Assembly (NCBI RefSeq): GCF_000376445.1
Contig: NZ_AQXI01000001.1
Location: 2,877,734-2,941,733 of the forward strand
DNA from: Haladaptatus paucihalophilus DX253
GTDB lineage: Archaea; Halobacteriota; Halobacteria; Halobacteriales; Haladaptataceae
Direction of reading: 5' to 3'
Length of the DNA: 64,000 nt
Part shown: positions 1 to 64,000 of the stretch, piece after piece
Numbering within the stretch: position 1 is the first letter of the stretch
How the letters are laid out: each line of letters begins with the position of its first letter
Notes under the pieces: generated by a model
What the model saw: the letters and a program-made list of their open reading frames with translations, nothing else
What the model was told of the DNA's origin: nothing
Database searches by the model: none
Translations under genes and position numbers: made by a program

Positions 1-32
1 ATGAACGGCGGACAGGGAGGAACCGGTACGAG

Positions 33-1103
33 ATGGAAGAATCGATCGAACCGGCGGTCCTCTCCCGGTACCGCAAACGGACGCGGAGAAAGCTCGCGTT
101 CATCGTCGGCCTCGGCGTCGCGCTCGTCGTCGTGGCCGGGTACGCGCTCGTCTCCGGCCCGATTTCGGTGCCGCTCTCGGAACTGCCGTCGATACTCCTC
201 GGGCGGTCGTCGGGCGTCCACGCGACCGTCATCTGGAACATCCGACTGCCGCGAATCGTCGCCGCGGTCGGCGCGGGCCTCGGCCTCGCCATCGCGGGTG
301 CGGTCCTCCAGAGCGTGCTCCGGAATCCGTTGGCCTCGCCGTACACCCTCGGCATCTCGCAGGCGGCGTCGTTCGGCGCGGCGTTCGCCATCATCGTCCT
401 CGGAACCGGAGCGGTGCGGGACAGCGGGACCACGGTGCTCCTGCACAATCCCTACACGACGACGGTCTGTGCGTTCCTCGCTTCGCTCGGGTCCACGGGG
501 TTCGTCCTCGCCGTGGCGAAGTACAAGCGGGCGTCCGCCGAAACCCTGCTCCTGACCGGCATCGCGCTCGCGTCGCTGTTCACGGCCGGAACGACCGCGA
601 TGCAGTATTTCGCCACGAACGTCCAACTCGCCACGCTCGTCTTCTGGAAGTTCGGCGACGTGGGAAGCGCGACGTGGAAATCGAACGCCTTCCTCTGGCT
701 TTGCGTCGTCCTCGCCACGCTCTACTTCGTGCGGAACGCGTGGGAGTACAACCTGCTCGACGCGGGCGACGAAACCGCTCGAAGCCTCGGCGTCAACGTC
801 GAACGAACGCGCCTGTCCGGGATGGTGGTCGCGTCGTTCCTGACGGCCGTCGTCGTCTCGCTGTTCGGCATCATCGGCTTCGTCGGTCTCGTGGTACCGC
901 ACATCGTCCGGCGACTCGTCGGCGGCGACGAGCGATTCCTGATTCCCGCGTCCTGTCTCGGCGGGGGTGCCCTCCTCCTCGCGTCCGATACGGCGGCCCG
1001 GACGCTCCTCTCGCCCATCGTCCTGCCCGTCGGCATCATCACGTCCTTCATCGGCGTCCCGCTCTTCGTCTACCTCATCGTCAACGGGAGAGACCACTGG
1101 TGA
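33..1103 (+). CDS. FecCD-family ABC transporter permease (iron-siderophore/cobalamin type)
   Basis: This is the membrane permease of a BtuCD/FhuBG-type importer for iron chelates or corrinoids. The 356-residue length and the many hydrophobic segments (first TM about residues 20-42) match the family. Family-typical stretches include RLPRIVAAVGAGLGLAIAGA (residues 71-90), where the FecCD signature sits, and the GLVVPHIVRRLVG coupling region (about residue 285) that docks onto the ATPase. A GGGAGG Shine-Dalgarno lies shortly before the ATG. The stop overlaps the start of the ATPase gene, so the two are co-translated. A substrate-binding protein gene is expected just outside the left edge of the window. 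The substrate cannot be told from sequence. Confidence 0.93.
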   Translation: MEESIEPAVLSRYRKRTRRKLAFIVGLGVALVVVAGYALVSGPISVPLSELPSILLGRSSGVHATVIWNIRLPRIVAAVGAGLGLAIAGAVLQSVLRNPLASPYTLGISQAASFGAAFAIIVLGTGAVRDSGTTVLLHNPYTTTVCAFLASLGSTGFVLAVAKYKRASAETLLLTGIALASLFTAGTTAMQYFATNVQLATLVFWKFGDVGSATWKSNAFLWLCVVLATLYFVRNAWEYNLLDAGDETARSLGVNVERTRLSGMVVASFLTAVVVSLFGIIGFVGLVVPHIVRRLVGGDERFLIPASCLGGGALLLASDTAARTLLSPIVLPVGIITSFIGVPLFVYLIVNGRDHW

Positions 1104-1861
1104 GCATCGAACTTGACGGACTGGCGGTCGGGTACGACGGGACGCCCGTCCTCGAAGACGTGACGCTCGGCGTCGAACCGGGCGAGGTGCTCGCCGTCCT
1201 CGGCCCGAACGGCGTCGGCAAGAGCACGCTTCTCAGGACGATTCTCGGCCTGCAGTCGCCGATTCGCGGGAGCGTCGCGCTCGACGGCGACTCGCTTTCC
1301 GACCTCTCCCGCGACGAAATCGCGCGGCGCGTCGGCTACGTGCCACAGCAGGAATCCACGACCGTCCCGTCCACCGTGTTCGACGCGGTGTTGATGGGGA
1401 GAAAGCCGTACCTCGATTGGCGGCCGACGGAGGAGGACAAGCGGCGCGTCGCGGCGGTGCTCGACTCGCTCGACATCACCGAGTTGGCGATGCGGAACCT
1501 CCACGAACTCAGCGGCGGGCAGCGCCAGAAGGTCATGCTCGGCCGCGCGCTCGCGCAAGACCCGTCGTCGCTCGTCCTCGACGAACCGACGAGCGACCTG
1601 GACATCCGCCACGAACTCGACGTGCTCGAACTCGTCCGGCGGACGAGTCGGGAGGGCAACGCCGTCGTCTACGCCATGCACGACATCAACCTCGCCGCGC
1701 GGTACGCGGACCGGTTCCTGTTGGTCGCCGACGGCGAAGTCGTCGCTCTCGGCGATGGGTCCGTGCTGACGCCGGAACACGTCGAACGCGTGTTCGACGT
1801 TCCGGTTCGACTGGTCGAGGACGAAACCCCGATTCTCGTTCCCGAACGCGGCCGGGACTGA
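1100..1861 (+). CDS. ABC transporter ATP-binding protein, partner of the FecCD permease
   Basis: This is the nucleotide-binding subunit (253 residues) that powers the upstream permease. Visible motifs are Walker A GPNGVGKST (35-43), signature LSGGQ (137-141), Walker B LVLDEP (158-163) and the switch His in AMHDIN (H194). The GTG start at 1100 overlaps the permease stop (GTGA), which fixes the start and shows a two-gene operon. Homologues are FecE/BtuD/HmuV. A T-rich CTCTTTTTCG follows the stop and could terminate the transcript before the convergent gene. Confidence 0.94.
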   Translation: MSIELDGLAVGYDGTPVLEDVTLGVEPGEVLAVLGPNGVGKSTLLRTILGLQSPIRGSVALDGDSLSDLSRDEIARRVGYVPQQESTTVPSTVFDAVLMGRKPYLDWRPTEEDKRRVAAVLDSLDITELAMRNLHELSGGQRQKVMLGRALAQDPSSLVLDEPTSDLDIRHELDVLELVRRTSREGNAVVYAMHDINLAARYADRFLLVADGEVVALGDGSVLTPEHVERVFDVPVRLVEDETPILVPERGRD

Positions 1862-1893
1862 CTCTTTTTCGCCGATTGCCCGACTTCCCGCGC

Positions 1894-2430
1894 TCAGTCC
1901 GTCCCCTCGAACCGGAGCACGTCGATGTTACTTCCGGTGTCGGGGTCGCGCTCGGCGACGACCGAAAGCGTCTCCCGAGCGAGGGTTTCGGTGTCGTCCA
2001 GGCTCGCCTCCGCGTCGGCGTCTTCGAGGCGGCCGTACGCGACGGACGCGCCGCTCCCGAGCGCGGTGGCGTCGGACGCCAACACGAGACCGTCGCTTCC
2101 GATTTCGCGGAGGGCCGCGTTGCCGTCGGAGTCAGTCCCCGCGACCAGTCCATCGACGCCGATTTCGCCCGCGAGGTCGGCCGCCGTTCGCGCGATTCGG
2201 TCGATGTGAACGGGTTCGTCGCGTTCGAGGCGGTCCCCCCGAAGCTCGGAGTCGAAGCGTCGGTCGAACTCCTCGATGGCTCCGACGTCCCCCGCGACCG
2301 CGGCGGCGGCGTCGTCGTAGTCGAACACCCGTCGAACAGCGTCGGAGCGAACCGTGCCGCCGACGGTCGCTCGCCGGTCGCCCGCGAGAACGGCCCCGTC
2401 GTCGCATCTGATTCCAAGTACGGTTGCCAT
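1894..2430 (-). CDS. Proteasome beta-like (Ntn-hydrolase fold) protein, catalytic residues changed
   Basis: The 178-residue product aligns along its whole length with archaeal 20S proteasome beta subunits. Shared stretches are the ATVLGIRCDDGAVLAGDRRA start, GSGASVAYGRLE in the middle and RDPDTGSNIDV near the end. In the family the mature N-terminus is Thr1, with Asp17 and Lys33 completing the site. Here Asp17 is kept (D18), but the Thr1 position is Ala2 and the Lys33 position is Arg34, and there is no propeptide. Thr3 could become N-terminal only if Met and Ala were both removed. It is not the standard PsmB; it may be an inactive or differently acting paralogue. It stands alone, convergent with the ABC operon. 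Confidence 0.8.
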   Translation of the reverse strand: MATVLGIRCDDGAVLAGDRRATVGGTVRSDAVRRVFDYDDAAAAVAGDVGAIEEFDRRFDSELRGDRLERDEPVHIDRIARTAADLAGEIGVDGLVAGTDSDGNAALREIGSDGLVLASDATALGSGASVAYGRLEDADAEASLDDTETLARETLSVVAERDPDTGSNIDVLRFEGTD

Positions 2431-2481
2431 GGGGGAGCAACGCGACGGAGCGAAAAGAGGGTTATCGCCGTCCGGCCCGAC

Positions 2482-3720
2482 TTACGCTCGGACGGCCGAG
2501 TGGCGACGGGTCCGGTAGACGCTCATCGACGCGATGGAGAGCGAGATGACGAGCGCGACGATGGCGCTGATGACGAACAAGGGGTAGTAGCCCGTCACCT
2601 CCGCCAATCCGGCGAACAGCACCGGCCCGGCGGCGCGACCGAGGAACGTCGTGCTGTTGCGCAGGCTCAAGGCCCCGCCGCGAAGTCCGGTCGACACGAG
2701 GTCGCTGATGGCGGCATCGACGGCGGGCATGGAGAGGCCGAGGCCAGCGCCCAACACGAGCATCGTCGCCGCGATGAAGACGGGCGAGGGGGCCAGCCAC
2801 GCGCCGAACAGTCCGACCGCGTAGCAGGCGAATCCGGCGGCGATGAGGCCGTAGTTCGAGGTGTACCGGGCGAACCAGCCGTTCTTCGCGGAGACGACCA
2901 CCGAGGAAATTTCCGCGACGGACAACACGAGTCCGATGGCGAACGCCGACATGCCGAAATCGCCCGCGAGGAGGAACGGCAGAATCGTGAGCACCGTGCC
3001 GAACAGCAGGAGTTCGGTCATGCACGCCGCGCCGTAGCAGACGAGCGCGTCGGGGCCGCTCAGGACGCTCGCGGCGCGGCGGAGGTACGCGAAACCCTTC
3101 GAATCGCGTTCGTGGTCCGGCTCTTCGAGGTGTCGAACCGCGTAGAGCGCGAGCGGCAGGCCGAGCAGGTAGGCGACGTACGGCACGTTCCACGAGACGG
3201 TGGCGAGCGCCCCGCCGACGATGGGGAAGAGTCCGGCCCCCGCGGAGAGGACCGCGTTGTTCATCCCGAGGACGGTGTTCCGTTGGGTGCCCTCGAACGA
3301 ATCCCCGATGAGCGTGACGGTGGTGATGAAGATGCCCGCCGCGGCGGTGCCGCCGATGGTCCTGAGCACCATCACGGCCTCGTAACTCGGCGCGACGGCG
3401 ATGGCGCCGCCCGAGAGGCTGAAGGCGACGAGGCCCCAGATGAGGACGGCTCGCCGTCCGATTCGGTCGGCGAGCATGCCGATGAACGGCGACAGGAAGA
3501 TACCCGTCAGGAAGTACGTGCTGATGAGCAGGCTCGCTTGCGCGTCGGTGATGCCGAAGGCGTCGCGGAACGCGGGGAGCGTCGGGCTGATGAGCGGCAC
3601 GCCGAGCGGCGCGAGGAGCGTGGCCGCGAGCACGATCTGCACCGTCGGCAGTTGCCACGGCGACGTCGATTTCTCGTTCTCCTCCCGATTCCCCGGTGTG
3701 GATGGCTGTGACGATGGCAT
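2482..3720 (-). CDS. MFS transporter
   Basis: A 412-residue integral membrane protein of the major facilitator superfamily with about 12 hydrophobic segments. The loop GMLADRIGRRAVLIWG after TM2 is the MFS motif A (DRxGRR). The N-terminal 25 residues are polar and cytoplasmic. The arrangement resembles drug or metabolite exporters (DHA1-like), but the substrate cannot be read. The gene is transcribed away from the neighbouring HTH_10 regulator gene in the same direction, with about 120 bp between them and no overlap. Confidence 0.9.
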   Translation of the reverse strand: MPSSQPSTPGNREENEKSTSPWQLPTVQIVLAATLLAPLGVPLISPTLPAFRDAFGITDAQASLLISTYFLTGIFLSPFIGMLADRIGRRAVLIWGLVAFSLSGGAIAVAPSYEAVMVLRTIGGTAAAGIFITTVTLIGDSFEGTQRNTVLGMNNAVLSAGAGLFPIVGGALATVSWNVPYVAYLLGLPLALYAVRHLEEPDHERDSKGFAYLRRAASVLSGPDALVCYGAACMTELLLFGTVLTILPFLLAGDFGMSAFAIGLVLSVAEISSVVVSAKNGWFARYTSNYGLIAAGFACYAVGLFGAWLAPSPVFIAATMLVLGAGLGLSMPAVDAAISDLVSTGLRGGALSLRNSTTFLGRAAGPVLFAGLAEVTGYYPLFVISAIVALVISLSIASMSVYRTRRHSAVRA

Positions 3721-3840
3721 GGTCCCCTATCCCGTGGTGCGTGCTACCACACTATCTGAGACGCCGCGGAGGAAGTTAGCCACATCCCTTCCTTCCTGTG
3801 GCCTGTCGTGTCCCGTTCGTGTCTCGCCCGTGTCCGGCCA

Positions 3841-4503
3841 TCAATCGACGTAGGTGCTGACCAACTTCGCTTCGATTCGCTGGAGGCGTTCGCTGACGGT
3901 GCCGGTCGTGAGGCCGAGTTCGTCCGCGAGTTCCCGATGGGTCGTCTCCCGCGGCACCTCGTAGTAGCCTTCCCGGACGGCGAGGTCGAACAACGTCTCC
4001 TGTCGCTCCGTGAGGATGGACGACAGCTTTCCCGTGTCGGGTTCGTACTCGCCCATCCGTTCGAGTCGGAGGGAGATTCCCTCGGGAATCTCCGCAGCCG
4101 CGCGGCGAATCGCCTCGCTGGTCCCCAGGACCGTGAGTTGTAGGCCGCGCTCGCTGTCCGTGTCGATGTACCGCATCGGCCAGTCGAGGACGATCTGCTG
4201 CTCGCGCAGGATGGTCAGGAGGTCGTCCACTAATCCAGTGGTTTGACAGTGGAGGTAGAGGACGCCACGGTCGCTCTCGCCCACGATATCGTATTCGACC
4301 GTTTCCGGCGAGTCGGCCAACAGCGCGCGCGCCACGTCGAGGTCGCCGTGCAGTTCGACGAACTCGACGTACCGGCCTTCGTACACCGGGCCGACGTACT
4401 GAATCGTTTCGATAGCCACGTCGTTCGTTCCCATCAGGAGGTCGTCGACGGGGTGGACGCTCACGTCCTCCCCCCACGTCAGGACGATGGTCGCGTACCG
4501 CAT
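3841..4503 (-). CDS. HTH_10 (bacterio-opsin activator-type) transcriptional regulator
   Basis: A 220-residue haloarchaeal DNA-binding regulator. The N-terminal 150 residues form the poorly understood sensory module common to this family. The C-terminal part has the HTH_10 hallmark: LTERQETLFDLAVREGYYEV (about 165-184), then RETTHRELADELGLTTGTVS, the recognition helix region. A TTTAAATA box (4527-4534 on this strand) lies 24-31 nt before the ATG, supporting a leaderless mRNA and this start. It is divergent from the P450 gene at 4594 and could control it; that is inference from position only. Confidence 0.9.
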   Translation of the reverse strand: MRYATIVLTWGEDVSVHPVDDLLMGTNDVAIETIQYVGPVYEGRYVEFVELHGDLDVARALLADSPETVEYDIVGESDRGVLYLHCQTTGLVDDLLTILREQQIVLDWPMRYIDTDSERGLQLTVLGTSEAIRRAAAEIPEGISLRLERMGEYEPDTGKLSSILTERQETLFDLAVREGYYEVPRETTHRELADELGLTTGTVSERLQRIEAKLVSTYVD

Positions 4504-4526
4504 GTCGAGGTCGTAGTGCCCGACGG

Positions 4527-4534
4527 TATTTAAA
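4527..4534 (-). promoter_or_regulatory. TATA box of the HTH_10 regulator gene
   Basis: The reverse strand reads TTTAAATA, 24-31 nt upstream of the ATG at 4503. This is the usual distance for leaderless haloarchaeal transcripts. Confidence 0.6.
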
Positions 4535-4593
4535 CACCCCTAGGATGATGGGAAACAGACATAGACGGCCGGGACGACAACTATCGGGTAAGG

Positions 4594-5946
4594 ATGAGTA
4601 GCGACACACCCCCCGCAACCGGAGAGACGCCGCCCGGACCGGACGGACTGCCGATAGTCGGAACCCGACTCGAATTTATCCGCGACCCGTTCGGCTTCAT
4701 AACCAGAACCGCCAGCGAGTACGGTGACATCGCTCACTGGGAGGAACTCGACGGGCCGATGTATCAGCTCAACCACCCGGACTACATCGAGCAGGTCCTC
4801 GTCCAGAACAACCAGAACTACATCAAGGGCGAGGGCTTCCAACACATCCTCGGTCCCGTCCTCGGAAACGGTATCCTGAACAGCGAGGGTGCGGTGTGGC
4901 GGCGGAACCGCCACCTCATCCAGCCCGCGTTCCACCCCAAGGAGATACAGCGGTACTCGGAGATGATGACGGATTTCACCGAGGAGGCGCTCGAAACGTG
5001 GGAGGACGGTGAGACCCGACTCGTCCACGAGGACATGATGGAAGTGACGCTCAAAATCGTCGCTCGGGCGCTGTTCGGCGTCGATATCGAAGACGAGGTG
5101 GACACCATCGGGTCGGCGCTGGAGGAGTTCATGCTCGGCACCGAAAACCTCGCCAACTTCATTCTGCCGCCGAAGATTCCCACGCCGTCGCGGATGCGCA
5201 TCAAGGACGCGCGGGAGAAACTCGATGGCGTCGTCTACCGGATGATTCGGGAGCGGCGCAACGACCCGGACGGCGAGGGCGTCATCTCGACTCTCCTCTC
5301 GGCCACCGACGAGCACGAAAACCCCATGAGCGACGAGCAGATTCGGGACGAGGTTGTCACGCTCCTCCTCGCCGGGCACGAGACGACGGCGCTCTCGCTG
5401 ACGCTCACGATGTACGCCCTCGCCCAGTACCCCGAAGTGGAAACAAAACTCGTCGCCGAACTGGACGAGGTGCTCGACGGCGAGACGCCGACGATGGAAG
5501 ACGTCTCCGAGCTGACCTACACCGAACAGGTCGTCAAGGAGTCCATGCGCCTGTACCCGCCGGTGCCGGGCATCGTCCGCGAAGCGACCAAACCCGACAT
5601 CATCGGCGGCTACGAGATTCCGGCGGGCGCGACGGTGCAGATGAACCAGTGGGTGGTCCACCGCGACCCGCGCTGGTACGACGATCCGCTCGCCTTCCGC
5701 CCGGAGCGCTGGACCGACGAGTTCGAGAAGTCGCTCCCGAAACTCGCGTACTTCCCGTTCGCCGCGGGACCGCGGCGCTGTATCGGCGACCGCTTCGCCA
5801 TGCTCGAAGCGCGCCTCCTGCTCGCCACCATCTACCAGCAGTTCCACATCGAACTCGCGCCCGAGGCCGAACTGGACCTGATGGCGACCATCACCGCCCG
5901 CCCGAAGAAGGAGATTCCGATGACGGTCCACCGCCGCTCGGACTGA
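4594..5946 (+). CDS. Cytochrome P450
   Basis: A soluble 450-residue P450 monooxygenase. It has the I-helix oxygen-activation motif AGHETT (260-265), the ExxR pair E316-xx-R319 in KESMRLYPP, and the heme loop FPFAAGPRRCIGDRF with the cysteine ligand at C396. No membrane anchor or fused reductase is present, so it needs separate ferredoxin-type electron donors. The sequence resembles CYP102/CYP4-like bacterial and haloarchaeal enzymes; the substrate is unknown. The GTAAGGATGAG context gives a weak Shine-Dalgarno. It diverges from the HTH_10 regulator gene to its left. Confidence 0.96.
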   Translation: MSSDTPPATGETPPGPDGLPIVGTRLEFIRDPFGFITRTASEYGDIAHWEELDGPMYQLNHPDYIEQVLVQNNQNYIKGEGFQHILGPVLGNGILNSEGAVWRRNRHLIQPAFHPKEIQRYSEMMTDFTEEALETWEDGETRLVHEDMMEVTLKIVARALFGVDIEDEVDTIGSALEEFMLGTENLANFILPPKIPTPSRMRIKDAREKLDGVVYRMIRERRNDPDGEGVISTLLSATDEHENPMSDEQIRDEVVTLLLAGHETTALSLTLTMYALAQYPEVETKLVAELDEVLDGETPTMEDVSELTYTEQVVKESMRLYPPVPGIVREATKPDIIGGYEIPAGATVQMNQWVVHRDPRWYDDPLAFRPERWTDEFEKSLPKLAYFPFAAGPRRCIGDRFAMLEARLLLATIYQQFHIELAPEAELDLMATITARPKKEIPMTVHRRSD

Positions 5947-6031
5947 GGACGGGGGTCGAGCGGGACGGACCTTCCAGACAGTTCAGCGAAATTGGAAAAC
6001 GTACATGACCGTTCGCGTCGATTTTATTGCT

Positions 6032-7033
6032 ATGACGTGGAAACCGGACAGGGGATTGCAGGTTCGGATGGTCGCCACGATGGGACTCATCGTCTGCTTC
6101 GCGGTCGCCATCCCGGTCACGGTCTGGTTCATCGCCACGCAAACCGCTCGGTTCGTCGCGCTGTTCACGGGGACGACGATGACCGTCGTTCTCGTCATGG
6201 GCGGGTTGGCAGGCGGATTGAGCGCGCTCGGATTCTACTGCATCGAGCGCTACGCGAACAGCGACCTGACGGACTACTCGGACGACGAGGACGCCGACCC
6301 GGTAGTCGCGGACGTTCCGGCGAACGTCGAGTCGCGCGCGACCAAAATCGCCAGCCAGCTGTCGGTGCCGCGGCCGGACATCGAGTGCCGAAGCTCGAAC
6401 GTCCCGACGGCCTACACGACAGGCTATTCGCCCGAGAGCGCGACCATCGTCGTGACCACGGCGCTGCTCGATGCGCTCTCGCCCGACGAACTCGAAGCCG
6501 TCTTGGCACACGAGTTCGCCCACGTCCGTCACCGGGATTTCCTCGTCGTCACCCTCGCGTCGGTTCCCCTGCGAATCGCGTTGCGGGTGCGCCGATACGC
6601 CGACAAACACTGGGCGCTGGACGCGGAGCGGGGTGCCCACCCGCTCGTCGGGCTGTTTTTCGCCGCCTCGTTCGCACTCTCGGCCGCGTTCAGTTTCGTC
6701 GGGCGGCTCCTCCTCGCGCTCCTGTCGCGGTACCGCGAACTCGCGGCCGACCGGGGCGCGGTTCGAATCACCGGGAATCCGGGGTCGCTCGCGTCGGCGC
6801 TCCGAACGCTGTACGACGCGACGGCCGCGCGACCCCCGACGGACATGCGGGACGCCTACGACATCCCGCCGGAGCGCGCCATCGTCCCGCTCTCAATCGC
6901 GACCGACGCGGAGGCGGCGGCGTCGGGGTCCGCCGACTCGCCGTGGCTGGCGACGCATCCGCCGCTCGAAACGCGCCTCGAACGACTGCACGCCGCGGCG
7001 GACGGGTTCGAAGCCGGGAGGTCGGAGAACTGA
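6032..7033 (+). CDS. M48 family membrane metalloprotease (HtpX-like)
   Basis: A zinc endopeptidase of the HtpX/M48 family, thought to act on damaged membrane proteins. Two hydrophobic segments near the N-terminus precede the zinc site HEFAH (first His at about residue 160), followed downstream by RELAADRGA, which supplies the glutamate ligand. The C-terminal WLATHPPLETRLERL is a typical family ending. The frame opens at 6005 (ATG), but homologous proteins start close to MTWKPDRGLQ, so I prefer the second ATG at 6032. The TOBE regulator gene follows about 30 bp after the stop and may be co-transcribed. Confidence 0.9.
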   Translation: MTWKPDRGLQVRMVATMGLIVCFAVAIPVTVWFIATQTARFVALFTGTTMTVVLVMGGLAGGLSALGFYCIERYANSDLTDYSDDEDADPVVADVPANVESRATKIASQLSVPRPDIECRSSNVPTAYTTGYSPESATIVVTTALLDALSPDELEAVLAHEFAHVRHRDFLVVTLASVPLRIALRVRRYADKHWALDAERGAHPLVGLFFAASFALSAAFSFVGRLLLALLSRYRELAADRGAVRITGNPGSLASALRTLYDATAARPPTDMRDAYDIPPERAIVPLSIATDAEAAASGSADSPWLATHPPLETRLERLHAAADGFEAGRSEN

Positions 7034-7064
7034 TGTACCGCGGCGTGCGACGGGAGACGTGACG

Positions 7065-7778
7065 ATGCACGACGGGACACCACGGGCGACGTTCGACGCA
7101 CAACTCGTCGCCGACGACGTTGCCTTCGACGAGCGGGACGTCCGCCTGCTCCGCGCCATCGACGAACACGGATCGATCAACGCGGCGGCAACCGCACTCG
7201 GCCGGTCGTACGCCCACGCACAGCGTCGAATCGTGACCTTGGAGGAGGGTTTCGGACCGCTCGTCCGCCGGGAACGCGGCGGGTCGTCCGGCGGTGGTAG
7301 CACGTTGACCGACGGAGCGCGCCGACTTCTCCAGCGGTTTCGGCGACTCACGGCGGAGTCCTCGGGGCTCGCCGAGGTGGACGAGACGGTGCTCACCGGA
7401 ACCGTCACCGAGCGGGACGGCGAGTTCGGCCTCGTGGAAACCGACGTGGGAGTCGTCCGGGCGCTCGTTCCGGCGGACACCGACGCGGTGGAGGTCTGTA
7501 TCCGCTCGGACGTGGTGACGCTGTACAGTTCGAACGCCGCGCCGACCGGCGACGCGACGAGCGCAAGAAACCAGTTTTCGGGGACGGTTCGGTCGGTCGA
7601 GGAGGGGGAGCGAATCGCCCGCGTCGCGGTCAACGTGGGCGGCGAGACGCCGTTACGGGCACTCGTCACGACCACGAGCGTCGAGCGGTTGGGGTTGGAA
7701 TCTGGTGCGGACGTCGTCGCCTCGTTCAAGGCGACGGCGACGCGGGCGGTTCCGTCGCGGGCGGAATCCGACCCGTGA
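7065..7778 (+). CDS. ModE-like regulator: LysR-type winged helix plus TOBE domain
   Basis: This 237-residue protein has an N-terminal ModE/LysR-type helix-turn-helix (DVRLLRAIDEHGSINAAATA, then LGRSYAHAQRRI). After an SSGGGS linker comes a TOBE-like domain, with two related halves beginning LTGTVTERDGEFG and FSGTVRSVEEGERI. In ModE proteins such domains bind molybdate or tungstate and repress modABC. No transporter genes are nearby, so the ligand here is inferred from family only. GTG at 7059 is an alternative start two codons upstream. Confidence 0.85.
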   Translation: MHDGTPRATFDAQLVADDVAFDERDVRLLRAIDEHGSINAAATALGRSYAHAQRRIVTLEEGFGPLVRRERGGSSGGGSTLTDGARRLLQRFRRLTAESSGLAEVDETVLTGTVTERDGEFGLVETDVGVVRALVPADTDAVEVCIRSDVVTLYSSNAAPTGDATSARNQFSGTVRSVEEGERIARVAVNVGGETPLRALVTTTSVERLGLESGADVVASFKATATRAVPSRAESDP

Positions 7779-7780
7779 AC

Positions 7781-8992
7781 TCAGTTACCGTCCACGATGT
7801 CGAAACACAGGTCCGCGAGCCGTTTCGAGGACTGTTCCCACGAATAGCGCTCCGCGACCGCCCTGCCTTGGGTCGCGAGGCGGGTCCGTAACTCGGCCGA
7901 ATCGACGGCCGTCGCTATCGCGTCGGCGATGGCGTCCGGGGACTCCGGGGGGACGAGCAGGGCGGTTTCGCGGTCGATGGCGTACTCCGTGACGCCATCG
8001 ACGGTCGTGGTGATGACGGGGGTGCCACACGCCATCGCCTCCATGTTGACCATGCCGAAGCTCTCGTAGTGGGAGGGCGAACACACCACGTCCGCGGCGG
8101 TGTAGTAGCCGGGGAGGTCGTCGTGCGGCACCGACCCGACGATGGTAACGGACGACTCCAACCCGTGCCGTTCGACGCTCCGTTCCACCGCCTCGCGGTC
8201 GCCGCGGCCGACGATGGACAGGTGTACGTCCTCGGTCCCCGCGCCGCGTCCCGCCGCGAGAGCGTCGATGAGGTCGAAGAGGCCCTTGGACTCCACGAAC
8301 CGGCCGACGAACAACACCGACGGCGCGTCTCGCTCGAAGACGGGCGGCGCGTCGGGGTGGAACAGGTCGGTATCGACGCCGGGATAGACGATGCCATCCG
8401 GTTCGTGTCCCAACTCCTCGACGAACTCCGCGCTCGTCTGCACCGAATTCACTATCGAGTAGCTGTCGGACAGCAACCCGTGTGCGGTCGTTCCCAAGCC
8501 GGTTCGCTCGAAGCCGTGGAAGACACGAACCACCGGCACGTCGAGGAGATTCGAGAGGACGAGGTCGTCCAGATAGTTGTGGGTCACGAGCACGTCCAGC
8601 GTCTCGTTCATGTGCCGTATCGTCCCGTCGCGTATCGCGCCGAGGAGGGGAACGAGCGTCTCCGCGAGTCCGGGAAGCACGCGCGACGAGAGCGAATCGA
8701 GCGCGCCCGCCACCGACAGCGGGACGATTTCGGCGTCCGTCGTGCGCATCTTCGGCGTCAACTCACCGTTCTCCGTGTAGAGGTAGGCCGACTGGTGGGC
8801 GGACAGCGCGTCCAGGAGTTCCTGAACGTACATCACGACGCCGCCCGCGTCCCTCGTTCCGGCCTTCCGGTAGTACATGCCGATGCTCAACTCTTCCGCT
8901 CGCTCGTCCACCCGCCAACGTACGTCGCCGCTGTCGTGTTCCGTTTGCGGGGTTTCGACGCCGCGTTGGTGCAGTCGATTACCACTGCTCAT
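7781..8992 (-). CDS. Glycosyltransferase family 4
   Basis: A 403-residue GT-B fold glycosyltransferase, probably transferring a sugar from a nucleotide donor. The N-domain has the GT4 pattern GTRDAGGVVMYVQELLDAL. The C-domain has LFVGRFVESKGLFDLIDAL and the donor-binding stretch CSPSHYESFGMVNMEAMACG with the E-x7-E pair typical of GT4. The first 36 residues are polar and not obviously part of the fold. An ATG at 8878 (MYYRKAG) is another possible start, so the N-terminus is uncertain. The nearby flippase (10788) and exported beta-helix protein suggest surface glycan assembly. Confidence 0.9.
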   Translation of the reverse strand: MSSGNRLHQRGVETPQTEHDSGDVRWRVDERAEELSIGMYYRKAGTRDAGGVVMYVQELLDALSAHQSAYLYTENGELTPKMRTTDAEIVPLSVAGALDSLSSRVLPGLAETLVPLLGAIRDGTIRHMNETLDVLVTHNYLDDLVLSNLLDVPVVRVFHGFERTGLGTTAHGLLSDSYSIVNSVQTSAEFVEELGHEPDGIVYPGVDTDLFHPDAPPVFERDAPSVLFVGRFVESKGLFDLIDALAAGRGAGTEDVHLSIVGRGDREAVERSVERHGLESSVTIVGSVPHDDLPGYYTAADVVCSPSHYESFGMVNMEAMACGTPVITTTVDGVTEYAIDRETALLVPPESPDAIADAIATAVDSAELRTRLATQGRAVAERYSWEQSSKRLADLCFDIVDGN

Positions 8993-9180
8993 TTACCTGC
9001 TCGACGGGTTAATTGCACTTTGTTATGCGTCGTTGGAACGACGTTCCCGCCGGAGTTCACACCCCGAGACGTTTCCGTTCGGGCGCGATGGCTCGTCGTG
9101 ATTTCGTCAATGGCCGCGTTCCGCACCGGTACGTCCCCCCTACGCGGCGAAAAATACGTCCCCCGGTGTTCGGTTCGTTC

Positions 9181-10449
9181 TCAACGGATGCCGAACAGCA
9201 ACCGACGAAGACGATGGAAGTCGAAACAGTAGCGACGACCGTTGTAGGTGAAACAGTAGTCCGCCGAATCGGGCGCGGCGGCGGAGGCCGACGCGTGGTT
9301 CATCGTCGGGTCGCTCGGTTTGGCCTTTTTGTTTTTCTTGGCCTTCTTGGCCTTATTCTGCTTCTTCGTTTTCTTGGCTTTCTCGGCCTTCTTCCCGTTC
9401 TTCTCGCTCTGTTTCGCCTGTTCGGTCGTCTTCGCCTGCTTTCCCTTCCGTTTCTTCGGCGAACTGCTGCCGGTCGAGGTCGAACCGGTCGCGGCGTCTT
9501 TCGCGGTCGTGGGTGCACCCGTCGGCGCTTCGTGCGAGGGGTTACCGCCGACGTTCGTCGTCTCGACGTTGCCGATGAGGCTGCCCTTGACCTGCGAGTT
9601 CTTCACTTTGAACGTGGTGTGCGCCGCGACGAGCGCCGAGGCCGCACCGTTCGTGTTCGAGTCAGTGCAGTCGATGTCGCAGTTTTCGAACGTCACCACG
9701 TCGCTTTCCGACCCGTAGCCGTCGTAGACGCCGCGGGAGTTCACGACGCCGCCGTTTATCGGGTGGAGCGGGACGTCGTTCGTGTTGTAGATGACGGTGT
9801 TTTTCACCGTCGTGCCGTCCGTCGCGATGCGGAGGTGGCTGATGTTGTTGTTCTTCATGAGACAGCGGTCGAACGCCAGCGTTCCGCCGCCGCCGCTCGA
9901 TTTCGCCGCGCCACCCGCGTAAATCGCGTTGCCGGTCCAGCCGTTCATCGTGACTTCGGTGATGTCGATGTGTCCCGCGAAGGACTTCGGAATCCCGATG
10001 GCGCCCTTGCGAACCATGTCGCCCGAAACGCCGTCACCGAGGTAGACGTGCTCGATGGTTCCGGTACCCGACGCCGTGATGAGGTTGGGATAGCCGCCGA
10101 GGTTCTTTCCCGGCGAGTGGGGGCCGCTCGTGTCGGCCTCGCCGGTGACCCCGACGTTGCGAATCGTCCAGTCGGAGCCGCTCGCGACGATGCGAACGTC
10201 CGCGCCCGACGCGCTGATGTCGATGAGCTTGTTCTCGAACGTCTCGCCGCTGCCGACGGTGAACTGCTTCGCCGTGTTCGCGGGAATCGTGATCGTTTCG
10301 TACTCTTTTGCCGCCGTGACGCCGGTCGCCATACCCGTACCAGCCGCGGCAACCGCAGCCGCACCGGTCAACTTCAGATACGAACGACGGTCGACGGAAT
10401 CGCTATCCGCACGACTATCGTCTGCTGTCGTACTGCAATCGCGTGCCAT
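9181..10449 (-). CDS. Tat-exported right-handed beta-helix protein with lysine-rich tail
   Basis: An exported protein of 422 residues. The N-terminus has a Tat signal (DRRSYLKLTGAAAVAAAG) ending near AAK. Residues about 50-310 resemble parallel beta-helix (pectate-lyase-like) proteins, with repeated strands such as DWTIRNVGVTG, GTIEHVYLGDGVSG and NTVIYNTNDV. Residues about 320-385 are a low-complexity Lys/Ala/Gln/Asn tract (KKRKGKQAKTTEQ, KKTKKQNKAKKAKK), very basic for a haloarchaeon. A last segment holds two Cys (YCFTYNGRRYCFDFHR). A TTAATATT box at 10475-10482 supports the ATG at 10449 over the longer frame to 10509. It may act on or bind surface polysaccharide; no catalytic residues were identified. 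Confidence 0.85.
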   Translation of the reverse strand: MARDCSTTADDSRADSDSVDRRSYLKLTGAAAVAAAGTGMATGVTAAKEYETITIPANTAKQFTVGSGETFENKLIDISASGADVRIVASGSDWTIRNVGVTGEADTSGPHSPGKNLGGYPNLITASGTGTIEHVYLGDGVSGDMVRKGAIGIPKSFAGHIDITEVTMNGWTGNAIYAGGAAKSSGGGGTLAFDRCLMKNNNISHLRIATDGTTVKNTVIYNTNDVPLHPINGGVVNSRGVYDGYGSESDVVTFENCDIDCTDSNTNGAASALVAAHTTFKVKNSQVKGSLIGNVETTNVGGNPSHEAPTGAPTTAKDAATGSTSTGSSSPKKRKGKQAKTTEQAKQSEKNGKKAEKAKKTKKQNKAKKAKKNKKAKPSDPTMNHASASAAAPDSADYCFTYNGRRYCFDFHRLRRLLFGIR

Positions 10450-10787
10450 GCGGTCTTCAATGCAAAGAGACCGATTAATATTCTTTCGGTGTCGCGCTGT
10501 ACGTCTCAACCGATGTGAAGGTCACAACGAACTCCATGATTGTGTGAAAATATCATGACTATCCTTCACGTGGTGTGGTCGATGACGGACCGGACCGTGC
10601 GGTTGAGGGCGATTACTCCGGCGTACGGTCCCTATAACAAAGCCACACGGACGCGTTGGTTGTCCAACCGTGACCCCGAGAATGCAAGGAGAACTCGACC
10701 GACCGCGAGTGAAACGACTCCGATGCCCCCGATTCGAACGCCCCGGTCGTTCGTCGAACGTGTGTCCCTCCGTTTCTTCCGTTTCGA
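10450..10787. other. Intergenic region, divergent promoter area
   Basis: The left part holds the reverse-strand TTAATATT box (10475-10482) for the beta-helix gene. The remainder up to the flippase ATG contains no ORF, hairpin or repeat that I can support. Confidence 0.5.
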
Positions 10788-12314
10788 ATGGCGACGAGTG
10801 ACTCCCACCTCTCGAAACTGCTGTCGAGTTCGGTGCTCATCGTCGTCGGCGTCGTCGTCGCGTCCGTCGGTCGATTGATAGAACGCATCGTCATCGCCCA
10901 CTGGTTCTCGCCGCAACTGTACGGCGAGGTGACCATCGCGCTCGCCATCATGACCATCGGAACGACGATTTCGCTCGTCGGGCTGAACGACGGGATTCCG
11001 CGGTTCGTCTCCCGGTACGACGACGCCCGGGACGTTCGCGGCGTGTGGCTGTTCGGCCTGGGGTTCGCGCTGGCCGTCAGCCTCGCCGTCAGCCTCGTCC
11101 TGTACCTGAACGTGAACCGCATCGCCATCGCGCTGTTCGAGACGAACGTCGCCCGCGAGTTGCTCCGCCTGTTCGTCCTCACGATTCCGGTCAGCGTCGG
11201 CCTGACCGTCGGCGTGAGCGCGCTCCGGGGGATGGAGAACACGCGCTACAAACTGTACACGAAGGATTTCCTCCATCCCTGCCTCCGCATCGTCCTGCTC
11301 GTCGCGCTGGTCGCGGGCGGTTTCGACCTCGTGTCGGTGGGGTACGCCTACTTCGCCGCCACGCTAGCAACGCTCCTCGTCGTCTACCTCCTCTCGAACC
11401 GCCTCGTCCGTCTCGTCGGACCGGTTCGGACCCACACCCGCGAACTGCTCACCTACTCGGCACCCCTCATCGTGACGATGGTGCTCTCCATCCTGTTGAC
11501 GCGGATGGACACCCTCATGCTCGCCCAGTTTCGCACCTCGAACGAGGTCGGCGTGTACAACGCGGCGTACCCGCTGGCGAACAGCCTGCTCATGGTCATC
11601 TCCTCGTTCGGCTACCTCTACCTGCCGCTCACGTCCCGCCTCGACGCGGACGGCGAACGCGAGGAGGTGACGAGTATCTATCGCATCACGACGAAGTGGA
11701 TTTACGTCCTCACCTTCCCCGCCTTTCTCGTATTCACCGTCTTCCCGGACGACGTGCTCTCGCTCTTCTTCGGGTCCGGATACACGGGCGGCGGTATCGT
11801 CCTCGCGCTCCTCTCGGTCGGTTTCTTCACGAGCGCGGCGGCGGGGAGAAACCGAACGACGCTGGCCGCGCTCGGCCACACGAAGGCCATCCTCGGGGTA
11901 GATATCCTCACGCTCGCGCTCAACTTCGCCGTGAACCTCCTCCTGATTCCGACGTACGGGATGGTCGGTGCCGCGGTCGCGTCGTCGGGGGCCTACGTCG
12001 TCCGCAACCTCGCGCTCAACGTCGTCCTCCTGACCAAGTGCGGAATTACCCCGTTCTCCACGCACACGAACCGGACGTACATCGTCCTGCCGCTCGTCCT
12101 GTTTCCCGTCGGTCTCCTCGCGGGGCGCTGGCTGACGCTCTCCCTGCTGACGCTCCCCGTCTTCCTGGTCTGCACCGGACTCGTCGGCCTCGCCGCCGTC
12201 ACCCTCGCCGGTGGTCTCCAACCGGAAGACGGCGCGTTCATCGAGTTCATCGAGGGGGCGCTCGGCGTCGAAGTCCCCGCGATTCAACGCTACGTCCCGA
12301 TGCAGGGCGAGTGA
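10788..12314 (+). CDS. Oligosaccharide flippase (polysaccharide biosynthesis/MATE-like)
   Basis: A 508-residue multi-pass membrane protein of the Wzx/MviN-like MOP superfamily, which moves lipid-linked oligosaccharides across the membrane. About 12-14 hydrophobic helices are visible. The N-terminus (SSVLIVVGVVVASVGRLIER) and central LMLAQFRTSNEVGVYNAAYP follow the family pattern. It resembles haloarchaeal AglR-type proteins. Together with the GT4 gene to the left it points to a glycan or exopolysaccharide function. No other glycan genes adjoin it on the right. Confidence 0.92.
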   Translation: MATSDSHLSKLLSSSVLIVVGVVVASVGRLIERIVIAHWFSPQLYGEVTIALAIMTIGTTISLVGLNDGIPRFVSRYDDARDVRGVWLFGLGFALAVSLAVSLVLYLNVNRIAIALFETNVARELLRLFVLTIPVSVGLTVGVSALRGMENTRYKLYTKDFLHPCLRIVLLVALVAGGFDLVSVGYAYFAATLATLLVVYLLSNRLVRLVGPVRTHTRELLTYSAPLIVTMVLSILLTRMDTLMLAQFRTSNEVGVYNAAYPLANSLLMVISSFGYLYLPLTSRLDADGEREEVTSIYRITTKWIYVLTFPAFLVFTVFPDDVLSLFFGSGYTGGGIVLALLSVGFFTSAAAGRNRTTLAALGHTKAILGVDILTLALNFAVNLLLIPTYGMVGAAVASSGAYVVRNLALNVVLLTKCGITPFSTHTNRTYIVLPLVLFPVGLLAGRWLTLSLLTLPVFLVCTGLVGLAAVTLAGGLQPEDGAFIEFIEGALGVEVPAIQRYVPMQGE

Positions 12315-12370
12315 CGGGACTCGGACGAGCGCCGGACCGTCAAACGAACACCCGACCCGAAGCGGGAATA

Positions 12371-12520
12371 CTAAATTTTACTGTATTTCACCGATTTGTA
12401 CATTATGATACTATTTGATACCGAATTCTACTGAACTCCATCAAATTCTACTGACTCGATGAGATATCCACTAAATCGAACAGATAGACACCAAACCAAA
12501 CGGGGTGGCACCGAATCGGA
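12371..12520. repeat. Degenerate 10-bp phased repeat array (15 units)
   Basis: From 12371 the sequence breaks into consecutive decamers of the type CTAAATTTTA, CTGTATTTCA, CCGATTTGTA, CCGAATTCTA, CTGAACTCCA. Fourteen of the 15 units end in A and 13 begin with C, so an AC step recurs every 10 bp without slippage. The first eight units are AT-rich and most alike (consensus CYRAATTYTA); later units decay. The array begins 56 bp after the flippase stop, in a 385-bp gap. It codes for nothing recognisable and has no long spacers, so it is not CRISPR. The exact 10-bp phase matches one turn of DNA helix. Confidence 0.75.
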
Positions 12521-12699
12521 CTATCGACTTCGATAGAGAACGGCGCGATGCCACCACGCTCCGGTGTCCCTCGAATCGTTGCCACTGCCGACAGCCTTTT
12601 GACCTCGGTGGCGTTACGGGGATTATGGTCGCACAGACGATGGATCGCGTTCCGCGAGAACAGTAATCGACTACTTCTGACTGCGAGAGGTGATAGTAC
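12521..12699. other. Intergenic sequence before the 12700 gene
   Basis: No ORF or repeat is supported here. A GAGGTGATAG stretch just before the ATG at 12700 is a plausible ribosome binding site. Confidence 0.4.
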
Positions 12700-13485
12700 A
12701 TGCTAGCCAGTAGTCACGCCCTCGCTCGAACGGGCCTCGACGCCGCCGCGCTCAAACCCGCAGAGTGTGACGTGCGTCGGGCACACTCGATGCCGTTCGA
12801 GACGGTGACGATAGATTACGAGGGCCGCGAGCACCTTCCCGACACGGAGACGCTCCGCGAACTGGCGGCGGAGAAAAACGTGCTGATGACCGTCCCCGTC
12901 CGGGCGGACGGGTTCGACCCGCTCGGCGACGACTCGCTGTTCGGCCGACTGCCGGACGGCGTCGGAACGGTGTTCGTCGCCGGACACTCGGCCTATCTCA
13001 CCGAGGACGAACGGAGTCGGGCGATAGCGCCTCGACTCGGGGCCGCGCTGGAGCGGTCCCCTGACGGGTGGGTCGGCACGGAGGGTATCGAACGCGTCGC
13101 CACGGCGACGGGGGCGACGCAGTTCGAACTGCTGTCCCGCTCGACGACCCGCGACGTGCGCGCACTTCGCGCCGCCGGGTTCGACGGGACGGTCGCGGTG
13201 TACGCGCCGACCGTCCTCACCGACGACGAGGACGCGATACTCGACGCGGTGGGCGCGTACGTCGCCCGGCGCAAACCCGTGGCGCGGGCGCTCCCTGACG
13301 ATGCGCCGACGGATGCCAGCGCCGACGGTCGCGCTCGGAACGTGCTCTCCGCGGCGAGCCGCGACTTCGCGCTCGTCGGGACGGCCACCGAGGTCGGCGA
13401 GCGGGTCGAGGAACTGAAGGCGGCCGGCGTGGACCTCGTGGTCGGCTATCCCGCCCGGGGCATCGACTCGTTCCTCGACCGCTAA
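12700..13485 (+). CDS. Conserved haloarchaeal protein, possibly luciferase-like (F420) barrel
   Basis: A 261-residue soluble protein that I do not recognise by name. Its last 50 residues (FALVGTATEVGERVEELKAAGVDLVVGYP) resemble the C-terminal segment of bacterial luciferase-like/F420-dependent oxidoreductases, where a GTPEEVAERI-type helix precedes the last strand. The N-terminal half shows alternating beta/alpha patterns ending in conserved-looking DYEGREHLP and VPVRADGFDPLG. At 261 residues it is shorter than full luciferase-like enzymes. A GAGGTGAT ribosome binding site precedes the ATG. The creatininase and oxidoreductase genes downstream run in the same direction. Confidence 0.8.
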   Translation: MLASSHALARTGLDAAALKPAECDVRRAHSMPFETVTIDYEGREHLPDTETLRELAAEKNVLMTVPVRADGFDPLGDDSLFGRLPDGVGTVFVAGHSAYLTEDERSRAIAPRLGAALERSPDGWVGTEGIERVATATGATQFELLSRSTTRDVRALRAAGFDGTVAVYAPTVLTDDEDAILDAVGAYVARRKPVARALPDDAPTDASADGRARNVLSAASRDFALVGTATEVGERVEELKAAGVDLVVGYPARGIDSFLDR

Positions 13486-13583
13486 GCTTTTTCGCGGTCT
13501 TCGGCCGCGTTTCCGCTCGCCGCGAGCGTTGCCCGTTCGCCGCGACACCCAGTTACAAATACCGCGACTGCAATCACAGCGTC

Positions 13584-14348
13584 ATGAGTCGACTTGCCGA
13601 AGAGACGACGACCACGGCCCGCGATGCGCTCTCGGACGTGGACGTTGCACTGCTCCCGACGGGAAGCGTCGAACAACACGGCCCCGCCCTCCCGCTCGGT
13701 ACGGATTTCATGGCGGCACAGGCCGTCGCGGGCACGCTCGGGGACCGCGAGAACGTCGTTCTCCTCCCGACGGTTCCGGTCGGAGTCAGCGAACACCATC
13801 GCCAGTTCGACGGCACCCTCTGGACCGACCCGGCGACGTTCGAGGACTACGTGACGGACATCGTGTCCAGCATCGCCAGCCACGGCGTGCAGAAGGTCGT
13901 CATCGTGAACGGTCACGGCGGTAACGACGGCGCGCTCCGGCGCGTCGCACGCCGGGTCCGCCGCGAGGAAGTGGCCTACGCCGTTCCGTGGAACTGGTGG
14001 GGCGGAATCGGTGACGTGCTCGAAGACGAGTTCGGGATGGGAATCACGCACGCCGACGAGATAGAGACGAGCATGCTCCTCGAAGTCGCCGAGGAACTCG
14101 TCCGCGAGGCGGCGCTCGAAGCGGCCGAGGCGGGCGCGAACGACGCGTGGGGCGAGGACGTCCACGGCGCGAACGTCGGCTTCGATACGGCCGACTTCTC
14201 CGAGAGCGGTGTCGTCGGCCAGCCGACCAGGGGGTCGCGGGAGGCCGGTGCGCGACTGCTCGACGCATCGAGCGACGAACTCGCCGCGCTGGTCGAGTGG
14301 CTCGGTGAGCAGGATATCGACCACCTCTGGCCCGAGGACCACCGATGA
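13584..14348 (+). CDS. Creatininase family amidohydrolase
   Basis: A 254-residue member of the creatininase/MftE family, metal-dependent amidohydrolases acting on cyclic or formyl amides. The hallmark GSVEQHGPALPLGTDFM near residues 28-44 supplies Glu, His and Asp metal ligands, and VIVNGHGGNDGALRR and THADEIETSM carry later ligands. Archaeal members include the ArfB-like formamide hydrolase of riboflavin/F420 synthesis, but this cannot be assigned from sequence alone. Its stop overlaps the FAD oxidoreductase start (ATGA), so the two are translationally coupled. Confidence 0.9.
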   Translation: MSRLAEETTTTARDALSDVDVALLPTGSVEQHGPALPLGTDFMAAQAVAGTLGDRENVVLLPTVPVGVSEHHRQFDGTLWTDPATFEDYVTDIVSSIASHGVQKVVIVNGHGGNDGALRRVARRVRREEVAYAVPWNWWGGIGDVLEDEFGMGITHADEIETSMLLEVAEELVREAALEAAEAGANDAWGEDVHGANVGFDTADFSESGVVGQPTRGSREAGARLLDASSDELAALVEWLGEQDIDHLWPEDHR

Positions 14349-15484
14349 ACGTCGGTATCGTCGGCGGCGGTGCCGTCGGGTTGACGGCCGCGCGGGACCT
14401 CGCTGTCCGCGGAGCCGACGTGACGCTGTTCGAGGCGGGGACGATTCCGAACGAGGGGGAGAGCACCGCCAGAGCGGCGGGCGTGCTCTACGACGCCTTC
14501 GCAGCCCCGGAGGACGCCCGCGTCGGTGCGCGCGCCATCGAACGCTTCCGCGAGTTCTCGGGCACCGGCGGATTCGAGTTCGTAGAGACGCCCTACGTCT
14601 GGTTCGCACGCACGGGCGACGAGAAGCGCGCGGCGGCCATCCGCGAGCAGGTGCCTCGGATGCGCGAACACGGGCGAGACGTCGCGTTCATCCACGCCTC
14701 GGAACTCGAAGAGCGGTACCCGGCGCTGAACGCCGAGGACATCGGCGTCGCCGCCATCGCTCGGAACACCGGGCGAACCGACCCCGGAAGCTACGCGCGG
14801 ATGATGGCCGCGGAAGCCGAGAAGAACGGCGCGGAGATTCGAACCGAGACCGAGGTTCGCGTCCGACTCGACGGCACGGCGGCCGACGGGAAACCCCAGA
14901 TTTTCCCGGACGACGACCACGGCGAACCGTTCGACGCCATCGTCGTCGCGGCGGGCGCACACACGAAACGCGTGCTGGCGGAGGCGGGAATTCCCGTCGC
15001 GCTCAAACCCTACCGCGTGCAGGCGCTCACCTGTGCGTTCGACGCCGACACGCCGATGCTGTACGACGCCACGGAGGGCTACTACCTTCGTCCGCATCCC
15101 GAGGGTCTGCTCGCCGGTGACGGAACGGAGGAAGTCGAAAGCGATCCGACCGACTGGAAACACGCGAGCGATGCCGCGTTCGAAACGGCGATGCACGAAC
15201 GCCTCGCCCATCGGCTCGATTTCGAGGCGGACGACCCGACCATCGAGCGAGCGTGGGCGGGCCTCTGCACCGCAACGCCCGACTACGACCCGCTTCTCGG
15301 GGAACTCCGACCGAACTGCTACGTCGCCGCTGGCTGGCAGGGCCACGGATTCATGCGTTCTCCCGCGCTCGGCGAAGCCATCGCGGAGGACGTGCTCGGC
15401 GAGGGCGGCATCCCCGAGTTCGACCCGAAGCGCTTCACCGGCGACGAGGAGTTCGAAATCGTGGAAGGGATGGCCGTCGACTGA
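14345..15484 (+). CDS. FAD-dependent oxidoreductase (D-amino acid oxidase/glycine oxidase-like)
   Basis: A 379-residue flavoenzyme of the DAO superfamily. The N-terminus MNVGIVGGGAVGLTAARDLA is the dinucleotide-binding GxGxxG Rossmann motif, followed by VTLFEAG. The C-terminal part has CTATPDYDPLLGEL and VAAGWQGHGFMRSPALGEAI, the FAD-closing region of DAO enzymes. Likely substrates are secondary or tertiary amines such as sarcosine or glycine; the exact one is not visible. Overlap with the upstream creatininase gene suggests a joint catabolic role, for example creatinine or N-methyl amine breakdown (inference). Confidence 0.9.
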   Translation: MNVGIVGGGAVGLTAARDLAVRGADVTLFEAGTIPNEGESTARAAGVLYDAFAAPEDARVGARAIERFREFSGTGGFEFVETPYVWFARTGDEKRAAAIREQVPRMREHGRDVAFIHASELEERYPALNAEDIGVAAIARNTGRTDPGSYARMMAAEAEKNGAEIRTETEVRVRLDGTAADGKPQIFPDDDHGEPFDAIVVAAGAHTKRVLAEAGIPVALKPYRVQALTCAFDADTPMLYDATEGYYLRPHPEGLLAGDGTEEVESDPTDWKHASDAAFETAMHERLAHRLDFEADDPTIERAWAGLCTATPDYDPLLGELRPNCYVAAGWQGHGFMRSPALGEAIAEDVLGEGGIPEFDPKRFTGDEEFEIVEGMAVD

Positions 15485-15586
15485 GGAACTCGAAAGAGAA
15501 GTGTCGTCAAAAATGGAATCGTCGGGAACAGAGACGTATCGAAAACGGAGACGCGTCGGAAACTGAGACGTATCGAAAGCCGCTCT

Positions 15587-15964
15587 TCACTCGGCTTTCG
15601 GCACCGTGACTTGGAGGGTGCCCGAGTCGGTCAGCGTCGCCGTCGCTTTTTTCGGGTCGACTTCGGCGTCCGCCGGGAGTTCGACCTGTCCGTCGAGGGA
15701 CATCCCGCGGCCGGGGAACACCATGTCGAATCCCTCGTGGAAGTCTCGGAACCGGTCGATTCGAACGAGGACGGAATCCCGGACGAACCGGACCTGCACG
15801 TCGCTGCCGGTCGCTCCCGCCGCGTCGAAGACGATGAGATAGGCGTCCTCGCTTTCGAGCAGGTCGGACGGAATCGGCCGGGATTCCTGTACTTTGCTCG
15901 CGGCGCGGCCGACTTTCGACGCGACGGCCGTCACGGTTGAGCGCCCGAGGTCGCGGAGCGTCAT
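15587..15964 (-). CDS. Hsp20/alpha-crystallin-like small chaperone
   Basis: A 125-residue small heat-shock protein-like product. Residues about 40-125 form the crystallin beta-sandwich: YLIVFDAAGA, VQVRFVRDSVLVRIDRF and the closing ATATLTDSGTLQVTVPKAE, matching the A/B and beta-8/9 strands of Hsp20. The C-terminal IxI tail is absent, which may reduce oligomerisation. The frame extends to 16009, but ATG at 15964 overlaps the zinc-ribbon stop (ATGA at 15961-15964), so I choose it. It is co-transcribed behind the zinc-ribbon gene. Confidence 0.85.
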   Translation of the reverse strand: MTLRDLGRSTVTAVASKVGRAASKVQESRPIPSDLLESEDAYLIVFDAAGATGSDVQVRFVRDSVLVRIDRFRDFHEGFDMVFPGRGMSLDGQVELPADAEVDPKKATATLTDSGTLQVTVPKAE

Positions 15965-16119
15965 AGTTCGATTGCTTCGAGGCAGTCGGTTTCTCCACAG
16001 TACGGGCACTGGAAGTCGTTCACGCCGACGTCATCCGGCATGTCGTAGGTGTAGTGCATCTCGAACATGTCCAGTTCGCAGCCGTCGTCCGTGCATTTGA
16101 CCTCAAGCGTCGCGGGCAT
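15961..16119 (-). CDS. Small zinc-ribbon protein
   Basis: A 52-residue protein with two Cys pairs, one C-x4-C near the start (CTDDGC) and FQCPYCGETDC near the end, likely holding one zinc. A TTTATTTT box (about 16143-16152, reverse strand) lies 24-33 nt before the ATG at 16119, so this start fits a leaderless transcript better than the longer frame to 16182. The stop overlaps the Hsp20 start. Similar tiny zinc proteins are common in haloarchaea and mostly uncharacterised. Confidence 0.8.
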   Translation of the reverse strand: MPATLEVKCTDDGCELDMFEMHYTYDMPDDVGVNDFQCPYCGETDCLEAIEL

Positions 16120-16232
16120 ACGCGACGATACGTCCCGGACGAAAATAAACGCGCGGACTTCGACCAGAATTTGCGTCGCCATGAACTGGGTTTGGTTCCG
16201 AGGTCACACTGACCGTTGCTACGGAGCAGACG

Positions 16233-16238
16233 TTAAGA
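16233..16238 (+). promoter_or_regulatory. Possible promoter for the structured intergenic element
   Basis: TTAAGA after a purine-rich stretch resembles a haloarchaeal TATA box. A transcript from about 16260 would run through the structured region at 16333-16416. The radical SAM gene has its own TTTTAT box at about 16531-16537. Confidence 0.3.
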
Positions 16239-16332
16239 GCCCCCACCCGCTACCGCACCGCAACCGCGACAACCACATCCTCTCCAACCGATTCACTCCA
16301 CTTCGTTCCGTTCATCCCTCGCGCGACTTCAC

Positions 16333-16416
16333 CGGGACGACGCCGCCGGAGGCGGGTTCGCGGTTACACCGCTCACCCAGAGGTTTCTCCGAAACCTCGC
16401 TGGCCGCGTCGTCCCG
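16333..16416. other. Structured intergenic element, candidate RNA
   Basis: An 11-bp outer stem pairs CGGGACGACGC (16333-16343) perfectly with GCGTCGTCCCG (16406-16416). Inside are two further hairpins: GCGG-TTACA-CCGC nested in GGG/CCC (about 16354-16378), and a perfect GAGGTTTC-TCC-GAAACCTC (16380-16398). The result is a three-way-junction shape of 84 nt in a 440-bp stretch with no ORF. It is not a tRNA (no anticodon or T arm), and I cannot match it to RNase P, SRP or H/ACA RNA. It could be a small RNA or a protein-binding site. Confidence 0.5.
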
Positions 16417-16559
16417 CCAGCGCGCGCCACAGTGGAACGGTAGAAGGGGTCTCGTCACGGTGTGTCGGTCGTCGTTTCGTGGCAACCGACGCGAGAAACC
16501 ACCTCCGCGCTATCGTAGCGGGTAGTCACCGTTTTATCCGTCCGGTCGCAAAAGCGGGT

Positions 16560-18287
16560 ATGACCGACCCCGCGACCCTCGACGTGACGCTCGTGGACGG
16601 CTACGTCGACGAACCGGCTCACTTCGGCGTGCCGCCGTACATCTCGACGTACCCGCGCTACACCGCCGGGGCGCTCGTGGATGCGGGGGTGCCGGAGGAA
16701 CGGATCACGTACCACACCATCGACGAACTCCGGGAGGACAACGCGAAGTGGGCGGACGTGGCCGATGCCGACCTGTTCGTCTACATCGGCGGGATGACCG
16801 TTCCCGGCAAGTACGTCGGCGGGACGCCCGCCGAACCGGACGAGGTGCGGAAGATGGCGTGGACCGCCGACGGGATCAGTTTGATGGGCGGTCCCGTGAA
16901 GTTCGGCGTCGGGGACGAGAACGCGGGCGGAACCCAAACGGAGCGCGACGACCTCGACTTCGATTTCGTGGCGAAGGGCGACGTGGAAGCCGCCGCCTTC
17001 GACCTCGTGGACAGCGGTTTGGAGGGTTACAACAATCGGATGCGGGACAACGAGGAGGTGGACCGCTGGGCGGAAGCGGGCGCGTTCGTGGTCGAACAGC
17101 ACCCCAACCATCCCGACTACCTCATCTGCGAGATGGAGACCTCGCGCGGGTGTCCCTACCGCTGCTCGTTCTGCACGGAACCGCTGTACGGCAACCCGTC
17201 GTTCCGCGAACCCCAGTCCGTCGTCGCGGAGGTGGACGGCCTCTCGAACCGCGGCGTCCGCCACTTCCGACTGGGGCGACAGGCCGATATCCTCGCCTAC
17301 GGCGGGGACGGCGAGAAGCCGAACCCGGACGCGCTCCGCGAGTTGTACGGCGGGATTCGTGAAGTCGCGCCGGACCTCGGGACGCTCCACCTCGACAACA
17401 TGAACCCCATCACCATCGTCGAGTGGCCCGAACCGTCCCGCGAGGGGATTCGCGTCATCGCCGAGCACAACACGCCCGGCGACACCGCCGCGTTCGGTCT
17501 CGAATCCGCGGACCCGGTGGTGCAGGAGCAGAACAACCTGAACGTCACCGCCGAGGAGTGTTTCGAGGCGGTGAAAATCGTCAACGAGGAGGCGGGCTGG
17601 CGACCCGGAGAATCGCCCGACGACGCTCCGACGCACGGCCCGGACGCCGCGAACCGACTGCCGAAACTGCTCCCCGGAATCAACCTGCTTCACGGCCTGA
17701 AGGGCGAGCGAAAAGAGACGTTCGACCACAACCGCGAGTTCCTCCAGCGCGTCTACGACGAGGGGCTGATGCTCCGCCGGGTGAACATCCGGCAGGTCAT
17801 GGCGTTCTCGGGCACGGAGATGAACTCGGTGGGGACGGACATCGCCGACGACCACAAACGACTGTTCAAGCAGTACAAGAGCGAGGTCCGCGAGAAGATA
17901 GACAACCCGATGCTCCAGCGGGTCGCCCCGCCGGGGACCGTGCTGCCGAACGTCCACCTCGAATACCACAAGGACGGGCGAACCTTCGGACGCCAGTTGG
18001 GGACCTATCCACTCTTGGTCGGGATTCCGGGCGAGCGCGAACTCGGCCGAACCATCGACGTGGCCGTCGTGGACCACGGCTATCGCTCCGTCACTGGCGT
18101 GCCGTACCCGCTGGACGTGAACAGCGCGACGATGGACGAACTCACCGCGATTCCCGGTCTCGGCAAACAGCGCGCCGGAAACGTCATCGTCAACCGCCCC
18201 TACGAGACGCCGGACGACCTCGCCGAGACGGTGGACGTGGACCTCAGCAAGTACGCCGGGGCGAGCGTCTCCAGAAACGCGGACTGA
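16560..18287 (+). CDS. Radical SAM protein with C-terminal helix-hairpin-helix
   Basis: A 575-residue radical S-adenosylmethionine enzyme. The [4Fe-4S] motif CPYRCSFC (CxxxCxxC) follows METSRG at about residues 195-206. The first 190 residues look like a B12-binding/Rossmann-type domain without clear cobalamin residues. The C-terminus carries a helix-hairpin-helix (DVNSATMDELTAIPGLGKQR) for DNA or RNA contact. A TTTTAT box 23-29 nt before ATG 16560 supports this start; the frame opens earlier at 16479. The overall design resembles archaeal radical SAM-HhH proteins of unknown reaction. Confidence 0.92.
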   Translation: MTDPATLDVTLVDGYVDEPAHFGVPPYISTYPRYTAGALVDAGVPEERITYHTIDELREDNAKWADVADADLFVYIGGMTVPGKYVGGTPAEPDEVRKMAWTADGISLMGGPVKFGVGDENAGGTQTERDDLDFDFVAKGDVEAAAFDLVDSGLEGYNNRMRDNEEVDRWAEAGAFVVEQHPNHPDYLICEMETSRGCPYRCSFCTEPLYGNPSFREPQSVVAEVDGLSNRGVRHFRLGRQADILAYGGDGEKPNPDALRELYGGIREVAPDLGTLHLDNMNPITIVEWPEPSREGIRVIAEHNTPGDTAAFGLESADPVVQEQNNLNVTAEECFEAVKIVNEEAGWRPGESPDDAPTHGPDAANRLPKLLPGINLLHGLKGERKETFDHNREFLQRVYDEGLMLRRVNIRQVMAFSGTEMNSVGTDIADDHKRLFKQYKSEVREKIDNPMLQRVAPPGTVLPNVHLEYHKDGRTFGRQLGTYPLLVGIPGERELGRTIDVAVVDHGYRSVTGVPYPLDVNSATMDELTAIPGLGKQRAGNVIVNRPYETPDDLAETVDVDLSKYAGASVSRNAD

Positions 18288-18346
18288 CCGACGACGATTT
18301 TCACAGCGACCGAGCGTCGGCGGCGAGCGAAGCGAGCCGCGGATTC

Positions 18347-18398
18347 GAGGGAGCGGTAGGCCGGTGACACACCCACCAGAAATCGGCCGGTGACACAC
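18347..18398 (-). repeat. 26-bp repeat pair, left inverted arm
   Basis: Two 26-bp units (18347-18372 and 18373-18398) read on the reverse strand as GTGTGTCACCGGCC followed by a variable half (GATTTCTGGTGG in one). They match the three forward-strand units at 19232-19309 in inverted orientation, on the other side of the TRAM-domain gene. Confidence 0.7.
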
Positions 18399-18420
18399 CC
18401 GCTAGTGACCAGCGGTTCCA

Positions 18421-18561
18421 CCGCGAGTGAGGAACGAACGAGCGGGCCGCCGCTTTCATTTTACATTGGAAGAGCTTCGCTCTTCCATGCGCCATTCAAG
18501 CGGCGTGCTTTTGGTCGAGCTTTTTATCGAAGGTCGCGAGCGACCCTCGATAAAAGGTCGT
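18421..18561. repeat. Composite hairpin module, left of the TRAM gene
   Basis: In order: a GAGTGAGGAACGAACGAGCG tract, a triloop hairpin GGAAGAGC-TTC-GCTCTTCC (18468-18486), the 18-nt motif GCTTTTGGTCGAGCTTTT (18507-18524), and a hairpin TATCGA-GGTCGC-GA-GCGACC-TCGATA (18525-18552) flanked by T and A runs. The same order of parts recurs at 38573-38747 before menB. The last hairpin, just after the TRAM gene stop, could end its transcript. Confidence 0.65.
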
Positions 18562-18993
18562 TTAGAACTCTTCTTCGATGATTTCGCCGACGGCGAAGTT
18601 CGACTTGACTTCCGTGATTTCGACCTTTACGCGCTCGCCGATTTCCGCGCCGGGGACGATGATGACGTAACCCCGCTCGACGCGGGCGATACCGTCGCCC
18701 TGCTTGCCGATGTCCTCGACTTCGACGTAGCGGATTTCTCCGGCCTCGACGGGTGGCTGTGGTTCCGACGAGACGGAGCCGGTGTTGGCACTCGATTGTG
18801 TTGTCGTCGTCGCTGTTTGCTCGTCGTCCGATTCTTCTTCCGTCTCCCGCGAGATAAGCGCGACACGGTAGGTTTCTCCCGGTTCGACTGAACCCGTGTC
18901 GATTTCACGTCGTGGAACTGAGACGACATACTCGTCGCCTTTGAGAGTAACATCAGCGCTGAACAGACACAGGAGCTTGTCAGAGATTTCCAA
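18562..18993 (-). CDS. TRAM-domain protein
   Basis: A 143-residue protein with a C-terminal TRAM RNA-binding beta-barrel (residues about 85-143: EIRYVEVEDIGKQGDGIARV, GYVIIVPGAEIGERVKVEIT). It is preceded by a Ser/Thr/Gln-rich linker and an N-terminal domain starting LEISDKLLCLFSADV. Single TRAM proteins in archaea bind RNA and can act as cold-response RNA chaperones. Start choice: a strong GGAGGT at 19003-19008 sits 9 nt before a TTG at 18993, which begins the family-like LEISDKLL. ATG at 19032 is an alternative with no such site. Mirrored repeat arms flank the gene. Confidence 0.8.
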   Translation of the reverse strand: MEISDKLLCLFSADVTLKGDEYVVSVPRREIDTGSVEPGETYRVALISRETEEESDDEQTATTTTQSSANTGSVSSEPQPPVEAGEIRYVEVEDIGKQGDGIARVERGYVIIVPGAEIGERVKVEITEVKSNFAVGEIIEEEF

Positions 18994-19002
18994 GGGTCGT
19001 AG

Positions 19003-19008
19003 ACCTCC
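19003..19008 (-). promoter_or_regulatory. Shine-Dalgarno deciding a TTG start
   Basis: The reverse strand reads GGAGGT, 9 nt before TTG at 18993. This favours initiation at TTG rather than at the in-frame ATG at 19032, since the site lies inside the longer frame. Confidence 0.55.
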
Positions 19009-19071
19009 ACATGAATCCAAGTAGTCAACCATTATAGAATTATCGAACACCAGCTTTTGCTGCGGTCAGGA

Positions 19072-19211
19072 GCCGAATCCGGCGCTATTAGCGCCGGATT
19101 CGGCCTTCCTTCCTGGCAAAATCTGGACCAAAAGCCGTCGTCACCTCCGTCCGTCGTGCCAAGGGCACTCCGTTGGTCGCTCCTCGGCCCGGAAAATCTC
19201 CGATTTTCCGG
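19072..19211. repeat. Composite hairpin module, right of the TRAM gene (inverted)
   Basis: This mirrors the left module. It has a 14-bp perfect stem GCCGAATCCGGCGC / GCGCCGGATTCGGC with loop TATTA (19072-19104). Next comes AAAATCTGGACCAAAAGC (19118-19135), the reverse complement of the GCTTTTGGTC-type motif with two changes from the left copy. Last is a triloop hairpin CCGGAAAATC-TCC-GATTTTCCGG (19189-19211). No ORF is supported in 19033-19373. Confidence 0.65.
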
Positions 19212-19231
19212 AGGGTTGCTAGCTTCCACGG

Positions 19232-19309
19232 TTGTGTCACCGGCGGGTTTCCGATGGTTGCATCACCGGCCGGTTTCTGGCGGCTGTATCACCGGCCTAT
19301 CGCTCGCGG
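19232..19309 (+). repeat. 26-bp tandem repeat, three units, right arm
   Basis: Units at 19232-19257, 19258-19283 and 19284-19309 share the core TNTCACCGGC or ATCACCGGCC, followed by GGTTTC-type sequence. Spacing is exactly 26 bp. They are the inverted counterparts of the units at 18347-18398. Confidence 0.7.
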
Positions 19310-19373
19310 CGGCGCTCACTCCGTTCGCGTCTGCCGCTCGCTGTCGGAGGGTGTCGTCCTCTCGGGGATGTCC

Positions 19374-20012
19374 TCAGCTTTCGTACGCTGTTCCGTCGGG
19401 GTTCTTCGCGCCTTCCGAGTCGTGAACGACGATTTCGCCCGGGTCGGGGTTCGCGGGGTCGTAGTTGTCGCGCACGCCGATGGCCTCTTCGAGTTCGCGG
19501 ACGGCACGTTCCTTGAGCGCCGCCGCGAGTTCTTCGGCGTGTTCTCTGTCGATGTTGCGGCCGAGGCCCTCGCACTCGTGGGCGCGGACGACTCCCGACT
19601 CGTCCACGGGGTCGCCCATCGGCTGGCTCGTCCCGCCGAGCGCCACGCTGAAGGGGTACGTCCGGCAGATGAGCGGTCGGTCGGGGTGGACCGAACACGC
19701 TCCGATTCCGTCCTCGTAAAACCGACAGTCGCCGCAGTCGTCGGTCTGGAGCGCCCACTCGAACGTCTCGCCGCCGTCCTCGGTCAGACCGAAGGGCATG
19801 GGTCGGGCCACGTCCCGAAAGTCGTACTCGGTCGTCTCCTGCAATTCGCGCACTTCGTCGGGGAAGACGGTCGCAGTGTGCGGGTCGTCTGCTTCGCTCG
19901 TACAGCAGGCACCACAGCGCGTGCACTCGAACCCGATGTCCTCGATCGCGTCCGCGAGGTCGGTTACGTCGAGCGACTTCGCCCGTTCCAGTTCGGCTTC
20001 GAGAGTTTCCAC
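19374..20012 (-). CDS. YkgJ-type cysteine-cluster protein
   Basis: A 212-residue protein of the Fe-S/zinc cysteine-cluster family (YkgJ, CxxxCxxCC). The cluster FECTRCGACC gives C30, C33, C36 and C37. More Cys lie in DDCGDCRFYEDGIGACSVHP and PLICRTYPF, the usual second half of the family. Members bind a metal, possibly a zinc or Fe-S centre; the function is mostly unknown, though some have been linked to flagellin lysine methylation. The C-terminal part is helical and acidic. No operon partner overlaps it. Confidence 0.88.
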   Translation of the reverse strand: METLEAELERAKSLDVTDLADAIEDIGFECTRCGACCTSEADDPHTATVFPDEVRELQETTEYDFRDVARPMPFGLTEDGGETFEWALQTDDCGDCRFYEDGIGACSVHPDRPLICRTYPFSVALGGTSQPMGDPVDESGVVRAHECEGLGRNIDREHAEELAAALKERAVRELEEAIGVRDNYDPANPDPGEIVVHDSEGAKNPDGTAYES

Positions 20013-20060
20013 GGCGTGATGGTTCGCGTGCGGAGGGAAAACGGTTGTGGGCTTTTTCTT

Positions 20061-20831
20061 TCACGTCGAACGAGCGCGTTCGCCATCCCACGTGACGTCC
20101 CCTTCGACGGCCAACTTTTCGAGGTGGGCCGCCACGGTTTTCTCCGCGAACTCCCTGACGGCGCTGATGTCCTTGTCGTAGGCGGCGTCCGTCACCGAAG
20201 GAAGCGTCCGGGCACCGCTTCGAACCGCGTCGAGCACGCGCTCTTCGCGGTGCAGTCGGTGGTCGATGAGTCGTCGAATCGTCCGTCGCGGGTTCTCGAT
20301 GGCGGGGCCGTGGCCCGGATGGAGCACCGCGGGATTCCGCGCGTACAGTCGCCGGAGCGAGGTCAGGTAGGCGCGCAAGTCGCCCTCCCCGGCGGCGACC
20401 ACGACGCTCCCGTCCGCGACGGCGAGGTCGCCTGCGACGATTTCGCGGTCCGTGGCGAACGCAACGTGGTCGGGGGCGTGTCCCGGCGTTTCGATGACGG
20501 TCAGCGGGCCGACGGTCGTCCCCCCGCGGAACGTTCGGTCCGGGGCGACGCCCGTGGCGCGCTCGAAGCGCTCCTCGCGGCCCTGTCGCGCCCAGACGGT
20601 CGCATCGCAGGCGTCGGCGTAATGCGCGACGCCGCCCACGTGGTCGGGATGGGTGTGCGTGAGGACGACGTGTTCGACGCCACCGACCGCCCGGTCGAGT
20701 TCGGCCGTCCGCCCCGCCGGGTCGATGAGAACGGTATCGACGACGTAGGCGTTCGTCTCCCCGTGCGGGGCCAGCGTCTCGGTGGGGACGGTGATAGCGT
20801 TCACGTCCGCGGCGAGGAACGCCAGCGACAA
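20061..20831 (-). CDS. MBL-fold metallo-hydrolase
   Basis: A 256-residue metallo-beta-lactamase fold hydrolase. The dinuclear metal motif is HTHPDH (H59, H61, D63, H64), with further ligands in ETPGHAPDHVAF and HPGHGPAIENP. The C-terminal 80 residues (HREERVLDAVR and the following helices) form the winged-helix-like cap seen in LACTB2/glyoxalase II-like enzymes, which act as thioester hydrolases or nucleases. The start is uncertain by about ten codons, since similarity begins at VNAITVPTET. Confidence 0.9.
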   Translation of the reverse strand: MSLAFLAADVNAITVPTETLAPHGETNAYVVDTVLIDPAGRTAELDRAVGGVEHVVLTHTHPDHVGGVAHYADACDATVWARQGREERFERATGVAPDRTFRGGTTVGPLTVIETPGHAPDHVAFATDREIVAGDLAVADGSVVVAAGEGDLRAYLTSLRRLYARNPAVLHPGHGPAIENPRRTIRRLIDHRLHREERVLDAVRSGARTLPSVTDAAYDKDISAVREFAEKTVAAHLEKLAVEGDVTWDGERARST

Positions 20832-20941
20832 AAGTCGTTCGTGGTCACGACGGCGGAAGACGACGGGAAAAACGTCCGAAAACCGATGGCGAGAAAACCG
20901 GGAGGTGGGAGCCGGGAGGTGGGAGGTGGGAAGCGAACGGA

Positions 20942-21193
20942 TCAGTTGTTCAGGAGGTAAACTTGCTTCCGTGCGTCGCGGAAACTGTGACGCGAGACGA
21001 TGAGGTCTTGTTCTTCGAGTCGGGTCAGCGCGTAGCGGACGGTCCGGTCGGGGAGAAGGGATTCCTCGGCGAGTTCGCCTTGCGTCAGCGGTTCTTCGGT
21101 CTCCAGAACCTTGGCGACGAGTTTGGCGCTGGGGGGGAGTTCGCGGAGTCGTTCACGGAAATCGCGCGCTGGTTCTGCTACAGTCGTGCTCAT
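20942..21193 (-). CDS. Small winged-helix transcriptional regulator (MarR/TrmB-like)
   Basis: An 83-residue DNA-binding protein: AKLVAKVLETEEPLTQGELA (helix 1-2), ESLLPDRTVRYALTRLEEQD (recognition helix) and a wing ending KQVYLLNN. In frame, codons run up to 21271, but ATG at 21193 (MSTTVAEPARDF) fits the family and has a GTTTAC box about 32 nt upstream. A very similar small HTH protein is found across haloarchaea; its targets are unknown. It diverges from the PPOX gene at 21340 with about 146 bp between them. Confidence 0.82.
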   Translation of the reverse strand: MSTTVAEPARDFRERLRELPPSAKLVAKVLETEEPLTQGELAEESLLPDRTVRYALTRLEEQDLIVSRHSFRDARKQVYLLNN

Positions 21194-21339
21194 GTATATC
21201 ATGCGACCACGGCATGGTGGTAAACGTTGGCTATAGGTGTGTTCATACAATATCCACACCTTAAACGTCATAATATCACATTTAGTCAGAGTGATACGTC
21301 GGGGGGAAGGTACAGGATTCTTCCCGACGTGAACCCGCT

Positions 21340-21738
21340 ATGGAATCGATACCCGAGGAGTTTCGAGACTTGTTCGAGCGAAAAACGTTCGCCAACTTCG
21401 CGACCGTCATGCCGGACGGAACACCGCAGGTGACGCCCGTTTGGGTCGGCTACGACGGCGACCACCTCCTCGTGAACACCGCCGAAGGTCGCCAGAAGGA
21501 GCGAAACGTACAGCGAAACCCGAAGGTCGGCCTTTCCATCATCGACCCGGACGACCCGTACCGGTTCGTCTCGGTTCGCGGCGAAGTCGAGGAGGTCACC
21601 GAGGACGGCGCGGTAGACCACATCAACGAACTCACCCGACGGTACATGGACCGCGATGAGTACCCGAACCTCGGTGAGGAGGACGGTCCGCGGGTCATCA
21701 TTCGGATTCGTCCCGACCGCGTGGTCACGGGGGGATGA
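21340..21738 (+). CDS. PPOX-class (F420/FMN-binding) oxidoreductase
   Basis: A 132-residue split-barrel flavin- or F420-binding protein of the pyridoxamine 5-phosphate oxidase family. The N-terminal KTFANFATVMPDGTPQVTPV and the central RNPKVGLSIIDPDDPYRFVS are typical of the small F420-dependent PPOX enzymes found in actinobacteria and archaea (TIGR03618-like). It probably acts as a homodimer. The substrate is unknown. The small winged-helix gene diverges from it and is a candidate regulator by position. Confidence 0.88.
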   Translation: MESIPEEFRDLFERKTFANFATVMPDGTPQVTPVWVGYDGDHLLVNTAEGRQKERNVQRNPKVGLSIIDPDDPYRFVSVRGEVEEVTEDGAVDHINELTRRYMDRDEYPNLGEEDGPRVIIRIRPDRVVTGG

Positions 21739-21812
21739 ACCGACGGGCGGATAGGTCGATATACGGAGAGACCGACGGGCGGATAGGTCGATATACGGAG
21801 AGACCGACGGGC
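21739..21812 (+). repeat. 32-bp tandem direct repeat, about 2.3 copies
   Basis: A 32-bp unit (21739-21770) beginning ACCGACGGGCGGATAGGTCG is repeated exactly at 21771-21802 and begun a third time at 21803-21812. It starts at the PPOX stop codon and lies between that gene and the convergent zinc-finger gene. It contains no recognisable site and is probably a recent slippage duplication. Confidence 0.8.
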
Positions 21813-21837
21813 AAATCGGCCGACGCGCGACGAGTGG

Positions 21838-21996
21838 TTACCGTCGTCGGTCGGTTTTCGGCGGTCCGCTGTGGCGGTTGTACTGTCCGAGGACGCACCC
21901 GCAGTCCGGGCAGTGAACGACGATGACTCTCTCGTATTCGTGACGAACGAGGTCGTCCGCGGTGAACTCGCCGTCACAGTGGTTACAGGTCGGCAT
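21838..21996 (-). CDS. Small two-CxxC zinc-finger protein
   Basis: A 52-residue protein with CNHC near the N-terminus and CPDC after VVH, forming one likely zinc finger (MPTCNHCDGEFTADDLVRH ... HCPDCGCVLGQYNRH). The C-terminus is basic. Its frame extends to 22032, but ATG at 21996 starts directly before the first Cys pair. Small proteins of this type are common in haloarchaea and probably help in regulation or protein contacts; no specific role can be given. Confidence 0.75.
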   Translation of the reverse strand: MPTCNHCDGEFTADDLVRHEYERVIVVHCPDCGCVLGQYNRHSGPPKTDRRR

Positions 21997-22107
21997 TCGA
22001 AACCCCGCATAGGGTACGCGCCGGACGTGCAAAGGCGTTCCCCCGTCCGTCTATCCACTTCCAGTACCGTTTTATCCCTCGGGTGAGGTTCTTCGGACGA
22101 AGAAAGT

Positions 22108-22815
22108 GTGAAGGGACAGGAGTGGTATCAGGCTACGGAGGTGGCCGAGGAATACGAAGAGAAGCGATTCTCCCGTGGCGGTAGACTCATCGACCGCCGC
22201 GAGAAGCAAGCCGTCCTCGACGCTATCGGTCCGGTCGAGGGAAAACGCGTTCTCGAAATAGCCTGCGGAACCGGCCGGTTTACCGTCATGCTCGCCGAGC
22301 GTGGCGCGGACATCGTTGGACTCGACATTTCGGCCGCGATGCTCCAACAGGGTCGTCACAAGGCTCGGAACGCCGGTGTCGCGGACCATCTGGAGTTCAT
22401 GCGCGGCGACGCCGCCCGTCTTCCGTTCCCGGACGACCACTTCGACACCGTGTTCGCCATGCGGTTTTTCCACCTCGCGAACACGCCGGCCTCGTTCCTG
22501 AGCGAGATGCGTCGCGTTTCGAAGGATCAGGTTTTCTTCGATACGTTCGCTGGGCCGAGCACGCGAAGCCTCTACAACTGGTTGCTGCCGATGGGGTCGC
22601 GGTTGTACTCGCTCGAGGACGTCCAGAAGCTCCTCGGGGAGACAGGTCTGTCGCTGGTCGATTCCGACCACGACTGGGTACTCCCCTACGGCTTCTACCG
22701 AAAAATCCCCGACGTGGTGGCGTCGCGTATCCGGGATATGGACACCGCTATCGGTGACACGATGATCGGTGACCAACTCGCGTCCGTCTCCTACTGGAAC
22801 ACGAGCGTCGAGTGA
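22108..22815 (+). CDS. Class I SAM-dependent methyltransferase
   Basis: A 235-residue methyltransferase with the SAM-binding motif I VLEIACGTGRFTVMLAERGA (about residues 46-65), acidic motif post I GLDIS, and motif II-like LPFPDDHFDTVFAMRFFHL. It belongs to the UbiE/Ubiquinone-like methyltransferase_11 group; the methyl acceptor cannot be told. The first codon is GTG at 22108. A glycosyltransferase gene follows 51 bp downstream in the same direction, which might mean a shared pathway. Confidence 0.9.
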   Translation: MKGQEWYQATEVAEEYEEKRFSRGGRLIDRREKQAVLDAIGPVEGKRVLEIACGTGRFTVMLAERGADIVGLDISAAMLQQGRHKARNAGVADHLEFMRGDAARLPFPDDHFDTVFAMRFFHLANTPASFLSEMRRVSKDQVFFDTFAGPSTRSLYNWLLPMGSRLYSLEDVQKLLGETGLSLVDSDHDWVLPYGFYRKIPDVVASRIRDMDTAIGDTMIGDQLASVSYWNTSVE

Positions 22816-22866
22816 GTCGGACGCGTGCCGAATTGCTTTTACGTACTCGGTATCTGAAAAGCGGAT

Positions 22867-23790
22867 ATGGACTTGTCCGTGGTGGTCCCGACGCTCAACG
22901 GTCGCGAACCCCTGAGCGACGCACTCGATGCCGTTACTCGATACGCACCCGATGCCGAGGTCGTCGTAGTCAACGGGCCCTCCGCGGACGGCACGTCCGG
23001 TATGGTCTGTAACCGCTCCGACGTGAGCGCGCTCGTCGAGATCTCCGACCGAAATTTGAACGTCGCGCGGAACGCCGGACTCGCCGAGTCGAGCGGCGAA
23101 GTCGTCGCGTTCATCGGGCAGGAAGTGACCGTCGAAGCCTCGTGGTACGACGGCATTAGGGACGAAATCGCGGACGGCGCGGACGTGGTAACAGGGCCGG
23201 TGCATCGAATGGTTCGGGCGGGAATGACCACCGAAACGGTCGAAACGCGGACGATAGCCGGACGCGACGTGACCTACTTTTCGGGCGAGAACGTGGCGTT
23301 CACCCGCGACGGCATCGAAGCGGTCGACGGCTTCGACGAGAACTTGGAAACCGGCGGCGCGCGCGACTGCGCCCATCGGCTCGCGGGACAGGAGCGGTCG
23401 ATAACGTGGTCGCCCGACGTGGCCGTGTGCCGCGACGAGACCGACGAGAAGGGCGTCGAACGCGACTGGTGCACGAAATACCGCTCGCTCTCCTATCGTC
23501 TGGTGAAAAACTACGGCCCGCGGCTGACGGTGTTCAGGCGAACCTTCCACGACGCCATCCGTGACGCGCGAACCGCCGGGGTGGAGGTCGCCTCGGGCGA
23601 GACGAAACCGTCCCTCTGGGCGGGTTGCGGCAAAGAAGTGATTAAAGGAATCGCCGGTGGGACCAAAGACGGGTTCCTCGGACGGTTTCGCGACAGGAGC
23701 GAGGCGCGCAACCCCGCCGGACTCTCCTCGCGCGCCGACCGCGCCGTCGAACGCTACGACTGGCGCAACGTGGAACCAGAGGTCGAGTGA
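22867..23790 (+). CDS. Glycosyltransferase family 2
   Basis: A 307-residue GT-A fold glycosyltransferase. The start MDLSVVVPTLNGREPLSDAL is the GT2 nucleotide-binding strand. SDRNLNVARNAGLAESSGEVVAFI is typical, although the usual DDD/DxD is replaced by FIGQEV at this point. The domain ends with FDENLETGGARDCAHRL. A TTTTACG box at about 22836 lies 31 nt before the ATG. The altered metal motif leaves catalysis uncertain. Confidence 0.88.
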   Translation: MDLSVVVPTLNGREPLSDALDAVTRYAPDAEVVVVNGPSADGTSGMVCNRSDVSALVEISDRNLNVARNAGLAESSGEVVAFIGQEVTVEASWYDGIRDEIADGADVVTGPVHRMVRAGMTTETVETRTIAGRDVTYFSGENVAFTRDGIEAVDGFDENLETGGARDCAHRLAGQERSITWSPDVAVCRDETDEKGVERDWCTKYRSLSYRLVKNYGPRLTVFRRTFHDAIRDARTAGVEVASGETKPSLWAGCGKEVIKGIAGGTKDGFLGRFRDRSEARNPAGLSSRADRAVERYDWRNVEPEVE

Positions 23791-23796
23791 CCGTCG

Positions 23797-24621
23797 CTAC
23801 TCGTCGTACTCCGGTGCGAGGGCTTCGACGACGCGCGAGGGATTCTTGGTGAACACTTTTCGCATCGCGTCCTCGGGCACGTCGAGGGTGAGAATTTCCA
23901 TCACGGCGACGTTCGGGTGGGCGTTCGGGGCACCGCTTCCGAACAGCACGCGGTCGGGGTGTTCCATGATGGCCCGCTCCATCTGCTCGCGGTAGCGGAC
24001 GAAACTGGTGTCGAGATAGCAACTGTCGTAGGAGTCCAGCAGGTCGATGGCGTCCGCCATGAGGTCGCGGTTCAGCGGAAATCCGCCGAAGTGCGAGAGG
24101 ATGACGGGAAAGGAACGGTCGAGCAGGGTGTCGGCCGCAGTTTCGGGGGAGAAACCTTCGCCCGCGTGGACGAGGACGGGAAGGTTCACGTCCTCCAGCC
24201 GGGAGAGCACGTCGTCGTCCGGCAGTCCGTCGCGCGTCGGGTCGAGTTTGAACCCGTGAAAGCGGTCGTCGTAGGCGTACTGCTCGATGTCGTCGGAAGA
24301 GGTGTGCCAGTCCTTCCGGCGCGACCTGAAGTTCCTGAGTCGTGCCGTGGCGCTCCCGTCGGGGTCACGCGGACCGTTGATTCGCGCGAACGCGAAAAAC
24401 GGGCGCTCGACGCTCCGTCGGGCGACGGCGTTGTTCGCCCGGAGGTAGCTGTTTCCCTCCTGTGGCCCGGGGAACACGACCGCACTGACGACGCCCGCTT
24501 GGTGGAGTTCGCGCTCCAGTTTGTCGGGCGAGATGGCTCGTCCCCGCGCCGTCACGGACTCCTCGACGGGAAGCCGCGCGTGAACGTCCACCACACGAAA
24601 CCGGTGCTCCAGTTCCAGCAT
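23797..24621 (-). CDS. Amidohydrolase-fold (COG2159-like) protein with altered metal site
   Basis: A 274-residue TIM-barrel protein related to ACMSD/amidohydrolase_2 enzymes. The stretches RVVDVHARLP (strand 1), LPVLVHAGEGF (strand 5-6) and FPVILSHFGGFPL follow the family. In active members the first strand has HxH and a late strand has Asp in FGSDxP. Here these read HAR and FGSGAPN, so two ligands are replaced. The rest of the fold is intact and under apparent constraint. It may be inactive, use a different metal site, or bind rather than hydrolyse. It ends seven bp from the convergent GT2 gene. Confidence 0.82.
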   Translation of the reverse strand: MLELEHRFRVVDVHARLPVEESVTARGRAISPDKLERELHQAGVVSAVVFPGPQEGNSYLRANNAVARRSVERPFFAFARINGPRDPDGSATARLRNFRSRRKDWHTSSDDIEQYAYDDRFHGFKLDPTRDGLPDDDVLSRLEDVNLPVLVHAGEGFSPETAADTLLDRSFPVILSHFGGFPLNRDLMADAIDLLDSYDSCYLDTSFVRYREQMERAIMEHPDRVLFGSGAPNAHPNVAVMEILTLDVPEDAMRKVFTKNPSRVVEALAPEYDE

Positions 24622-24706
24622 CTGAAAATTTCTCGATGAGGGTCGGGCATGTATCTATCGGTCGATGGCCGCAACCGCGTCCCGTCCGGCGAACGGAGTA
24701 AAAAGA

Positions 24707-24714
24707 TTTATATA
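24707..24714 (+). promoter_or_regulatory. Strong promoter of the thermosome gene
   Basis: TTTATATA preceded by the BRE-like AAAAAGA, 25-32 nt before the ATG at 24739. This is a near-ideal archaeal core promoter and gives a leaderless mRNA. Confidence 0.75.
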
Positions 24715-24738
24715 GAACATCAATCATTCGTTATACGT

Positions 24739-26331
24739 ATGTCAGAATCAGGCTTTGGACAGCGACGCATGGGCGGCCGACCGATGTTCATCCTCAGCGA
24801 GGGGACGGAACGGACGCAGGGTCGTGACGCTCAGTCCTCCAACATCTCCGCCGGTAAAGCGGTCAGCGAGGCCGTACGAACCACACTCGGTCCGCGCGGG
24901 ATGGACAAGATGCTCGTCTCGGACGACGGCGACGTGGTCATCACGAACGACGGGGTGACGATTCTCGACTCGATGGACATCGAGCACCCCGCCGCCCAGA
25001 TGATCGTCGAAGTCTCCCAGACACAGGAGGACGAAGTTGGCGACGGGACGACCACGGCGGCGGTGCTCGCCGGGGAACTCCTCGCAAAAGCCGAGAACCT
25101 GCTCGAACAGGACGTGCACGCGACGACCATCGTGGAAGGTTACGCTCGCGCCCGCGACATCGCGCTCGAAGCCGTGGACGACCTCGCGCTCGACGTCGAT
25201 ATCGACGACGACCTCCTGCAACAGGTCGCCGAATCCAGCATGACCGGCAAGGGAACCGGCGACATCACGACCGAGCGCCTCGCCGAAGTCGTCGTCAACG
25301 CTGTCCGCGGCGTCGAAGGCGACGAGGGAATCGACCGCGACGAGATTCGCGTCCTCACCCAAACCGGGTCGAGTTCCAGCGCCACGGAACTCATCGAGGG
25401 CATCGTCACCGACGCGGAACCCGCACACAAGAACATGCCGCGCTCGGTCGAGGACGCGACCATCCTCGCCACCGACGGTTCCTTCGGCGTCCGCGAAACC
25501 GAAATCGACGCCGAGTACTCCGTCGATAACGTCGAGCAACTCACCGCCGCGATGGACGCGGAAAACGACCAGCTCCGCGAACTCGCCGACGCCATCGCCG
25601 ACGCCGGCGTCGATGTCGTCTTCTCGCACTCGTCCATCGAGGACCGCACCGCGGCGTACCTCGCCGAACACGGCATCCTCGCCTTCGAGGACGTGGACGA
25701 CGACATGACGAGCGCCATCGCCCAGTCCACGGGCGGCAAGCGCACGGGCAAGCCTGACGACGTTGACGACGACGAACTCGGCCACGCCGACTCCATCCGC
25801 GTCGAGAAGTACGGCGACGAGGACCTCGTGTTCATCGAGGGTGCCGACGAGGCACAGTCCGTCACCGTCTTCGTCCGCGGCGGCACGGAACACGTCGTCG
25901 ACGAACTGGAGCGCGCCATCGAGGACGCACTCGACGTCGTGTCCTCCGCCGTCGAAACCGAGAACGTCGTTCCCGGCGCTGGCGCGATCGAAACCAGCAT
26001 CGCGGGCCGCGTCCGCGACGAGGCCGCGGGCATCGAGGGCCGCCAGCAGCTCGCCGTCGAGGCGTTCGCCGACGCCATCGAAGTCCTCCCGCGAACCCTT
26101 GCGGAGAACACCGGCATGGATCCCATCGACGCGCTCGTGGACCTCCGCGCCGCGAACGACGACGAGGAAGGCAGCGCGGGCATCATCTCCTCGGGCGAGA
26201 CCGGGAAAATCGCGAACCCCGTCGAGGAAGGCGTCATCGACCCCGCCGCCGTCAAGGGTGAGGCCGTCGAGAGCGCCACCGAGTCCGCGACGATGATCGT
26301 CCGCATCGACGACGTTATCGCCGCCGAATAA
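24739..26331 (+). CDS. thsA: Thermosome subunit (group II chaperonin)
   Basis: A 530-residue group II chaperonin subunit that folds proteins in an ATP-driven double ring. Motifs: [11 protein letters not shown] (about 51-61), the nucleotide-binding [15 protein letters not shown] (about 93-107), and [11 protein letters not shown] near residue 415. Compared with CCT/thermosome relatives the length is normal. The ATG at 24739 is fixed by the promoter box 32 nt upstream; the frame opens farther up but upstream codons are not conserved. Haloarchaea usually have two or three paralogues; which one this is cannot be told, so the symbol is tentative. Confidence 0.95.
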
Positions 26332-26447
26332 GCGCGGTTTCCGCCCTCGACTTTCGATTTTTCGGAGCCCCGTCCGTCTCGACTCGTCCCGATCCGTTGC
26401 GACCGGAAGTAGCAAGTTCTAACCCCGACCGGTGTCAATTACCGCCG

Positions 26448-26711
26448 ATGAGCGACCGCATCATCTCCAGCCGCCCTATCTTCCTCGCCACCGCGGTAAC
26501 CGTCGTGCTCGCCGCCGGGGGTATCGGACTCACGGTCGGTGCGACCGGACAGAACCGCGGAAAGACGCTCTCGCTGTTCGGGCTCTCGCTGTTCGACATG
26601 AGTCCCGTCTCCATGGCCGTGTTCGGAATGGTGCTCACGACCGTCGTCCTCGTCCTGCTGTTCGCGCTCGTTTCGTTCGCCTCGCGCTTCGACAGCAACA
26701 GCGTGGCGTGA
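26448..26711 (+). CDS. Small two-TM membrane protein
   Basis: An 87-residue protein with two membrane segments: PIFLATAVTVVLAAGGIGLT (about 10-29) and MAVFGMVLTTVVLVLLFALV (about 56-75). The loop is short and contains GKTLSLFG. I do not recognise the family, although similar small haloarchaeal membrane proteins are widespread. The next gene (26793) encodes another small two-TM protein in the same orientation, which suggests a linked role. Confidence 0.75.
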   Translation: MSDRIISSRPIFLATAVTVVLAAGGIGLTVGATGQNRGKTLSLFGLSLFDMSPVSMAVFGMVLTTVVLVLLFALVSFASRFDSNSVA

Positions 26712-26792
26712 ACGGACGACGGACCCGAGCGAGGTGATACGCCGTGACGTGAGACGGAAACCGTTTTTCCCATCGAAGAAGTTCCATTCGGT

Positions 26793-27065
26793 ATGGCAAC
26801 CGGAACCCGTTCGCGCACGTCGAAAAAAGGGGCCACGACCGGCGACCTGCTCGCCGTCGCGGCCACGATTCTGCTGGCGAACGTGCCGACGCTCTTCGCG
26901 TTCTACGTCATCCTCGACACGTACGACCCGCTGACGACCGACCTCTCGTTCGTCCAGTACGTCACGACGACGATGAGCGGCGCGGTCATCTTCGCCGTCC
27001 TCTGGACGGGCATCGTTTTCTTCGCCTACGGGCCGTCGCTGTCGCGGCGATGGAACGGCCGCTAA
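26793..27065 (+). CDS. Small two-TM membrane protein
   Basis: A 90-residue protein with a basic N-terminus (TGTRSRTSKKG), a membrane segment LLAVAATILLANVPTLFAFY (19-38) and a second one around GAVIFAVLWTGIVFFAYG (62-79). The ending SLSRRWNGR is positively charged, so both ends are probably cytoplasmic. The family is not recognised by me. It sits between the similar gene at 26448 and the convergent TFB gene. Confidence 0.72.
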   Translation: MATGTRSRTSKKGATTGDLLAVAATILLANVPTLFAFYVILDTYDPLTTDLSFVQYVTTTMSGAVIFAVLWTGIVFFAYGPSLSRRWNGR

Positions 27066-27104
27066 CGGGGCAAAGACGCAAAATAATTCGATTTTCGTGC
27101 GGTT

Positions 27105-28079
27105 TTACGGCGCGATGGTGCCTTCTTCGGCGTCGAGCAGTTCGTGGTAGCGGTTGCGAATCGTGACCTCGCTGATGTTCGCCACGTCGCTGACCTCGCT
27201 CTGGGTGACTTTCTCGTTGGTCAGGAGCGCGGCGGCGTAGACGGCGGCCGCGGCGAGGCCGACGGGAGACTTTCCGCTGTGGAGGCCCTTCTCGGTCGCC
27301 GTGTCGAGCAACGAGCGGGCGCGGCGTTCGGTTTCGTCCGAGAGGTCGAGTTCCGAGGCGAAGCGCGGGACGTAGCTCTTCGGGTCGGCGGGTTCGATTT
27401 CGAGGCCGAGTTCGCGTGCGATGTAGCGGTAGGTGCGAGCGATTTCGTCCTTCTCGACGCGCGACACGGCCGTCAACTCGTCCAAGCTCCGCGGGGTTCG
27501 GGCCTGTCGCGCGGCGGCGTACAGCGCGCCGGTTGCGACGCCCTCGATGGAGCGCCCCGGTAGGAGGTCCTCGTCGAGTGCGCGGCGGTAGATGACGCTC
27601 GCGGTTTCCCGAACGGTATCGGGCAGGCCGAGCGAACTCGCCATGCGGTCGATTTCACCGAGGGCCTGCTTGAGGTTCCGTTCCTTGCTGTCGCGGGTGC
27701 GGAAGCGCTCGTTCCACTTGCGGAGTCGCTGCATCTTCTCGCGCTGGCGGGAACCGAGCGAGTTGCCGTAGGCGTCACGGTCGCGCCAGTCGATGTTGGT
27801 CGATAGGCCCTTGTCGTGCATCATGTTCGTCGTCGGCGCGCCGACGCGGGACTTCTGCTCGCGTTCGCTGGCGTCGAAGGCGCGCCACTCGGGGCCGCGG
27901 TCCACCGCATCCTCCTCGACGACGAGGCCGCAATCGTCACACACCCGCTCACCGCGCTCCTCGTCGGTGACGAGCGGGCCGCCACACTCGGGACACCGCT
28001 GTTGCTCGTCGGCTTGCGTCTTGGTTTGCTCACCGGTTGTTTCCGTTTCTTCGGTCGGTCGGGTACGTGTATCAGTCAT
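27105..28079 (-). CDS. tfb: Transcription initiation factor IIB (TFB)
   Basis: A 324-residue TFB, which bridges TBP-DNA and RNA polymerase at archaeal promoters. The N-terminal zinc ribbon has C29-x2-C32 and C47-x2-C50 (RCPECGG ... VCDDCGL). The B-reader/linker region includes GPEWRAF and the conserved RVGAPTTNMMHDKGLST. Two cyclin folds follow (about 125-215 and 220-315), ending with SEVTIRNRYHEL, the HTH that reads BRE. Haloarchaea carry many TFB paralogues; this one is full length. The first 28 residues (TEETETTGEQTK) are an acidic, variable extension. Confidence 0.96.
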   Translation of the reverse strand: MTDTRTRPTEETETTGEQTKTQADEQQRCPECGGPLVTDEERGERVCDDCGLVVEEDAVDRGPEWRAFDASEREQKSRVGAPTTNMMHDKGLSTNIDWRDRDAYGNSLGSRQREKMQRLRKWNERFRTRDSKERNLKQALGEIDRMASSLGLPDTVRETASVIYRRALDEDLLPGRSIEGVATGALYAAARQARTPRSLDELTAVSRVEKDEIARTYRYIARELGLEIEPADPKSYVPRFASELDLSDETERRARSLLDTATEKGLHSGKSPVGLAAAAVYAAALLTNEKVTQSEVSDVANISEVTIRNRYHELLDAEEGTIAP

Positions 28080-28348
28080 GGCGTACTATCAGGAACATAG
28101 ATAGAGGGTCATGGTGCACTACGAGAGCCGTAGAATCGATAGACATATCTTATAGAACGTACAGCAACTTAAATCCGGTGGGCAAAAGAGGCATTTTCTC
28201 GATTCGAAAACGGCGGATTCATCCGGGGTTTTGGCAGGAATAATGCAGTATTCGATTTCCCTGCACGACTCGTGATTCGTCCCGCTTTATCAGCAATCCG
28301 GCAGTGAGTATCGAAACCCTTACCGCTCGTCCGGGGGTTCGTCAACAC
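28080..28348. other. Divergent region between tfb and gatC
   Basis: It holds AT-rich stretches, including TCTTATAGAA (about 28147) and ACTTAAATC (about 28167), and a CTTTATCAG 60 nt before gatC. These may be promoter boxes for either side or for a short transcript. No ORF is supported. Confidence 0.4.
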
Positions 28349-28627
28349 ATGAGCGATACGCCTCCCGGACCGGACGAGGTTCGGTACGTCGCACGGTTGG
28401 CCCGCGTCGGGGTTTCCGACGAGGAAGCCGAGCGATTCGCCGGACAGTTCGCCGATATTCTTGGCTACTTCGAGACGCTGGACGAGGTGCCCGAGGTCGA
28501 GCGCGAGGCCGACCTCGTGAACGTCATGCGCGAGGACGAGGTGCGAACCAGCCTCGACCAAGCCGACGCGCTGGACAACGCACCGGAGACCGAAGACGGC
28601 TACTTCAAGGGGCCGAACGTCTCATGA
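28349..28627 (+). CDS. gatC: Glutamyl/aspartyl-tRNA amidotransferase subunit C
   Basis: A 92-residue GatC, the small clamp that joins GatA and GatB in the enzyme making Gln-tRNA(Gln) or Asn-tRNA(Asn). It has the family pattern VRYVARLARVGVSDEEAERF (about 11-30), ILGYFETLDEVPEVE and the ending GYFKGPNVS. ATG at 28349 is chosen over the frame start at 28304. The stop overlaps gatA (ATGA), so the pair is translationally coupled. gatB is not in the window. Confidence 0.92.
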   Translation: MSDTPPGPDEVRYVARLARVGVSDEEAERFAGQFADILGYFETLDEVPEVEREADLVNVMREDEVRTSLDQADALDNAPETEDGYFKGPNVS

Positions 28628-29892
28628 GCGACCAGATATTCATCACCGAGGAGACCATCGACGGCGCGGACGACGGCCCGCTCGCCGGGACGACGGTCGC
28701 CGTCAAGGACAACATCAGCACCGAGGGCGTCCGAACGACCTGCGGGTCGGCCATGCTGGAGGAGTACGTCCCGCCCTACGACGCCACGGTCGTCACGCGA
28801 CTGAAGGAGGCCGGGGCGACCATCGTCGGCAAGACCAACATGGACGAGTTCGGCATGGGGACGACGACCGAAACGTCCGCCTTCGGCCCCACCGAAAACC
28901 CCGTCGCCGAGGGTCGCGTTCCGGGCGGCTCCTCGGGCGGGAGCGCCGCGGCGGTCGCGGCGGGTGAGGCCACGCTCGCGCTCGGAACCGACACGGGCGG
29001 GTCGATTCGCTGTCCTGCCGCGTTCTGTGGCGTCGTCGGCATCAAGCCGACCTACGGACTCGTCTCGCGCTACGGCTTGGTCGCCTACGCGAACAGTCTG
29101 GAGCAGATCGGTCCCATCGCGCCGACCGTCGAGGAGGCCGCGACCCTGCTCGACGTCATCGCCGGACCCGACGACCACGACGCGACGACCCGCGAGGAAG
29201 GCGCTGACGCCGATTACGCGAGCGCCGCGGACGGCGAGGTGGACGGACTCGACATCGGCGTCCCGACGGAACTCGTAGAAGGGGCGGACGAAGGCGTCGT
29301 CGAGCGGTTCTGGGACGCCATGGACGACCTCGAAGCGAAGGGCGCGACGGTCCACGAGGTGTCGCTTCCCTCGGTCGAACACGCCGTCGAGGCGTACTAC
29401 GTCATCGCCATGTCCGAAGCGTCCTCGAACCTCGCGCGCTACGACGGGGTTCGCTACGGCAATTCGGGAGGGTTCGACGGCAACTGGAACGAGACGTTCT
29501 CCGAGACGCGCGAGGAGGCCTTCGGCGACGAGGTGAAACGACGCATCCTGCTCGGTACCTACGCGCTTTCTGCGGGGTATCACGACAAGTACTACAAGAA
29601 AGCACAGGACGCCCGAGCGTGGCTCAAGCAGGACTTCGACTCGGCGTTCGAGGACGTAGACGTGCTCGCCAGTCCGACGATGCCCACGCCGCCGTTCGAA
29701 CTCGGCGAGAGTCTGGACGACCCGCTGCAGATGTACCTCGCCGACGCGAACACCGTCCCGGTCAACCTCGCCAACCTCCCCGCGATTTCCGTCCCGGCGG
29801 GCGAAACCGACGGACTTCCCGTCGGCGTGCAGTTCATCGGGCCGAAATTCGGCGAGAAGCGCGTGATTCGGGTTGGAAGCGCGTTGGAGTAG
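28624..29892 (+). CDS. gatA: Glutamyl/aspartyl-tRNA amidotransferase subunit A
   Basis: A 422-residue amidase that frees ammonia from glutamine for tRNA amidation. The amidase-signature triad is visible: Lys28 in AVKDNIS, the cis-Ser in GGSSGGSAAAVAAG (about 102-115) and the nucleophile Ser in DTGGSIRCPA. It is somewhat short at the N-terminus, as in other haloarchaea. The start overlaps gatC. The last 13 codons have a degenerate second copy at 30519-30556 (see findings). A GTTTTTG run after the stop may end transcription. Confidence 0.94.
   Translation: MSDQIFITEETIDGADDGPLAGTTVAVKDNISTEGVRTTCGSAMLEEYVPPYDATVVTRLKEAGATIVGKTNMDEFGMGTTTETSAFGPTENPVAEGRVPGGSSGGSAAAVAAGEATLALGTDTGGSIRCPAAFCGVVGIKPTYGLVSRYGLVAYANSLEQIGPIAPTVEEAATLLDVIAGPDDHDATTREEGADADYASAADGEVDGLDIGVPTELVEGADEGVVERFWDAMDDLEAKGATVHEVSLPSVEHAVEAYYVIAMSEASSNLARYDGVRYGNSGGFDGNWNETFSETREEAFGDEVKRRILLGTYALSAGYHDKYYKKAQDARAWLKQDFDSAFEDVDVLASPTMPTPPFELGESLDDPLQMYLADANTVPVNLANLPAISVPAGETDGLPVGVQFIGPKFGEKRVIRVGSALE
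29851..29888 (+). repeat. 38-bp direct repeat, copy A (inside the gatA 3-prime end)
   Basis: GGCGAGAAGCGCGTGATTCG and 18 further bases match 30519-30556 at 33 of 38 positions. Here the sequence encodes the GatA C-terminus GEKRVIRVGSAL. Confidence 0.75.
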
Positions 29893-30105
29893 TCGGATTC
29901 GGGTTTTTGCGGGTGGCAGTCACACCGGTTCGGAAGACGACGATTGAAGAGCGACATCCTTTATAAATCGCTTGATGAGCGTCCAGTTTTACGAGGCAAT
30001 CGGCTATGCCGCGATGGAACTACACTATTCGACGGGAGAATAACGCGGATGATAAACTAGGAATGATATTATAGTATAAATGCCCTATTATCGGTTGCGA
30101 TTCCG
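29893..30105. other. AT-rich region between gatA and the cupin gene
   Basis: Noticeably richer in A/T than the surroundings (CCTTTATAAATCG, ATGATATTATAGTATAAATG). It holds the cupin promoter TATAAA at 30075-30080. No ORF is supported. Confidence 0.5.
30075..30080 (+). promoter_or_regulatory. TATA box of the cupin gene
   Basis: TATAAA sits 26-31 nt upstream of the ATG at 30106, fitting a leaderless transcript. Confidence 0.65.
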
Positions 30106-30423
30106 ATGATAGTCAAAGCAGAAGACGCGGATACGAACGAGTTTCATGGCGTACAGTTCGACGTGCTCGCGGTCGGCGACGAGTCGATGGTGACGAAGAT
30201 GCACCTGAAAGAAGGCAACGACGTTCCGTCGCACAGCCACGAGAGCGAACAGAGCGGATACGTGATTTCGGGCACGTATCGGCTCCACATCGGAGACGAC
30301 GACGACCTGATAGCGGGCGGAGACAGCTATTCGATACCGGGTGGCGTCGAACACAGCTACGAAATAATCGATTCCGGCGAGATTATCGACGTATTCTCGC
30401 CACCGCGAGAGGATTACCTGTAA
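30106..30423 (+). CDS. Cupin-domain protein
   Basis: A 105-residue single-domain cupin. Motif 1 is VPSHSHESEQSGYVISG (H-x-H with a following E, about 44-60), and motif 2 is YSIPGGVEHSYEI with the His ligand. The conserved G(X)5HXH(X)3-4E pattern suggests one bound metal. Such small cupins act as dioxygenases, isomerases or ligand sensors; the activity is not predictable. The base composition is more A/T-rich than neighbours and the gene lies between two copies of a direct repeat, so it may have been acquired. Confidence 0.88.
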   Translation: MIVKAEDADTNEFHGVQFDVLAVGDESMVTKMHLKEGNDVPSHSHESEQSGYVISGTYRLHIGDDDDLIAGGDSYSIPGGVEHSYEIIDSGEIIDVFSPPREDYL

Positions 30424-30518
30424 GCAATTCAGAGACGGCCGTCGGCATCGAATCGACCGACGGGCACGTTTCACGGTCCCGACTCGTGTCCGACCGCGCC
30501 GATACTCCGTCCAAACCG

Positions 30519-30556
30519 GGCGAGAAGCGCGTGATTTGGGTCGGTCGCGCGTCGGA
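30519..30556 (+). repeat. 38-bp direct repeat, copy B (remnant of the gatA end)
   Basis: Matches the gatA 3-prime end (29851-29888) at 33 of 38 positions. In the same relative frame it would read GEKRVIWVGRAS, so it looks like a leftover piece of gatA placed beyond the cupin gene. Confidence 0.7.
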
Positions 30557-30650
30557 ACAACGTCCTTTCTCGCCCACGGAGTCGTCTGAAATCGATTTCC
30601 CGGGATGGTGGTGCCAACGGATATTTCTTCCCGGCAGTTCGATTGCCGGT

Positions 30651-31316
30651 ATGGTTGGTACCGTCGTCGAAGTCGAGATTCCCGCCGACGAGTTCGCGCT
30701 CTGGGAGACGTTGACCGAACACGAGGACCTGGAATTCGAAATCGAGCGCGTGGTCGCCCACGAAGACGACCGGGTGATGCCGTTCGTTTGGGCGAACGGA
30801 GGGGGCGAGGGAACGGAATCGATACTCGAAGACGACACGAGCGTCGAGAACCTGACGTTGCTCGCCGACTTGGAGGACGAACAGCTGTACCAGATGGAGT
30901 GGACCGACCACATCCAGACGCTCGTTCACATCCTCGTTGACGAGGAGGCGACCGTCCTCTCCGCGTCCGGCAACAGCACCCATTGGCACCTCCGCATCCT
31001 GTTCCCCGACCGTGACGCGCTGTCGGACACCTACGAGTACTGCCGCGAGAACGACCTCTCGCTCGACATACGGAACATCTATCAGTTAGAAGAGGGCCGC
31101 AAGGGACGGTTCGGACTCACCGACGATCAGCAGGACACGCTGACCTTGGCGTTCCAGAAGGGATACTACGACATCCCCCGCGAGGCATCGGCCGAAAACC
31201 TCGCGGACGACCTCGACGTATCGCACCAAGCCGTCTCCGAGCGACTGCGCCGGGGGCATCGAAGCCTCGTGAAAAATACGCTGATAATCGGCCGGGACAC
31301 CGACGAATCGGAATAA
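30651..31316 (+). CDS. HTH_10 transcriptional regulator
   Basis: A 221-residue haloarchaeal HTH_10 regulator. The N-terminal part (VGTVVEVEIPADEFALWETL) is the sensory beta/alpha module. The C-terminal HTH_10 reads LTDDQQDTLTLAFQKGYYDI, then SAENLADDLDVSHQAVSERL with the recognition helix. The frame is open back to 30486, but those codons include the gatA-like remnant. A GATATTTC box about 25-32 nt before ATG 30651 supports the shorter start. It could regulate the cupin gene next to it (inference). It is one of three HTH_10 genes in the window. Confidence 0.87.
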   Translation: MVGTVVEVEIPADEFALWETLTEHEDLEFEIERVVAHEDDRVMPFVWANGGGEGTESILEDDTSVENLTLLADLEDEQLYQMEWTDHIQTLVHILVDEEATVLSASGNSTHWHLRILFPDRDALSDTYEYCRENDLSLDIRNIYQLEEGRKGRFGLTDDQQDTLTLAFQKGYYDIPREASAENLADDLDVSHQAVSERLRRGHRSLVKNTLIIGRDTDESE

Positions 31317-31320
31317 GAGT

Positions 31321-31671
31321 CTATTCTTCGTACGCGAGGTTCATTATCCACTGCGAGAACGCGTCGCTCTCGGGGTCTATCTCTTCCTCCCCGATGAACG
31401 GCGAGAGCATGTCGCCCGCCATCAACAGCGAGAAGTCGAGGTCCTTCGCGGCGGGCGTGATGAAGTAGGTGTTGTGTCCCTCGTAGACCGTTTCCTGTCG
31501 CTGGACGAACCCTTTCCGCTCCAGCGATTCGACGATTCGGCTTCCCTTCCGCGACGAGACGTCGAGCCGTTTCCAGAAATCGCTCTGATGGATGCCGCCC
31601 GTCTCGCGGACGAGTTCGAGTCCGTTGTACTCGTCCTCGGTGAGGTCCTCCTCGGACGTTGCCGTGCTCAT
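31321..31671 (-). CDS. Winged-helix DNA-binding protein (MarR/Lrp-like)
   Basis: A 116-residue regulator: EYNGLELVRETGGIHQSDFW (helices 1-2), LDVSSRKGSRIVESLERKGF (recognition helix) and the wing TVYEGHNTYFITPAAK. The C-terminal 35 residues are acidic. A TTTAAACG box at about 31694-31701 lies 23-30 nt before ATG 31671, inside the end of the NRDE gene, so it has its own promoter. It converges on the HTH_10 gene with only a few bases between them. Confidence 0.82.
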   Translation of the reverse strand: MSTATSEEDLTEDEYNGLELVRETGGIHQSDFWKRLDVSSRKGSRIVESLERKGFVQRQETVYEGHNTYFITPAAKDLDFSLLMAGDMLSPFIGEEEIDPESDAFSQWIMNLAYEE

Positions 31672-31696
31672 GTTCACTACAGGGACGGGCGGGCGT

Positions 31697-32398
31697 TTAA
31701 ATGTGACCTTCCGCGTTATCGTACGATGTTTCACAGGGCGGGCCGTCGGCGAACTCGTAGGTCCCGGACCCGTCCTCGAACAGGGTCACGATGGACGACG
31801 AGCGGGTGCCGTACCCGTCGCCGTGGACGCACGCTTCGACCTCGTGATTTCGGAGGACCGACTTCGCCCGCTCCCGCCAGTCGGCGAGCGACGGCGGGTC
31901 GTCCGGGTTCGTCGCCGCGAGCGAGAGAATCCGCTCCGATTTCGGTGCCGCGTCGTCGAATCCCCGGTTCACGACGACGTGGACGCCGGGGTCGAGTCGC
32001 GTCATTTCGAGCGTTCCGTCCCATTCGAACAGGGTCGCTTCCGTCGAATCCGCGAGCAGGAGATTGAACCCGGCGTAGGTCCGTTCGTCGAGTTCGTTCA
32101 CGACGAACTCACGGGCGGACGCGGCCGACTCGTGGGAGAGCGCGTCCCGGACGAGGAGGCCGCGGGAGCGTTCGCCCTCCAGTTCGACCCACCGGTTCGT
32201 CACGCCGACGAACAGGCCGCGGTCGTTGTAGCCGATCCACGTTCCGCCCGCCTCCTCGTCCTGTGGGGCGACGACCGTCGGGTTTCGGTCCAGCACGCCG
32301 GGCGGCCGAGACGGCCGCCCCAGCGCTTCGTCCCGATTCGCGGCGGCGACGACGGGTGCATCCTCGAACACCCGCCACGCCACGATGAGTGTACACAC
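31697..32398 (-). CDS. NRDE-family (TANGO2-like) protein
   Basis: A 233-residue protein of the NRDE/TANGO2 family, named for AANRDE (about 19-24). It begins MCTLIVAW; a conserved Cys follows the initiator residue, which in this Ntn-like family may act as N-terminal nucleophile. Other family stretches are GGTWIGYNDRGLFVGVTNRW and the later VVNRGFD. The start codon is GTG. A TTTTATCG box 26-35 nt upstream supports it. In eukaryotes TANGO2 is linked to heme and lipid handling; the archaeal role is unknown. Confidence 0.87.
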   Translation of the reverse strand: MCTLIVAWRVFEDAPVVAAANRDEALGRPSRPPGVLDRNPTVVAPQDEEAGGTWIGYNDRGLFVGVTNRWVELEGERSRGLLVRDALSHESAASAREFVVNELDERTYAGFNLLLADSTEATLFEWDGTLEMTRLDPGVHVVVNRGFDDAAPKSERILSLAATNPDDPPSLADWRERAKSVLRNHEVEACVHGDGYGTRSSSIVTLFEDGSGTYEFADGPPCETSYDNAEGHI

Positions 32399-32531
32399 GC
32401 CAACGGATAGGCGTGGATTCGATAAAAGGGTTGGTCGTCACGGGGTCGTCGTCACCGTCTCGTGCTCGGTGGAATCGTCGGGGGGAATCTCCGAAATCGC
32501 GCCCACCGAACCGCACCTACCGAACTCACAA

Positions 32532-33995
32532 CTACCGGAAGCGCTCCCGAACCGCCTCGCGGTCCACCGTCCCGGAGGTGGTCCGCGGCAGTTCTGCGGC
32601 GGTGTCGAGCAGACGGGGATGCTTGTATCCCGCGAGGCGGTCGTCGCAGAACTCCCGAACCGAGTCGAGCGTGACGGGCGCGTCGTCGTCGGGCACGACG
32701 AGCGCGGCGATTCGCTCGCCCCATTCGTCGTCCTCGACGCCCACGACCGCGACCTCGGCCACGTCCGGATGGTCGCGGAGCACGTCGACGACCTCGCCGG
32801 GGTGGACGTTCTCGCCGCCGGTGACGATGCGGTCGGAGCGGCGGTTCAACACCCACAGTCGGCCGCCTTCGTCGCGGTATCCCACGTCGCCCGTCCGCAA
32901 TCCGTGCTCGCAAAACGCCTCCTCGGTCGCCTCGGGATTCCCGTAGTACCCCGCCATCACTGTCGGCCCGGAGACGACGAGTTCGCCCGGTTCCCCGGGC
33001 GGCGCGAGGGACCCGTCGTCCGCGACGACGGACACGTCGGTGAACACCAGCGGCCGTCCGACGGTGCCGACGTGTGACGCCGCTTCGTCGGGGGTGGCGG
33101 TGGCGATTTGGGAGGCCGTTTCCGTCATGCCGTAGGTGGGACACACCGGAACGCCGCGGTCCGCACACCCCTCGATGAGGTCGTCGCGGGCGGGTGCGCC
33201 GCCGAGGAGGACGAACCGAAGCGAATCGGGGAGGTCGCCCGAATCGAGGAGTCGCCGGAGCATGGTCGGGACGAGCGAGATGCCGGTCGGTTCGTACTCG
33301 CGGAGGTGAGAGAGGGTTTCCTCCGCGTCGAACCGCTTCTGCAGGACGACCGTCGTTCCGTACAGCGTCGAACGGAGGAGCGGTGCGAGTCCGCCCATGT
33401 GGTACGTCGAGAGGCACAGGTGCCAGCGGTCGGCGGGGAGGACGCCGAGGCGGAACGCCGAGGCGGTCGCGCTGGCGTACAGGTTGCCCATCGTGAGCGT
33501 GACGGCCTTCGGGTTGCCGGTCGTCCCCGACGTGAACAGGAGCACTTGCGGGTCCTCGCGCGACCAGTCGGCGGGCGTGAACGCCGCCGGGTCGCGGTCG
33601 GCGAGCGTCGTGTCCGACGGGTCTACCGAGACGACGGGGACGTCCCCCGCCGCGTCGCGGGCGACCGATTCCGTCTCGGCTTCGCAGACGAGCGCCGAGA
33701 GGTTCGTTACGGCCACCTGCCGCCGGAGTTCCGGCGTGGCGAGACGGACGTTCAGCGGGACGAGCACGCACCCGAGTCGCATCGCGGCGTGAACGAGGAC
33801 GACGCCATCCATTCGCGTCTCCATCAGCATCCCCAGGTGGTCGCCCTCTCGAATCCCCAGCGCCGCGAGTTTCCCGGCGATTTCCTCGACCACGGTATCG
33901 AGTCGCTCGTAGGTCCATTCGGTCCCGTCCGACGCCTCGACGATGGCGGTCGCCTCGGGCGACACGTCGGCACGGTGTGTCAGCCAGTCGTTCAT
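32532..33995 (-). CDS. menE: o-Succinylbenzoate-CoA ligase
   Basis: A 487-residue adenylate-forming ligase that activates o-succinylbenzoate with CoA in menaquinone synthesis. It has the AMP-binding P-loop LFTSGTTGNPKAVT (about 158-171), the A5 motif TYGMTETASQI, the hinge GYRDEGGRLWVLNRRSDRI, and the catalytic Lys near the end in TTSGTVDR. General acyl-CoA ligases look alike, but its ATGA overlap with menC (33992-33995) and the men context support menE. It is the last gene of the menA-menC-menE operon. Confidence 0.93.
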   Translation of the reverse strand: MNDWLTHRADVSPEATAIVEASDGTEWTYERLDTVVEEIAGKLAALGIREGDHLGMLMETRMDGVVLVHAAMRLGCVLVPLNVRLATPELRRQVAVTNLSALVCEAETESVARDAAGDVPVVSVDPSDTTLADRDPAAFTPADWSREDPQVLLFTSGTTGNPKAVTLTMGNLYASATASAFRLGVLPADRWHLCLSTYHMGGLAPLLRSTLYGTTVVLQKRFDAEETLSHLREYEPTGISLVPTMLRRLLDSGDLPDSLRFVLLGGAPARDDLIEGCADRGVPVCPTYGMTETASQIATATPDEAASHVGTVGRPLVFTDVSVVADDGSLAPPGEPGELVVSGPTVMAGYYGNPEATEEAFCEHGLRTGDVGYRDEGGRLWVLNRRSDRIVTGGENVHPGEVVDVLRDHPDVAEVAVVGVEDDEWGERIAALVVPDDDAPVTLDSVREFCDDRLAGYKHPRLLDTAAELPRTTSGTVDREAVRERFR

Positions 33996-35014
33996 GGCGC
34001 ACCCCACGTGTCCGCCACGCCGTTGCCCGGTTCCTGCGGGACGCCGACCGCACCGTCCACGAGTCGCGTCCGGTCGGGACCCAAATCGCGGACCAACAGC
34101 GTTCCGGTCGCCAACCCGCAGGCGGGGCGGTCGGGAATCGCCGCCGCCGCGTGAACCGCCGCGGTTCGGGCCACAACGCCGTCGATGGTCGTCGTGACGA
34201 CCGGTGTGACGCCCGCATCTCGGGCGCGTTCGGCGACCTCGACGGCCCTGTCCGGGCCGCCGAGCACCATCGGCTTGCAGACGAGCACGTCGGCGGCGTC
34301 CGCCTCCAGAATCGCATCGACAGACGAATCGACGAGGGACTCGTCTACCGCGACGCCGACCGACCGACCGCGAAGCTCGGCCAATCCCTCGATGTCCGTC
34401 AACGAAAGGGGTTGTTCGACGTACGCGACCCCGAGGGTGTCGAGTTTGTGGAACGCTTCGCGCGCCTGTGTGCGCGACCAGCCGCCGTTCGCGTCTGCGC
34501 GGAGTTCCACCTCGGACCCGACCGAATCCCGTACCGCTCGGAGCCGAGCCACGTCGTCCGTCACCGACCGCGCGCCGATTTTCACCTTCACGCACTCGAA
34601 ACCCGCATCGACCGCCTCGTTCACCGCCGCCACCGTCTCGTCGCGGGGGGCGTCGCCGACGGTCGCGTTCGTCGGAACGGCTTCGACCCGCTCCGTCCCG
34701 CCGAGGTAGCGATACAGCGGCTCTTCCGCCCGCTTCGAGCGGAGGTCCGCCAGCGCGAGCGAGAGGCCGTGTCTGGCCGCCGGCGTCGCTTCGAGGCTGG
34801 AGAGCTCCGTTTCGGGGTCATCGACGTGTGCGATGGCCGCCCGACAGGCGGGGAGCGATTCCGTCCACCCCGAAAGGGGCGTCGCTTCGCCGATGCCCAC
34901 CTCGTCGCCGTCCTCGATGCGGACGAGGATGCCCTTCCGGTGCTCGATGGCCCCGTGAGCCGTGTCGAGCGGCGACGTCAACGGAAGCGAAAACTCGTGT
35001 GTCTCGACGTTCAT
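33992..35014 (-). CDS. menC: o-Succinylbenzoate synthase
   Basis: A 340-residue enolase-superfamily enzyme that dehydrates SHCHC to o-succinylbenzoate. The catalytic Lys pair is in CVKVKIGA. Metal ligands are in RADANGGW (Asp), VEQPL (Glu) and VAVDESL (Asp), and a second Lys in VCKPMVLGG. The N-domain PLTSPLDTAHGAIEHRKGIL is the capping domain. It overlaps menE downstream and menA upstream by 4 nt each (ATGA), so the three genes form one translationally coupled operon. Confidence 0.94.
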   Translation of the reverse strand: MNVETHEFSLPLTSPLDTAHGAIEHRKGILVRIEDGDEVGIGEATPLSGWTESLPACRAAIAHVDDPETELSSLEATPAARHGLSLALADLRSKRAEEPLYRYLGGTERVEAVPTNATVGDAPRDETVAAVNEAVDAGFECVKVKIGARSVTDDVARLRAVRDSVGSEVELRADANGGWSRTQAREAFHKLDTLGVAYVEQPLSLTDIEGLAELRGRSVGVAVDESLVDSSVDAILEADAADVLVCKPMVLGGPDRAVEVAERARDAGVTPVVTTTIDGVVARTAAVHAAAAIPDRPACGLATGTLLVRDLGPDRTRLVDGAVGVPQEPGNGVADTWGAP

Positions 35015-35952
35015 GCCACCATTCCGAGGGCGAAGCAGACCGAGTAGGCGGCCAGCAGCTTTCCGGTCTGTTCGAGGGCGGGGTTGAGGGCTTCCCCGGA
35101 CGTTTTCGTGAGGACCGTCCGTGCGACCATCGCGGCGTAGGGAATCGTCAGGAGCGGCAGGAGGACGCCGACCCCGAACGCCTCGGTCGTGGCGAAGTAG
35201 ACGGGAACGAGGTAGGCGAGTGCGAGCATGCCGACGTACTCGCCGCGACTCGCTCGATAGCCGATGAGCACCGCAAGCGTCCGCTTTCCGGCCTTCCGGT
35301 CGTTCTTCAAGTCGCGGATGTTGTTCACGACGAGGATGTTCGTCGAAATCGCCGCGACGGGGAGACTTGCGAGAAACGCGTGCATCGTGACGGTTCCCCC
35401 GGGGATTCCGATGGAAAACGGGGCGGCGAGAATCTGTGCGGCCTGTACGTAGAACGTCCCCATCACGGCGATGACGCCGAAGAAGACGAAGACGAACAGG
35501 TCGCCCAATCCGTTGGAACCGAGCGGGAACGGCCCGCCCGCGTAGGCGATACCGCTGACGACGCTGGCGAGACCGATGACGAGAATCGGGAGGCCGCCGA
35601 CGTAGACCAGGTAGACGCCGACGACGATGGCGAGCAGGAAGGTGCCGTACATCGCCTGCTTGACTTTGCTCGGGGAGATGAGCCCCGACTGAGTGACGCG
35701 GGTAAAACCCGTTCGTTCGTCGGTATCGACGCCCTTCACGGCGTCGTAGTAGTCGTTTGCGAAGTTCGTGCCGACTTGGATGAGCGCCGCGCCGACGAGC
35801 GCCGCGAGCGCAGGGAGGGGCGCAAACAGCCCCTCGTGGAGCGCGAAGCCGACGCCGACGATGACGGGCGCGGCGGCGGCCGGGAGCGTGTGTGGGCGGG
35901 CCGCCATCAGCCACGCTTTCCGTCGGGAGATTTCGGTGGCCGTATCGTTCAT
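35011..35952 (-). CDS. menA: 1,4-Dihydroxy-2-naphthoate polyprenyltransferase
   Basis: A 313-residue UbiA-family membrane prenyltransferase joining DHNA to a polyprenyl chain to give demethylmenaquinone. Two Asp-rich motifs are visible: NFANDYYDAVKGVDTDERTG (about 64-83) and NNIRDLKNDRKAGKRT (about 203-218), which bind Mg-diphosphate. About eight TM helices follow. A GCTATACACC box lies roughly 27-34 nt before the ATG, indicating the operon promoter. First gene of menA-menC-menE. Confidence 0.94.
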   Translation of the reverse strand: MNDTATEISRRKAWLMAARPHTLPAAAAPVIVGVGFALHEGLFAPLPALAALVGAALIQVGTNFANDYYDAVKGVDTDERTGFTRVTQSGLISPSKVKQAMYGTFLLAIVVGVYLVYVGGLPILVIGLASVVSGIAYAGGPFPLGSNGLGDLFVFVFFGVIAVMGTFYVQAAQILAAPFSIGIPGGTVTMHAFLASLPVAAISTNILVVNNIRDLKNDRKAGKRTLAVLIGYRASRGEYVGMLALAYLVPVYFATTEAFGVGVLLPLLTIPYAAMVARTVLTKTSGEALNPALEQTGKLLAAYSVCFALGMVA

Positions 35953-36058
35953 TATCGAGATAGTTCCCGCGAGAGGTGTATAGCATCTACGATTTCAGGA
36001 AACTCCGCCGGCGTTTTCGCTTACTGTCTCGGAGTCGAACTCGATACCGCGACGGTCG

Positions 36059-36121
36059 TTTAAGTGCTTCTCGTGACAAGCTGAAGCTATGGACGGTAAG
36101 GCGGTCGTTCTCTGGTACTCG
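36059..36121 (+). repeat. Promoter-like repeat, copy 1, with 32-codon mini-ORF
   Basis: TTTAAGTGCTTCTCGTGACA at 36059 is followed by ATGGACGGTAAGG at 36089, exactly 30 nt from first T to A of ATG. The mini-ORF runs 36089-36187 (32 residues, MDGKAVVLWYSSF...). The TTTAAG box and distance suit a leaderless haloarchaeal transcript. Confidence 0.7.
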
Positions 36122-36215
36122 TCGTTCGACAGCGGTAGCTCGGTTTTCGGTAGCGACCGCTCGGTTCGACGCTACATCTTCTCGTGATTCGTCGTCGGCG
36201 CTCCGCGGGACGCCA

Positions 36216-36278
36216 TTTAAGTGCTTCTCGTCACAAGGTGGGGATATGGACGGTACGAGGTCGTTTCTTCGGTGAACT
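36216..36278 (+). repeat. Promoter-like repeat, copy 2, with 9-codon mini-ORF
   Basis: TTTAAGTGCTTCTCGTCACA at 36216 precedes ATGGACGGTACG at 36246 by exactly 30 nt. The mini-ORF is 36246-36275 (MDGTRSFLR). Confidence 0.7.
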
Positions 36279-36326
36279 ATGGTCTTCCGTGAGCGGTGGG
36301 TATCCAAACACCATCTCGCACGTCCG

Positions 36327-36710
36327 TCAGTCGGCGGACGGAACGTAGCTATCCTGCTCGGACGCTTGCCCGTCGGTCGTTTCGGCCATCTCGACGCCGA
36401 TGGCTGCCGCCGCGAACGCGACGCCGAGGACGAGGAACCAGAGCGCGATGGTCAGTCTCTCCGATATCGGGAGGTCCATGTGGACGCCGAACTGTGACCC
36501 GCCCATAGCTACGACGACGAGCAGAGCACTCCACCGGTTACCCCCCGTCCGCCAGATGTCTTCCTGCCGGAGTATCAGCCACCCACCGAGCGCGTAGATG
36601 CCCCAGATGACCGCCGCCAACTGTACGTCCCAATACCCATCCGCGTACAGGACAGCGACGGGGAGAGACCCGAGAATGACTCCGGCGAGCGCGGCCGTTC
36701 GATTCTTCAT
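36327..36710 (-). CDS. Four-TM membrane protein of unknown function
   Basis: A 127-residue membrane protein with four hydrophobic segments (ALAGVILGSLPVAVLYADGY; AAVIWGIYALGGWLIL; ALLVVVAMGGSQFGVHM; LTIALWFLVLGVAFAAAAIG) and a polar acidic tail (TTDGQASEQDSYVPSAD). I do not recognise the family. ATG at 36710 is chosen because the upstream part of the frame is polar and unlike a membrane protein start. Promoter-like repeats on both sides point toward this gene and the RNA polymerase epsilon gene. Confidence 0.75.
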   Translation of the reverse strand: MKNRTAALAGVILGSLPVAVLYADGYWDVQLAAVIWGIYALGGWLILRQEDIWRTGGNRWSALLVVVAMGGSQFGVHMDLPISERLTIALWFLVLGVAFAAAAIGVEMAETTDGQASEQDSYVPSAD

Positions 36711-36838
36711 AGTTGTGCTACAATCACGCGTGGAAAGTATCTTTGCACCGGGAAGTGGTGCCGACATTTCACCGGATAGTGTCAACGGTCTCTCCCGAGG
36801 CACACCTTTGAACTATATCGACCGAGTAGTGGGACGCG

Positions 36839-37597
36839 ATGCGTCAAACTGACGGCGGTTCGCACGTCGTTCACTGGCAGTCCGACGACGGGCGGAGTGT
36901 GAGCGACGACACGCCACTGCAACTGAGCAGACGCCCGGGGGACGGGACGGTCCGACGGGCCGACCTTCAGCGCGACCAATCGGTTCGTCGCTGGGGTCCC
37001 GTCACGCCGAGCGCGACGGTTATCGGGCGGGCGGACTCGCCGGAATCGGATTTGAGCGAAAACGTCCGTCGGCTACACGAGGAGCGCCACTCCGCGATGG
37101 CGGGTCACAGCAGCCGGATGCACCAACTCGACAAACTCCGGGTCAGCCACGCGCTCTGTAACGACCTGTCGTTGACGCCGTGGCAGCGAGACTGCGTTAT
37201 CGGCATCATGAGCGAGTTGGATTTGACCGTCTTCGGGAGCCAGCGGGCCATCCCGAAGGTCGCGCTGGTCGTCATTCGTCACGTGGTAGACCGGGAGCGC
37301 GAACACTACCTCGGGTTGCACGACGACCGGTGGATTCGCCAGCAGCCCCCAGAACGACTGACGGAGCTCTACGAGTCGTTCCAGTCGCTCACCGACGAGG
37401 AGCAGTTCACCGAACTCACGACGAAACACGGACTGGACATCACGAGTTTGAATCGGCTTCGGCGGGTCCTCAAACACCAAATCGAGGAGCAGGACTTGGA
37501 GTTCGCCGTCCACGGGCGAAACCCGCACCGCGACCCGAACCTCCCGAGTTTGACGGACCGGTGGGGAGACGACGAACGTCGAGAGAAGAGGGCGTAA
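36839..37597 (+). CDS. rpoeps: Haloarchaeal RNA polymerase epsilon-type subunit
   Basis: A 252-residue protein matching the haloarchaeal protein annotated as RNA polymerase subunit epsilon. The matching core is RWGPVTPSATVIGRA (about 51-65), LHEERHSAMAG, DKLRVSHALCNDLSLTPWQR, LTVFGSQRAIPKVALVVIRH and SLNRLRRVLKHQIE. The N-terminal 50 residues are polar and variable. The exact role with the polymerase is not established. The gene diverges from the membrane gene at 36710 and is flanked on both sides by the five-copy repeat set. Confidence 0.85.
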   Translation: MRQTDGGSHVVHWQSDDGRSVSDDTPLQLSRRPGDGTVRRADLQRDQSVRRWGPVTPSATVIGRADSPESDLSENVRRLHEERHSAMAGHSSRMHQLDKLRVSHALCNDLSLTPWQRDCVIGIMSELDLTVFGSQRAIPKVALVVIRHVVDREREHYLGLHDDRWIRQQPPERLTELYESFQSLTDEEQFTELTTKHGLDITSLNRLRRVLKHQIEEQDLEFAVHGRNPHRDPNLPSLTDRWGDDERREKRA

Positions 37598-37641
37598 CGT
37601 GGATACGTTGCCGACTGTCGTCACTGTCGCTCTGGAATGAG

Positions 37642-37704
37642 AGTGTACGGTAGAACCGGCCTCGTTCCGTCCATAGCTTCACCTTATCACGTGAACTACT
37701 TAAA
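37642..37704 (-). repeat. Promoter-like repeat, copy 3, with 17-codon mini-ORF
   Basis: Reverse strand TTTAAGTAGTTCACGTGATA from 37704; ATGGACGGAACG begins at 37674, 30 nt later. The mini-ORF runs 37674-37621 (17 residues). Confidence 0.7.
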
Positions 37705-37788
37705 GGAAACAGCGGAGTGCGGGGGCTCCGGCCGGAGTTGCAGGAGGCGGAGTTACAGGAGACGAAGGGAGCAGTCGCTCCCGAGCGG

Positions 37789-37851
37789 TGAGTGCCGTAG
37801 AATCCTCGTCGAACCGTCCATATCTCTACTTTGTGACGAGAATCTCTTAAA
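37789..37851 (-). repeat. Promoter-like repeat, copy 4, with 22-codon mini-ORF
   Basis: Reverse strand TTTAAGAGATTCTCGTCACA from 37851; ATGGACGGTTCG begins at 37821, 30 nt later. The mini-ORF runs 37821-37753 (22 residues). Confidence 0.7.
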
Positions 37852-37923
37852 GAGAGCAGGGCTTCCCACGGTTTTCGAAAAACCTCAGTGTACGTGAGAA
37901 GCCATCGGCTACGAAGCAGACTG

Positions 37924-37986
37924 GTACCCGAAGAATCCGACCGTCTTACCGTCCATAGCTTCACCTTATCACGAGAACCACTTAAA
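37924..37986 (-). repeat. Promoter-like repeat, copy 5, with 15-codon mini-ORF
   Basis: Reverse strand TTTAAGTGGTTCTCGTGATA from 37986; ATGGACGGTAAG begins at 37956, 30 nt later. The mini-ORF runs 37956-37909 (15 residues). Confidence 0.7.
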
Positions 37987-38032
37987 GCGAATCCGACCGA
38001 TCCCGGTGAACCCGCGAACGGACTCTAACGGT

Positions 38033-38428
38033 CTACCGGCGTCGAATATCGACGTACAGCAGGGCGGTCGTCAGCAGGAATCCGAGGGCGAGAATCGGGA
38101 AGACGGGATCGAACGAGGTGCCGCAGTTCGATGCGGTCGCATCCGCACAGTAGCCCGTCGGCCGCATGCCGAACAGCATCACGAGAGCCCCGACCACGAC
38201 GCCGAGCGCCGCGACGCGACGCGTCCAATCGTCCATGAGGACGCTCCGCGCGAGTTGCACGAGGAAAATCCCGCCCAGAAAGTAGACCATTACCGGAATC
38301 GAAAGCGGTGGCTTCGCGAACGCGAATTCGGTCCAGAACCACATCGAAACGACGACGAGGAACACCGAAATGCCCGTTGCCGCCATACCCGGTAGCAGGG
38401 TGTTGTTTCCATCGACTGTATCAGTCAT
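38033..38428 (-). CDS. Four-TM membrane protein of unknown function
   Basis: A 131-residue membrane protein with about four hydrophobic helices (GISVFLVVVSMWFWTEFAFA; IPVMVYFLGGIFLVQLA; VAALGVVVGALVMLFGM; VFPILALGFLLTTALLYVDI). A CADATASNCG pair in the loop before the last helix could form a disulfide outside the cell. ATG at 38428 begins MTDTVDGNN; the frame upstream to 38560 is not membrane-like. The family is not recognised. Confidence 0.75.
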   Translation of the reverse strand: MTDTVDGNNTLLPGMAATGISVFLVVVSMWFWTEFAFAKPPLSIPVMVYFLGGIFLVQLARSVLMDDWTRRVAALGVVVGALVMLFGMRPTGYCADATASNCGTSFDPVFPILALGFLLTTALLYVDIRRR

Positions 38429-38560
38429 GTTCGTTTTTCGTGTTGTTCCAGAAGAATATAATGCCTCTGTAGGGTGAAACGGTCGATTGACCTTCCGCAG
38501 AACGACTTTCCCGCCGCTTCGAAGTTCCTCTCCACGAACACCAGGCGGTCGGTCACTCAC

Positions 38561-38782
38561 CGCGAGCGAGGAGCGTAGTGACGAGCGAGCGGGCCGACGA
38601 CCGAGCGGAGTTCTCGTGAGCGAAGCGAACGAGAGTACGGAAGACGCTTTGCGTCTTCCGGAGCAACGCGAAGCGAGGGAGGAGTGCTTTTGGTCCAGCT
38701 TTTACAGGGAACCAACAAGAGCGATGGCGAACGCCATCGCTCTTGTTTGTGACCGTCGTAAAAGGTGGGTGGTAAAAGGTGC
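38561..38782. repeat. Composite hairpin module downstream of menB
   Basis: It has the same order of parts as at 18421-18561: a GAGCGAGCGGGCCG tract (about 38583), a triloop hairpin CGGAAGACGC-TTT-GCGTCTTCCG (38638-38660), the 18-nt motif GCTTTTGGTCCAGCTTTT (38686-38703), and a perfect 16-bp hairpin AACAAGAGCGATGGCG / CGCCATCGCTCTTGTT (38714-38747). It ends about 35 bp from the menB stop, so it may serve as menB 3-prime end. Confidence 0.65.
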
Positions 38783-39679
38783 TTAGTAATGCCACGGATA
38801 GTCCGAGAAGTCCGGGTCGCGCTTTTCCACGAACGCGTCCCGTCCCTCCTGCGCTTCGTCGGTCATGTACGCGAGGCGGGTCGCTTCCCCGGCGAACACC
38901 TGCTGTCCGACGAGGCCGTCGTCTTCGAGGTTGAAGGCGTACTTCAGCATGCGAATCGCGGTCGGACTCTTGCCGTTGATTTCCTCGGCCCAGTCCAGTG
39001 CCACCTCCTCCAGTTCCTCGTGCGGAACCGATTCGTTCACCATGCCCATCTCCTCGGCTTCCTCGGCGGAGTAGGTCTTGCCGACGAAGAATATCTCGCG
39101 GGCTTTCTTCTGGCCGACCTGCCGCGCGAGGTAGGCGGAGCCGAACCCGCCGTCGAAACTCGCCACGTCGGGGTCGGTCTGAAGGAACTTCGCGTGCTCC
39201 GCGGACGCGAGGGTCATGTCGCAGACGACGTGGAGGCTGTGACCGCCGCCGACGGCCCATCCCGGAACGACGCAGATGACGGGTTTCGGGATGTGACGGA
39301 TGAGCCGCTGGACTTCGAGGATGTGCAGGCGGCCCGCCTCGGAGGCGTCCTCGCTATCGGCGTCCTCTCCCTGATATTCGTATCCCTCTCCTCCGCGCAC
39401 GCGCTGGTCGCCGCCGGAGCAGAACGCCCAGCCGTCGTCTTTCGGCGACGGCCCGTTGCCGGTGAGGAGGACGCAGCCGACGTCCGACTGGCGTTTGGCG
39501 TGGTCCAACGCGCGATACAGTTCGTCCACCGTACCGGGGCGGAAGGCGTTTCGAACCTCCGGGCGGTCGAACGCGATGCGGACCGTTCCCTGGTCTTTGG
39601 CCCGGTGGTACGTGATATCGCGGAAATCGAAGTCGGAAATCTCCTCCCAACGCTCGGCGTCGAAGAGTTCTGATACCAT
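38783..39679 (-). CDS. menB: 1,4-Dihydroxy-2-naphthoyl-CoA synthase
   Basis: A 298-residue crotonase-fold enzyme that closes the naphthoate ring of menaquinone (OSB-CoA to DHNA-CoA). Family stretches are KDQGTVRIAFDRPEVRNAFR (about 29-48), the oxyanion-hole FCSGGDQRVRG, VVPGWAVGGGHSLHVVCDMT and the catalytic region FDGGFGSAYLARQVG. The ending DFSDYPWHY matches MenB. A CCTATTAGACC box 24-33 nt upstream suggests its own promoter. It is separated from menACE by about 2.8 kb of repeat-rich sequence and unrelated genes. Confidence 0.95.
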   Translation of the reverse strand: MVSELFDAERWEEISDFDFRDITYHRAKDQGTVRIAFDRPEVRNAFRPGTVDELYRALDHAKRQSDVGCVLLTGNGPSPKDDGWAFCSGGDQRVRGGEGYEYQGEDADSEDASEAGRLHILEVQRLIRHIPKPVICVVPGWAVGGGHSLHVVCDMTLASAEHAKFLQTDPDVASFDGGFGSAYLARQVGQKKAREIFFVGKTYSAEEAEEMGMVNESVPHEELEEVALDWAEEINGKSPTAIRMLKYAFNLEDDGLVGQQVFAGEATRLAYMTDEAQEGRDAFVEKRDPDFSDYPWHY

Positions 39680-39835
39680 ACTCGAAACTGGCGGCGGGGC
39701 GGTCTAATAGGTTCCCGTCCGCTCTCGGTCGTTCGCCGGTCCTCGTTCGTTCGCTTGGTCGTCCGAAGTCCCGTGACCCGGCAAACCGCGGGGGGACTGC
39801 GAAGCTACTTGCCGCGCGAAAACGACGACGGATAC

Positions 39836-40993
39836 ATGAAGACATCCGCACGGGCAGACGCCTTCGAGCGGTCGGGCATCCGCGTGATGTTCGAACTCGC
39901 CGAGGAGCGAGGCGGTGACCTCGTTCGACTGGAGGTCGGCGAACCGGACTTCGACACCCCCGAACACGTCATCGACGCGGCGGCGGACGCCGCCCGCGAC
40001 GGCGCGACGCACTACACCTCCGGGGCCGGAATCCCCGAACTCCGCGAAGCGATAGCCGAGCGAATGGCAACCGAGACGAACGTTCCCGTCTCGCCCGAAG
40101 AAGTGACGGTTACGAACGGTGGGATGGAGGCGCTATCGTTGGCGCTGTCCGCCATCGCGGACCCGGACGAGGAAGTCATCATCCCGACGCCCGCGTGGCC
40201 GAACTACCGGAATCAGGTTATCCTCGCCGGTGCGGAACCAGTCGAAGTGCCGCTGGCCGAGGAAAGCGGGTTCGACCTCGACCCGGAGCGCGTTATCGAG
40301 AACTTGAACGAGAACACCGCCGCCATCATCCTGACCACGCCGTCGAATCCAACGGGACGGATTTACGACGAGGACGCCGTGAAGACGGTCGTCGAAGCCG
40401 CCGCCGACCACGACGCCTACGTCATCGCAGACGAGGTGTACGCGCGGTTGACGTACGACGACGACTATCGACGCATCACGTCGTACACCGATTACGAGGG
40501 CGTACTGACGGTCGATTCCTGCTCGAAAACGTACGCCATGACGGGGTGGCGAATGGGGTGGCTCGTCGGACCTGAACCCGTCGTCGAAGCCGCCACGAGC
40601 CTCGGGGAGAGTACGACCGCCTGTCCGTCGAGCGTCGGCCAGCAGGCCGCGCTCGCGGCGATAACCGGCACACAGGAACCTGTTCGCGAGATGCACGACG
40701 CGTTCCGCGAGCGCCGTGATTACCTGACCGAGCGCGTCGCTCAGATTCCGCACATCTCTTGTCCGCGTCCCGAGGGTGCGTTCTACGCCTTCCTCGACGT
40801 GAGCGAATTGGACGGGTCGAGTTTCGACGTCGCGGAACGCCTGCTGTCCGATTACGGCGTCGTCACCGCGCCCGGCGGCGCGTTCAGCGATGCTGGCGAG
40901 GGCTATCTCAGACTGAGTTTCGCCAACAGCCTCGACCGAATCGAACTCGGGCTCGACAGAATAGAACGGTTGGTTCGAGACGAATTCGAATAA
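39836..40993 (+). CDS. Class I/II PLP-dependent aminotransferase
   Basis: A 385-residue fold-type I aminotransferase. The PLP Schiff-base Lys is K231 in SCSKTYAMTGWRMGW. NPTGRIYDED and IADEVYARLTYDD supply Asn and Asp/Tyr contacts, and LRLSFANSLDRIELGLDRI the substrate-carboxylate Arg. It is close to archaeal aspartate/aromatic aminotransferases (AspC family 1-gamma). The frame opens at 39755, but MKTSARADAFERSGIRVMF at 39836 is the conserved start. Confidence 0.92.
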   Translation: MKTSARADAFERSGIRVMFELAEERGGDLVRLEVGEPDFDTPEHVIDAAADAARDGATHYTSGAGIPELREAIAERMATETNVPVSPEEVTVTNGGMEALSLALSAIADPDEEVIIPTPAWPNYRNQVILAGAEPVEVPLAEESGFDLDPERVIENLNENTAAIILTTPSNPTGRIYDEDAVKTVVEAAADHDAYVIADEVYARLTYDDDYRRITSYTDYEGVLTVDSCSKTYAMTGWRMGWLVGPEPVVEAATSLGESTTACPSSVGQQAALAAITGTQEPVREMHDAFRERRDYLTERVAQIPHISCPRPEGAFYAFLDVSELDGSSFDVAERLLSDYGVVTAPGGAFSDAGEGYLRLSFANSLDRIELGLDRIERLVRDEFE

Positions 40994-41011
40994 TCCCTAA
41001 TCTCCGAAAAG

Positions 41012-42088
41012 TCAGAACAGGTCGTCTATCTCGTCGTTGTGGAACATCTCGGCGGGGTCTTCCTCGCGCGTTTCCTGCTTGTTCGCTTCCTTCGCGCGCT
41101 CCATGAACTCCTGCATGCGCGGCGAACGTTCGACGCCGCCGAGGAGGACGAGCGAGGCGAGTCGTTCGCTGTCGAGCGGGAAGTCCCCGCCGCGAACCTG
41201 CAGACTGCCGGTTTCGCCTTCGAGCCATCGCCGGGCCTTTTCGACACCCTTCCGCGGAATCCTGTCGGCGTCGCCCGCGACGACCAACAGCGCGGAATCC
41301 GCATCCGTCGCCTTCGGCATGCTGAGGTTGCTCAGAACCGCTTGCCGGGTGTTGCTCGTCACGGTGTTGATGTTCTCGCCGCTGTCCTCGCTGGCACCGG
41401 CGCTGGCGTAGCCGAGCGCCGCGACGCCGCCCGAGCGAAGCGTGTTGATGACTTCGCTCGAATCCACGACGCTTTCGCCGACGCCTTCGACCGCCTCGCC
41501 GGACGCGAGAAGCAGGCCGACGCGCTGGGCTATCTGCTGGTTGATGTTCTCGAACGCCTCGCCGACGCTCTGGCCCGTCTCGTGCCACGCGTCGTTGTCG
41601 ATGAGGAGGGTCGCGTCGGCCTCGCGGATGACGGTCTTCAGCGAGCGTCCCGCGTTGGCTTGGTACATCGCCCCTTCGCCTTGCCCGGGGAGGACGCCGA
41701 GCGCGTAGACGGGTATTTCGTAGATTCGCTGGAGTTCGTGGATGAGGACCGGCGCGCCGCCGCTTCCGGTTCCGCCGCCGAGTCCCGCGACAACGAAGAG
41801 GGCGTCGGCCCTCGCGGTGATGCGGCCGTCGAGGGCGTTCATCACTTCACCGGCGTCGTCTTGCATCACTTCCGCGCCGAGTTCGTTATCTCCGCCGACC
41901 CCGTGGCCCTTCACTCGGTCTTGGCCGACGAGGACGGTATCGAGGTCGAGCGATTGCAGGTCGGTTTTCGCGGAGTTGATAGCCAACGCGCCTTGAACCG
42001 CGTTGAAATCCATGTTCGCGTCGAATTCTACCAGTCTCTGAGTGAGTTTTCCTCCCGCTTGACCCACCCCAATCAGGACGACTTTCAT
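41012..42088 (-). CDS. cetZ: CetZ-type tubulin/FtsZ family protein
   Basis: A 358-residue tubulin-superfamily GTPase of the haloarchaeal CetZ group, which affects cell shape and motility. Motifs: VVLIGVGQAGGKL at the N-terminus, the G-box GLGGGTGSGG (about 102-111), and the T7-type region SSEVINTLRSGG. The C-terminus is acidic (EMFHNDEIDDLF). Which CetZ paralogue this is cannot be assigned. ATG at 42088 is preferred over the frame start 42169, whose codons include Cys/Phe-rich non-coding-like sequence. It diverges from the coiled-coil gene of the secretion cluster. Confidence 0.9.
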   Translation of the reverse strand: MKVVLIGVGQAGGKLTQRLVEFDANMDFNAVQGALAINSAKTDLQSLDLDTVLVGQDRVKGHGVGGDNELGAEVMQDDAGEVMNALDGRITARADALFVVAGLGGGTGSGGAPVLIHELQRIYEIPVYALGVLPGQGEGAMYQANAGRSLKTVIREADATLLIDNDAWHETGQSVGEAFENINQQIAQRVGLLLASGEAVEGVGESVVDSSEVINTLRSGGVAALGYASAGASEDSGENINTVTSNTRQAVLSNLSMPKATDADSALLVVAGDADRIPRKGVEKARRWLEGETGSLQVRGGDFPLDSERLASLVLLGGVERSPRMQEFMERAKEANKQETREEDPAEMFHNDEIDDLF

Positions 42089-42191
42089 GGGCGATGGAAC
42101 TGATTCACGACATATGAATTTTCCGACGTAATACGGCGTAAATATCGAGAAACAAAGGAAAAGAAACACCTCTTTCTCGGTCTACGAAGCC

Positions 42192-42198
42192 TTAAATA
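42192..42198 (+). promoter_or_regulatory. TATA box of the secretion-like operon
   Basis: TTAAATA lies 24-30 nt before the ATG at 42222, so the first gene of the cluster is leaderless. Confidence 0.6.
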
Positions 42199-42221
42199 GG
42201 AAAACGCGCCCAACACCGACG

Positions 42222-42743
42222 ATGCCCGACCTCGAAACGCTTTCCGAACGAGTGTCAACACTCGAACAAACGCTGACGGACGGTGAAATTCCCGCACTAC
42301 AGGACGATGCGGAACTCCGCCGGACGACGGCCGACCTCGCCGCGCGGATGGACGAACTCGAAACCGAACTGGACGAACTCGACGCCGCGGTCCAAGCCCT
42401 TCGCGGCTACGTCGGCAACATTCGTGCGGTCAACGACGACGTGGAGCGCCGCGTAGACGCCGCTCTAGCGAAGGCGGAAGCGTGCCAGTCAGACACCTCG
42501 AAACGGAGTTTCGAAACCGGGAGGAACCGGACGGCTTCCCGGTCGAATCGGGTAACCTCCGCGAGGCAGTTCGGGATGGATTCCGAGAGCGGTTCGAAAA
42601 CCGGCCGACAGCACTCAGGTAACGATTCCGAAGGTTCCGGCCGGTCGAACCCTCCATCACCGTACGAAATTCCACGCACCGACGGCGACCGCACCGAATC
42701 GGGAGACCGTTCGCTCACGGCGCGCCTCCGCGAGTTGTTGTGA
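42222..42743 (+). CDS. Coiled-coil protein, first gene of the Tad-like operon
   Basis: A 173-residue soluble protein. Residues 5-90 show a heptad-like coiled coil (LETLSERVSTLEQTL, ELRRTTADLAARMDELETEL, LDAAVQALRGYVGNI). The rest is Ser/Gly/Arg-rich and probably disordered. NCBI lists similar proteins as a haloarchaeal coiled-coil family (DUF7310, from memory). The TTAAATA promoter supports the ATG. The stop overlaps the next gene (GTGA at 42740-42743), so it belongs to the secretion-like cluster. Confidence 0.82.
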   Translation: MPDLETLSERVSTLEQTLTDGEIPALQDDAELRRTTADLAARMDELETELDELDAAVQALRGYVGNIRAVNDDVERRVDAALAKAEACQSDTSKRSFETGRNRTASRSNRVTSARQFGMDSESGSKTGRQHSGNDSEGSGRSNPPSPYEIPRTDGDRTESGDRSLTARLRELL

Positions 42744-43282
42744 GCGTTCGCACCGTTCTCGCCGTAGTGCTCGCGCTCGCCCTCTGTAGCGTCTCCGTTC
42801 CCGCCATCGACCACGCCCGTCGGGACCGGGCGACGTACCGCGCCGACGCGGAACTGGCGACCGTCTCGCGCTCGATGACCGACCTCGCCGACGAAACCGC
42901 TGTCAGGTTCGGCGACCTTCCACCGACCGGGGGCGGTCCGCGCGGCGCGCGAAGAGTGGTTTCGCTGTCGCTCCCGCCCGAATCCGTGACGGTGGGACGG
43001 ATCGAGTTCGTCGCCATCGGCGGCGTTCCCGGCCGTCAGAGTTTGAAAGACGACTTCGGAGACGTGCTCGCGTATCGTGTCGCGGGCGGATCGACCCGCG
43101 TCCGACACGTCCCGTTCGACGTTCGCATCGCGACGAGAAGCGAGACGGATGGCGGGTGGACCGTCCGACCGGACGGAGAACCTCTCGTCGTCCACGCACC
43201 CGCTCGGCGGGACATCGCGCTGCTGTTGGTCGAATACCGCGGACGTCGGACCGTCCTCGTCGTCCCGGCGGCTCAACTTTAA
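42740..43282 (+). CDS. Single-TM secreted-side protein of the Tad-like operon
   Basis: A 180-residue protein starting at GTG, overlapping the coiled-coil gene. It has a signal/anchor helix (TVLAVVLALALCSVSVPAID, 5-24) and then a mostly beta exterior domain (RRVVSLSLPPESVTVG, TVRPDGEPLVVHAPA, GRRTVLVVPAAQL). It resembles the N-terminal anchor plus pseudopilin-like layout. I recall it as DUF7311, but the number is from memory. Its last codons contain the promoter of the ATPase gene. Confidence 0.78.
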   Translation: MSVRTVLAVVLALALCSVSVPAIDHARRDRATYRADAELATVSRSMTDLADETAVRFGDLPPTGGGPRGARRVVSLSLPPESVTVGRIEFVAIGGVPGRQSLKDDFGDVLAYRVAGGSTRVRHVPFDVRIATRSETDGGWTVRPDGEPLVVHAPARRDIALLLVEYRGRRTVLVVPAAQL

Positions 43283-43283
43283 G
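43278..43283 (+). promoter_or_regulatory. Internal promoter for the secretion ATPase
   Basis: TTTAAG lies 26-31 nt upstream of the ATPase ATG at 43309, inside the final codons of the preceding gene. It allows separate, leaderless expression of the ATPase. Confidence 0.55.
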
Positions 43284-43308
43284 ACGGAGAACGCGACCAC
43301 GGAAGTCC

Positions 43309-45372
43309 ATGTGGAACCCACTGTCGAGCGCTTCGTCCGACGACCGAGACTGCCGCTGTGACCCCTCGTTCGACGGCGCGACGCTGACCGTCGATGCGGA
43401 CGACTGTCCCGGAAACGGCGAACTCGCTGAACGCCCCGCGTGCCGCGCAACAGTCATCGACGCGCTCACCGACCGCGACGCGGACCGAATCGTGTCGCGG
43501 GCGACCGGCGTCGAACGGACGTACGAAGGCGACGGCGCGGCGTTTCTCGTGGCGGCAGGACGGTTCGTCGAGCGTGTCACCGCCCACGACGACACGCTCG
43601 CGGAACGAGCGCGTTCCGACCCGATTCGGGCGGGCGTGGATGCCGTCGGACGGGCGGGACCGGTTTTCGACATCGCCGCGGAAACCGGCCTCGCGGAGGG
43701 CGTCCATCGGTTCGACGACTATTCGGCCCTCTTTCGTCCGTTCGTCGGGCCGACCATCGCCCGGTCGCAAGTGTCGCTCCGTCCGCCCGCGGACGCCCGA
43801 CTTGACGACCGGTATTCGCTTTCGACCGGCGCGACGGTTCGCCACTACGAGGCGGGAACCGACGCGGAGCGGTCCGGTGAATCGCGTCGTATCTATCACC
43901 TCGAACCGCTGGAGTACGACCTCGGACCCGACGCGTTCGAAACGCTCGACCGGGCCGCGACGCACCTCGCAAACGGCGGCGTTACGGAAGGGGAGCGAGC
44001 ACCGGGCCGTGCCGTCCGGGCAGTCGCGGAGGCGGGAGTAGTCGCGGATGCGGGAGAAGTCACGGATGCAGGGGCGAAGGCGGGGGTGAGTACGGGAGCA
44101 GGGGCGAACGAGGATGCGAACGTAGACGCCCTCACCGACGTTCTCCGGAAGTACACGCACGGATACGGCGTCCTCACGGACTTGTTCGCCGACCCGGCCG
44201 TCTCCGACGTGTTCGCAACCGCCCCCGTCGGCGACAATCCGCTTCGCGTGCGAGCGGACGGCGAGGAGATGGAGACGAACGTCCACCTCACCGCGGACGG
44301 AGCGGCGTCGCTCGCATCCCGCTTTCGGCGAACGAGCGGGAGAGCGTTCTCGCGTGCGAGCCCGACCCTCGACGCCGTTGCCGAAATCGACGGCACGACC
44401 GTTCGCGTCGCGGGCGTGACCGACCCGGTTAGCGACGGCATTGGCTTTGCTTTCCGCGTTCAGTCCGAAGAACGGTGGACCCTCCCTGCACTGGTCGCAA
44501 ACGGAACGCTTCCATCGGACGCGGCCGCCCTCCTCTCGGTCGGGGTCGAACGCGATGGAACCGGACTCGTCGCCGGACCGCGCGGGGCGGGGAAGACGAC
44601 GCTCCTCGGAGCGTTGCTCTGGGAACTCCCGCCGCGAGTCAGAACCGTCGTCCTCGAAGACACGCCGGAACTACCGGTCGAATCCTTGCAGGGAGACGGC
44701 CGCGACGTGCAGTTACTCCGGACGACGGCGAACGACGACGAACCCGGACTCCGCCCGGCCGACGCGCTTCGGACGGCCCTCCGGTTGGGGGACGGCGCGC
44801 TCGTCGTCGGAGAAGTCCGCGGCGAGGAGGCGAGCGTACTGTACGAAGCGATGCGCGTCGGCGCGAGCGGCAACGCCGTCCTCGGGACGATACACGGCGA
44901 TTGCGGCGATGCGGTGTACGAACGAGTCGTCACCGACCTCGGCGTCCCGCCTTCTTCGTTCGCGACGACCGAGTTCGTCGTCACCCTCGAATCCTACGAA
45001 ACCGACGGCACGCACGGAAAGCGGGTAAAGCGTATCGAGGAGGTCGTTACGAACGGGGACCCGGAAACGGACGGCGCCGACCCGGTGCGGTTCGAACCGC
45101 TGTACGAACTCGACGGCGGGGACCTCGTTCCGACCGGTCGGATCGAGCGGGGAAACAGCGTCCTCGTCGCCTCGCTCGCCGAATCGACGGAGACGTACGC
45201 GGACGTTCGGGCGGCGCTCGCCGCCCGAACTCGGGGTATCGAGCGTCGCGTCGAACGGGTCGCGCCCTCGTTCGAGGTCTCGACGAACCGAATCGGAGAT
45301 AATCGATTCGGAACCGACGGAATTGGGAGTGCCCAAATCAGGAGTGGCCAAATCGGGGGCGACTCGGCGTGA
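43309..45372 (+). CDS. Type II/IV secretion system ATPase (TadA/VirB11-like)
   Basis: A 687-residue ATPase that powers pilus assembly or secretion. The C-terminal motor has Walker A GPRGAGKTTLL (about 425), the Asp box VVLEDTPELP, Walker B-like GALVVGEVRGEEA, and the His box TIHGDC. The first 230 residues form a haloarchaeal-specific N-domain. A low-complexity Ala/Gly/Val insert (DAGEVTDAGAKAG, about 240-270) links the parts. The final 25 residues repeat IG/SG-type sequence. It is the motor of the surrounding operon. Confidence 0.92.
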   Translation: MWNPLSSASSDDRDCRCDPSFDGATLTVDADDCPGNGELAERPACRATVIDALTDRDADRIVSRATGVERTYEGDGAAFLVAAGRFVERVTAHDDTLAERARSDPIRAGVDAVGRAGPVFDIAAETGLAEGVHRFDDYSALFRPFVGPTIARSQVSLRPPADARLDDRYSLSTGATVRHYEAGTDAERSGESRRIYHLEPLEYDLGPDAFETLDRAATHLANGGVTEGERAPGRAVRAVAEAGVVADAGEVTDAGAKAGVSTGAGANEDANVDALTDVLRKYTHGYGVLTDLFADPAVSDVFATAPVGDNPLRVRADGEEMETNVHLTADGAASLASRFRRTSGRAFSRASPTLDAVAEIDGTTVRVAGVTDPVSDGIGFAFRVQSEERWTLPALVANGTLPSDAAALLSVGVERDGTGLVAGPRGAGKTTLLGALLWELPPRVRTVVLEDTPELPVESLQGDGRDVQLLRTTANDDEPGLRPADALRTALRLGDGALVVGEVRGEEASVLYEAMRVGASGNAVLGTIHGDCGDAVYERVVTDLGVPPSSFATTEFVVTLESYETDGTHGKRVKRIEEVVTNGDPETDGADPVRFEPLYELDGGDLVPTGRIERGNSVLVASLAESTETYADVRAALAARTRGIERRVERVAPSFEVSTNRIGDNRFGTDGIGSAQIRSGQIGGDSA

Positions 45373-47081
45373 TCGTGCGACGCTTCGAGTCGCTCTGTGC
45401 TCGCCTCGCATCCCTCTACCCGTGGGACGTGTCGGCGGAAGACGACATCGACCGGGCCATCGGCTTTCTGGGAGGAGAAATCGACAGCGTTGCAGTCGGT
45501 CGGGGTGCGAACGGTGCGGCGGTTTTCGGGTGTTTCGTCGCCGTCGTCGGTGCGGCCGTGGCTCCGCCAGCGCTCCGCATCGTAGTCGGGGTGCTGCTGG
45601 TCGCCATCGCCGTCGGCTTCTCCTCTCTGCTTCGACATCTACCCGAACTCCTCGCCGCCGCGAAGCGGACGCAAGCGCTCGGCGACGCGCCCGACCTCGC
45701 GGCCCGCGCCGTGTTGTGGATGCGGATAGAACCGACCGCGGAAGGGGCCGCCGCGTTCGCTGCACGGACGGGTGATGGCCCGCTCGCGTCGAGTCTGGGC
45801 GACCACGTTCGACGCTCGGTCGGGTCGCCGATGGCCGGACTGACAACGTTCGCGGCCGAGTGGGAACCGTGGAACCCGCCGCTTCATCGGTCGATGGTAC
45901 TGATTTCGGCGGCGAGCGAGGCACCACCGGGGGAACGAGCGCGGACGTTGGACCGCGCACTCGCCGCGATTCTCGACGGGACGCGAGAACGGATGGCGGA
46001 GTTCGTCGCCGAGATTCGCGGGCCAGCGACGGCGTTGTACGCTTTCGGCGTCCTGCTTCCGCTGGCGCTGGTCGCGGTGCTTCCGGCGGCGCGAACCGCG
46101 GGACTGCCGCTGTCGCCCGCCGTGTTGGTCGCCGGTTACGACGTTCTGCTTCCCGCACTCCTGCTGGCGACGAGCGTGTGGTTGCTCACCCGTCGGCCGG
46201 TCGCGTTTCCGCCGCCGGACGTCTCGCGGTCACACCCCGACGTTCCCGAAAGACTGTGGCCGGTCATAATTTCCGGCCTCGGTGCTGGCGGTCTCGCGCT
46301 GGTCGTCACGACGGTTTTCCTCCCCGGATGGACGCGCTGGATAGCCTGCTTCGGCTGTCTCGTCGGTGTCCTACTGGTCGGGGTGACGCGTCCGACGGTT
46401 CTCGTCAGAAACCGGGTTCGAGCGGTCGAAGCGGACCTCACGGACGCGCTCTATCTCGTCGGTCGCCGGGTGAAGGAAGGATTGGCGGTCGAGACGGCCA
46501 TCGTCGCCGCTGCAGACGAAATCGGTGGGGAGACGGGTGCCGTCTTCGAGCGAGCCACGCGAATACAGCGACAGCTCAGGATGGGCGTTCGGGAGTCGTT
46601 TCTCGGCGACTACGGGGCGCTTTCGACGGTACCGAGTCCGCGCGCTCGGAGCGCCGTGGCACTCCTCGCGCTCGCCGCGGACGAGGGGCGACCCGCTGGC
46701 GGTGCCGTTCTGGCGATGGCCGACCACTTGGACGACCTGCAGAGCGTCGAACGCGAGGCGCGACGCGAGCTTTCGCAAGTGACCGAGACCCTCCGACATA
46801 CGGCGGCGATATTCGGGCCCCTCGTCTCGGGTGCGACCGTCGCGCTGGCGGGCGGAATGTCGGGCATGGGTGGTTCGTTCGGGAGCGCGTTTCCGGTGGA
46901 TGTACTGGGCCTCGCGGTCGGCATCTACGTCCTCTGTCTTTCGGCCATCGTCACGACGCTCGCGGTCGGACTCGAACACGGACTCGACCGGACGCTGGTC
47001 GGCTACCGCGTCGGCCATTCCGTGTTGTCCGCGACCGTCGTGTACCTCCTCGCGTTCGTGCTGGCGGGTGCGCTGACCTGA
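45369..47081 (+). CDS. Type II secretion F-type membrane protein (TadB-TadC/FlaJ-like, two modules)
   Basis: A 570-residue integral membrane platform protein with two T2SSF-like modules (about 60-250 and 330-540), each carrying pairs of long TM helices. The second module reads VGRRVKEGLAVETAIVAAAD and RAVALLALAADEGRPAGG-like stretches. The start is GTG at 45369, overlapping the ATPase stop. Its length and double module resemble FlaJ/TadBC fusions, which form the inner-membrane base that the ATPase turns. Confidence 0.9.
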   Translation: MIVRRFESLCARLASLYPWDVSAEDDIDRAIGFLGGEIDSVAVGRGANGAAVFGCFVAVVGAAVAPPALRIVVGVLLVAIAVGFSSLLRHLPELLAAAKRTQALGDAPDLAARAVLWMRIEPTAEGAAAFAARTGDGPLASSLGDHVRRSVGSPMAGLTTFAAEWEPWNPPLHRSMVLISAASEAPPGERARTLDRALAAILDGTRERMAEFVAEIRGPATALYAFGVLLPLALVAVLPAARTAGLPLSPAVLVAGYDVLLPALLLATSVWLLTRRPVAFPPPDVSRSHPDVPERLWPVIISGLGAGGLALVVTTVFLPGWTRWIACFGCLVGVLLVGVTRPTVLVRNRVRAVEADLTDALYLVGRRVKEGLAVETAIVAAADEIGGETGAVFERATRIQRQLRMGVRESFLGDYGALSTVPSPRARSAVALLALAADEGRPAGGAVLAMADHLDDLQSVEREARRELSQVTETLRHTAAIFGPLVSGATVALAGGMSGMGGSFGSAFPVDVLGLAVGIYVLCLSAIVTTLAVGLEHGLDRTLVGYRVGHSVLSATVVYLLAFVLAGALT

Positions 47082-47136
47082 GTGCTCACGGGTGTTCGTT
47101 CTCGGGTGTCCCGTCCCCCGATATTCTCGGCGTACA

Positions 47137-47142
47137 TTTAAG
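47137..47142 (+). promoter_or_regulatory. Promoter before the pilin-like gene group
   Basis: TTTAAG lies 26-31 nt before ATG 47168. It marks a second transcription start for the downstream pilin-like genes. Confidence 0.55.
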
Positions 47143-47167
47143 TACGAAAACGGGACCATTCCGTCCC

Positions 47168-47662
47168 ATGTTCGACGCACCCCTCGACGCGTGGTACGTC
47201 TGGCTCGGCGTGACGGTTGTCAGTTTCGCCGTCCTCGGCGTCGCCATCGAACTGCCGACCGCACCGCCGCCGAACGCCGCAAGTGTCGCCGATACGGTCG
47301 ATTCCGTCGCCGGATGCACCTACACCGCGACCGCCGAACACCCGCTGTCGGCGCGGAAGATAAAGCTCGGTCCGCGGCGGTTGGGGCTGAACGGGAAGGG
47401 CGGAATCGCGCACGCGACGTTCGCGTACGGTCCGGTCGTTCCAGTCGTTCCCGACGGGGGAAGGCGTTCCGACTCCACTTCCCGACTGAACCGCGTGTTG
47501 TCCGGGTCGCCGCCGTCCGCGGTGTTCGATTCGCCCGCCGACTTCCGCGCGGCGATACGGGAATCCAGAGACCACCAGTCGGTCTGGCGACGGGCGCATA
47601 GCACGCTTCGCGTTCGCTGTGTTTCGTGGGAGGGAGTCGATGCGACGCTGGTCTCCGGGTAG
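47168..47662 (+). CDS. Small single-TM protein of the Tad-like cluster
   Basis: A 164-residue protein with an N-terminal helix (WYVWLGVTVVSFAVLGVAIE, 9-28) and an exterior domain that begins PTAPPPNAASVADTVD and later has GPRRLGLNGKGGIAHATFAY. It resembles haloarchaeal pilus-cluster proteins (DUF7283, number from memory). ATG at 47168 follows the TTTAAG promoter. Its stop lies inside the next gene (overlap 47640-47662). Confidence 0.78.
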   Translation: MFDAPLDAWYVWLGVTVVSFAVLGVAIELPTAPPPNAASVADTVDSVAGCTYTATAEHPLSARKIKLGPRRLGLNGKGGIAHATFAYGPVVPVVPDGGRRSDSTSRLNRVLSGSPPSAVFDSPADFRAAIRESRDHQSVWRRAHSTLRVRCVSWEGVDATLVSG

Positions 47663-48038
47663 GGCACAGACCGAACCCGTCGCGGCCATCGTCGCCGTCT
47701 TCGCGGTCTGTTTCGGACTGCTCGCCTACACCGGCGTCCTCGGCGACGCGATGCCTCGATCCGAGCGAACTCTCGGACCGACGACGCTTTCGTCAGTTCG
47801 GGACGCCGCGAGTTCGAACGGCATCTTGATTCCCACGCGTCTCGCGGAGTCCTCCGCGACGCCCGACGGCTATCACTGCAACGTTACGCTCACGGTAGGA
47901 AAGCGTGAGTGGCACGACGGGCCGACGCCACCGCCGAACGCCAAAGTTCCGAGCAGCCCAGCGGCAACGACGGTGAGCGTTCGAATCGCGCCGGGTGACG
48001 TTCGACCGGGACGGCTCCGCGTGGTGGTGTGGAAATGA
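47640..48038 (+). CDS. Type IV pilin-like protein of the Tad-like cluster
   Basis: A 132-residue pilin-like protein. The N-terminus RRWSPGRAQTEPVAAIVAVF has the archaeal prepilin pattern: a basic leader ending in Gly, then a Gln-Thr-Glu-Pro start and a long hydrophobic helix. PibD would cut after Gly7 (inference). The rest is a short exterior beta domain (GYHCNVTLTVGKREW). Start at 47640, overlapping the previous gene by 23 nt; its own stop overlaps the next start at 48035. Confidence 0.8.
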   Translation: MRRWSPGRAQTEPVAAIVAVFAVCFGLLAYTGVLGDAMPRSERTLGPTTLSSVRDAASSNGILIPTRLAESSATPDGYHCNVTLTVGKREWHDGPTPPPNAKVPSSPAATTVSVRIAPGDVRPGRLRVVVWK

Positions 48039-48868
48039 GGGCCATCAGCACCGTTCTCGACGTGACCCTGTGCCTGCTGCTGGTCAGCGCCAGTGCTTTC
48101 GTCCTCGCCGGAGCGAGGCCACCGCAATCGACAGCGCGGACGCGAACGGCCGAATCGACGGCGAACGTCCTCACGACCAGCACCGCCGGACTGAACTACA
48201 CGATTCGGACCGACGACGGAGCGATTCATCGGACGACACGCGGTACCCTCGCCGGACTGCTCGGCCAGACCGCACTGGCAAACGCGTCCGTTCGCGGAGC
48301 CGAACTGTCACGGGCGAGCGACCCGTTCGAGCACGCGGTCGCTCGCCGTGTGCGAGAACGACTCGACCGCCCGTCCCGCATGCGACTCCTCGTCCAATGG
48401 GAACCGTATCGGAACGCTCACCTTCGAGGGCGGTTCGCCGTCGGTAAATCACCGCCGCCCCAAGTGGACGTTCACGCGGCTGAGATCACGCTTCCGAACA
48501 AATTTCCGCCGGTTCGAGAGCGAGCACTCGACGCCGCTCGACGCGGCGGTTACCGCGACGTCGCGCGGGTCGTCGCCGCCGGAATCGTTATCGGTCTGGT
48601 TCCGAACCGAACGACGACGCTGGCGCTACACGACCGCGAGACGGGAGCGACGGTTGCGGCTCGACTCAGACGGTTGGTTCGGCTGTACGACGTGTATGGG
48701 TTGGATACGAACACTCTCACCACTGACCGAGCGAGACGTGCACTCATCGACGCGCTGACCGCCGCCGTCGAAGCCGACCTCCGGTCAACGTTCCGGACGC
48801 CGACCGAGGCTGCCCGGTCGGTGTCGCTCGGCGAGACGCGACTCGTCGTCAGGACGTGGGACGCGTGA
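48035..48868 (+). CDS. Pilin-like single-TM protein of the Tad-like cluster
   Basis: A 277-residue protein with a pseudopilin-type start MRAISTVLDVTLCLLLVSAS, where the helix begins almost at once. The outside part is Arg-rich and helical (YRDVARVVAAGIVIGLVPNR, AARLRRLVRLYDVYGL). It overlaps both neighbours by 4 nt. It resembles the DUF7284 group (number from memory). There is no catalytic signature, and it probably forms a minor pilin or assembly factor. Confidence 0.78.
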   Translation: MRAISTVLDVTLCLLLVSASAFVLAGARPPQSTARTRTAESTANVLTTSTAGLNYTIRTDDGAIHRTTRGTLAGLLGQTALANASVRGAELSRASDPFEHAVARRVRERLDRPSRMRLLVQWEPYRNAHLRGRFAVGKSPPPQVDVHAAEITLPNKFPPVRERALDAARRGGYRDVARVVAAGIVIGLVPNRTTTLALHDRETGATVAARLRRLVRLYDVYGLDTNTLTTDRARRALIDALTAAVEADLRSTFRTPTEAARSVSLGETRLVVRTWDA

Positions 48869-51800
48869 ACCTCGCCGACGACACCCGCGGACGGGTACCG
48901 TTCGCGTTGATCGGCGTCCTACTGCTGGTCGGGAGTCTCTCCTTCGCGGGTGCGCTGGTGGCTCGACCGGCACCGCACGTGAACGAGAATGTGGAGCAGA
49001 GCATGCGAACCGTAACCGCCGGAACTCGGACGGCGCTCCGCGGGGCGGTCCGACAGGCCGGTCGGGAAGCGGCCGCCGAACCGCTCGTTCGTCCGGCGAA
49101 CACGACCGCCGGGCGGGTTATGGACGGCGCAGCTCCGTTTCGGGACTACCTCCGCCTTCGAATCTATCTTACAGCGCGGGAACGATTGCGTTCGGTGGGT
49201 GCCCACGGCGGCGACGTGCGTGCGACCGCATCGCTCCCGGCGACGCCGAACGCGACGGCACTTCGACGGGCGAAGCGACGAGTCCACGTCGAACCGGTCG
49301 GGAACCTGACGGAGGCCGGGCTACGGGTTCGCATCGACGGCGTGTCGATGCGTGCGACCCGCGGCGGGACAACCGTCGCCGCCACGAAGAAAAACGTGAC
49401 GCTCGTGGTTGAAACGCCGGTTCTGGCGCTGCACGAGCGCGTTCAGCGATTCGAGCGGCGGCTCGACAGCGGGCCGCTCGACCCGGGACTCGGCCGTCGA
49501 CTGACCGCCCGGCTCTACGCGGTAACGTGGGCACGAGGATACGCACAGTATGGCGGAGCACCGATTGCAAACGTACTGTCGAACCGCCACATCGAGTTGC
49601 TGACGAACGGCGCGATTCTCGAAGAGCAGACGAAATCGTTCGGGACGAGTGACCCCGACGGACGACGGGGAGTTCGTCGTGCAACCGCTCGCGTCGGTCT
49701 CACCGACCTTCTCGTTCCGACGACCCAACACGGAAAGCTCTGGACGGACCTCGTTCTGAACACGGCGGGTGGGGGCGGTGCGGACGGCACCATCGACGGT
49801 TCACTCGATGCGGCGTCGGAACCGCTCGACTCCGCGCATTCCCCCGAAACGGGAATGAACATCGGCGTGAACGAATCGGCGGAGCGTGCACTCTTGGACC
49901 TCATCGACGGCGGCGAGTCGAGCGAGTTGGACGCCGCAATCGGGTCGGCGTATCGCGTTTCCGTCCGCCCAGTTGCGAGCGTTCGAACCGTCCGCGACGA
50001 ACTGAAACCGCATCCCCGTCCGCCGGGTGAGGGATGGACGCTCCGGGATGAGCGAACGAAAACGCACGTTTCGGTCCAAAACGCCAGTGCGTCGTCTCCC
50101 GGAACACGGCGGGGCTGGCACCTCCTCTGGACCGGTGCCCGTCGTGTCGTTCGAACGCACACCGTCGTTCGGCGGTGGGAGCGGGAAGACACGACGCAGG
50201 ATGAGAATCGCGGGTGGACCGCGCGATTGCCGTTCCCCGGCACTTCGCCACGACCACAACCGACGCCGCCGGGACCCACACCTCCGACGCAACCACGGCC
50301 ACCGACGAATCGAACCGTCCGAACGACCCACCGGTGGACGGACGAGTTCGTCGTCTCGCTCGGCGTCGCTGGCGACCACGTGACGACGGACCGCGCACCG
50401 GTTCGACCCCTTCCGAGCGCCCACGAGGCGAATGGGGCCGCCGGGCCGAACCTCGCGGACGTTCGGGGAATGGCGATAGAACGTCTCGTCACCGACCGCG
50501 GCGGCGCGGACGGGTTGGCACGTCGTGCGAGCGTCGGAACGATGAACACGCGAGCGGTCGCGGTGCAGGGTCGATATTCGAATTTGCTTCGAGCGCGGGC
50601 GTACCGCGACGTGCGGTCGCTTCGGAACCGGGTTCGAAACCGCTCGGTGACCGTTTCCCGCGGGACTCTCGCAACTGGCGGAACGAATCCGGCGGCGAAA
50701 CTGGCGTCGTCCCTTCGCGCCGACCGAAGCGCGCTGATCGGCGTACCCGCGAGATACGAGGACGCCGCCGAACGGGCGCGATACGCGGCCCGTGCGACGT
50801 ATCTCGATGCCGTCATCGACCGACTCGATAGCAGGGCGGAGCGTACCCGTCGAACGCGGATGGGACTCGGCAGGGCGGTGCGGGACGCGACGGGCGTCTC
50901 GCTCGACCGAATTCGACGGATATTCGCGGCTCGTCGGAGGGTCACCTCTCCGTCCACGCATCGGCTGCGAACGAGCGGCCCCGGAACACCGGTCAATATC
51001 AGCGTCGATGGCGCACCGCCGTATCTGACGCTTTCGGCGGTGAAACATCGCCACGTTTCGGCCGTCCCGCGCGGGTCGAAGACCTACCCGCTTTCGGCGC
51101 GGAACGTCAACCTGTTCACGGTTCCGTCGTCCGACATTTCGGACGGCATCGTTTCGCTGCTCCCGGATGGACGAAAGCCGAAACGAGTTCGGCTACGGAC
51201 CGCTGGCGTCGCGCTTCGGGCAGCGAACGAGACGCTTGCGACTGAAACGAACGCGTCGCTTCGACGACGACGCGACGACCTTCAGCGGGCGCTGTCTTCA
51301 TCGATAGGCGATATCGAACGAAACGTCCGGGGCGAACTCGCCGCGAGCGACGCCATCGAACTCGATAGGTCGGAGCGTCGAACGGCCGTTCACCGCGGAG
51401 TGACCCGCTGGCGGACGACGGCGAATCGGGCCAGTGCTATCGCGAACGGTTCGGCTGCTGGGAGTATCGCACGAGCGGTCGAAAGGGAACGTCGGGACGA
51501 TTGGAGCCGAATGCGACGCGATGCGGCGACGATTCGGATTCGGTTCGCGCTCGAATCGGCACGACGGGACGTCGATGGGGTACGCCAGTCGAGCGTCGCA
51601 CCGACCGTCTCCACGACCCGCCGCGTTCTCGTGACGGAGCTGAAAGCGGCGGTACAACAGGGCATCGAAAATCGGGTGCAGCAGCGATTGAACGAATCCA
51701 TCAACGAAACCGTCGGGGACTTACCGGCGGGACTGCCGGTCGTTCCCGTCCCCGGCTACTGGTACGCGACGGTCAACGTCTGGCAGGTGGACGTGTCGGG

Positions 51801-52233
51801 GACGTACGCTCGGTTCACGGTTCGGGCGCGTGAGGGCTCGCCAACCACACCGGGTGCGTCGGTCGCGTATTCCCGGCAAGCCGGACCCGTCCGATTGGAC
51901 ACGGACGACGATGGGACGAAGGAACTGCTCGGGCGGACGACGCCGGTTTCGTTCGATACGGGAACGACGGTCGTCGTCGCGGTACCGCCGGGGAAGACGG
52001 GCGTCGGTGACGTGGACGGGAACGCCGACGAGCGCTCTCCCGGCTGGTCGAACCGGAGTGACAACCCATTTGATGCCGCAGACCTTCGTGACGACCATGC
52101 TCTACGACGAGATAGACGACCCCGGCGAGATGACGCCGACGGAACTCCACGGACGGTACGCGGCGGAGCTCTCGGAGACGATATCGTCGGTCGGTATCGA
52201 CGAGGTGGTGGAACTGACGGGACTCGACCGTGA
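48865..52233 (+). CDS. Very large pilin-cluster exterior protein
   Basis: A 1122-residue protein, starting at GTG 48865 (overlapping the previous stop), with an N-terminal TM (VPFALIGVLLLVGSLSFAGA) after RGR. The remainder is a long exterior region with many helical stretches (TRTALRGAVRQAGREAAAEP, ALVRPANTTAG) and a Pro-rich linker (PRPQPTPPGPTPPTQPRPP, about 470-490). Near the end come PVSFDTGTTVVVAVPPGKTG and ERSPGW. Normally such a protein would stop near this point, but the frame runs on and overlaps the next gene by 137 nt, so the tail is doubtful. It resembles DUF7286 (number from memory). Confidence 0.82.
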   Translation: MNLADDTRGRVPFALIGVLLLVGSLSFAGALVARPAPHVNENVEQSMRTVTAGTRTALRGAVRQAGREAAAEPLVRPANTTAGRVMDGAAPFRDYLRLRIYLTARERLRSVGAHGGDVRATASLPATPNATALRRAKRRVHVEPVGNLTEAGLRVRIDGVSMRATRGGTTVAATKKNVTLVVETPVLALHERVQRFERRLDSGPLDPGLGRRLTARLYAVTWARGYAQYGGAPIANVLSNRHIELLTNGAILEEQTKSFGTSDPDGRRGVRRATARVGLTDLLVPTTQHGKLWTDLVLNTAGGGGADGTIDGSLDAASEPLDSAHSPETGMNIGVNESAERALLDLIDGGESSELDAAIGSAYRVSVRPVASVRTVRDELKPHPRPPGEGWTLRDERTKTHVSVQNASASSPGTRRGWHLLWTGARRVVRTHTVVRRWEREDTTQDENRGWTARLPFPGTSPRPQPTPPGPTPPTQPRPPTNRTVRTTHRWTDEFVVSLGVAGDHVTTDRAPVRPLPSAHEANGAAGPNLADVRGMAIERLVTDRGGADGLARRASVGTMNTRAVAVQGRYSNLLRARAYRDVRSLRNRVRNRSVTVSRGTLATGGTNPAAKLASSLRADRSALIGVPARYEDAAERARYAARATYLDAVIDRLDSRAERTRRTRMGLGRAVRDATGVSLDRIRRIFAARRRVTSPSTHRLRTSGPGTPVNISVDGAPPYLTLSAVKHRHVSAVPRGSKTYPLSARNVNLFTVPSSDISDGIVSLLPDGRKPKRVRLRTAGVALRAANETLATETNASLRRRRDDLQRALSSSIGDIERNVRGELAASDAIELDRSERRTAVHRGVTRWRTTANRASAIANGSAAGSIARAVERERRDDWSRMRRDAATIRIRFALESARRDVDGVRQSSVAPTVSTTRRVLVTELKAAVQQGIENRVQQRLNESINETVGDLPAGLPVVPVPGYWYATVNVWQVDVSGTYARFTVRAREGSPTTPGASVAYSRQAGPVRLDTDDDGTKELLGRTTPVSFDTGTTVVVAVPPGKTGVGDVDGNADERSPGWSNRSDNPFDAADLRDDHALRRDRRPRRDDADGTPRTVRGGALGDDIVGRYRRGGGTDGTRP

Positions 52234-52531
52234 GACCGTCGAGTCAATCGCCGACGGCGAGACCGCCGACGACCTGTCGCTCGAAGACGCCGCCGCGATT
52301 CTCGCCACCGAGGAGGGCACGCCGGAGAAGGATGCCATCCTCCTCGAAGTGCGCGACCACCTCCTGATGGGGATGACGACCGGCCTCTTGGACGTGGACA
52401 CGCTCGCACGGGACATCGACGGCGACTTCGAGGCGCGCGCCGTCCAGCAGAAAATCGAGGGGCGAGCGCCGATGTCTGTGGAGGAGTACGCGCTCGTTCA
52501 CCACGCCATCGCGCAGCGAAACGACCGATAG
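52097..52531 (+). CDS. Acidic protein at the end of the cluster (DUF5791-like)
   Basis: A 144-residue acidic soluble protein: MLYDEIDDPGEMTPTELHGR at the start, LTGLDRETVESIADGETADD and LSLEDAAAILATEEG, probably an all-helical DNA- or protein-binding module. It resembles the haloarchaeal family DUF5791. The ATG at 52097 lies inside the frame of the large protein, so one of the two gene ends is wrong or the overlap is real. It is the last gene in the run before the epimerase. Confidence 0.8.
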   Translation: MLYDEIDDPGEMTPTELHGRYAAELSETISSVGIDEVVELTGLDRETVESIADGETADDLSLEDAAAILATEEGTPEKDAILLEVRDHLLMGMTTGLLDVDTLARDIDGDFEARAVQQKIEGRAPMSVEEYALVHHAIAQRNDR

Positions 52532-52607
52532 ACGCAGCGAGGGTGGCGGCGGTTGCGGAGAGACGAGAAGACGGCGGAGTTATCCGCGGTCCGTTCGAAG
52601 GAACGAT

Positions 52608-53462
52608 ATGAACGTCGCAGTGCTCGGATGCGGCTACGTCGGGTGCGAACTCGCGCGGGAGTTGCTCGCGGACGGTCACGAGGTCGTCGGCGTGCGACGC
52701 TCGTCCGAGGGGCTTCGGGCGGTCGAAAAAACGGGTGCCGACGCGGTGCGGGCGGACGTAACGGACGGCGATTCGCTGTCCTCGATTCCCGACGCGAACG
52801 TGCTCGTCTACGCGGTGAGCGCCGACGGCCGGGATTCGGCGGCGGCGCGCACGGCCTACGTCGAGGGACTTCGGACCGCGCTCGATCACTTCGCGGCCCG
52901 CGAGTCGTCACCGGAGCGCGTCGTCTACACGTCGAGTACCGGCGTGTACGGCGACCGTGACGGTGCTCGCGTGGACGAATCGACGCCGCTGGAGCCCCGA
53001 ACCGAACGAGAGGAGATCCTGGCTGACGCCGAGGAAATCGTGCGGGCGGAGCGAGGGTGGGACTGGACGATAACCCGGTTCTCGGGGTTGTACGGTCCCG
53101 ACCGGTATCGACTGGAGCGCTATCTGGAGGGTCCTGTCTCGGACCGATATCTGAACCTGCTCCACCGCGACGACGCGGCGGGGACGATTCGATACCTCCT
53201 CGACACCGGACGGGGGCGAAACGAGGTCGTTCTGGTTTCGGACGACGAACCGGTTCGGAAGCCGACGCTCGCAGATTGGCTCGCGGACGAGTGCGGCGTT
53301 TCCCACCCGCCGAGGGAACCGGCGACGAGCGAGCGAGCGCGAGCGAGCAAGCGCTGCTCGAACGAAAAGCTCCGCGAGTTAGGGTACGAACTCCGGTACC
53401 CGACGTACAGGGAGGGGTATCGGGGGGCCATCGAATCGTTCCGGGATTCACAAAACGTCTGA
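52608..53462 (+). CDS. NAD-dependent epimerase/dehydratase (SDR) protein
   Basis: A 284-residue extended-SDR-like enzyme. It opens with a Rossmann motif MNVAVLGCGYVGCELARELL. The catalytic region is less standard: VYTSSTGVYGDRDGARVDES contains Ser and Tyr, but the Tyr-x3-Lys motif is not clear. The sequence resembles YeeZ-type small epimerase-like proteins that also lack full catalysis. FSGLYGPDRYRLERYLEG is the substrate-side stretch. No overlapping partners. Confidence 0.88.
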   Translation: MNVAVLGCGYVGCELARELLADGHEVVGVRRSSEGLRAVEKTGADAVRADVTDGDSLSSIPDANVLVYAVSADGRDSAAARTAYVEGLRTALDHFAARESSPERVVYTSSTGVYGDRDGARVDESTPLEPRTEREEILADAEEIVRAERGWDWTITRFSGLYGPDRYRLERYLEGPVSDRYLNLLHRDDAAGTIRYLLDTGRGRNEVVLVSDDEPVRKPTLADWLADECGVSHPPREPATSERARASKRCSNEKLRELGYELRYPTYREGYRGAIESFRDSQNV

Positions 53463-53514
53463 CACCTGTAACTGTTGGGAAAAGTTCTTGGTTTCCCGTA
53501 TCGATTTCCGGGAT

Positions 53515-54696
53515 ATGCAGTTTCGCGGCGACCAGTCCGCACAACGGCTGTTCCGCACGGCACAGCTCTATGGCTCCGACGATCCGCTGCTCGTCGTCGG
53601 GGGTATCGTCGGCGTGGCCGTGTTGGCGGTGTCCCTTTGGTTGGTCGTCCGCTGGATTCGGCGACCGAAAGGCGCTCGGCTCAAACGCGCGTTGGCGAAA
53701 CGGGACGAACTCGTCGTCCTGATGCATCCGAATCCCGACCCCGACGCGATGGCCTGTGGCATCGCTATCGCCTATCTCGCCGAAACGGTCGGGACGGAGG
53801 TAACGCTTCAGTACGCCGGGCAGATACGACATCAGGAAAACCGCGCGTTTCGAACCATTCTCGACCTCGAACTCGAACGCGTCGAACACGTCACCGACCT
53901 CGCTGCTTCTACCATCGTCCTCGTCGACCACAACACGCCGCGCGGGTTCGACGGGTCGGAGCGAATCGAACCCTACGCCGTCATCGACCACCACCCCGGC
54001 AACGGGACCGGTGAGGTGTTCACGGACAAACGGACGAACTACGGCGCGTGTTCAACCATCGTGGCGGAGTACTTCGATGACCTCGGCGCGACGCCGGTCG
54101 GCCCGGACGAAGTCCCGCCGGAGGACGATTTCGTCCTCCCGTCCGACATCGCCACCGGCCTGTTGTACGGCATCCAATCCGACACGAAACACCTCACGAA
54201 CGGCTGTTGTGCGGCTGAATTCGAGGCGAGCGCGTACCTGTATCGGGGCGTGGACGAACACCGTCTCGACCGCATCGCCAATCCGCAAGTGAGCGCCGAA
54301 GTGCTCGAAATCAAATCGCGTGCCATCACGGAACGGGAGGTCCGCGGGTCCTTTGCGGTCTGTAACGTCGGTGCGCTCTCGAACGCCGACGCGATTCCAC
54401 AGGCTGCGGACGAACTGATGCACCTCGAGGGCGTGACGGCCGTCGTCGTCTACGGCCGACGCGAGGACACCCTCTACATCTCCGGTCGCTCCCGGGACGA
54501 CCGAGTTCACATGGGAAAAGCGTTGCAGATGGCCGTCACCGACATTCCGGGAGCGGACGCCGGGGGCCACGCCCGGATGGGCGGCGGTCAGGTCCCGGTC
54601 GAATCGGCGGTCGTCGCGGGTGGGATGGAAGGAGGACTGTGGTCGGAACGGGAGTTCACCGACGGGATTTTCGACGCGCTGAACGGAAACGTCTGA
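53515..54696 (+). CDS. Membrane-anchored DHH/DHHA1 phosphoesterase
   Basis: A 393-residue protein with an N-terminal membrane helix (LLVVGGIVGVAVLAVSLWLV, about 25-45) and then a DHH domain: LVVLMHPNPDPDAMACGIAI (metal Asp residues), VLVDHNTP and AVIDHHPGNG (DHH motif). The C-terminal DHHA1 domain ends GHARMGGGQVPVESAV. This design matches cyclic dinucleotide or nanoRNA phosphodiesterases (GdpP/NrnA types) but without PAS or GGDEF domains. c-di-AMP cleavage is a reasonable guess. A TTG start at 53488 is possible; ATG at 53515 is preferred. Confidence 0.88.
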   Translation: MQFRGDQSAQRLFRTAQLYGSDDPLLVVGGIVGVAVLAVSLWLVVRWIRRPKGARLKRALAKRDELVVLMHPNPDPDAMACGIAIAYLAETVGTEVTLQYAGQIRHQENRAFRTILDLELERVEHVTDLAASTIVLVDHNTPRGFDGSERIEPYAVIDHHPGNGTGEVFTDKRTNYGACSTIVAEYFDDLGATPVGPDEVPPEDDFVLPSDIATGLLYGIQSDTKHLTNGCCAAEFEASAYLYRGVDEHRLDRIANPQVSAEVLEIKSRAITEREVRGSFAVCNVGALSNADAIPQAADELMHLEGVTAVVVYGRREDTLYISGRSRDDRVHMGKALQMAVTDIPGADAGGHARMGGGQVPVESAVVAGGMEGGLWSEREFTDGIFDALNGNV

Positions 54697-54757
54697 GAAG
54701 GTGTCGTTGCGGCACTTCCCTCCGGGCCATCATCTACCGAGACGGAACTCTCGGGGG

Positions 54758-57145
54758 TTATTCGACGACTATCGTCCCGGTCATGCCCGCCGCCTCGTGG
54801 GGGATGCAGTAGTACTCGAATGTCCCTTTCGTCTCGAACGTGTGGACGTACGATTGCCCGGACTGCACCGCTCCTTTGCCCGCGTCCCATCCGGAGACGG
54901 CTTTCTTCTCGGAATCGAATCCGCCGGAGGCCCAGTACGACGCGCCCTCGGGGAGCGACTCCTCGCGGGCGGTGACCGTGTGCGCCTCGCCGCCGACGTG
55001 TTTCCACGCGACGGTATCGCCCGTTTCGATACGGAGTTTTTCGGGGTCGAACGAGACGGCTTTGACGTCGATAACGTGGTCCGCGGCGTCCGGGACGCCC
55101 TTTTGGACGTTCGGTCCGCCCTTCAGTTTCGTCTTCGATTCCTCGCCGGACTCCTTCTTGGCCTCGCCGACGGGTGCCTTGTCGAGTTCTCCGACGACGG
55201 CGAACTCGGCCCGGAGCGCGGCGGTGGCGAAGGCGTCGTTCGCTGAATCGACGTCCTCCCCGGAGTCGAGCGCGTCAGCGTACGCGGTCAGTTTCGCCTC
55301 GAACGACTCGTAGGCGTTCTTATCGCCGGATTCGAGGCTCTCGTGCACCTCGGATCTCTCGAACTGGGAGAACGAATCCTGCACGATGGTGGCCGCCGCG
55401 CCGCCGAAGTCGCCGCCAGTGTTCGTCACGACGGCGGAAACTGATTCGACCGCTTCGTGGCCGAATTCCACGGCTTTCGCGTAGGTGTCGTCGGCTCCGC
55501 CGACGTTCCCCAGCGCCGCCTCGAACGACTCGTAGCGGTCCGTGTCGGCGTGTTCCAGCGCCTCGTGGTAGCCGCCCGCGCCACTTTCGAAGTGTGCAAA
55601 GGTCGCCTCCACGATGGCGTTCGCCCGCTTCGCGTCACCGAGTTTCGCCACGACGGCGGCGTCGAAGGCCCGTCCGGCCATGAAACTCGCCTCGGCACCG
55701 GCCACGACGCTCGCGCTCGCGGCCTTCGTCTCGAAGTCGAGGAGGGCCTGCATCGCCCCTTCAAAGTGTGCGGACGCGCCGGACCCGTTGCCCTTCAACG
55801 CCGGAATCAGCCCCTCTTTCAGGTGTTCGTGTTCGAACCGGTCGTAGAGTTGCTCGCTCGTCCCCTCCAGCGTCTCGTGCATGTCGAGTTCGTTCTTCTC
55901 GAACCGCGCGAACAGCGACTGTGCGACGGTCGCGGCGGCGTCCGACTCGCCGCGTTTGTGGCGTTCGAGCGCGTCGGCGAACCGGGCGCGGAAGAATCCG
56001 GCTTGGAGGATGGCGGGTTGGACGCCCGTTCCGAGCGTTTCGATACCGGCCCGGAGGTTGGTATCGACCTTCGATACGGCCTCCTCGACCGCCGTTCCGT
56101 CGCCGGATTCGGAGGCAGTGGTAAGCGCTTCGAGTCCGGACTCGAACCCTTCGTAGGCGTCCTCGTCGCCCTCTTCGAGGGCTTCGTGCGCATCCGAGGC
56201 TTCGAAGTCGGCGAAGATGTCCTCCGCGACCTTTGCTGCTCGCTTCGTCTCGCCCCGTGCGACCAACCGCGTGCAGTCGGCGGCCCGGATGCGGTAGCCG
56301 TTCAGGGTGGCGGCGTGCGCGAACGAAGCGGACGGCCCGCCGAGCGAGGCGAGGGCGTTCGCGTCGAACGCTTGTGCCTGCATGACCGCGATGTGGCCCG
56401 CGCCCCCGACGTTCTCGGTTCCGAGGCCGTAGGACCCGGACACGGCGGCCGTCACCGCGTCGTTCGATTGGTTCGCCACGACGTCCGCCTTCCCGTTCTT
56501 CGCGGCCCGAACCATCGTTTTCGCGGCGTGTTCGAACGCGCCGTAGGTCTCCTCGTTCGCCGATTCGAGCGCGTCGCGGAGGTCGCCGTCCTCGAACGCG
56601 GAGAGCGCCCGCGTTGCAATCGTCCGTGCCCCCGAGAGGTTTCCGGCGGCGGCGACCATCGCGGCGTTCTCCAAGCGCGTCCCCAGCAGTTGCAGGTCGA
56701 GCGCGCGGACGTTCCGCTCGCCGACGAGTTGCACTTGCGCCTCCCGGAGGTGCTCGTTTCCGAGTCCGAGTTCGACCGACATCTCCTCCGTGTTCTCCTC
56801 TCGGAGACGGGTTTTCAGTTGGCCGACGGCCTCCTCGAACTCCTCGTAGTGTGTCTCGCTCGTCCCCTCCAGTTTCTCGTGTGCGCCCCACTCGCCGGTG
56901 GCCTGCTCGAACCGGGCGAAGGTGTCCTCCGCGACGGTCGTACCGGCGTCGAACTCGCCCGCGACACCGAGCGCGAACGCGTCGTGCAGTCGGGCGCGGA
57001 GGACGTTCCACTCGGCCGCGACGGCCGCCTCCGCGCTGACGTCTTTCGCAGTCGATTCGGCGTCGGGAGCGCTACAGCCCGCCAGAAGTCCGCTTACGAG
57101 CGTCGTTCCACCCACCTTTAAGAGAGTCCGTCTATCGATGTCCAT
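54758..57145 (-). CDS. Large Tat lipoprotein with repeated helical modules and a cupredoxin domain
   Basis: A 795-residue exported lipoprotein: DRRTLLKVGG Tat signal and lipobox LLAGCSA (Cys24). Residues about 35-640 hold at least five copies of a roughly 130-residue module with the pattern FAxFExxxxHExLEG...YExFE (EDTFARFEQ, EDIFADFEA, QSLFARFEK, EATFAHFES, QDSFSQFER). This is the DUF5059 type. The C-terminal 95 residues form a halocyanin/plastocyanin-like cupredoxin with copper ligands His (GEAHTV), Cys (YYCIPH), His and Met (AAGM). It probably carries electrons or metal at the cell surface. A palindrome upstream suggests iron-dependent control. Confidence 0.9.
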   Translation of the reverse strand: MDIDRRTLLKVGGTTLVSGLLAGCSAPDAESTAKDVSAEAAVAAEWNVLRARLHDAFALGVAGEFDAGTTVAEDTFARFEQATGEWGAHEKLEGTSETHYEEFEEAVGQLKTRLREENTEEMSVELGLGNEHLREAQVQLVGERNVRALDLQLLGTRLENAAMVAAAGNLSGARTIATRALSAFEDGDLRDALESANEETYGAFEHAAKTMVRAAKNGKADVVANQSNDAVTAAVSGSYGLGTENVGGAGHIAVMQAQAFDANALASLGGPSASFAHAATLNGYRIRAADCTRLVARGETKRAAKVAEDIFADFEASDAHEALEEGDEDAYEGFESGLEALTTASESGDGTAVEEAVSKVDTNLRAGIETLGTGVQPAILQAGFFRARFADALERHKRGESDAAATVAQSLFARFEKNELDMHETLEGTSEQLYDRFEHEHLKEGLIPALKGNGSGASAHFEGAMQALLDFETKAASASVVAGAEASFMAGRAFDAAVVAKLGDAKRANAIVEATFAHFESGAGGYHEALEHADTDRYESFEAALGNVGGADDTYAKAVEFGHEAVESVSAVVTNTGGDFGGAAATIVQDSFSQFERSEVHESLESGDKNAYESFEAKLTAYADALDSGEDVDSANDAFATAALRAEFAVVGELDKAPVGEAKKESGEESKTKLKGGPNVQKGVPDAADHVIDVKAVSFDPEKLRIETGDTVAWKHVGGEAHTVTAREESLPEGASYWASGGFDSEKKAVSGWDAGKGAVQSGQSYVHTFETKGTFEYYCIPHEAAGMTGTIVVE

Positions 57146-57151
57146 ATTTGA

Positions 57152-57167
57152 TTTAGGCCCACCTAAA
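57152..57167. promoter_or_regulatory. DtxR/SirR-like palindromic operator
   Basis: TTTAGGCCCACCTAAA is a perfect palindrome arm (TTTAGG-N4-CCTAAA) starting 7 bp before the ATG of the cupredoxin lipoprotein, between its TATA-like CTTTAGA and the start. DtxR-family iron repressors use TTAGG/CCTAA half-sites, so a metal-responsive repressor is a good guess. Confidence 0.55.
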
Positions 57168-57184
57168 GGTCTAAAGCGTTCCGA

Positions 57185-57203
57185 TTTTTAGGCGGCCCAA
57201 AAA
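57185..57203. promoter_or_regulatory. Second near-palindrome upstream
   Basis: TTTTTAGGCGGCCCAAAAA is nearly self-complementary and shares the TTAGG half-site. It lies 18 bp beyond the first palindrome and could be a second operator or part of the promoter. Confidence 0.4.
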
Positions 57204-57319
57204 CAATGCGTTCGGATGTCACACGGTGACCTCTCGCCGATGGATGACCTCTCACAGATGGAAAACGTTGGGATAAAGACGACCTTTTTAACCTTTCACC
57301 GTCTGGGAGGGAATATCGA

Positions 57320-58459
57320 ATGAGTACGCTGGTGGTGTGTGTCGATAGGAACAACGACATCGGTCGGAAGACGGGGCTGGAGATGCCGGTCGCCGGGTGG
57401 GAGGCCGTGCAGGCGCTCGTCACCGACGTCGGTCTGGCGGACCCCGAGGATTCGAGTGTCAACTGTCTGCTCGAAGCCCTCCGCGTCGCCCGCGACTTGC
57501 GGGACGGGGACGAGGAGTCGATAGTCGCCGTCATCTCCGGCACCGCCGACACGCGGGTCGGCGCGGACCGCGCCGTGGCCGCCCAGATGGACGAACTCGT
57601 GGCGGAACACGACCCGGACTCCACCATCGTCGTCATCGACAGCGCGGAGGACGAACGACTCGTCCCCATCGTCGAGAGTCGAACCCGGGTGGACGCGGTG
57701 GACCGCGTGGTCGTCCGACAGGCCCGCGACATCGAATCGACGTACTACCTGCTGAAGCAGTTCCTCGCCGACGAGGAACTCCGCCAGACCGTGCTCGTCC
57801 CGACCGGAATCGCGCTCATCGCGTTTCCCGTCCTGTTGTTGCAGTTGGGTCTCGCCATGGCGACGTCGGCCATCACCGCCGTCATCGGCCTGTTCGTCCT
57901 CTACAAGGGTCTCGCCATCGGCGACTACTTCCGCAATCTCCCCGCGGAGGCCCGCGACGCACTCTACTCCGGCCGGGTGTCCATCGTCACCTACGTCGTC
58001 GGCGTCGGGTTGTCGCTCATCGGCGTGTTCGCCGGGGCGCTCCGGGCCGCACCCATGGATTCCACCGGCAACGTCCTCATGACCGCGATGGCGTTCGTCT
58101 TCGAGAGCGTCCCGTGGATCGCCGTCGCCGCCCTCACCGCCAGCACGGGCCGCCTGCTGGACGAAGCCATCCGCAACGACCGCGTTCGGAACTCCTACCT
58201 CAACCTCCCGTTCGGCGTTCTCGCGGTCGGACTTGTCGTGCGCGGGTTCTCGGCCTACTTCCTCCAGCGAGCGGGGAAGATAGCTCCCGTCGTCGTTCCC
58301 AAGATTGTGGTCGGCCAGACGACGATTCAGCGATTCACGTTCGACCCCGGCATGCGACTGGCGGTGTACGTCGTCCTCGGCGTCCTCGTCAGCCTCGTCG
58401 GGGTTCGCGTGGCCTCCTACGTCAGCGGGACGGCCATCAGCGAAGAACTGGTCGAGTAA
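57320..58459 (+). CDS. DUF373 family membrane protein
   Basis: A 379-residue archaeal protein of the DUF373 family. The N-terminal 150 residues are a soluble alpha/beta domain (TLVVCVDRNNDIGRKTGLEM, EESIVAVISGTADTRVGADR, VVVIDSAEDE-like). The C-terminal part has about six TM helices. The N-domain DRDND-like start is family-typical; the function is unknown. GGGAGGG gives a ribosome binding site before the ATG, and a TTTTTAACC stretch lies about 30 nt upstream. Confidence 0.88.
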   Translation: MSTLVVCVDRNNDIGRKTGLEMPVAGWEAVQALVTDVGLADPEDSSVNCLLEALRVARDLRDGDEESIVAVISGTADTRVGADRAVAAQMDELVAEHDPDSTIVVIDSAEDERLVPIVESRTRVDAVDRVVVRQARDIESTYYLLKQFLADEELRQTVLVPTGIALIAFPVLLLQLGLAMATSAITAVIGLFVLYKGLAIGDYFRNLPAEARDALYSGRVSIVTYVVGVGLSLIGVFAGALRAAPMDSTGNVLMTAMAFVFESVPWIAVAALTASTGRLLDEAIRNDRVRNSYLNLPFGVLAVGLVVRGFSAYFLQRAGKIAPVVVPKIVVGQTTIQRFTFDPGMRLAVYVVLGVLVSLVGVRVASYVSGTAISEELVE

Positions 58460-58496
58460 CCGAGGCGCATTTATTCCCCGGTTCGCAAATCTCCGT

Positions 58497-59204
58497 ATGA
58501 ACCAGCAGGCGTGGGTCAGCCTCTTTTCCGGCGGCAAGGACTCCTCGTGGGCGCTCTACCGCGCGCTCGAAGCGGGACTTCCCGTTGAGCGACTCCTCAC
58601 CGTCCACCCGGCGGGCGACTCGTACATGTATCACGTCCCGGCGACCGAGCTCACGGCGCTCGCCGCCGAAAGCATCGGCATCCCGCTCGTGAACGTCGAG
58701 GGTAACTTCGACGCCGAATCCGTCGAGGACGCGGGCGAACAGGGCGACAAGGAGACGGAAATCATGGCGGACGCCCTCCGCGACCTCGATATCGACCTCG
58801 CGGGCGTGACAGCGGGGGCGGTCGAAAGCGAATTCCAGACCCACCGCATTCAGGATCTCTGTGATGACCTCGGCATCGACCTGTTCGCTCCCCTCTGGCA
58901 GGAAGACCCTCGTGAACTCGCCGATGCGATGTTGGACGCCGGATTCGAGATCAAAATCGTCCAAGTCGCGGCCTACGGCTTGGACGAGTCGTGGCTCGGA
59001 CGAACCTTGGACGAGGACGCGCTTTCCGAACTCGAAGCCCTCAACGACGAATACGGCGTCCACATTCTCGGTGAGGGTGGGGAATTCGAAACCCTCGTGA
59101 CCGATGCGCCGCACATGGACCGTCCCATCGAACTCGAATACGAAACCGAGTGGGACGGCGACCGCGGACGGGTGCGGATTACGGACGCTTGGCTCGGCGA
59201 GTAA
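58497..59204 (+). CDS. dph6: Diphthine-ammonia ligase-like PP-loop protein
   Basis: A 235-residue ATP-pyrophosphatase of the Dph6/MJ0570 family, which amidates diphthine on elongation factor 2. The PP-loop is LFSGGKDSSWALYRAL (about 9-24), followed by MYHVPATELTALAAESIGIP and EGGEFETLVTDAPHM, both typical of Dph6. ATG at 58497 follows a CATTTATTCC box about 28 nt upstream. It stands alone, with a downstream T7 run (59309-59315) as probable terminator. Confidence 0.9.
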   Translation: MNQQAWVSLFSGGKDSSWALYRALEAGLPVERLLTVHPAGDSYMYHVPATELTALAAESIGIPLVNVEGNFDAESVEDAGEQGDKETEIMADALRDLDIDLAGVTAGAVESEFQTHRIQDLCDDLGIDLFAPLWQEDPRELADAMLDAGFEIKIVQVAAYGLDESWLGRTLDEDALSELEALNDEYGVHILGEGGEFETLVTDAPHMDRPIELEYETEWDGDRGRVRITDAWLGE

Positions 59205-59378
59205 TCGTTGCGAACGAGCAAGGCGAGTGAGCGGCTTTTTGATCTCTTCGTGAGCGACCAACGGGAGCGAACGAACGGCTCGTCGGAGCTTCGCTCTGAC
59301 GGTGCAGATTTTTTTGCGCGAGTGGTACGCGAGAGCTGGAGGCTCTCGCGTTACCCGAGCGTAAAAAAGTGGGAGAGT
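59205..59378. terminator. Convergent terminator region with hairpins and T/A runs
   Basis: Contains a triloop hairpin GTCGGAGC-TTC-GCTCTGAC (59282-59300), a T7 run at 59309-59315 suited to end the dph6 transcript, a stem CGCGAGAGC / GCTCTCGCG (59328-59350), and an A6 run at 59363-59368 (T6 on the other strand) for the nucleotidyltransferase gene. It is built much like the hairpin modules at 18.4 and 38.6 kb. Confidence 0.6.
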
Positions 59379-60353
59379 CTACTCGTCCGATTCGTTCGTG
59401 ATTTGGGTGTGGGCACCGATGAGTGCGCCCGCCAAATCCATGTTCTCGATGTGCGTTCCCTCGTCGATGATGGAGTCGCGCACGTCACCGCCCCGAACCG
59501 TCGCGTTGGGGAAGATGATGGCGTTTTCGAGGTTGGCGTCGGCGAGTTCAGCGCCGTCCATCACGTGGACGTTCTCCCCGACGGTGGTGTTCTCCAGCGT
59601 GGCGCTGTCGGCGACGCGGGACTCGCCGCCGAGGTACCAGCTGACGGCATCGAGGTAGCTCTCGGGCGTGCCGATGTCGAACCACGCCTCTTCGAACGTG
59701 TAGGCGTAGACGGGTTTGCGGGACTGCAACCACTGGAGGAACCACCCAGGCTCGTCCGGGTTGTTGCCGTCTTCCAGATACGTCTCCAGGAGTGGGAGCG
59801 TTTCCTCGGTGAACGCGTAGCAGGCGATGGACACCAGCGTCGAGTTCGGGTCGTCCGGCTTCTCTTGGAAGTCCACGACGCGGTCGCCGTCGAGTTCGAC
59901 GAGACCGTAGGCTTTCGCGCGCTCCTTGGTTCCGACGTCGTACGCGGCGAGACAGGACGATCCCTTCTCCTCGAAGAAGTTCACGAAGTCGCCCACGTCG
60001 AAGCTGATGAGGTTGTCACCGGCGATGACCACGAGGTCATCGTCGACTTCCTCGCGCTCGACGAGTTGCGCGAGCGCGCCGACGACGCCGAATTTCTCGT
60101 CTTCCTCCGAAGTGTCTTCGACGCTCAGTTGTGGTTTTTCGAAATCGCTCTCCGCGAGGTGGTCGCGGAAGTCATCAGCGAACCGTTCGTTCGTGCTCAC
60201 ATAGACGGTATCGACGCGCTCGTCGGCTTCGAGGTCGGCGAAAATACGGTCGATAACCGTGGTCTCGCCGATGGGGAGAAACATCTTCGGGCGCTGTTTC
60301 GTGATCGGCCACAGGCGCGTCGCGTATCCGCCCGCGAGGACGACGGCTTTCAT
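59379..60353 (-). CDS. Sugar-1-phosphate nucleotidyltransferase
   Basis: A 324-residue enzyme making NDP-sugars. The N-terminal Rossmann-like domain starts MKAVVLAGGYATRLWPITKQ, the NTP-transferase signature (GGxxTRxxPxTxxxPK, completed by RPKMFLPIG). The C-terminal quarter has left-handed beta-helix hexapeptides (SATLENTTVGENVHVMDGA, ENAIIFPNATVRGGDV). It resembles GlmU/RmlA-like archaeal enzymes, but the base and sugar are not predictable. It may supply the glycosyltransferases elsewhere in the window. Confidence 0.92.
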   Translation of the reverse strand: MKAVVLAGGYATRLWPITKQRPKMFLPIGETTVIDRIFADLEADERVDTVYVSTNERFADDFRDHLAESDFEKPQLSVEDTSEEDEKFGVVGALAQLVEREEVDDDLVVIAGDNLISFDVGDFVNFFEEKGSSCLAAYDVGTKERAKAYGLVELDGDRVVDFQEKPDDPNSTLVSIACYAFTEETLPLLETYLEDGNNPDEPGWFLQWLQSRKPVYAYTFEEAWFDIGTPESYLDAVSWYLGGESRVADSATLENTTVGENVHVMDGAELADANLENAIIFPNATVRGGDVRDSIIDEGTHIENMDLAGALIGAHTQITNESDE

Positions 60354-60458
60354 AGCCAGACCGTCACCCCGACCCCCTAAGTCCTTTTTCATTGCGGGAG
60401 CGGTCGGCGGGACGAACGACCTCCGGAGACGAATACAATCCGCGGCGCGTCCCTCGAA

Positions 60459-62495
60459 TCAGTCGGCATCGTCGGTGCCCGTCTCGTCGAACAGCGCGCC
60501 GAGCAGTTGGTGTTGTGCCTTCCGAAGGTGGTAGTGCAGCGTGGGCGACGCGATGTCGAGCGCGCCCGCGACCTCCTCGGCGGTGCTCCCGCGCGGCCAA
60601 TCGTAGTATCCAGCGAAATAGGCGCTTCGAAGCGCCGTCTCCTGTCGGTCGGTGAGCCGGTCGGTGAGGGACTGTCGGAACTCCTGTGCGGTTTGAATCG
60701 GTCGGTCGATGGTTCGTTTTCCGATCAGCTCCGCGGACGGATACGCCGCCTGAAACGCATCCACGACCTTGCGAACCTCCGTCTCGCGAGGGATTTCAGC
60801 GACGATGGACACCTCGCCGTGATTCGCCGTCGCGGACTGGACGGCGGCACCGGCTTCGACCCATCGCTTGACCGTCGATTCAGTCATTTGGATTTCGATG
60901 ACGAGACCGGTTTCGTCCGTCTCGATGAGTCGACATTCCGCCACGGTGTCGGACTCCGACAGTAGCGTCTCGAGCCGGTCGGCGGGTGCGCCCTCCGCGC
61001 GGATGTAGTGGAGCAGTTGCCCTTCCGAGGCCGGAACCAACCCGAGGAGGTGACACGTACAGTCGAGTTGGCGGGACGCGGCCATAACCGCGTCCCGCGA
61101 GCCGGCCACGTGGAATTCCAGTTCGACGTGACTGTCGGACAGCAGTATCTTCTTGTTCCGCGCGGCGTTGATGGCGAAGCCGATGGTGTCCCCGAGGATT
61201 TCGAGGGCGGCTTGCGCTCGCTCCCCGAGAACGCCGGAGCGGGTGGAGACGAGCGACAGCGACCCGTACATCGTGTTGCCGTACGAGACGGGGATGGAGA
61301 TGCCGGACTCGATATCGCGCTCCAGCGCTTCCGCGCGGACCTGTGGCGGGAGCAAGGACGTCTCCGCGACGTCCGAGATGACCTGTAGTTCGTCGGTTCG
61401 CATCGCCCTGCTCGCGGGGTCGTCACCGATATCCGCCCCGAACTCGACGAGCCTATCGAGATAGCCGTCGAGACCCCCGGCGCGGGTTCGCGGCGTCACG
61501 CCGCCGCGACTGACTTCGCTCTCGTCGGTCCACGCGAGTTCGTACAGCCCCGATTCGACCAGTCGCTCACACACCAACTGTTCGATGTCGTCGCGGGTCG
61601 CGGCGTGCACGAGTTCGTGGATGACCTCCTGAATCACCCAGTGAATCCGGTTCAGCGTCTCCAGTTCGTCGTGCTGGCGCGCCAGCGTTCGCTCGCGTTT
61701 TCGTCGCTCGGTGATATCACGGGCGACCCACACGACGACATCTTTACCGTCGATCTCCTGGCCGAGCGGCGTCGAGCGGGCTTCGAACCACCGTTGCCCG
61801 CTTTCGACGGTCAGGGGATACTCCATGGTTTCGACGCGGCCGCTTTCCAGCGTCCGATGGATGTGTTCCAGAAACCGATTCGCGATGTCGTTCGAAAAGA
61901 CGTCGTGGAGCCGCCGACCAACGAGGTCGGGTGGCGCGGTAACGGCGAGGTTCTCCGAGTTTGGACCGACGAGCAGTTCGCGGTATTGCCCATCCTCGTC
62001 GAGGAGGAAGGCGACGTCCGGAAACGCGCTCATCAGCGTGTCGATTCGGCTTTCGCCGCGTCCGCCGAGGTGAGTTCGAATCGCGTCCACGATCCGTTTG
62101 CGAAGGTCGTCGGTCCCATCGATGGTCGTCTCGGGAATGTAATCGCTCACGCCGAGGTTGATGGCCTCGCTGGCGATTCGTTCGCTTCCGTCCCCCGTGA
62201 ACACGACGTACGGGAGGTTCGGGTGGTCGTCGCGCACGGTTTCGAGGAGGTCCAACCCGGTCGAATCGGGAAGGTGGTAGTTGCTGACGATGCAGTCTAT
62301 CGCTTCCTCCCCCAGACGGGACAGACACGCCGTCACGGACGACTCGACGTGTACCGTGAGGTCGTCGTGTTGGCGGTCGAGCGACCGTGCGATATCGGTT
62401 TCGTGTTCGACGAACAGAATGGTATGACTCCTCGTCATTTCCGTCTTCGGCGATTCGTCCGTCGTCGTTCGCTCCCCCATCGCAGATTGTCTCAC
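60459..62495 (-). CDS. Bat-type sensor-regulator: receiver-PAS-GAF-HTH_10
   Basis: A 678-residue regulator of the bacterio-opsin-activator class. Order: receiver-like domain (about 22-140), PAS (about 150-265, ending VVVWVARDITERRKR), GAF (about 290-440, EILGDTIGFAINAARN), a Bat linker and HTH_10 (LTDRQETALRSAYFAGYYDW, then AEEVAGALDIASPTLHYHLR). The receiver phosphoacceptor position reads CIVSNYHLPDSTG, with Asn in place of the usual Asp, so phosphorylation is unlikely. It is an intracellular sensor, perhaps of redox or light state. ATG at 62438 (MTRSHTILF) is an alternative start. Confidence 0.9.
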   Translation of the reverse strand: MRQSAMGERTTTDESPKTEMTRSHTILFVEHETDIARSLDRQHDDLTVHVESSVTACLSRLGEEAIDCIVSNYHLPDSTGLDLLETVRDDHPNLPYVVFTGDGSERIASEAINLGVSDYIPETTIDGTDDLRKRIVDAIRTHLGGRGESRIDTLMSAFPDVAFLLDEDGQYRELLVGPNSENLAVTAPPDLVGRRLHDVFSNDIANRFLEHIHRTLESGRVETMEYPLTVESGQRWFEARSTPLGQEIDGKDVVVWVARDITERRKRERTLARQHDELETLNRIHWVIQEVIHELVHAATRDDIEQLVCERLVESGLYELAWTDESEVSRGGVTPRTRAGGLDGYLDRLVEFGADIGDDPASRAMRTDELQVISDVAETSLLPPQVRAEALERDIESGISIPVSYGNTMYGSLSLVSTRSGVLGERAQAALEILGDTIGFAINAARNKKILLSDSHVELEFHVAGSRDAVMAASRQLDCTCHLLGLVPASEGQLLHYIRAEGAPADRLETLLSESDTVAECRLIETDETGLVIEIQMTESTVKRWVEAGAAVQSATANHGEVSIVAEIPRETEVRKVVDAFQAAYPSAELIGKRTIDRPIQTAQEFRQSLTDRLTDRQETALRSAYFAGYYDWPRGSTAEEVAGALDIASPTLHYHLRKAQHQLLGALFDETGTDDAD

Positions 62496-62572
62496 GAACC
62501 GCGTCGGGAAAACAGTTTATGTTGTCCGAAATTTCGCGCTAGAAATTTGAACCCGGACGACCAACGATGTGT

Positions 62573-62866
62573 ATGCGCGACGATGAGACGACGCGCGAGC
62601 GGATAGCGACGTTCCTCCGGACCGAACCGGCCGCCCCGAGCGCACTCGCCGCGGAGTTCGAAATCACGGCCGGTGCGGCCGTTCGTCACGTTCAACACAT
62701 CGCCCGGTCGGTCGAATCGAACGGCGAGCAGTTGCTCGTCGCCCCGCCCGAGTGTCGGGACTGTGGCTTCGACCGGTTCGACAACCCGGCGAATCGACCG
62801 TCACGATGTCCCGAGTGCAAGAGCGAGGCGGTAGACGAACCGACGTTCGTGATTCGGGAGCCGTAA
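62573..62866 (+). CDS. Small HTH plus zinc-ribbon regulator
   Basis: A 97-residue regulator. Its N-terminal winged helix (TTRERIATFLRTEPAAPSAL, AEFEITAGAAVRHVQHIARS) is followed by a zinc ribbon CRDCGF...SRCPECKSEAV. This matches the archaeal COG3357-type transcriptional regulator. ATG at 62567 is an alternative two codons up. It diverges from the Bat-type gene by 70 bp, so both may share a control region. Confidence 0.85.
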   Translation: MRDDETTRERIATFLRTEPAAPSALAAEFEITAGAAVRHVQHIARSVESNGEQLLVAPPECRDCGFDRFDNPANRPSRCPECKSEAVDEPTFVIREP

Positions 62867-62923
62867 ACGGTGGACGAACGCTCGTGATTCCGACGAGACG
62901 ACGCTCCCGCACCGGCAGCGTCG

Positions 62924-63334
62924 CTATTCGAATCCGAGCGAGCGGTTCGAGGAGAGGTCGTACTCGATGGACGACCCCTGTTGGACGAACTCGTAATCGG
63001 GGTCGGTGAGGTAGACCGCACCGTCTTCGACCGTCACGTCAACTTCGTCGAGAACCGCGCCTTCACACGGGCCGTAGGTGCAGACGCCGGAGTCCGATTC
63101 GAACAGCGCGCCGTGTTTGCCACAGACGAGTTCGCCGTCGCGCATGCTCGCGCCGTCGCCCTTGTCGAGGCGCACGTCGGTCCAGTGCTGGCAGTAGTTT
63201 TTCCACGCTCGGATGTCGTCGTCGGCTTCGACCAGCACGGCCTCCTCCTCGTCGAAGCCGTTTCGAATCGTGAACAGAAACGTCGTGTCGTCGGGTATCT
63301 CCTCGACGGCGGCGATTCGGCGGTTCTCGTCCAT
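62924..63334 (-). CDS. Rieske [2Fe-2S] protein
   Basis: A 136-residue Rieske-type ferredoxin. The cluster ligands are CQH (about 48-50) and CGKH (about 71-74) in YCQHWTDVRLDKGDG and LVCGKHGALFES, with C-x-H and C-x2-H spacing. No oxygenase domain or signal peptide is seen, so it is a small soluble electron carrier, perhaps for a P450 or dioxygenase. The C-terminal part (YEFVQQGSSIEYDLSSNRS) is a beta-rich tail. It ends near the convergent small regulator. Confidence 0.92.
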   Translation of the reverse strand: MDENRRIAAVEEIPDDTTFLFTIRNGFDEEEAVLVEADDDIRAWKNYCQHWTDVRLDKGDGASMRDGELVCGKHGALFESDSGVCTYGPCEGAVLDEVDVTVEDGAVYLTDPDYEFVQQGSSIEYDLSSNRSLGFE

Positions 63335-63382
63335 CGGCCGGAGGTTGCCGATGAAGACGTTTGAGCTTTTTCAAACGGGTCG

Positions 63383-63946
63383 TCACATCGACTTCGCGCG
63401 GTCTATCCACCCCTCGATTCGCTTCGTCGAGAGGTCGGTCTCGCGGGCGATTTCCGCGGGGTCGGCGACCGCCAACTCCGCCGTGTTTTCGACGCCCGCG
63501 TTCTGCAGTCGCTCCGCGTAGGCCGGGCCGATTCCCTTCACGTCTTCGAGCGGCCGGGCGTCGGTGGACTCTTCCTCCGCGGCTTCGGGTTCTTCCTCCG
63601 CGGCTTCGGGTTCCTCCTCCGCGGCTTCGGGTTCCTCCTCCGCGATTTCGGGTTCTTCCTCCGGTTCCGCTTCGATTTCTCCTTCCGGCTCTTCTTTCGA
63701 CACTTCTCCTTCTCTTTCCGCTTCCGGCGCTTCCGCCTCGGGTTCGGGTTCCTCGTCCGGTTCGGGTTCCGGCTCGGTCGCCTCCGTCTGCGCCGGTTGG
63801 CTCGCGTCGGCGCTCGGTCCGGTCGCTTCCGCGGGTTCGGCCGCCGTGTCCGGCTCGGCTTCCTCTATGTGATCGGTTGGTTTCCCCTCGTCGACGAGCT
63901 CCTCGGTGGAAACGCTCGTGTCTTCGCTCGGGGTCTCGTCCGCCAT
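63383..63946 (-). CDS. Acidic-repeat helix-hairpin-helix protein
   Basis: A 187-residue protein. The first 120 residues are disordered and extremely acidic, with exact repeats of EEPEAAE encoded by a 21-bp DNA repeat. The last 60 residues form a helix-hairpin-helix/SAM-like domain (LEDVKGIGPAYAERLQNAGV, ELAVADPAEIARETDLSTKR) that can bind DNA. ATG at 63946 is preferred; the frame also offers GTG at 63970. The same layout occurs in other haloarchaeal HhH proteins. It may bridge DNA to other proteins. Confidence 0.85.
   Translation of the reverse strand: MADETPSEDTSVSTEELVDEGKPTDHIEEAEPDTAAEPAEATGPSADASQPAQTEATEPEPEPDEEPEPEAEAPEAEREGEVSKEEPEGEIEAEPEEEPEIAEEEPEAAEEEPEAAEEEPEAAEEESTDARPLEDVKGIGPAYAERLQNAGVENTAELAVADPAEIARETDLSTKRIEGWIDRAKSM
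63571..63654 (-). repeat. 21-bp tandem repeat, four copies, inside the acidic-repeat gene
   Basis: CTTCCTCCGCGGCTTCGGGT and one further base repeats at 63571, 63592, 63613 and 63634, the last two with C for T at position 2 and the last with GCGATT. It encodes the EEPEAAE repeats in the acidic protein. Confidence 0.85.
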
Positions 63947-64000
63947 TTTCACTGCGTTCTCCGATTCCACGTTGGGCTGTGCTCTCGTCTCGGTCGGCTC

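Follow-up and report, generated by a model that had tools for sequence, protein, structure and literature searches.

The window (the whole stretch of DNA analysed, 64,000 nucleotides) lies on the 2.95-Mb contig C1 of a genome that groups with Haladaptatus, its close matches being named Haladaptatus species. It carries a TRAM-domain gene flanked by a radical-SAM gene (RSAM) and a CxxCxxCC gene (Table 1). The stop codon of TRAM occupies 18562-18564; as many homologues from other genera begin to align with it only at residue 13-14, its start may be TTG at 18993, 39 nt further in than ATG at 19032, the start of the longest reading. All the parts listed in the original prediction (repeats, triloop hairpins, a motif, and hairpins around the gene) are present within 18347-19309. 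The hairpin to the right of TRAM (19072-19104) is perfect, with 16 bp, and the one to its left (18522-18555) is 94% paired.

Table 1. Genes, element copies and repeats at the TRAM locus, and the third element copy of the window.
Feature	Coordinates	Strand	Evidence
Radical-SAM gene (RSAM), conserved left neighbour of TRAM	16479..18287	+	PF04055; synteny
Two ~26-bp repeats, left arm	18359..18410	-	repeat families D4 and I1
Left triloop hairpin TGGAAGAGC-TTC-GCTCTTCCA	18467..18487	.	sequence
3'-boundary copy, stem I + ACCAAAAGC	18507..18565	-	model R1 34.3 bits, E 2e-4; hairpin
TRAM-domain gene	18562..19032	-	PF01938, E 1.7e-15; longest likely reading; conserved part from ~18993
5'-boundary copy, stem I + ACCAAAAGC	19045..19135	+	model R1 85.7 bits, E 7.6e-17 (copy also part of the R1 training alignment); hairpin
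Right triloop hairpin CCGGAAAATC-TCC-GATTTTCCGG	19189..19211	.	sequence; hairpin type recurs in other copies
Three ~26-bp repeats, right arm	19230..19307	+	repeat families D2 and I1; pattern matches
CxxCxxCC gene, conserved right neighbour of TRAM	19374..20012	-	PF03692; synteny
Third stem I copy in the window	38686..38773	-	model R1, E 9.5e-13; near stop codon of another gene

Every part had been predicted to reappear on the other side of TRAM in inverted orientation, and for the pairing this is the case: complementarity reaches 84% over 50 nt between the outer arms (18351-18400 and 19256-19305) and 89% over 18 nt for the inner motif (18507-18524 and 19118-19135); the copy numbers do not mirror each other, two repeats on the left facing three on the right. 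When the left gap was aligned locally to the reverse-complemented right gap, the score was 61, as compared with at most 28 in 50 mononucleotide shuffles. The sequence GACCAAAAGC occurs three times in the window, where 0.07 occurrences are expected; searched alone in the whole genome, it gave 20 matches against 16 for the reversed-pattern control, i.e., no clear enrichment. The 15-nt repeat pattern (up to three mismatches allowed) showed no enrichment over the whole window (8 matches, 6.4 expected), with five of the eight located at the TRAM locus, and the repeat core showed a modest enrichment in the genome (18 versus 5). In genome G003 (locus L012), the TRAM arms are close inverted copies of each other (alignment score 146 over 204 nt), which suggests recent gene conversion between the two.

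The TRAM arms belong to a dispersed family of structured intergenic elements, with one copy per arm. The original prediction had offered, as one of its two readings, that the gene had acquired copies of a dispersed repeat at either end, and this was borne out. Copies placed side by side share a common plan: stem I, with a T4/A4 outer stem, is followed by ACCAAAAGC, by more hairpins (often CCGGAAAATC-NNN-GATTTTCCGG), and by the ~26-bp repeats. Stem I itself has a conserved internal loop (GACGGTCG / CTCCCTG) and an inner hairpin of very different sequence from copy to copy. At TRAM, the stem of the 3' copy (about 18516-18560) adjoins the stop codon, and that of the 5' copy (about 19050-19126) lies upstream of the gene. 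A BLAST search of the right arm against its own genome gave many partial copies, almost all on C1, the longer ones 71-88% alike. With a model of stem I (R1) built from 17 sequences, we identified 33 distinct copies in the source genome, all on C1 (2.95 of 4.32 Mb), and none on contigs C2-C6; these 33 were kept from 38 matches, after three reverse-strand overlaps and two weak partial matches were dropped. The third copy in the window is at the 3' end of a 298-aa gene and has orthologous copies in three other Haladaptatus species. Five copies on C1 (at 79100, 370427, 370899, 2206670, and 2593449) have extra hairpin modules, of two recurring types, inserted in the 3' part of stem I.

The element is widespread among the Halobacteria: the stem I model has matches in 122 of 194 genomes and in 52 of 65 genera, with 13-37 copies in each of the eight other Haladaptatus genomes and 5-40 per genome in g2, a genus of the same family that includes Halorussus. 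In a phylum-wide draw of 120 genomes, eight from outside this order matched, all of them weakly (E of at least 6.8e-5). The eight source sequences submitted to Rfam 15 gave no matches at E <= 1. The search for the element beside TRAM covered 83 of the 110 TRAM loci (L004-L113); it adjoins the gene in Haladaptatus, in Halorussus and, weakly, in Natrinema and others.

The fold of stem I is well supported by the alignment of the copies. In the 110 copies that could be fitted to the model, a sample that leans towards structure, 96.1% of the cells expected to pair do so, compared with 81.5% after shuffling. Two-sided changes number 201, against 52.7 in shuffles (none of 500 was as high), and although kinship among the copies inflates such counts, the covariation score of 0.369 (0.101 shuffled, 0/500) is still cut to 0.062 or less when the partners are slid by 1-3 columns. 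Covariation could also arise from template-switch correction of palindromes, without selection. We also observed a three-way dependence between columns 7 and 166 of alignment A2 and the tail: an outer A-T pair goes with the tail ATC in 17 of 19 cases, and where the outer pair is C-G or G-C the tail is mostly ACC.

We compared the positions of 123 copies (33 from the source genome and 90 from eight other species) with the ends of genes called by a home-made codon scorer. The relatives (G001-G008) gave 188 matches, from the listed best of which 80 stretches were chosen, excluding those at TRAM loci; 90 of the 94 matches in these stretches were kept, the four weakest being dropped. Of the 123 copies, 71 have their stem base flush at a stop codon (-8 to +15 nt); several of the R1 training sequences began at stop codons, and the first 5-6 positions of the model may lean that way, but it is the stem that fixes the position. 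In another 40 copies the stem base lies 8-65 nt upstream of a start codon, and 12 copies break the rule. Where a 3' gene end faces the stem base, 71 of 73 copies are flush, whereas uniform placement within those gaps predicts 3.9; where a 5' gene end does, 39 of 46 lie within 8-65 nt, with 8.3 predicted. The tip side of the element has no copy flush and none within 8-65 nt, partly because the tip bears the further modules. Among 18 copies from other genera, eight are flush at a stop codon and four lie 35-58 nt upstream of a start; the remaining six fall outside the rule as called, including two (L216 and L218) that are TRAM 5' copies, at which the gene finder did not place the TRAM start.

With the stem base turned to the gene, mirror images necessarily arise around any gene that is bounded by a copy on either side, and TRAM is the only gene in the source genome with the element on both ends. 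The original prediction had seen the mirror correctly, but missed the orientation rule behind it, as well as the inversion of the gene in place (see below). Tip-to-tip pairs of elements within one gap occur at three places on C1 (370427-371036, 991026-991622, and 1380953-1381916).

As its other reading, the original prediction had proposed a composite element of about 960 bp, with TRAM as its cargo; the mirrored arms would then be the ends of a composite transposon. The gene order radical-SAM, TRAM, CxxCxxCC, MBL-fold is common to many haloarchaea, across families, with or without the arms; so TRAM is a fixed resident of this locus and not cargo. In addition, arms are found singly at many unrelated genes, and no target-site duplication, as such an element might have left at its outer ends, was seen by eye outside 18351 and 19305. 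All 20 matches listed, of 63, from a plasmid collection are to the TRAM gene, and none of them to the arms. We therefore give the transposon reading almost no credence; arms that mirror each other across a gene are not necessarily the ends of a transposon.

Most copies of the element appear to be old and inherited, since 108 of the 123, in 29 clusters, have the same end of the same gene occupied in another species (at least one of these clusters holds two copies from one genome and may therefore mix paralogous genes); for the source genome alone, 24 of 33 copies have an orthologous copy in another species. The outer sequences are more alike within clusters than between loci (0.82 versus 0.76), but the inner hairpins, compared for the 109 of 123 copies within the length limits, are hardly so (0.57 versus 0.52). 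Among the 97 copies that have an ortholog, 64 find their closest inner-hairpin match at another locus, and near-identical inner hairpins (up to 97%) are found at different genes. Inner hairpins thus appear to have been copied between loci, by gene conversion or by insertion.

Such exchange, the modular hairpins and repeats, and the number of copies per genome are also what one might expect of a dispersed mobile element of the MITE, PATE or small-mobile-repeat type, which a trans-acting enzyme would insert with a strong preference for T-rich gene boundaries and whose function for the host would be incidental; PATEs and SMR-A elements are described precedents in haloarchaea (PMC3119063). The gene ends shared between species are at odds with recent mobility, the 71-88% likeness of the longer BLAST copies does not indicate a recent burst, and no target duplication is visible; moreover, an insertion preference alone offers no obvious route to the base-to-gene orientation seen at the boundary in 110 of 119 cases. 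On balance we consider this reading a serious possibility, if an unlikely one; recent mobility finds no support in the shared positions, and the element may have an older mobile origin.

The orientation of TRAM at its conserved locus differs between species, the segment being present both ways. Relative to the radical-SAM gene, TRAM is in the opposite orientation at 32 loci and in the same orientation at 31 (duplicates counted, both neighbours present); the 54 distinct loci divide into 27 and 27, and a quick tree of the neighbour genes for these loci requires at least five changes, of which supported branches force four. For the family alone (26 loci), the tree requires four changes (bootstrap range 3-5), with two forced by supported branches. 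The orientation is constant inside clades, for example in all 12 Haloferax, and is stable in Natrialbaceae too. Within Haladaptatus, four species that form one supported clade have one orientation and five species the other; on this distribution, the orientation change in Haladaptatus is old.

The flanks of TRAM in Haladaptatus indicate where the breakpoints lie. The outer sequence on the RSAM side stays with RSAM in both orientations of TRAM (mean score 41, versus 21.6-24.4 for cross pairs; the CxxC-side outer sequence gives a weak signal, 26 versus 22-24), and the promoter-side and stop-codon flanks travel with TRAM. The breakpoints would thus lie inside the arms, as expected of recombination between inverted arms, and we suggest that arm-to-arm recombination probably flipped TRAM in place in Haladaptatus: the two copies at TRAM, being inverted repeats, would recombine with each other and turn the gene between them. 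Arms of this kind score 37-146 as inverted repeats in five Haladaptatus genomes and 58 in one Halorussus (scoring skipped L093, L101, L105, and duplicate loci). Most loci outside Haladaptatus, in either orientation, have no inverted repeat now, so the arms cannot account for every flip. Over the haloarchaea as a whole, arms and flips could not be linked, Halorussus litoreus being the only species outside Haladaptatus among the loci scoring at least 37. In Halorussus, eight loci have a copy at the TRAM 5' side, six of them in one orientation and two in the other.

These inversions raise the question of whether the arms serve mainly as recombination sites for turning TRAM around, as in an invertible switch. 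The even division of the 54 loci, the changes that their tree requires and the inverted-repeat scores of the arms all agree with such a role; however, constancy inside clades makes a fast switch unlikely, most genera of either orientation have no inverted repeat now, and the same element occurs singly at many genes. Neither of the two genes next to TRAM, which were examined for this, encodes a recombinase (their products belong to PF04055 and PF03692). A switch as the main role of the arms is, in our judgement, distinctly improbable.

Instead, we favour the reading, at a probability of about 0.58, that the arms are two copies of one boundary element, most likely a bidirectional terminator or insulator, and that their inverted arrangement makes TRAM flippable. 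In Haloferax volcanii, intergenic terminators are described as T stretches whose efficiency in a reporter is 95%, and one hairpin as terminating 59% in a reporter; the median 3' UTR is given as 97 nt (PMC7237163). Of 110 copies of stem I, 107 bear TTTT on their 5' strand, with the T-run at a median of 7 nt downstream of the stop codon (69 copies). On the opposite strand, the complements of GTAAAAG and ACCAAAAGC supply two T4 tracts (AAAA is found in 105 of 110 copies and the tail AAAA in 109 of 110). From this composition, the element probably terminates transcription in both directions. Behind a gene, it would end the transcript of that gene as well as incoming antisense transcripts; behind a promoter, it would block transcripts from outside. 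Any inner stem sequence would seem to serve, and this would account for inner hairpins that are swapped at positions that are kept. Several TRAM 3' flanks that lack the element have a T-run soon after the stop codon, as if the element grew around a native terminator. Against termination, each T4 tract is short, and a T-run only ~7 nt behind the stop codon is far from the 97-nt Haloferax median; in addition, a terminator alone leaves the ~26-bp repeats, the extra hairpins, and the copies behind promoters unaccounted for.

A role of the element as an RNA ligand of the TRAM protein, through whose hairpins the protein would regulate both its own gene and a regulon, would fit the archaeal TRAM proteins with RNA chaperone activity (PMC6705878) and the presence of the element beside TRAM in several genera. 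The case for it is positional only; copies lie beside many unrelated genes, and TRAM has several paralogues per genome, and we consider this role very unlikely.

Beyond the TRAM locus, a wider and more speculative reading, which we offer tentatively and hold to be rather doubtful as a whole, is that these copies represent a class of haloarchaea-wide boundary element that inherits its position, outer stem, and internal loop, while its inner hairpin is a slot refilled from the palindromes of other loci. The outer stem would come from fold-back copying, in which the T-run terminator of a gene is mirrored and a one-way terminator becomes a two-way insulator, and pairs of elements around a gene would make that gene flippable. 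If the boundary-element reading is right, most haloarchaeal genera have gene ends marked by a structured, modular element absent from Rfam. This would provide a testable model of how archaea build bidirectional termination and a clear example of cassette-like exchange of hairpins at fixed sites, and it would mean that a single gene can invert repeatedly with its neighbours undisturbed.

A search of the literature by title and start of abstract found no description of this element, which does not establish its absence from print. Bacterial intergenic palindromes of the REP/BIME type likewise have many intergenic hairpin copies and composite modules; the element differs from them in that its inner stems are not conserved but swapped, and that it keeps a set position with respect to gene ends. 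Invertible DNA segments served by site-specific recombinases have, as here, inverted repeats around a segment found both ways; unlike them, the TRAM locus has no recombinase seen, an orientation fixed per clade, and divergent repeats. The terminators described for Haloferax volcanii (PMC7237163) are similar in having a T-run downstream of genes, and one tested hairpin there terminated; unlike those described, the element forms a defined fold, with covariation and a conserved internal loop; it would act on both strands, is also found behind promoters, and bears further hairpins and repeats. Among the elements described, PATEs and SMR-A of Haloquadratum are the nearest (PMC3119063): PATEs are reported as tied to IS605-type transposons, with strain-specific insertions, and SMR-A elements as inserting within palindromes without target duplication. 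Similar to both, the element is short, transposase-free, palindromic, and dispersed in haloarchaea; unlike the PATEs described there, it lies at positions common to several species, against gene ends.

Follow-up and report, generated by a model that had tools for sequence, protein, structure and literature searches.

The window, the whole 64-kb stretch of Haladaptatus paucihalophilus DX253 DNA analysed here, contains a nine-gene operon (42222-52531, + strand) that, judged from its sequence, is the type IV pilus system known in haloarchaea as pilB2/pilC2, divergent from cetZ2. With a likelihood that we put at roughly 70%, this operon encodes the motor, platform and minor subunits of one PilB2/PilC2 pilus-like system whose genes are spread over three loci under common control; the other two loci encode a DUF7382 protein with a HerA-like ATPase and a DUF7857 protein with a ParA/MinD ATPase. 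Such an assignment would turn an orphan PilB2 operon into a defined machine that can be tested in the model species Haloferax volcanii, which has DUF7286 (the large protein of the operon) and DUF7857 as well as a match to DUF7382. It would also give the cetZ2 linkage a function to look for, and the class-wide promoter signature points to a regulator that can be sought.

The nine open reading frames counted in the sequence-only reading are all intact, and each product matches a Pfam family. Overlaps of 4 nt, which that reading had ascribed to most junctions, occur at four of the eight, the others being spaced by +26, +86, -23 and about -104 nt. The five proteins that it had described as single-pass each have one hydrophobic segment, at the N-terminus. 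The operon opens with DUF7310, a coiled-coil protein of 173 aa (42222..42743; Pfam 93.5 bits, with synteny), and DUF7311 (42740..43282; 180 aa; 122.9 bits), which has a single N-terminal transmembrane segment. These are followed by pilB2 (43309..45372), pilC2 (45369..47081), DUF7283 (47168..47662; 164 aa; 190.8 bits), which has a single transmembrane segment and a conserved MFDAPxDAWYVW start, the prepilin-like DUF7285 (47640..48038; 132 aa; 121.6 bits), the pilin-like DUF7284 (48035..48868; 277 aa; 259 bits), DUF7286 (48865..52233; 1143 bits) and DUF5791 (52130..52531; 158 bits), all on the + strand. The last of these is kept after DUF7286 in relatives and may truly start at an ATG about 33 nt upstream of 52130; the last residues of DUF7286 overlap it in another frame. 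No tRNA or Rfam RNA was found in the 64-kb window.

The tubulin-like gene upstream (41015..42088, - strand; Pfam CetZ_C 215 bits) encodes a protein that scores 492 bits against PDB entry 4b45 and 326 bits against 4b46, which we take to be CetZ2 and CetZ1 of H. volcanii, respectively. A link to CetZ, proposed earlier as something to check, is therefore present in the form of a divergent cetZ2 adjoining the operon, a layout that matches the pilB2/C2 regulon in the published text (PMC9856176). Downstream lies an NAD-dependent epimerase gene (52608..53462, + strand) in conserved synteny, as also described there. By position, DUF5791, a predicted regulator in the same text (PMC9856176), fits arCOG04674 and the epimerase fits arCOG03095, whereas DUF7310 fits the description of arCOG07564 in the main text of Makarova (2016; PMC4858521). 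Among the 101 loci compared, the commonest order by far is cetZ2(-)-DUF7310-DUF7311-pilB-pilC-DUF7283-DUF7285-DUF7284-DUF7286-DUF5791-epimerase-DHH.

PilB2 is a VirB11/TadA-type assembly ATPase of 687 aa (Pfam T2SSE, 65.6 bits, 4e-18) with intact GPRGAGKT, GEVRG and GTIHGD motifs, which bears out its earlier description as TadA-like. The best NCBIfam match is the TadA family TIGR03819 (1.6e-35), at 122.9 bits below the cut-off of 373 and hence outside the TadA equivalog; likewise, the FlaI/ArlI family NF058587 is matched at 74.6 bits, below the cut-off of 550 for the archaellum ATPase. Among PDB sequences, PilB2 is nearest to archaeal GspE (2oap), FlaI and CpaF. The N-terminal segment of PilB2 carries a CxC...C...C pattern that recurs in its strict form in 52 of 90 PilB relatives, with the cysteines visible by eye in most others. 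PilC2 (570 aa) has about seven hydrophobic segments; its second half alone matches T2SSF (17.5 bits, under the curated cut-off of 25.2), and its length, transmembrane pattern and position in the operon, which is kept in synteny, are consistent with a TadC/FlaJ-like membrane platform.

The operon and its partner loci share a promoter element. Two internal promoters had been read from the sequence at 43278 and 47137, and both stand: at both ATG43309 and ATG47168 the TATA centre lies about 28 nt upstream, as is expected of leaderless haloarchaeal transcripts, and the elements before pilB2 (TTTAAGACGGAGAACGCGACCACGGAAGTCCATG, 43278..43311, + strand) and DUF7283 (TTTAAGTACGAAAACGGGACCATTCCGTCCCATG, 47137..47170, + strand) are conserved in relatives, where they recur far above chance. 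Both read TTTAA-N12-GACCA-N9-ATG with identical spacing. A third, similar promoter with the same spacing, CTTAA-N12-GCCCA-N9-ATG, lies upstream of the first gene (CCTTAAATAGGAAAACGCGCCCAACACCGACGATG, 42190..42224, + strand) and is kept at DUF7310 starts in relatives. Across haloarchaea, the general element TTTAW-N~12-GNCCA-N~9-ATG marks the starts of DUF7310, pilB and DUF7283. The strict element has 47 matches in a 2.15-Mb set of haloarchaeal DNA, every one of them at such a start, against 0 for the reversed control, and a looser version has 165, 146 of them at these starts, against 5 for the control. These counts give the two internal promoters good support, and comparison with all other starts in the 2.15 Mb rules out a general feature of leaderless promoters.

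A genome-wide search of the H. paucihalophilus genome and 14 others led to two further loci, although some matches lie at sites unrelated to the regulon, which tells against the scheme. The element precedes DUF7857 genes, which are followed by a ParA/MinD ATPase gene, and it precedes DUF7382 or the divergent HerA-like gene. In the window's own genome the latter pair lies at C1:2382273-2383734, and a DUF7856-DUF7857-ParA/MinD operon at about C1:1921600-1923850. Among 30 DUF7382 loci, 28 of which have the HerA-like gene adjoining DUF7382, the looser element stands at 25 of 30 DUF7382 starts and 13 of 30 HerA starts; among 30 DUF7857 loci, where ParA adjoins DUF7857 in 29, it stands at 14 of 30 DUF7857 starts. 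No further match occurs elsewhere in the 195 kb of these loci. Single matches were also seen at a NucS/Zn-ribbon gene and at a nucleotidyltransferase gene.

The genes of the three loci are also inherited together. Of the 194 haloarchaeal genomes sampled, 151, about three quarters, have DUF7286, and with E cut-offs for HerA-like and DUF7382 chosen by us, it co-occurs with DUF7382 in 150 (DUF7286 alone in 1, DUF7382 alone in 2, neither in 41), with the HerA-like gene in 144 (7, 1 and 42 in the same order) and with DUF7857 in 144 (7, 2 and 41). All four genes are found in 140 of the 194 genomes and none in 40. The Fisher values, which ignore kinship, range from 1e-32 to 1e-38. The same covariation is seen within genera: in one of them, six genomes have all four genes and two lack them all. 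HerA-like and DUF7857 are also absent from two genomes in which DUF7286 is a mere fragment. Against this, the four genomes of genus g20 have no HerA-like gene, and two other genomes no DUF7857, although DUF7286 is full length in each. In nine related genomes, DUF7857-ParA, the divergent DUF7382/HerA-like pair and the pilus operon lie in one cluster, complete in most. Taken together, co-occurrence, covariation within genera and linkage in cis are strong evidence of one system.

The subunits of this system can be sorted by their N-termini. The clear prepilin motif reported earlier is RAQTEP of DUF7285, which is conserved across haloarchaea in a family start that usually reads M-S-R-S-S...R[GA]QxEP. 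At the motif level, putative class III (prepilin) signals are R[GA]QxEP in DUF7285 and RAIEGLP in DUF7382. Part of the DUF7284 family has R[AG][IV]STVxD, whereas in other members (MTSTVLDA, MNAAIDA) the hydrophobic stretch follows the start codon at once, which would leave nothing to cleave. Comparison of family N-termini revealed no prepilin leader in DUF7283 or DUF7311, so not all of the subunits need be pilins. DUF7382, of about 160 aa, combines the conserved start RAIEGLP[IV]RLVIALVVGVA with a small Ig/carboxypeptidase-regulatory-like domain. Because of this prepilin-like N-terminus, its near universality among DUF7286 genomes and its being encoded apart, like PilA pilins, it appears to be the best candidate for the major pilin. 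The absence of a prepilin peptidase and archaellin noted earlier holds for the window; elsewhere in the genome, however, there are archaellin-family matches and one Peptidase_A24 gene, a single copy in a profile search of the whole genome. Their location elsewhere in the genome is usual for haloarchaea.

The protein of more than 1100 residues that had been singled out is DUF7286, of 1122 aa, whose Pfam match covers residues 8-1064 of a 1125-residue frame. Its start is nearly invariant, R[GA]R[VI]PFAL[VI]GVLLLV, followed by one transmembrane segment, and R[GA]R[VI]PFA would be an unusual cleavage site with Arg at +1. Its size makes it probably the tip subunit. Structure prediction had been suggested for this protein and its neighbours; single-chain models were made for DUF7286 and DUF7285, neither of which gave a convincing fold match. 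The DUF7286 profile has no match among PDB sequences at E<=1, and its AlphaFold model (pLDDT 80.5; alignment built with loci from the genome and relative searches) has no Foldseek match in the PDB below 1e-3, its best VIA-align score, Z 6.2 over 125 residues, being in the noise range for helical models. The DUF7285 model (pLDDT 86.6; alignment of the window sequence and sequences from related loci) has a broken N-terminal helix and a four-stranded sheet, an arrangement consistent with a pilin or pseudopilin. Its best matches were to the C-terminal domain of ribosomal uS3 (Z 6.5-7.3), taken to reflect a common alpha/beta arrangement, and no solved pilin was among the best matches listed.

In the proposed machine, DUF7382, DUF7285 and probably DUF7286 would lose their class III-like leaders to the single prepilin peptidase of the genome, and PilB2 and PilC2 would build a filament by polymerising DUF7382, or DUF7285. 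The minor subunits would be DUF7283, DUF7284, DUF7285 and DUF7286, the last most likely at the tip, whereas the position of the machine within the cell would be set by DUF7857-ParA, and perhaps CetZ2. A second, unspecified step would be driven by the HerA-like ATPase. This ATPase matches PF01935 (DUF87) at 33.5 bits, over the cut-off of 23.2, its Walker motifs, DEAH and TRGRxPG...ATQRP...SQ are conserved in 36 sequences, and its relatives among PDB sequences are HerA; a role in moving DNA is possible on these grounds.

The partner genes bear differently on what the machine might do. PilB2 and PilC2 could build an attachment filament like those of PilB1 and PilB3, with the HerA-like ATPase, ParA and DUF7857 only regulating or positioning an ordinary adhesion pilus. 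Other haloarchaeal PilB-C paralogues do act in adhesion (PMC6491452, PMC4292770), and many pili are accompanied by ParA/MinD proteins according to the main text of PMC4858521. However, a HerA-type ATPase and a conserved subunit of 1100 residues are not among the described parts of adhesion pili, and adhesion is already served by other PilB paralogues; we consider this function possible, if somewhat unlikely.

The genetic tie between the pilus and a HerA-family ATPase with conserved motifs instead raises the prospect of a Ced/Ted-like, DNA-moving machine, in which the pilus would capture DNA or a partner cell, the HerA-like ATPase would pump DNA through the envelope and ParA/MinD would deliver or place it. 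Ted loci likewise have VirB4/HerA-like and ParA/MinD-like genes (PMC9905601). On the other hand, no CedA/VirB6-like channel was noticed in the linked set, the HerA-like gene is absent from genus g20, and HerA-fold ATPases have other jobs too. Mating in particular is disfavoured, because H. volcanii mating is reported to be unaffected by pibD deletion, as cited in the text of PMC7749143. A DNA-moving function is thus unlikely. The fuller scheme, a haloarchaeal DNA-handling pilus with a DUF7382 filament, a DUF7286 tip, placement by DUF7857-ParA and CetZ2 and a HerA-type pump for DNA uptake or passing, is slightly less likely still; if true, it would give the euryarchaea an equivalent of Ced/Ups based on a genuine type IV pilus. 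A secretion system in which short DUF7285/DUF7284 pseudopili push out folded cargo, with DUF7286 as cargo or receptor, would suit the TadA/GspE-type ATPase, the several minor pilin-like proteins and the want of an obvious main pilin gene within the operon itself, but it is improbable, since a pilin-like DUF7382 encoded in trans shares the regulation and inheritance of the operon and the linked genes show no conserved secreted enzyme.

The single PilB2/PilC2 system proposed here extends a published one. Its Tad-like type IV pilus character and unassigned cargo agree with the sequence-only reading, to which the spread over three loci was not visible, but the distinct surface machine that was suspected had already been described in silico, in 2016 and 2023. 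Makarova (2016; PMC4858521) presents a halobacterial system of subclade 4F that has a coiled-coil protein and an FtsZ-like neighbour, and Brown and Duggin (2023; PMC9856176) present pilB2/C2 regulons that adjoin cetZ2 and whose surroundings include arCOG04674, an epimerase and an exopolyphosphatase-like gene. The ATPase therefore belongs to a pilus known from published description, not from experiment: our literature search found no experiment on the PilB2/C2 system and no reported pilin, substrate or phenotype, and nothing relevant under the DUF names. The notion that known archaeal pili have fewer and smaller subunits does not hold, since the main text of PMC4858521 includes many-subunit systems, among them the PilB2/C2 type. 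The coiled-coil DUF7310, the CetZ2 neighbour and the cysteine-rich PilB N-terminus agree with that text, and by context and ATPase features the operon probably belongs to subclade 4F. Naming calls for care: H. volcanii PilB2 is 4C in PMC6491452, whereas the FtsZ-linked loci are 4F in the main text of PMC4858521, and the seven-gene pil-2 locus of Halobacterium salinarum (PMC4292770) may be a different system, leaving the name PilB2 ambiguous. The descriptions of the system consulted in the main texts of PMC4858521 and PMC9856176 do not name DUF7382, the HerA-like ATPase, DUF7857-ParA or the promoter element, although the supplementary tables of Makarova may list some of them.

As far as those main texts describe it, the 4F/pilB2-C2 regulon shares with the operon the ATPase with its putative platform, the coiled-coil protein, pilin-like proteins, a large surface protein, the divergent cetZ2 and the flanking DUF5791, epimerase and DHH genes. 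The PilB3-C3/PilA pilus of H. volcanii is similar in its PilB/PilC homologues, its pilins encoded in trans and a prepilin peptidase in common; it differs in belonging to clade 2, in its PilA-family pilins and in having adhesion shown by experiment, and a HerA-like or DUF7286 partner is not described there. The bacterial Tad pilus resembles the system in its TadA-like ATPase, and the ParA/MinD-like partner resembles TadZ in kind, whereas secretin and TadE/F/G families have no Pfam matches among the window proteins and we know of no Tad counterpart of the HerA-like ATPase. The crenarchaeal Ced/Ted systems and Ups pili (PMC9905601, PMC11868833) likewise group a pilus functionally with a HerA/VirB4-type ATPase and a ParA/MinD-like gene. 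They differ from the haloarchaeal system, among whose linked genes no CedA/VirB6 channel or CedA1/VirB2-like pilin was noticed, and in which it is with the type IV pilus itself that the HerA-like ATPase is co-inherited.

Across haloarchaea, DUF7286, the large protein of the pilus operon, is co-inherited with a divergent gene pair encoding the pilin-like DUF7382 and a HerA-like ATPase (L260; G000:C1:2382273-2383734 in the source genome). It is also co-inherited with a DUF7856-DUF7857-ParA/MinD operon (L261; G000:C1:1921600-1923850). Each gene of the divergent pair has its own promoter resembling that of the window operon, and the ParA/MinD operon carries the same promoter element as the window pilus operon. 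An exact copy of this element is also found at the gene for a NucS-N/topoisomerase-zinc-ribbon protein (L153; G000:C1:2117104). In relatives, single clusters (L251-L259) unite the pilus operon, DUF7382, HerA-like and DUF7857-ParA genes, with a second ParA/MinD-like gene close by in most of them.

The end of the DUF7286 frame (window 52058-52233) lies beyond the Pfam match and overlaps the DUF5791 gene by at least 100 nt in a different frame. The proteins of relatives are mostly about 1000-1060 aa, so the usual stop may have been lost in the window copy. Fragments comprising only the last quarter of DUF7286 occur in G012 (C1:2158541-2159317) and G067 (C1:406692-407426). HerA-like and DUF7857 are absent from both genomes, in which the entire system looks to be decaying.

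In the pilin-like DUF7284 of L010, L013, L091, L095 and other loci, the start codon immediately precedes the hydrophobic stretch (MTSTVLDA, MNAAIDA), eliminating the possible prepilin leader present in other members. Genus g20 (G036, G037, G049, G099) lacks the HerA-like ATPase and retains full-length DUF7286, DUF7382 and DUF7857; these genomes thus offer a natural test of whether the putative filament needs HerA.
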